The notes beneath the pieces are model-generated. The model did not search any database and was not told where the DNA came from. It saw only the letters and a list, made by a program, of their open reading frames with translations. From contig CASBQH010000017.1 in NCBI GenBank assembly GCA_949127695.1, positions 1 through 13,092 on the forward strand: DNA of 13,092 nt, in the 5' to 3' direction. Position numbers and translations under genes: made by a program. Of this stretch, positions 1-13,092 are shown piece by piece (within the stretch, counting starts at the first letter, position 1; the number at the start of each line of letters is the position of its first letter). Origin of the DNA: Synechococcales cyanobacterium PMM_0073. Its GTDB lineage: Bacteria; Cyanobacteriota; Cyanobacteriia; Elainellales; Elainellaceae.

Positions 1-1259
1 GCATCCACCCAGCCCAGCGGCGCGGCATAGAGCGAGCGGTCAAACTGCTCGTAGCGCAGGATTTGCTCGCAGGCGGTTTGTCGCGGCATTCCGGCTACTG
101 CTGGGGTCGGGTGGAGTGCGGCAACTAGCTGCATCGGGTGGAGCGCCGCAGGCAGTCGCGTCTGAATCGGCGTATGCAGATGCTGAATATTGGCCAGCTG
201 GCGCAGGCTGGGGCGATTGGCATAGCGGGGGCAGAGTCCTAGCTCCAGCAGCTCTTGGGCAATAAACTCGACCACCAGCCGATGCTCGCGCTGCTCTTTT
301 TCGCTCTGGATCAGGCGTTTGGCCAGCTGATCATCTTCTGTGACAGTCCGTCCGCGTGAGGCTGAACCGGCCAGAGCATCAGTGATCAGATGCCGCTGAC
401 GAATGCTGAGCAGGCGTTCGGGGCTAGCGCCAATAAAGCTCTGGCGACCGTTGCCCACTGAGAATACGGCGCAGTCAGGATGCAGCTGGCGCAGGTGATG
501 CAGCGACTGACTCCACTGAAACGGCAGCTCGGAATAGACATCCATGACATGAGCCAAAACTAACTTTTGATAGGCTTGGCTTTGAATCGATTCGAGCGCT
601 GAAATAACGGCGGCTGGAAAGTGATGGCCGTCAATAATTTTCCAGCGATTCAGTTGGCCAATTTGCGATTCTACTAAATAGAAATGCTCGGCAGAAATGC
701 GCTGAATTTTTTGCAGCTGCTGCCAAATCGTCTGGGTAATTTCGCTAATCTTTGCCGTTGAATCAATTAGCCAATTCACGGTAACTCGGCCTGAATTTTG
801 CTGTTTTGTCACCTGCCAGCGCGGCAAAAACAGCGTGGCGGGCGCAAAGGGCGCGGCGCTGGAGGCTTGTTCAAAAAAGCTAAAGCTGCTGAATATGCAG
901 GGTGATGCCCAGGCTTGCTCGGCTCTAGGCGCGTTAGAAAGCAGCTGAGCAAAGCAGTCTTGGGTAAACTGCTGCGCTTCGACAAACCGCTGCGAGCCGC
1001 TCGTTTGCTTTGAAAGCACCGGCTCAAAAGCCGCAACCGCCTCGCCGCTGTCCCGGTTTTCGATGTAAAAATGCGGTTGCCCAGCTGCGAGTCGATGCAG
1101 CACTGTCAGGGGATCAACCGCCGCAGTTTCCAAAGCAATGCTGGCAATTTTGGCTTGACCCGCAGCAATCGATTGCGCTTTACAGAACTCAAGAAATTGA
1201 TAGAGTTTCTGACAATCTTGCGATGAATTGAGCTGGCTAAAAGGCGATTGACAAAGCAT
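1..1259 (-). CDS. menF: Isochorismate synthase MenF, 3' end cut by window edge
   Basis: Converts chorismate to isochorismate, the entry step of menaquinone/phylloquinone synthesis, in the cytoplasm. My own translation from the ATG at 1259-1257 stays open to the window edge (419 codons), so only the C-terminal end is missing. Chorismate-binding-enzyme signatures appear in order: FIGASPE, DALAGSASRG, a SEKEQREHRLVV segment, LHTPI, and LHPTPAVAG. The last two segments hold residues that bind Mg and chorismate in this family. The N-terminal 200 or so residues are the poorly conserved lid region typical of MenF. No nearby start competes; a weak AAGGA lies 15 nt upstream of the ATG. The gene follows the P450 gene on the same strand after a 91-nt gap, so it may be cotranscribed with it or have its own promoter. 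Anthranilate synthase component I or salicylate synthase are related folds. Linkage to menA favours MenF. Confidence 0.95.
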   Translation of the reverse strand, partial: MLCQSPFSQLNSSQDCQKLYQFLEFCKAQSIAAGQAKIASIALETAAVDPLTVLHRLAAGQPHFYIENRDSGEAVAAFEPVLSKQTSGSQRFVEAQQFTQDCFAQLLSNAPRAEQAWASPCIFSSFSFFEQASSAAPFAPATLFLPRWQVTKQQNSGRVTVNWLIDSTAKISEITQTIWQQLQKIQRISAEHFYLVESQIGQLNRWKIIDGHHFPAAVISALESIQSQAYQKLVLAHVMDVYSELPFQWSQSLHHLRQLHPDCAVFSVGNGRQSFIGASPERLLSIRQRHLITDALAGSASRGRTVTEDDQLAKRLIQSEKEQREHRLVVEFIAQELLELGLCPRYANRPSLRQLANIQHLHTPIQTRLPAALHPMQLVAALHPTPAVAGMPRQTACEQILRYEQFDRSLYAAPLGWVD

Positions 1260-1350
1260 TGAACCTGTAACTATTCCTTAACAATTCAGCCGTTAACCTG
1301 CAAATCTCAGCCTTGAGTCTGAATCGAAATATTGCTATCTCTAACATACT

Positions 1351-2730
1351 TTAACCCGCCGGTTTTGCTAAGCAGCTTGCTCCTGAGCGCAGCCCAACCA
1401 CTTGCAGCTGCAAATCTCCCGGTGGCACAAAGGTAATGCCGCGTCGGGCAGGGCGCTTCAGCGGGCGCAGCGGCTGAGCAGGCCGCAGCTCATAGCGCTT
1501 CAGCAGCGTTGCCAAAATCAGCTTCATTTCAAACAGAGCCAGCGCCATGCCAATACAGCTGCGGCTGCCCCCGCCAAACGGCAGATATTCGTAAGGCGAA
1601 AGCTTGGCCTCTAAAAAGCGCTCAGGCCGAAACCGCTCGGCATCTGGGTAAGCCTCAGCCCGTCGATGCGCCAAATAAATACAGGGAACTAGCACCGCTC
1701 CGGGCTCAAACTCATAGCCCGCCAGCCTCAGCGCCTGCTTGACGCAGCGCGGCTGAGCAATTAGTGCAATTGGATAGATCCGCAATGCCTCCTTGCAGAC
1801 AGCGCTCAAATAGGGGAGCTGAGCCAGCGCCGCCGGACTGGAATCAGCCCGGTCTAGCTCTGCCTGAAGCCGCGCCAAAACATCAGGCTGTTGATGCAGC
1901 CAGTAAAACACCCAGGTTAGGCCAGAAGCGGTGGTTTCATGCCCCAGCAGCAGCAGCGTCATCAGCTGATCGCGTAGCTCTACATCGCTCAGCGGCTGTC
2001 CTTCCAAGTCCCGCGCCGCCAGCAGCATTGAGAGAATATCCTGCCCCGGTGGCTGTGCTCTTCGCTCGCGGATCTCGGCATAGAGCAGCGCGTCAATCTG
2101 CTGCCGCAGCCGCAAAAAGCTCCCCCAAGGGCTATGGCTGCCCCAGTCTCGCTGCAACGGCGGCAGGAAAAACTGCACCGAATAAAGCGGCGAATTAACC
2201 CGCTCTAGCAGCCGATGCAGCAGCGCCTTGAGCTGAAGATAGCGCTGTCCGGGCTGGAGGCCAAACACAACGCGCAAAATTAGCTCTAGCGAAATTTCTA
2301 GCATCTGCGCCTGCACCGGAATCACAGCGCCGAGCGGCCAATCGGTCTGCTGGGTAATTTGGCAAATCAGCTCACCGCAGTTTTGTAAGCTCTCGCCGTG
2401 CAGCGCGGGCATCAAGAGCTGGCGCTGCTGCTGGTGGCGCGCCCCGTCCTGCATAATCAGCGACTGATCGCCGGTCAGAGGCCGAAACGGATGCGTGACT
2501 TTGCCCAGCTCCAGCCGATCGGCCAGCGTTGTGAAGATCGCCTGAATATCGTCAGGATGGCTGAAAAACACCACAGGCGGCGAGTTTGCCCCCAGCACCC
2601 TGAGCGTGAACCGATCGCCATAGCGTTTAGCGCAGTCTTCTAAAAAGCCAGTCGGGTTGGCGATAATTTGCAGCGTTTGCGCCAGCGGCAGCAGCGATGA
2701 ACCAGCAGGAAGTTTCGCAGGAAGTTTCAT
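1351..2730 (-). CDS. Cytochrome P450, CYP110-like
   Basis: Haem-thiolate monooxygenase; the nearest family I recognise is cyanobacterial CYP110, some members of which hydroxylate fatty acids or terpenoids. The substrate here is unknown. I chose the ATG at 2730 (459 aa, MKLPAKLPAG...), because CYP110 proteins usually begin with such an MKLPxGP-like stretch; an upstream in-frame TTG at 2745 would add five residues. In 459-aa numbering: the N-terminal NPTGFLEDCAKRYGD segment is typical of the family. The I-helix LLLLGHETTASG lies near 259-270. The ExxR motif of KEALRIYP has E314 and R317. The haem loop FGGGSRSCIG carries the cysteine ligand at 392. There is no membrane anchor, so it is soluble and needs a separate ferredoxin or reductase; none is encoded nearby. 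It lies upstream of menF on the same strand. A TACAAT at 2772-2767 (minus strand) is a possible -10 box without a clear -35. Confidence 0.93.
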   Translation of the reverse strand: MKLPAKLPAGSSLLPLAQTLQIIANPTGFLEDCAKRYGDRFTLRVLGANSPPVVFFSHPDDIQAIFTTLADRLELGKVTHPFRPLTGDQSLIMQDGARHQQQRQLLMPALHGESLQNCGELICQITQQTDWPLGAVIPVQAQMLEISLELILRVVFGLQPGQRYLQLKALLHRLLERVNSPLYSVQFFLPPLQRDWGSHSPWGSFLRLRQQIDALLYAEIRERRAQPPGQDILSMLLAARDLEGQPLSDVELRDQLMTLLLLGHETTASGLTWVFYWLHQQPDVLARLQAELDRADSSPAALAQLPYLSAVCKEALRIYPIALIAQPRCVKQALRLAGYEFEPGAVLVPCIYLAHRRAEAYPDAERFRPERFLEAKLSPYEYLPFGGGSRSCIGMALALFEMKLILATLLKRYELRPAQPLRPLKRPARRGITFVPPGDLQLQVVGLRSGASCLAKPAG

Positions 2731-2863
2731 GAGGCGGCGGTTCAAACATCAGGCCAAAGCCTTTGTATTGTAAGCACAGTCAGCAGAAGAAAAGCGGGAT
2801 GCGGCCAGCGTTGATTCATGATTCGTTACGGGAGCGCCATTCAAGCAGGCGGCGACTGGCCTT

Positions 2864-2869
2864 TATAAT
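2864..2869 (+). promoter_or_regulatory. Putative -10 box of the menA promoter
   Basis: A perfect TATAAT lies in the divergent gap between the P450 gene and menA. Transcription would begin near 2876, leaving a leader of about 80 nt before the chosen menA start. The -35 region (TTCAAG at 2840-2845, 18-nt spacer) matches TTGACA at only three of six bases, so the call rests mainly on the -10 and its position. Confidence 0.5.
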
Positions 2870-2876
2870 GAGGTTT

Positions 2877-2884
2877 GCGATCGC
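2877..2884. repeat. HIP1 octamer GCGATCGC
   Basis: An exact GCGATCGC palindrome, the core of the highly iterated palindrome common in cyanobacterial genomes. It lies just downstream of the menA -10 box, in the leader. It supports a cyanobacterial source; a local role is not shown. Confidence 0.8.
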
Positions 2885-2956
2885 TAGATGCGCCAACTGA
2901 TGCCGCGTTTGCCGATCCGTCGGATTTTTTCACTGACTCCAGCCACCTCGCCACCC

Positions 2957-3898
2957 ATGACCACCAAAGCTGCGAACTACGCCAGCGCTCAGTCCAAGGC
3001 ATCAGACCGCACAGAGCGGCAGCTCTGGCTGGCCGCGCTGATGCCGCCCATGTACAGCGTCGCGATTTTTCCAATTGCCCTCGGCAGCGCCATCGCCTTT
3101 GCCGAAACGCATCAGCTGCGCTGGGGAGTATTCCTGACGTTTTTGCTCTCGGCCATTTTGATCTTGGCCTGGGAAAATCTCAGCAACGATGTGTTTGACT
3201 CAGAAACCGGCATTGATGACAACGAGCCGACTTCGCTGGTGAATTTAACCGGCAACAAATCGCTGATCTTCTGGCTGAGCAATCTTTGTCTGGGACTCGG
3301 AATTGCTGGCATTTTGGCAATTGCCTGGGGGCAGCAAGATTTCACCATTCTGGGCTTGATTCTGGCCTGCTGCGGCTTGGGCTATATTTACCACGGGCCG
3401 CCGTTTCGTCTGGGCTATCAGGGCTTAGGCGAGATTCTCTGCTTTTTTAGCTTTGGGCCGCTGGCCGTTTCTGCGGCCTATTACAGCCAGACTCAGGCTT
3501 GGTCGGGCGCGGCTTTGGCAGCTTCGCTGGTGCTGGGTGTGAGCACGAGTTTAATTTTGTTCTGCTCGCATTTTCATCAGGTGGAAGATGATCTGGCTGC
3601 TGGCAAGCGTTCGCCCGTGGTGCGATTGGGGACGCTGCGCTCAGCTCGGCTGCTGCCCTGGCTCTGCGGCAGCATGTTTGGGCTGGTGGGGCTGCTGGTG
3701 GCGCTTCAAGTATTTCCAGTTTGGCTGCTGCTGATGTTTATCAGCCTGCCTGCGGCGATTAACCTCTGTCGCCATGCGCTCAGCTATCATGCTCAGCCGG
3801 AGCGGGTTCGCAACTGCAAGTTTTTCGCCGTGGCGCTGCATTTCTGGAGCAGCATTTTGCTTTGCCTGGGCTTCGCGATGGCGGGCGTGATTTCATGA
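2957..3898 (+). CDS. menA: 1,4-dihydroxy-2-naphthoate phytyltransferase MenA
   Basis: Membrane prenyltransferase of the UbiA family that attaches the phytyl chain to 1,4-dihydroxy-2-naphthoate, giving demethylphylloquinone; phylloquinone is the A1 electron carrier of photosystem I. From the ATG at 2957 it is 313 residues, close to the roughly 307 of Synechocystis Slr1518, whose sequence it resembles along its whole length as I recall it. The first prenyl-diphosphate/Mg motif is NLSNDVFD (N77, D78, D81), followed by VNLTGN. The second is CSHFHQVEDDLAAGK (D211, D212). KPPMY-like LMPPMYSVA opens the first helix, and GPPFRLGYQGLGE is a conserved loop. About eight or nine hydrophobic helices are visible. 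The frame stays open to 2888, but the extra 23 residues lack family resemblance. Its stop overlaps the next gene's ATG (ATGA), indicating translational coupling. Confidence 0.95.
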   Translation: MTTKAANYASAQSKASDRTERQLWLAALMPPMYSVAIFPIALGSAIAFAETHQLRWGVFLTFLLSAILILAWENLSNDVFDSETGIDDNEPTSLVNLTGNKSLIFWLSNLCLGLGIAGILAIAWGQQDFTILGLILACCGLGYIYHGPPFRLGYQGLGEILCFFSFGPLAVSAAYYSQTQAWSGAALAASLVLGVSTSLILFCSHFHQVEDDLAAGKRSPVVRLGTLRSARLLPWLCGSMFGLVGLLVALQVFPVWLLLMFISLPAAINLCRHALSYHAQPERVRNCKFFAVALHFWSSILLCLGFAMAGVIS

Positions 3899-4419
3899 GC
3901 TGCCCGCTTGCTGAGCTAGGGTTTCTGCCCATTCTGGACGCAGAGGGTCTAATACCAGATACCTTTGAGGGCAAGGTAGGAGTTTATGCCATTTTTGATC
4001 AGGCCAAAGTCTTGCAGTATGTGGGCTATTCGCGGGATGTGGCGCTCAGTCTAACGCAGCACTTAGTGCGCCAACCCCAAAGCTGCTACTGGTTTAAGGT
4101 ACAAACCATCGATCGCCCTAGCCGCACGGCGCTCGAAGCCACGCGCGATGCCTGGATTGCTGAAAACGGCTCAACGCCTGCGGGCAATGCAGCTGAGGCT
4201 GACCTCTGGAACCAGCCGATTGATGCCAGATCCCGCATGAGCGAGGCGGAAAAATCTGCCTACGACTCTAGCGACGAGCCGGGAAAAATCAAAGCCTTGA
4301 AGCAAGTCTCCCGCCGAGTTGAGGCCGAAGTAATGCAGGAGCTGGACAAGCGCGGTGTGAAGCTGCCGATTCGGTTTGATCCCAAAGCCAAAGAGGCCGG
4401 GTTGCTCAACTTAAAGTAG
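3895..4419 (+). CDS. GIY-YIG domain protein coupled to menA
   Basis: A 174-residue soluble protein with a GIY-YIG nuclease-like domain in its first 100 residues. Visible marks are GVY (29-31), YVG (42-44), an arginine at 47, a glutamate at 81 that could be the metal-binding acid, and an asparagine at 98. These match the order expected of an active GIY-YIG fold, but the real substrate is unknown. The C-terminal part is charged and probably helical, without a DNA-binding domain I recognise. The start at 3895 is chosen because ATG overlaps the menA stop as ATGA; an earlier start at 3862 would lie within menA. From memory, cyanobacterial menA genes often have such a neighbour (slr1519 beside slr1518), so the link may be old. 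Its stop overlaps the convergent regulator gene by 9 bases. Confidence 0.85.
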   Translation: MSCPLAELGFLPILDAEGLIPDTFEGKVGVYAIFDQAKVLQYVGYSRDVALSLTQHLVRQPQSCYWFKVQTIDRPSRTALEATRDAWIAENGSTPAGNAAEADLWNQPIDARSRMSEAEKSAYDSSDEPGKIKALKQVSRRVEAEVMQELDKRGVKLPIRFDPKAKEAGLLNLK

Positions 4420-5823
4420 AGGGATGCTGCTGCCGCTTTCTCCAGCAGAGCTGTGACTCACCGTGCCAGCCAGCAGCCGCTCCATGCCCATCTGGATCTC
4501 GGCAACCGACAGATTTCCGTAACCCATCACAAATTGCCCCGGATAGTCATTCGGTCGAGTCGCGTAGTTTGCAACCGGATAGAGCTTGATCCTGGCATTT
4601 GGCTCAAACTGCGCCCCAATGAATTGAGCAATCAGATGTAGCCCGGTGGAGTCACCGGAAATTGTTACCTGCTCACCAAATGCTGCCACCAGCGACTGCC
4701 GCAGCGCATTTCGGCGCTGACGATAGAGCCGCCGCATTCGGATTACATGCCGCTCAAGTTGCCCTGACTGCAAAAATTGAGCCAGGGTTAATTGCTCTAG
4801 CACCGAGTTATGCAGATCGCTCAGCCACTTTAGATCGCGACATGGCTGGATGTAGGCTGGCGGCAGCACCAAATAGCCCAGCCTCAATGCGGGCGAAAGG
4901 ATTTTGCTAAACGTGCCAACATAAATTACCTGTTCAGGTGCTAGCCCCTGCATGGCCGTTATGGGCGTACCTTCAAACCGAAATTCGCTGTCATAGTCAT
5001 CTTCGATAATGATGCAGCCAGTTGCTTTGGCAAATTCTAGCAGCTGAATGCGGCGCTGAATTGTCAGAATGCTGCCTGTCGGAAACTGGTGTGAAGGCGT
5101 CACCAAAACAAATTTCGGCACGGGTATGGCTGCCAAATACTCAGGCTGGATGCCCTGATGATCAACTGGAATAAATTGCAGCTGCACGCCTTGAGCTGCA
5201 AAAATCTGTCGAACTTCCAGTGGCCCTGGATCTTCGAGCGCAACTCGATCGCTGGGTTGCGCTAGCAATTTCACCACCAGCCCAAATGCCTGTGCCGCTC
5301 CAGCCGTAATCACAATTTGCTCAGGTTGCAGTCTGAGTCCGCGTATTCGTCGCAGATACTCGGTCAGCGCTATTCTCAGCTCAACCTGGCCTTCAGGAGC
5401 AGCATAGCCAAAGCAGTTGGCCTCAGCCTCAGCGCAGACTCGTCGGGTAAACTGGCTCCAGAGCCGACGCGGAAACTGATCGAGCGCTGGCACACCTGAT
5501 CGAAAATCAATGGCTGGCGGTCGGGCTAAATTGGGTTGCTTGACGATCTCAATCGGCTGGATACTCGGCTCTAGCCAAGCGGCTCCTGCTGCCACATAAT
5601 TGCCTGATCCAGCTCTGCTCACGAGAAATCCTTCTGCCTTGAGCTGCTCATAGGCTTCAAGCACCACATTGCGGGAAACTTGCAGCTGCTCAGCCAAGGC
5701 ACGAGTAGCGGGCAGCTGAGTCTGGGCAGGCAGCTTGCCCTGCAAAATCTGCTGGCGTAGTTCCAAATAGATTTGGCGAATTAAGGGAATTTTGGCATTG
5801 CGGTCAATTGTTAGCCAGAGCAT
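4411..5823 (-). CDS. MocR/PdxR-family transcriptional regulator (GntR HTH + aminotransferase-like)
   Basis: 470 residues, the normal size for the MocR subfamily. The N-terminal GntR winged helix spans about 1-78, including PLIRQIYLELRQQIL, LPATRALAEQLQVSRN and GFLVSRAGSGNYV. A fold-type I aminotransferase-like domain follows from about 105 to the end. Its PLP features are intact: the Schiff-base lysine K307 in TFSKILSPALRLGYL, D275-Y277 in IIIEDDYDSEF, and the MocR-typical HQFPTG at 245-250. It should therefore bind pyridoxal phosphate and sense PLP or a PLP-reactive amine. Family members such as PdxR and GabR activate or repress adjacent divergent genes and often repress themselves. Here the divergent genes are DUF3291 and a LysE/RhtB exporter, and the gap carries fitting repeat boxes. 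The regulator's exact name is uncertain: no pdx or gab genes are in view. Confidence 0.93.
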   Translation of the reverse strand: MLWLTIDRNAKIPLIRQIYLELRQQILQGKLPAQTQLPATRALAEQLQVSRNVVLEAYEQLKAEGFLVSRAGSGNYVAAGAAWLEPSIQPIEIVKQPNLARPPAIDFRSGVPALDQFPRRLWSQFTRRVCAEAEANCFGYAAPEGQVELRIALTEYLRRIRGLRLQPEQIVITAGAAQAFGLVVKLLAQPSDRVALEDPGPLEVRQIFAAQGVQLQFIPVDHQGIQPEYLAAIPVPKFVLVTPSHQFPTGSILTIQRRIQLLEFAKATGCIIIEDDYDSEFRFEGTPITAMQGLAPEQVIYVGTFSKILSPALRLGYLVLPPAYIQPCRDLKWLSDLHNSVLEQLTLAQFLQSGQLERHVIRMRRLYRQRRNALRQSLVAAFGEQVTISGDSTGLHLIAQFIGAQFEPNARIKLYPVANYATRPNDYPGQFVMGYGNLSVAEIQMGMERLLAGTVSHSSAGESGSSIPLL

Positions 5824-5831
5824 CAGGCAGG

Positions 5832-5880
5832 ATTGGTTCTCTACAATTGGTATTCTACAAATAGCTCAAAAGTGGCTCTA
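5832..5880. promoter_or_regulatory. Putative MocR operator: 14-bp tandem repeat plus third box
   Basis: Directly upstream of the regulator start are two abutting 14-mers, ATTGGTTCTCTACA (5832-5845) and ATTGGTATTCTACA (5846-5859), identical at 12 of 14 positions. A third related box, AAAGTGGCTCTA, lies at 5869-5880. All three share TGG followed by CTAC in the same direction. MocR proteins bind direct repeats. From memory, the Corynebacterium PdxR box is close to AAAGTGGWCTA with an optional extra T, which the third box resembles. A TAGAAT on the minus strand (5857-5852) inside the second repeat could be the regulator's own -10, which would give autorepression. Confidence 0.55.
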
Positions 5881-5935
5881 CCTCAAACCAGCTGCGGCAG
5901 ATATGCTACAGACTGTTCTCTCGCTTGAGCCACCC

Positions 5936-6400
5936 ATGCCGAACTATCATCTCGCTCAGGTTAATATCGCGACTATGCTAGCTCCGCTGAGCGACCCAAC
6001 AATGGCTGATTTTGTAGCACAGCTTCAGCAGATTAATCAAATTGCCGATATCAGTCCCGGCTTCGTTTGGCGATTGCAGGAAGATGACGGTAACGCCACT
6101 AGCCTGCGCGCCTACGAAGACGAGCGAATTTTGTTTAACCTCTCGGTCTGGGAATCTGTGGCGGCGCTGTCTGGCTATGTTTATCGCAGTCAGCATGGCG
6201 CGGCAATGCGCGATCGACGCCGTTGGTTTGCCAAGTCAGATCTGCCGACCATGGCGCTCTGGTGGATTCCGATTGGCAGCCTTCCGACTGTGCCTGAAGC
6301 TAAAGCTCGCCTAGAATACCTGCGGCAGCATGGCTCGACGGCTTACGCTTTCTCGTTTCGGCAGCCGGTTGCCCCTGAAGTTGTTTCTGCAAAATTTTGA
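5936..6400 (+). CDS. DUF3291 family protein
   Basis: A 154-residue soluble protein. It matches the DUF3291 family as I know it, which is thought to adopt the small alpha/beta-barrel fold seen in heme-degrading and antibiotic-biosynthesis monooxygenases. Typical segments are YHLAQVNIATMLAPLSDPTM at the start, PGFVWRLQ, the NLSVWESVAALSGYVY stretch, and ALWWIPIGSLPTVPEAKARL. No reaction is established for the family. I chose the ATG at 5936 because the protein resemblance begins at MPNYHLAQVN; in-frame starts at 5792 and 5903 would run into the operator or the regulator gene. The ribosome site is weak. It is divergent from the MocR gene and joined to the exporter gene by TGATG, so both are probably one MocR-controlled unit. 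Confidence 0.85.
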   Translation: MPNYHLAQVNIATMLAPLSDPTMADFVAQLQQINQIADISPGFVWRLQEDDGNATSLRAYEDERILFNLSVWESVAALSGYVYRSQHGAAMRDRRRWFAKSDLPTMALWWIPIGSLPTVPEAKARLEYLRQHGSTAYAFSFRQPVAPEVVSAKF

Positions 6401-7038
6401 TGATGATTGACTTAGCGCAATGGTTTAGCGTTGTTTTGGTTTGCTCGTTGGTGATTATTAGCCCTGGCCCAAATCTGGTGATCACGATGCGAAACAGCTT
6501 GGCTCATACGCAGCGAGCAGGGATTTATACGGCGCTCGGATTGGCGGTTGGCGATTTAATTCACATTGGCGGTTGGCTGGTGGGAATTGGCGTGATTATT
6601 ACGCGCTCAGTGTTAGTATTTAACATCCTGAAATGGATGGGTGCGGCTTATTTAATCTACATTGGGATCAAATCACTTCAGGCTAAAAAACATCGGCCTG
6701 CTGATATAGAAGACACAGCCGTTAACATTCAGATCAATTCAAAGCAAGCATTCAGAATGGGTTTACTTACCTGCTTGCTCAATCCTAAAGTGACGCTGTT
6801 TTTCTTTGCTTTGTTTACGCAGCTGATCCAGCCCGGAACGCCATTTTGGGTGCAGATGCTCTATGGTATAACGGTCGCTAGCATTGAGTTTCTCTGGTTT
6901 ACGACTGTAGCCGTCACCATTTCTCAGCCTTTGATCAAGCGGCGGTTTGTCAGCGTTTCGCACTGGCTAGAGCGGGTCATGGGAGCCGTGCTGCTGGGGC
7001 TGGGGCTGGGGCTGAGGCTGGCGATTGTGCGGGACTGA
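6400..7038 (+). CDS. LysE/RhtB family amino-acid (or amine) exporter
   Basis: A 212-residue inner-membrane exporter, normal size for the RhtB/LysE superfamily. The family signature SPGPN is at 21-25, in the first membrane helix, followed by RAGIYTALGLAVGD and GAAYLIYIGIKSL. About six hydrophobic helices are visible, with a polar loop near residues 92-115. The second half has the conserved GLLTCLLNPKVTLFFFALFTQ. The substrate cannot be read from sequence. RhtB-type pumps export amino acids or their toxic analogues, which fits control by a PLP-based sensor. The ATG at 6400 overlaps the DUF3291 stop by one base (TGATG); the next ATG (6403) and an upstream TTG (6397) are alternatives. The C-terminus (LGLGLGLRLA) is encoded by a CTGGGG hexamer run. 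Confidence 0.92.
   Translation: MMIDLAQWFSVVLVCSLVIISPGPNLVITMRNSLAHTQRAGIYTALGLAVGDLIHIGGWLVGIGVIITRSVLVFNILKWMGAAYLIYIGIKSLQAKKHRPADIEDTAVNIQINSKQAFRMGLLTCLLNPKVTLFFFALFTQLIQPGTPFWVQMLYGITVASIEFLWFTTVAVTISQPLIKRRFVSVSHWLERVMGAVLLGLGLGLRLAIVRD
6994..7017 (+). repeat. CTGGGG hexamer tandem repeat in the exporter gene
   Basis: Three CTGGGG units and a fourth changed one (CTGAGG) near the end of the LysE/RhtB gene. The unit is in frame and encodes Leu-Gly pairs, so slippage would lengthen or shorten the last helix by two residues without shifting frame. The three GGGG runs are also G-quadruplex-like. Confidence 0.7.
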
Positions 7039-7050
7039 AGGAGCAGCTAG

Positions 7051-7082
7051 GCCGATTGCCGCAGGCTCTAGCAGCAATCGGC
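7051..7082 (+). terminator. Hairpin after the exporter gene, possible terminator
   Basis: A perfect 9-bp inverted repeat, GCCGATTGC (7051-7059) and GCAATCGGC (7074-7082), with a 14-nt loop, begins 13 bases after the LysE/RhtB stop. There is no T-run after it, so it is not a classic rho-independent terminator. It may still stop transcription or protect the mRNA end. Confidence 0.45.
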
Positions 7083-7521
7083 TCAGGAAGAATTTCCATC
7101 TGATCAGTCAGCCGCTGTCATTGTTGCTTTGGGCGGAGGTAAATTATCTGCGCCTAGAGAAAATCTGCAAATGCTGGAGAGCGCTTGGGATGCGAGGGTG
7201 GGGATTACCATTACAACTCCTGAAGTAGATGGTGGATGCTGGGGCTATTGCCTCTATTTACTAAACGTTCGACTGCGACCGCATTATGATGATTTTGGCG
7301 AGAGCTTACGAAAGCGACGTTGGCAAATAGAGACTGCCCTCTACTTAAAGAACAGGCGGCAGTGCTGGCGTTATGAAATCCCTAAATACGGCAAAGCCCC
7401 CAGAGATGATCTGGAGGCCGAATGCAATGACGCGAAATGCTACCGAGCAGCTGCGGCTACCGACAGCTTGTACCGGGCATTAGTCCAAACGGATTGTTTG
7501 GATTGCCAGTTGGCGTTGTGA
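7072..7521 (+). other. Unassigned stretch with a doubtful reading frame
   Basis: The 418 bases between the exporter (7038) and the CHAT gene end (7457) hold no gene I recognise. One plus-strand frame is open from 7072 to a stop at 7519-7521. It has a TTG at 7129 and an ATG at 7171 as starts, giving at most 130 residues from the TTG. Its beginning reads AAVIVALGGG, which faintly recalls the start of a YdcF-like domain. Its middle is rich in W, R and Y (KRRWQIETALYLKNRRQCW). It lacks a good ribosome site and its last 65 bases run under the CHAT gene in the opposite direction. It could be a small real gene, a decayed remnant, or chance. No other frame is better. Confidence 0.3.
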
Positions 7522-10171
7522 GGACGCGGGTAGTAAGCTCTTCGCGATCGCCATTCGCATCAAAGCTAATGGTTTTGTTTGGAAATACGTTGCTTTTGAC
7601 CCCTTGCAGCATTGAGAGGCTCTGCTGAATTTCGGCTGAGGTGACATTGGGCTTCAAAGTAGCTTGCAATGCCTGGATCGCTTCGTAAGATAACGCCGTG
7701 CTGCGATTGACGCCGCCAAACCAATAGGTCTCTTCTGCCTCTTTGACAAAACTCCCGGCTCCGGTAGGGACGCATTGCCGATACCAATCTGTCGCGATCA
7801 GCAGTTTGTTCTTGAGGTTTTCCGCGCCACCCCCTTTGTTAACCACAGCGTCATCGTAGAGCGGATTTGAACCCAGCATCAGCTTCTCGCCACGATTGGC
7901 TTTGAGCACCTCAACAGCCCGATTGAACGCATCTGGACTGCCGGTGCGGCCATCGGGTAAGACTGCTAAGGCATCAACATTGCTAACCTGCTTGAGCGTT
8001 GCCTCAGGATCAATTGCAGTAGATAGATCGAACGCCTGGAGGACAATGCCCCCCTTGGCGAGTAAAGCTGACTGCAACTGGTTGTACAGATTCAGACTAA
8101 ACTGATCCTCTTTATTATAAAAAACTGCCACTTTGGGACGGGGCTTCAAGTTAATTAAATAATTGACCAGCGTTTCAGCTTCAATCTTGGTAGATGAGGT
8201 GGTGCGAAAAAACAGGTTTGAGTTGCCGCAGTCTTGGCGCAGATCCGCAGCGGTGCTGAGCGGCGAAACGACCGGAATTTGGGCAGGCGCATAGCCCGTC
8301 TTGAGCGCATCGCAGGTGCTGTTGCTGGTGTAATGCCCAACTACGGCCAAAATCTGGCGACCCTCAAATTTAGTCTTTGCCAGTGACTCGGCAATTGCCT
8401 GAGCCTGATTAGGATCGTTGCGATCGTTGGCCACGATAATTTCTAGATTGACCGGATCGCTGCTCGCTGGATTGACCGCCCGATCTTGCGCCTGGGCAAT
8501 CCCAAACAGCATTTGCTGGCCGATGTTAATATTCAGCGGCACGGCGGCGGCAATGGGATAGATCGGTTCGCCGTTTTGGTGACGCAGCCGCACCTCGGCG
8601 TTGTTTTTGTAGATCAACACAGTCGGATCTTGGAGCGCTTTTCGGGCCTCAGGATCTTTAGACTGTCGCCACTGCTTTTCAGCCTCATCGCGAATCTGAG
8701 CAAATTTATCTCTTGCAGTCGGATAATTGCCTGCCTTAAAGGCGTCCATGCCCTGCTGCTTCAGCTCTGCATAGTTGCCGCTGAGGGCAATTATGCTGCT
8801 CTCAATTGGCTCTCCACCTGCGCTGATCAGCTGAGCTGCGGGCTGGAGAGCTTGGATCGTGACAGGTGAAGCAGGGTTAAATAAGCTGAATAAGCGGTTT
8901 CTGATGCCAGGTTCACTGACAAGAGCCGCTGTTAAAGCTAGTGCCCCAATCCCTGCGGCAACTTTTTTGAGATGCTTGGAGCCTCGTGGCGGTGGCTCTA
9001 GCGGCAGCAGTGGCTCTGGCTCTGGCGGCAGCGGTGGCTCTAGCTCTGGCGAAAGATGATCTAGCAGATCTTGCCAGGTGAGCGGCGGCATGTTTTGCTT
9101 AGCGCAGACAATTGGCAGCCAAGTGACTTCAGAAAACTGCGTATTGAAATGCTCTAACCCTTGGCGGGCGATTCGCACCGAGCGCATCAAGGGCTGCTGC
9201 TCTTTAATAAATTGACGAAAGAAGCGATCAATAAATTCGACGGCCACCATATCTGGCACTGGCTCACGCATCACAATGCAGCGCGGCAGGTTGAGCTGCG
9301 CTAGCTGCTGCGCCAAGCCCAAGCCGTCGCAAGAATTAAAAATTGCCAGCTGCAAGCCTCTCTCGACGACTCTTCTCAAAGCCAATCTAAAGTTAAGAAT
9401 GCTCAGCTCGTCGGTTGCATTCAGCGATAGCCAGCCCACCTGTCCGTCATCACTGCTGCGGCTATGACCGACGTAGACAAAAATGTGATAGCCCTGTGCG
9501 TCATCGAGAGCAGTCTGTAGCTCTTTGGTTGTGGGCTGTAGTAACTCAATAATTTCTACCTTGGTCGGATACTCTCGCTCCCAGGTTTTGATCGCCTCCA
9601 AATCCTGCTCTGTTCTAATCCCAGTGCTGTCGCCCACGACAACCAAAATTCTGATTTTTGCAGCCTGCGGGTAAACCAGCTGTGTTCCTAGATGTCCTGG
9701 CGAAAAAGCGCGCAGAGCAGCATCGACTTCCGGGTAATTCTGGACTAACAGATTCCAATCCTGCCAAGGCAATCGCTTCAGCAGATCGTTTTGGCCTAAA
9801 TCAATCAGCAGGCGCGGCTCATTGATGCGAGACGACAGCCTAATCAGCTCCTCCCGAATTTCTCGCCAATGTTCATCTGGGAAGGCGAGCCAAAGATTAA
9901 GCTGCTTTCTCAGAGATTCAGATAGGCCAATGACATCCTGAATTGGGTGATCAATTACAACGCCGCTAATCCGATAGTGCGAGCGGACGCCCTCTTGAGT
10001 TGAATAGGCGGCTTTCCAGTCTGCTAAGGCGTTTTGCAGCGACTGCGGCATTTTGGGCAGCGATGCTTCAATTTCGTCCATGTGAAAATCTTTGGCATCC
10101 AAGGTGGCTCGAAATCCAGCTTCAGGATGATCGGTATCGCGGGGTCTAATAATCAGTCTAATAATTGCCAT
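7457..10171 (-). CDS. Membrane CHAT protease fused to a periplasmic ligand-binding domain
   Basis: A 904-residue fusion. Residues 1-170 are the N-terminal region usual in cyanobacterial CHAT proteins (LPWQDWN at 134-140). The CHAT caspase-like domain spans about 171-360, with the likely catalytic pair H236 (FVYVGHSRS) and C281 (LAIFNSCDGLGLA), then IVMREPVPD and WLPIVCAKQN. A Pro/Glu linker lies at 375-395, and one hydrophobic helix at about 404-418 (VAAGIGALALTAALV). A TPR-like helical pair follows (470-528). The C-terminal 370 residues form a type I periplasmic-binding-protein fold of the branched-chain amino acid/ANF-receptor kind (ILAVVGHYTSNST, IPVVSPLSTAADL, VAVFYNKEDQF). With lysines after the linker and before the helix, the protease should be inside and the ligand domain outside. 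The start is set by AAGGA seven bases upstream. It is the last gene of an operon, 59 nt after DUF1822. Substrate and ligand are unknown. Confidence 0.93.
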   Translation of the reverse strand: MAIIRLIIRPRDTDHPEAGFRATLDAKDFHMDEIEASLPKMPQSLQNALADWKAAYSTQEGVRSHYRISGVVIDHPIQDVIGLSESLRKQLNLWLAFPDEHWREIREELIRLSSRINEPRLLIDLGQNDLLKRLPWQDWNLLVQNYPEVDAALRAFSPGHLGTQLVYPQAAKIRILVVVGDSTGIRTEQDLEAIKTWEREYPTKVEIIELLQPTTKELQTALDDAQGYHIFVYVGHSRSSDDGQVGWLSLNATDELSILNFRLALRRVVERGLQLAIFNSCDGLGLAQQLAQLNLPRCIVMREPVPDMVAVEFIDRFFRQFIKEQQPLMRSVRIARQGLEHFNTQFSEVTWLPIVCAKQNMPPLTWQDLLDHLSPELEPPLPPEPEPLLPLEPPPRGSKHLKKVAAGIGALALTAALVSEPGIRNRLFSLFNPASPVTIQALQPAAQLISAGGEPIESSIIALSGNYAELKQQGMDAFKAGNYPTARDKFAQIRDEAEKQWRQSKDPEARKALQDPTVLIYKNNAEVRLRHQNGEPIYPIAAAVPLNINIGQQMLFGIAQAQDRAVNPASSDPVNLEIIVANDRNDPNQAQAIAESLAKTKFEGRQILAVVGHYTSNSTCDALKTGYAPAQIPVVSPLSTAADLRQDCGNSNLFFRTTSSTKIEAETLVNYLINLKPRPKVAVFYNKEDQFSLNLYNQLQSALLAKGGIVLQAFDLSTAIDPEATLKQVSNVDALAVLPDGRTGSPDAFNRAVEVLKANRGEKLMLGSNPLYDDAVVNKGGGAENLKNKLLIATDWYRQCVPTGAGSFVKEAEETYWFGGVNRSTALSYEAIQALQATLKPNVTSAEIQQSLSMLQGVKSNVFPNKTISFDANGDREELTTRVLTTPTGNPNNPFGLMPGTSCR
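7544..7551. repeat. HIP1 octamer GCGATCGC
   Basis: The second exact HIP1 octamer in the window. It is inside the 3' part of the CHAT gene, where it encodes part of the NGDREEL segment on the minus strand. Confidence 0.8.
8982..9049 (-). repeat. 24-bp tandem repeat coding for the Pro/Glu linker
   Basis: Two abutting 24-bp units (9026-9049 and 9002-9025) differ at two positions, and a partial third follows (8982-9001). They encode the PELEPPLP and PEPEPLLP repeats between the CHAT domain and the membrane helix. The unit length is a multiple of three, so copy changes would only change linker length. Confidence 0.8.
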
Positions 10172-10230
10172 CGGCCTATCCTTGAGCTTATCTATATGTA
10201 TCTATAAAGCAGCAACCAGATTGCTTGAAT

Positions 10231-11187
10231 TCAAACGCAAAATGCTTCGGTAACGCTATAGTCTCCCAGCGAGATCCGCATCGTAAACTGCTCGCCCGCT
10301 TGGCAGTTTAGCAGTAGCTCTGGCAGAGTCTCAGCATTTGATTGCGACTCCAACACCACTGAATTGGCCTGATCCAAAACGGCAATAGTTAAACCCTGAG
10401 GCAGCGTTCTAGCGGCATTATCTGGATAAAGCCGCAGGCTCACATTCAGCCGACTTTCGGCAGTCATAATGGCAATCACCTGCACCACCAGCACCACGGT
10501 TGTGCTAGATTGCGCGAGCTGAATGGTCATGGCGCGGCTGACAGAATTAACCTGGGCATCAACCTGAGCGGGTACTGAGAAGCCGTCACCTAAATTAATT
10601 GGGCTGCGCGCCGCATTGCGATGCCGCATTGGTACGAGTTGATCAATCGATTTCCACTGTTCGCCAAACTGCCCTTCTAACCACTGGCGCAAATTGTGAA
10701 TTGCGGCTTCAGGATAGAGTAAATCCAGCAGTGAGTCTAGCGGCAGCAGCTGGTTGAGCGGAATTTCTGGCTCTAGTGGTTCATCGGCAATTGCCCGCAC
10801 AAATCCCAACAGCTCAACTGTATTTAAATCCTCTTGAAACTGCACGGCAACACAGCCAATTCGATCTTCAATGACTTCTAGCGGCAGAGTGAATGCTTCG
10901 GTTCCAGGCAAGATTGGCCGACATTCTAAAACGCCGATTTCTGGCACTGCTAGATCTGCTAAATCAAACATGGCTCTGAGTCCCGGCTGCCAGCAGTCAG
11001 ACTGAGCTAAATCAGTTGGAATATTCAGCCAGTTGAGGTAGGTATGCACGGCATAGACGGCCAGCGTATTCAGATAGACCCGTTTACCTTTAGCGGGCGT
11101 TGCCTGTTCAGCCGCAAATCGAGCCGCATAGTCATGCGCTTCGTGATTCAGCGGAACGGGCATTCTTAGCACTGTTGCAATACTCAT
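10231..11187 (-). CDS. DUF1822 family protein
   Basis: A 318-residue protein of the cyanobacterial DUF1822 family. The recognisable part is the N-terminal half: FAAEQATPAKGKRVYLNTLA, VHTYLNWLNIPTDLAQSDCW, FDLADL, GVLECRPI and RIGCVAVQFQEDL. The C-terminal part (about 200-318) is rich in beta strands and ends GEQFTMRISLGDYSVTEAF. The two parts are joined by a basic, probably flexible stretch near 185-205. No membrane helix or signal peptide is visible, so it should be cytoplasmic. The family has no established function that I know of. It lies between the sigma-like gene (34 nt upstream) and the CHAT gene (59 nt downstream) on one strand, and from memory this trio recurs in cyanobacteria. A role as partner, inhibitor or protease substrate in the same pathway is an inference. 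Confidence 0.9.
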   Translation of the reverse strand: MSIATVLRMPVPLNHEAHDYAARFAAEQATPAKGKRVYLNTLAVYAVHTYLNWLNIPTDLAQSDCWQPGLRAMFDLADLAVPEIGVLECRPILPGTEAFTLPLEVIEDRIGCVAVQFQEDLNTVELLGFVRAIADEPLEPEIPLNQLLPLDSLLDLLYPEAAIHNLRQWLEGQFGEQWKSIDQLVPMRHRNAARSPINLGDGFSVPAQVDAQVNSVSRAMTIQLAQSSTTVVLVVQVIAIMTAESRLNVSLRLYPDNAARTLPQGLTIAVLDQANSVVLESQSNAETLPELLLNCQAGEQFTMRISLGDYSVTEAFCV

Positions 11188-11221
11188 GAGCGTTTAATTT
11201 CTTAAAGTTGATCAGCAAAGT

Positions 11222-12142
11222 TTACGAGCGAAATCGTTTGAGAATGGGCAGGCAATGCTTGTCCCAATGATTCCAAATATCGGATTCTTTTGAGATCTGG
11301 ATATTTTGGGCGATTGTAGAAATCTCTACCGCCGGATCGGTTAGCAAAAGCAGTTCTGCGAGATTCCAGCAGTTGCATTCTGGACGCTCTTGCAGATGGC
11401 ATTGACTGAGCCGATCTTTTGCCTCAGGCTCAATGACGGCTTGCCTCAGCAGCTCGTCAAACCGCAAAGCAATCAGCCGCAGGCGGGGCTGACATTTCGT
11501 TCTCCAGTGTGTATAAATTGTCTGTTCAGGGATGCCAAGTTCGACGGCAATGGCACGGATCGTTTGGGGTGGTTCGTTCAGCTGCACCCGTATTGTCAAC
11601 ACCTGAGCGTTGCATTCAGGATGTTTGCGGGGATGACAGCTTGTTAAAATACCCTGCGGATCTTGCTCAATATAGTCTCGGATCTGCTGACCAATTCGCT
11701 GTTGCCGATTTTGCTGCTGTTCTCGGATTAGATCATCAAGCGCAGTTAATCCCTTTGGATCTGCTATGGACTCGGATTTCTCATTTCCATTCTCAGTAGC
11801 TTCGTTGAGCCTTACAGGCTTAAAGCGCTTGGGTAGATATTCCATGTCAGGGCGATACAGATCATTAATTCGCCATGCCAAATATCCATTCACCCACCAG
11901 ATAAATTCTTCAGAATTAGTTGGCGGTGGCGATTCAGGCTTAAAACCTTCAATCTTTTTAATTACCCATATCACGGTCTGACTCAAAGCATCATAGTAGT
12001 CTGGATGTTTTCTGCGAAGCAGCTTTGGCGATTGCTGAATATGCATCAACAGCTCCGATATACAGAGTTTTCGCCGCAATTGCGAATTTAAAAGCTGGCC
12101 GATCTGAGCCAGCAGATACTGAAGTCGCTCGTCATCACACAT
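11222..12142 (-). CDS. Sigma-70-like DNA-binding protein with duplicated Cys-His/HTH module
   Basis: A 306-residue protein resembling the divergent sigma-70-like proteins that cyanobacteria encode beside DUF1822 genes. Residues about 40-97 (HPDYYDALSQTVIWVIKK ... WVNGYLAWRINDLY) look like a region-2 helical core. Residues 188-225 are a region-4-like HTH (TIRAIAVELGIPEQTIYTHW). A second, more worn HTH follows at 268-301 (ISTIAQNIQISKESDIWNHW). Each HTH is preceded by CHxxxxPECN (C169-N178 and C248-N257) and followed by HWxxxC (to C217 and C297), so the module is duplicated at a spacing of about 79 residues. It probably recruits RNA polymerase or binds DNA; true sigma activity is not proved. 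It is the first gene of the operon. No clear ribosome site precedes the ATG at 12142. Confidence 0.8.
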   Translation of the reverse strand: MCDDERLQYLLAQIGQLLNSQLRRKLCISELLMHIQQSPKLLRRKHPDYYDALSQTVIWVIKKIEGFKPESPPPTNSEEFIWWVNGYLAWRINDLYRPDMEYLPKRFKPVRLNEATENGNEKSESIADPKGLTALDDLIREQQQNRQQRIGQQIRDYIEQDPQGILTSCHPRKHPECNAQVLTIRVQLNEPPQTIRAIAVELGIPEQTIYTHWRTKCQPRLRLIALRFDELLRQAVIEPEAKDRLSQCHLQERPECNCWNLAELLLLTDPAVEISTIAQNIQISKESDIWNHWDKHCLPILKRFRS

Positions 12143-12296
12143 GGGAGGGAAACACCTGCATCGAGATATTCAGCCGCTGCCGCACAGCCGCTTTTCTACA
12201 GAGTAGCTTAGCCGCTTTGTCCCCAAACCGAAAGCGCCATCCATCCCACAGAGAGCTTGATTTAATCATCACTAGAGAACCCCTGACGTGACTCAT
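12135..12296 (-). CDS. Possible 53-residue leader ORF overlapping the sigma-like gene start
   Basis: A short open frame runs from an ATG at 12296-12294 to a TGA at 12137-12135, overlapping the sigma-like start by eight bases. A second in-frame ATG is at 12269. The product would be basic and contains SLWDGWRFRFGDKAAKLL; I recognise no family. The overlap would allow translational coupling, and the gap otherwise lacks a good ribosome site. It may well be chance. Confidence 0.22.
   Translation of the reverse strand: MSHVRGSLVMIKSSSLWDGWRFRFGDKAAKLLCRKAAVRQRLNISMQVFPSHV
12172..12218. repeat. AGCCGCT direct repeats upstream of the sigma-like gene
   Basis: AGCCGCT occurs three times in 45 bases: 12172-12178, 12186-12192 and 12210-12216. 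The last two extend to an identical AGCCGCTTT. They lie 30 to 76 bases upstream of the sigma-like start, where an operator for the operon would be expected. The minus-strand reading is AAAGCGGCT. A role is inferred from position only. Confidence 0.4.
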
Positions 12297-12364
12297 CTAG
12301 CCTCTGTTAGCCGTCGCGCTGTTTTACATATGCAAGATTTCGTAAGATTGATAGCGCCAAGTTT

Positions 12365-12968
12365 TCAGGCTCCTTCGATGACTCGCCGAAACTCAGCAAC
12401 TGCCTGCCCTTCGTCAATTTCAGCCATTAGCACAGCGCGATTGAGCAGCTCAATATCCAGATCGCCCAGGCCAGGAATCTCGCTGCGCGCAGTTCGCATA
12501 GCCCTGCTCCCGCAGCCGATAGAGCCGAAACGCCCCATCCTGCCAGAACCAAACCTCATTCACGCCCAGCGCCAGATAGCGCGGCAGCTTACTCTCACCG
12601 CCGCTGCTGATCACCACCTCAATGGATAAATCTGGAATCGGCTGATCTGCGTGTAGACTTGACTCACCAATATAGTAAGACTCATCAGCCTGCACCGACA
12701 CCAGGCCGGGTTTTTCTTGCGTCATGGAGCGCGCAGGCTTAAAGCGGATGCCTTGGGTGAGCAAAAACGTCATGACTAGGTAGCCAATGAAGCTGGCAAC
12801 CATTTCGTGATCGCGTCCCGGCATCAGAATCTCAACTGTTCCGCTGTAGTAAGAGAGCCGCACCCCTGGAAAGCCAGCGAAGCCCTGCTGGATCAGCTTA
12901 AACTGCTCCCAGCTGTGGCCGCTATGCACCAATCGCTGGCCAGTGGGTTGCTCCAGTAGCTCAGCCAT
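12365..12968 (-). pseudogene. Uma2-family PD-(D/E)XK nuclease-like gene, frameshifted near the end
   Basis: Uma2-family proteins (formerly DUF820) are abundant in cyanobacteria and carry a restriction-endonuclease-like fold of unknown role. The ATG at 12968 opens a frame with the family marks: SGTVEILMPGRDHE, then D113 in PIPDLSIEVV, E117, and K127 in SKLPRYLALGVNEVWFW. After GY157, at about 12497, the frame breaks. As read, it continues with 15 foreign residues to a stop at 12450-12452. The adjacent frame continues the expected family tail (RTARSEIPGLGDLDIELL...) for 43 residues to a TGA at 12365. One extra G, or loss of two bases from a GAG codon, explains this. All catalytic residues are upstream of the break, so the product may still fold. 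A sequencing error is possible. No promoter was found. Confidence 0.85.
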
Positions 12969-13019
12969 GACTTCGCCTCATCATTTTTGCTGATTATGGC
13001 AAGTGATGGCAATCATGCC

Positions 13020-13092
13020 TCAAGCGACGCTAGCTTCCACTGGGACTTTAGCAGCTTCCGCTTCAGCGGCCAGAAACTCAGCCACCTGCGCC
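13020..13092 (-). CDS. Possible 3' end of an unidentified gene
   Basis: A minus-strand frame is open from the window edge for 23 codons and ends at TGA 13022-13020. It reads AQVAEFLAAEAEAAK..., an alanine- and glutamate-rich helical tail that looks like a protein end, 51 bases upstream of the Uma2 gene. It is too short to identify. An opposing plus-strand frame from the ATG at 13013 is also open but looks less protein-like. Confidence 0.35.
   Translation of the reverse strand, partial: AQVAEFLAAEAEAAKVPVEASVA

Follow-up and report, generated by a model that had tools for sequence, protein, structure and literature searches.

The locus and its surroundings

The window, by which we mean the whole stretch of DNA that was analysed, is one entire contig of 13,092 nt, and it carries a sigma-like gene, a DUF1822 gene and the gene of a membrane CHAT receptor, in this order on the minus strand (Table 1). 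According to the ORF list the sigma-like and DUF1822 genes are 34 nt apart and the DUF1822 and CHAT genes 59 nt apart, and the ORF coordinates, all on the minus strand, thus bear out the three closely spaced genes of the preliminary description. That description went on to propose that an outside ligand activates the protease, which cuts DUF1822 and so frees or changes the sigma-like protein; on the whole its observation was confirmed, and its interpretation is partly supported by the conservation of the trio, the sigma-type fold, the catalytic dyad and the sensors. The nearest named loci, those of Pegethrix bostrychoides (L153) and Cyanobacteria bacterium J069 (L154), whose DUF1822 proteins are 61% and 53% identical to that of the window, carry these three genes too, arranged in the same order.

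A Uma2-type putative endonuclease (12450-12968, from Pfam) is encoded 307 nt upstream of the sigma gene and on the same strand. A promoter footprint 5' of the sigma gene was considered and set aside, as the four sequences share short blocks only, and an Rfam scan of the window gave no match above gathering scores. By Pfam, positions 1-7521 of the window encode a chorismate-binding enzyme, a cytochrome P450, a UbiA prenyltransferase, a GntR-aminotransferase regulator, a DUF3291 protein and a LysE protein; the ORFs at 3862-4419 and 7129-7521 had no Pfam match.

Table 1. Features of the three-gene locus in window coordinates (residue numbers are those of the encoded proteins)
Feature	Position	Strand	Basis
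Sigma-like gene, divergent ECF-type	11222..12142	-	ORF, 306 aa
Sigma2-like domain, residues 1-100	11843..12142	-	Predicted fold; W83 identical in 43/43 aligned
Loose linker of sigma-like protein	residues about 100-128	-	Structure model
First sigma4-like domain, residues 130-233	11444..11755	-	Predicted fold
Second sigma4-like domain, residues 235-305	11228..11440	-	Second family-profile match, E=9.9e-10, in a set of <50 proteins
DUF1822 gene, proposed anti-sigma-like partner	10231..11187	-	ORF, 318 aa; PF08852 E=2e-56
DUF1822 N-terminal alpha/beta domain, about 1-180, proposed sigma-binding half	10648..11187	-	Model, f24 comparison
DUF1822 low-confidence linker, about 195-212, directly after R194	10552..10605	-	Model, motif counts
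DUF1822 C-terminal Ig-like beta-sandwich, 213-318	10234..10551	-	Model
Membrane CHAT receptor gene	7457..10171	-	ORF, 904 aa; Pfam CHAT + Peripla_BP_6
CHAT receptor, conserved N-terminal domain, 1-170	9662..10171	-	Conservation; sits where Kaur et al. place EACC2
CHAT protease domain, about 171-345	9137..9661	-	PF12770; predicted dyad H236 + C281
Single transmembrane helix, about 401-419, after proline-rich stretch	8915..8971	-	Hydropathy, borderline in window
Periplasmic binding protein-like sensor, 575-841	7649..8449	-	Peripla_BP_6 E=1.6e-14
Upstream intergenic region, possible promoter (weak)	12143..12449	-	Short blocks common with L153

Properties of the three proteins

When the sigma-like protein of the window was compared with Pfam, no sigma model was matched at E values up to 1. 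Its structure model (pLDDT 88) nevertheless has predicted sigma2 and sigma4 folds in one protein, the best PDB matches of the model are sigma factors, with modest scores, and the profile of its family matched RpoE (2q1z, E=0.0017) and SigK (E=0.0024) in the PDB. The label sigma-like that it had been given is therefore upheld by the predicted fold and the family profile and not by the Pfam sigma models. Among the 43 aligned sequences of the family, R91 is kept in 32 and W83 in all, and the window protein carries S54 at a position where 24 have Q. It is unusual for a sigma4-like domain to be doubled in one protein; the tandem second domain is also present in loci L111, L104, L106 and L107, and in the proteins of L100 and L108 it is the N-terminal part that is repeated instead. 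The first gene of the trio is modelled as an ECF-type sigma factor with a duplicated sigma4-like domain. One protein set starts this protein at residue 33 (274 aa), which concerns the region 12045-12142; we prefer the longer start, as the alignment to the family profile already begins at residue 3 and four loci show conservation around the start.

The DUF1822 protein matched PF08852 with 192.1 bits (cut-off 25) over residues 11-316. Its structure model (pLDDT 90, pTM 0.74) has a mixed alpha/beta part followed by eight strands and no membrane helix. A TPR fold is ruled out by this model, in which there are no repeated helical hairpins, and by the Pfam scan of the protein, which listed no TPR family. 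When a profile of 65 DUF1822 proteins was compared with solved chains no sequence match was obtained, and in the fold comparison of the model neither an anti-sigma fold nor any match to the N-terminal domain, which was barely probed, was among the matches listed. A large TPR protein is encoded immediately 5' of DUF1822 in loci L054, L065, L055 and L056; in L054 and L065 the sigma gene lies beyond it. The TPR label that DUF1822 bears in print might be derived from loci of this kind.

The preliminary description had placed a flexible basic stretch near residues 185-205 of DUF1822, which is partly right. In the model residues 187-194 form a short predicted helix and the low-confidence stretch runs from about 195 to 212, and in the CHAT-linked members this segment has 11.5% K+R compared to 8.3% in the whole protein. 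This linker holds a hydrophobic-Arg-small motif, with R194 as its arginine in the window. After removal of near-duplicates (188 DUF1822 proteins reduced to 143), the motif was found in 68/94 CHAT-linked proteins (27.9 ± 4.0 in shuffles, which ignore shared descent) and in 32/47 of those without an adjacent CHAT gene (11.2 ± 2.8 in shuffles). Three control stretches were counted in each group and one of them was above the shuffles (residues 20-56 in the CHAT-linked group, 30 compared to 20.5 ± 3.4). The pattern had been picked from 16 sequences; in held-out sets, from which these and anything at least 60% like them were dropped, it was present in 52/78 CHAT-linked and 27/41 other proteins, and the result was the same without L085. 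A CHAT-specific linker is ruled out, since the median W178-R218 length is 31 with CHAT and 26 without and the motif occurs in both. Judging by its sequence, the motif could be a candidate cut site or contact. Craspase orthologues cut Csx30 at differing sites (PMC11106740), and for this reason the variation in the rest of the linker says little on cutting.

The CHAT domain matched PF12770 over residues 186-339 with 38.4 bits (cut-off 24) and an E value of 1.3e-9. C281, which had been taken to be the catalytic cysteine, forms with H236 the predicted dyad, and both residues are kept in 58/58 of the CHAT partners that span the two positions; there are four more among the 62 aligned entries, of which three are truncated ORFs and the last is a fragment of DUF1822. 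The description of a CHAT protease joined through one membrane helix to a binding domain also holds: a hydrophobic helix was found in the window protein and in 11 relatives examined alongside (12/12), with a hydropathy of 1.99-2.53 in the relatives and the lowest, borderline value (1.52) in the window, and the Peripla_BP_6 domain is C-terminal to this helix. To compare sensors, 57 CHAT ORFs of at least 450 aa from the phylum draw described below were taken together with those of the window, L153 and L154. By Pfam the C-terminal sensors of these 60 proteins are CHASE2 in 38, Peripla_BP_6 in 13 and nSTAND1 in 4, CHASE2 or Peripla_BP_6 together making up 51/60. With a constant N-terminal domain, a caspase-type domain, a variable C-terminus, and sigma and DUF1822 neighbours, the window protein has by its sequence the makeup of the EACC2-caspase type; its N-terminal domain agrees with EACC2 by place and conservation alone.

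Gene linkage in Cyanobacteriia and the form in a second lineage

The Pfam DUF1822 model was run against 146 genomes drawn evenly from the phylum and gave a match in 102 of them, above the cut-off in 101. From Cyanobacteriia 112 loci were fetched, which cover about 113 of the at least 129 listed DUF1822 matches, about 15 weaker or partial ones being left out, and contain 115 DUF1822 ORFs; five of these are shorter than 285 aa (two pieces in L048 and one each in L128, L115 and L141). The immediate upstream neighbour shares the strand of DUF1822 in 112/115 cases and lies within 150 nt in 101 of these 112. The preliminary description had named conservation of the trio as a check on its proposal, and in the profile search, among the matches listed, a sigma-like gene lies directly upstream of 102/115 DUF1822 ORFs and a CHAT gene at most 900 nt downstream of 66/115. 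Clustering without profiles gave the same picture, with 102/115 upstream neighbours in two clusters and 61 downstream neighbours in one CHAT cluster, and at the second place upstream there is no cluster of more than 5 members. In the 80 named loci closest by DUF1822, which are the best 80 of 393 relatives and were picked by DUF1822 alone, a sigma-like gene was found in 78/80, a CHAT gene in 71/80 (76 had room for one) and both in 69/80.

The larger upstream cluster (class B, n=55) consists mostly of proteins of 380-550 aa, and the smaller one (class A, n=47) is that whose profile the sigma-like protein of the window matches. The genome of the window has a second trio on another contig (locus L151), made up of a class B sigma-like gene, DUF1822 and CHAT. 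Pfam was run on the 112 same-strand upstream genes, the three on the opposite strand being left out, with upstream proteins trimmed at 600 aa and downstream ones at 480 aa, and without one downstream entry that is the latter half of a broken DUF1822; Sigma70_r4_2 was matched by 29 and Sigma70_r4 by 22 of the upstream genes. When class B partners were scanned singly, 4/7 passed the Sigma70_r4 cut-off.

The linkage was also found from the side of the partners. Class A sigma matches of at least 115 bits lie within 1.5 kb of DUF1822 in 47/59 cases, for each of which the rough chance expectation is 0.3%. The 102 matches of at least 247 bits to the first ~350 residues of CHAT comprise 68 within 1 kb of DUF1822, 12 more at up to 15 kb, and 22 at other places. 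DUF1822 is present in all 44 Cyanobacteriia genomes with a CHAT match of this strength, compared to 48/64 Cyanobacteriia genomes overall (hypergeometric probability 1e-11 over the 64 genomes, kinship being ignored), and only 4 of the 48 genomes with DUF1822 do not have such a match, among them G045 with a partial match of 226 bits. It follows that in this draw a CHAT of this type presupposes DUF1822 and not the other way round. Some loci have other contents. The CHAT slot of L082, L085 and L086 is occupied by members of another, three-member cluster; three downstream genes matched a trypsin-like peptidase, and this other protease is in the CHAT slot of L027, a copy of the L082 locus that was checked singly. 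At the second place downstream of DUF1822 there is one cluster of 23 (L046, L062 and 21 further loci). Family f23 is a third branch of the phylum, and its genome G016 has two weak DUF1822 matches, the best with an E value of 6.5e-6.

A second form of DUF1822 is present in family f24, which belongs to the same phylum as Cyanobacteriia but to another class and has genomes of about 2 Mb. The protein relatives of its sigma factor include, among others, Candidatus Scatousia, a genus that the taxonomy lists as incertae sedis and that we take to be gut Gastranaerophilales. Here the DUF1822 N-terminal domain heads a long protein, with open frames of 813-1389 aa in 57/61 genomes and shorter ones in 4. 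When scanned alone, 6/6 of these N-domains were above the PF08852 cut-off (41.0-48.3 bits compared to 25), and the profile-profile comparison with DUF1822 gave a probability of 98 over 145 columns; in L145 DUF1822 was unlisted in the Pfam scan of the whole protein and scored 45.3 bits in the genome search and 44.8 bits as the N-domain alone. After the N-domain come an acidic linker (median D+E 29%, K+R 3%), one membrane helix, which is strong in 55/55 full-length proteins, and a far-side end of 167-232 residues. Both proteins scanned whole had a TonB_2/TonB_C match in this end, above the cut-off in L145 and just under it in L148. The neighbouring gene encodes a protein of about 190 aa that passed the Sigma70_r4 cut-off in 4/4 cases scanned. 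A strong N-domain match was found in 61 f24 genomes and a strong sigma match in the identical 61; the pair is on one contig and 1.75-3.5 kb apart in 57/61 and split over contigs in 4. Loci were fetched for these 57 pairs: all 57 sigma genes share the strand of their partner, 55 of them with a gap of at most 106 nt, and in the remaining two loci the first ORF is shortened. No CHAT of this family was found in f24, as none of the 50 genomes with a match in the phylum draw belongs to it. Downstream of the sigma gene in L144, L145, L146, L147 and L149 is a gene for a protein with a cysteine-rich, zinc-ribbon-like start, which in L147 matched a double zinc ribbon and, below the cut-off, AAA_16, and this protein is a possible third partner.

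The usual plan of a membrane anti-sigma factor is a cytoplasmic N-terminal domain, a membrane helix and a far-side end. Going by sequence, the membrane-fused N-domain beside an ECF sigma gene in f24 appears to have this anti-sigma architecture, and the likeness of the two plans favours the N-domain as the sigma-binding part independently of CHAT. The f24 and class A sigma proteins are alike over 35 columns only, and common descent of the sigma partners therefore does not follow.

Correlated sequence change was explored by partial correlations of pairwise distances after near-duplicates had been dropped (class B 20 to 17, class A from the draw 29 to 27, class A named 65 to 44, pooled class A 93 to 68, f24 55 to 52). 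In class B trios (n=17) the correlation was 0.63 between sigma and the N-half of DUF1822 and 0.69 between the C-half and the protease N-domain, with cross terms of -0.24 to 0.22. The corresponding values were 0.67 and 0.36 in the named class A loci (n=44) and 0.13 and 0.18 in the class A phylum draw (n=27), and sigma and the protease N-domain gave 0.31 and 0.32, respectively. The N-half thus goes with sigma, and the C-half with the protease gene, in two of the three datasets. In pooled class A (n=68) the values were 0.42 (sigma4) and 0.15 (sigma2) for the N-half and 0.30 (protease N-domain), 0.26 (sigma2) and -0.29 (sigma4) for the C-half. As the correlations in Cyanobacteriia mostly track gene order, linkage alone could account for them. 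In f24 the far (TonB_C) end stands between the N-domain and sigma and so adjoins sigma, and here the partial correlation of sigma was 0.74 with the N-domain compared to 0.23 with the far end (0.68 and 0.36 when matched for length). That sigma tracks the distant N-domain over the adjacent end argues against linkage for this pair.

A proposed protease-controlled sigma factor and its relation to known systems

We consider it very probable that the sigma-like protein and DUF1822 are functionally paired, and it is fairly likely that DUF1822 inhibits the sigma factor. That DUF1822 is the partner holding sigma back is supported independently by f24, where no CHAT gene of this family was found and the N-domain, fused to a membrane helix, is encoded next to an ECF sigma gene. 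Our main reading, to which we give a rough probability of 45%, is that the CHAT receptor would cleave an anti-sigma-like DUF1822 and in this way act on an ECF sigma factor. The first gene would encode the ECF-type sigma factor and DUF1822 a partner dedicated to it, in all likelihood an anti-sigma factor, whose N-terminal alpha/beta domain may hold sigma while the C-terminal beta-sandwich faces the receptor. The periplasmic binding domain of the receptor may sense a small solute outside the cell, and binding of this ligand would switch on the caspase-like protease in the cytoplasm. The protease would then act on DUF1822, probably cutting between its halves near R194, and the sigma factor would be released or changed. 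The computed support for this consists of the gene linkage, the sigma-type fold, the two-domain DUF1822, the kept dyad, the f24 form and the correlated change of its N-domain with sigma; from these we infer direct binding, inhibition, cleavage, the cut site, the ligand and a regulon.

It is possible, but rather unlikely, that the sigma factor and DUF1822 are a sigma/anti-sigma pair and that the CHAT protein activates itself or cuts another protein, be it sigma or a cell-death substrate, with sigma being a parallel output. This would match what Kaur et al. proposed in 2021 (PMC8195603, in the section on these genes). The linker Arg motif is about equally common without an adjacent CHAT gene (32/47 compared to 68/94), the modelled sigma protein too has a loose linker between its domains, and the 4/48 genomes that have DUF1822 without a CHAT match of at least 247 bits, together with f24, in which no CHAT of this family was found, indicate that the pair can work alone. 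Against this reading, DUF1822 is present in 44/44 genomes with a strong CHAT match, and in two of three datasets change in its C-half goes with change in the protease N-domain.

The computed data are silent on the sign of the effect of DUF1822, and the tight pairing would suit an obligate cofactor and an inhibitor equally. DUF1822 might accordingly be a positive cofactor, or a scaffold that brings sigma to the membrane receptor, and its loss would then silence the regulon; we hold this to be improbable, as the f24 form follows the usual plan of membrane anti-sigma factors. It is very unlikely that the sigma-like protein has ceased to act with RNA polymerase and serves as a DNA-binding protein or adaptor, in a trio that is itself a conflict or cell-death module. 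Such a role would be in line with the lack of Pfam sigma matches in the window protein, with S54 in place of the Q of 24/43 sequences and with the unusual doubling of the sigma4-like domain, but W83 is kept in 43/43 and R91 in 32/43 sequences, both domains have sigma-type predicted folds, and the Sigma70_r4 cut-off was passed by 4/7 class B and 4/4 f24 partners scanned singly. A link of related genes to immunity and cell death is made in the part of Kaur et al. 2021 that treats them (PMC8195603).

Returning to cleavage of an anti-sigma-like DUF1822 by the receptor, we would extend it, tentatively, to the phylum. DUF1822 may be an unrecognised, phylum-wide anti-sigma family that predates the split of photosynthetic cyanobacteria from their non-photosynthetic sister lineage. 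In one branch it would itself be the membrane sensor, and in the other it would have turned soluble, acquired a beta-sandwich docking half and handed sensing over to a caspase-like transmembrane receptor by which it is cut. Cyanobacteria have many caspase-like proteins, the substrates of which are, to our knowledge, mostly unknown. If our reading is true, a large set of these would be membrane receptors for which both the substrate and the output, a sigma factor, are defined, and the targets and purpose of cyanobacterial caspase homologues would become directly testable. A domain of unknown function that is spread over the phylum would gain a role, and sigma factors would be added that counts based on Pfam domains would miss.

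The arrangement of the three genes is already in print. Neighbourhoods of an EACC2-caspase gene, an ECF sigma factor and DUF1822 were listed by Kaur et al. 2021 (PMC8195603), and in their section on these genes DUF1822 is labelled a TPR protein, auto-activation of the peptidase is proposed with sigma as the output, and related genes are put in networks of immunity and cell death. The trio of the window resembles these neighbourhoods in its three genes and in its constant N-terminal domain and caspase-type protease followed by a variable C-terminal sensor. It differs from that account in DUF1822, which is modelled here as alpha/beta plus an Ig-like sandwich and not as TPR, and in that section neither the anti-sigma reading of DUF1822 nor the f24 membrane form appears; the proposed function of DUF1822 and its different predicted fold are what the present analysis adds. 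Cyanobacterial caspase homologues and CHASE2 are mentioned together in several older papers. A literature search, which excluded supplements and most subscription journals, gave nothing joining a CHAT protease with CHASE2 or Gastranaerophilales with a sigma factor.

In the RseA and RsiW systems the membrane protein is the anti-sigma factor. DegS makes the first cut in RseA, whereas in the trio of the window the membrane span is on the protease and the DUF1822 model has no membrane helix. What the trio would have in common with RseA-sigmaE and RsiW-SigW, as these are outlined in PMC10028731, is an outside signal, a protease and the release of an ECF sigma factor. It is also like the cyanobacterial SigG-SapG, in which the gene downstream of an ECF sigma factor is transcribed with it and its product binds the sigma factor in yeast two-hybrid; the account of that pair, in the part dealing with it, is without a CHAT protease (PMC2758279).

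The Type III-E locus, as described in PMC10028731 in the part on its protease, encodes Csx29 (TPR-CHAT), Csx30, which inhibits an ECF-like sigma factor, and CASP-sigma. It resembles the trio in having at one locus a CHAT protease, a sigma-inhibiting partner (which is what we propose for DUF1822) and a sigma factor. The Type III-E system is triggered by the target of its guide RNA, and the trio of the window carries a periplasmic sensor instead; no Cas family, including Cas7-11/gRAMP, was matched among the 12 window ORFs scanned. On our main reading the trio would work like Csx29-Csx30-CASP-sigma, but it is not a member of that system. If so, it would be an independent example of CHAT-controlled sigma release outside CRISPR, and, if the phylum-wide anti-sigma reading is also true, a receptor protease would have been wired to a sigma factor in parallel to Csx29-Csx30-sigma and without CRISPR.
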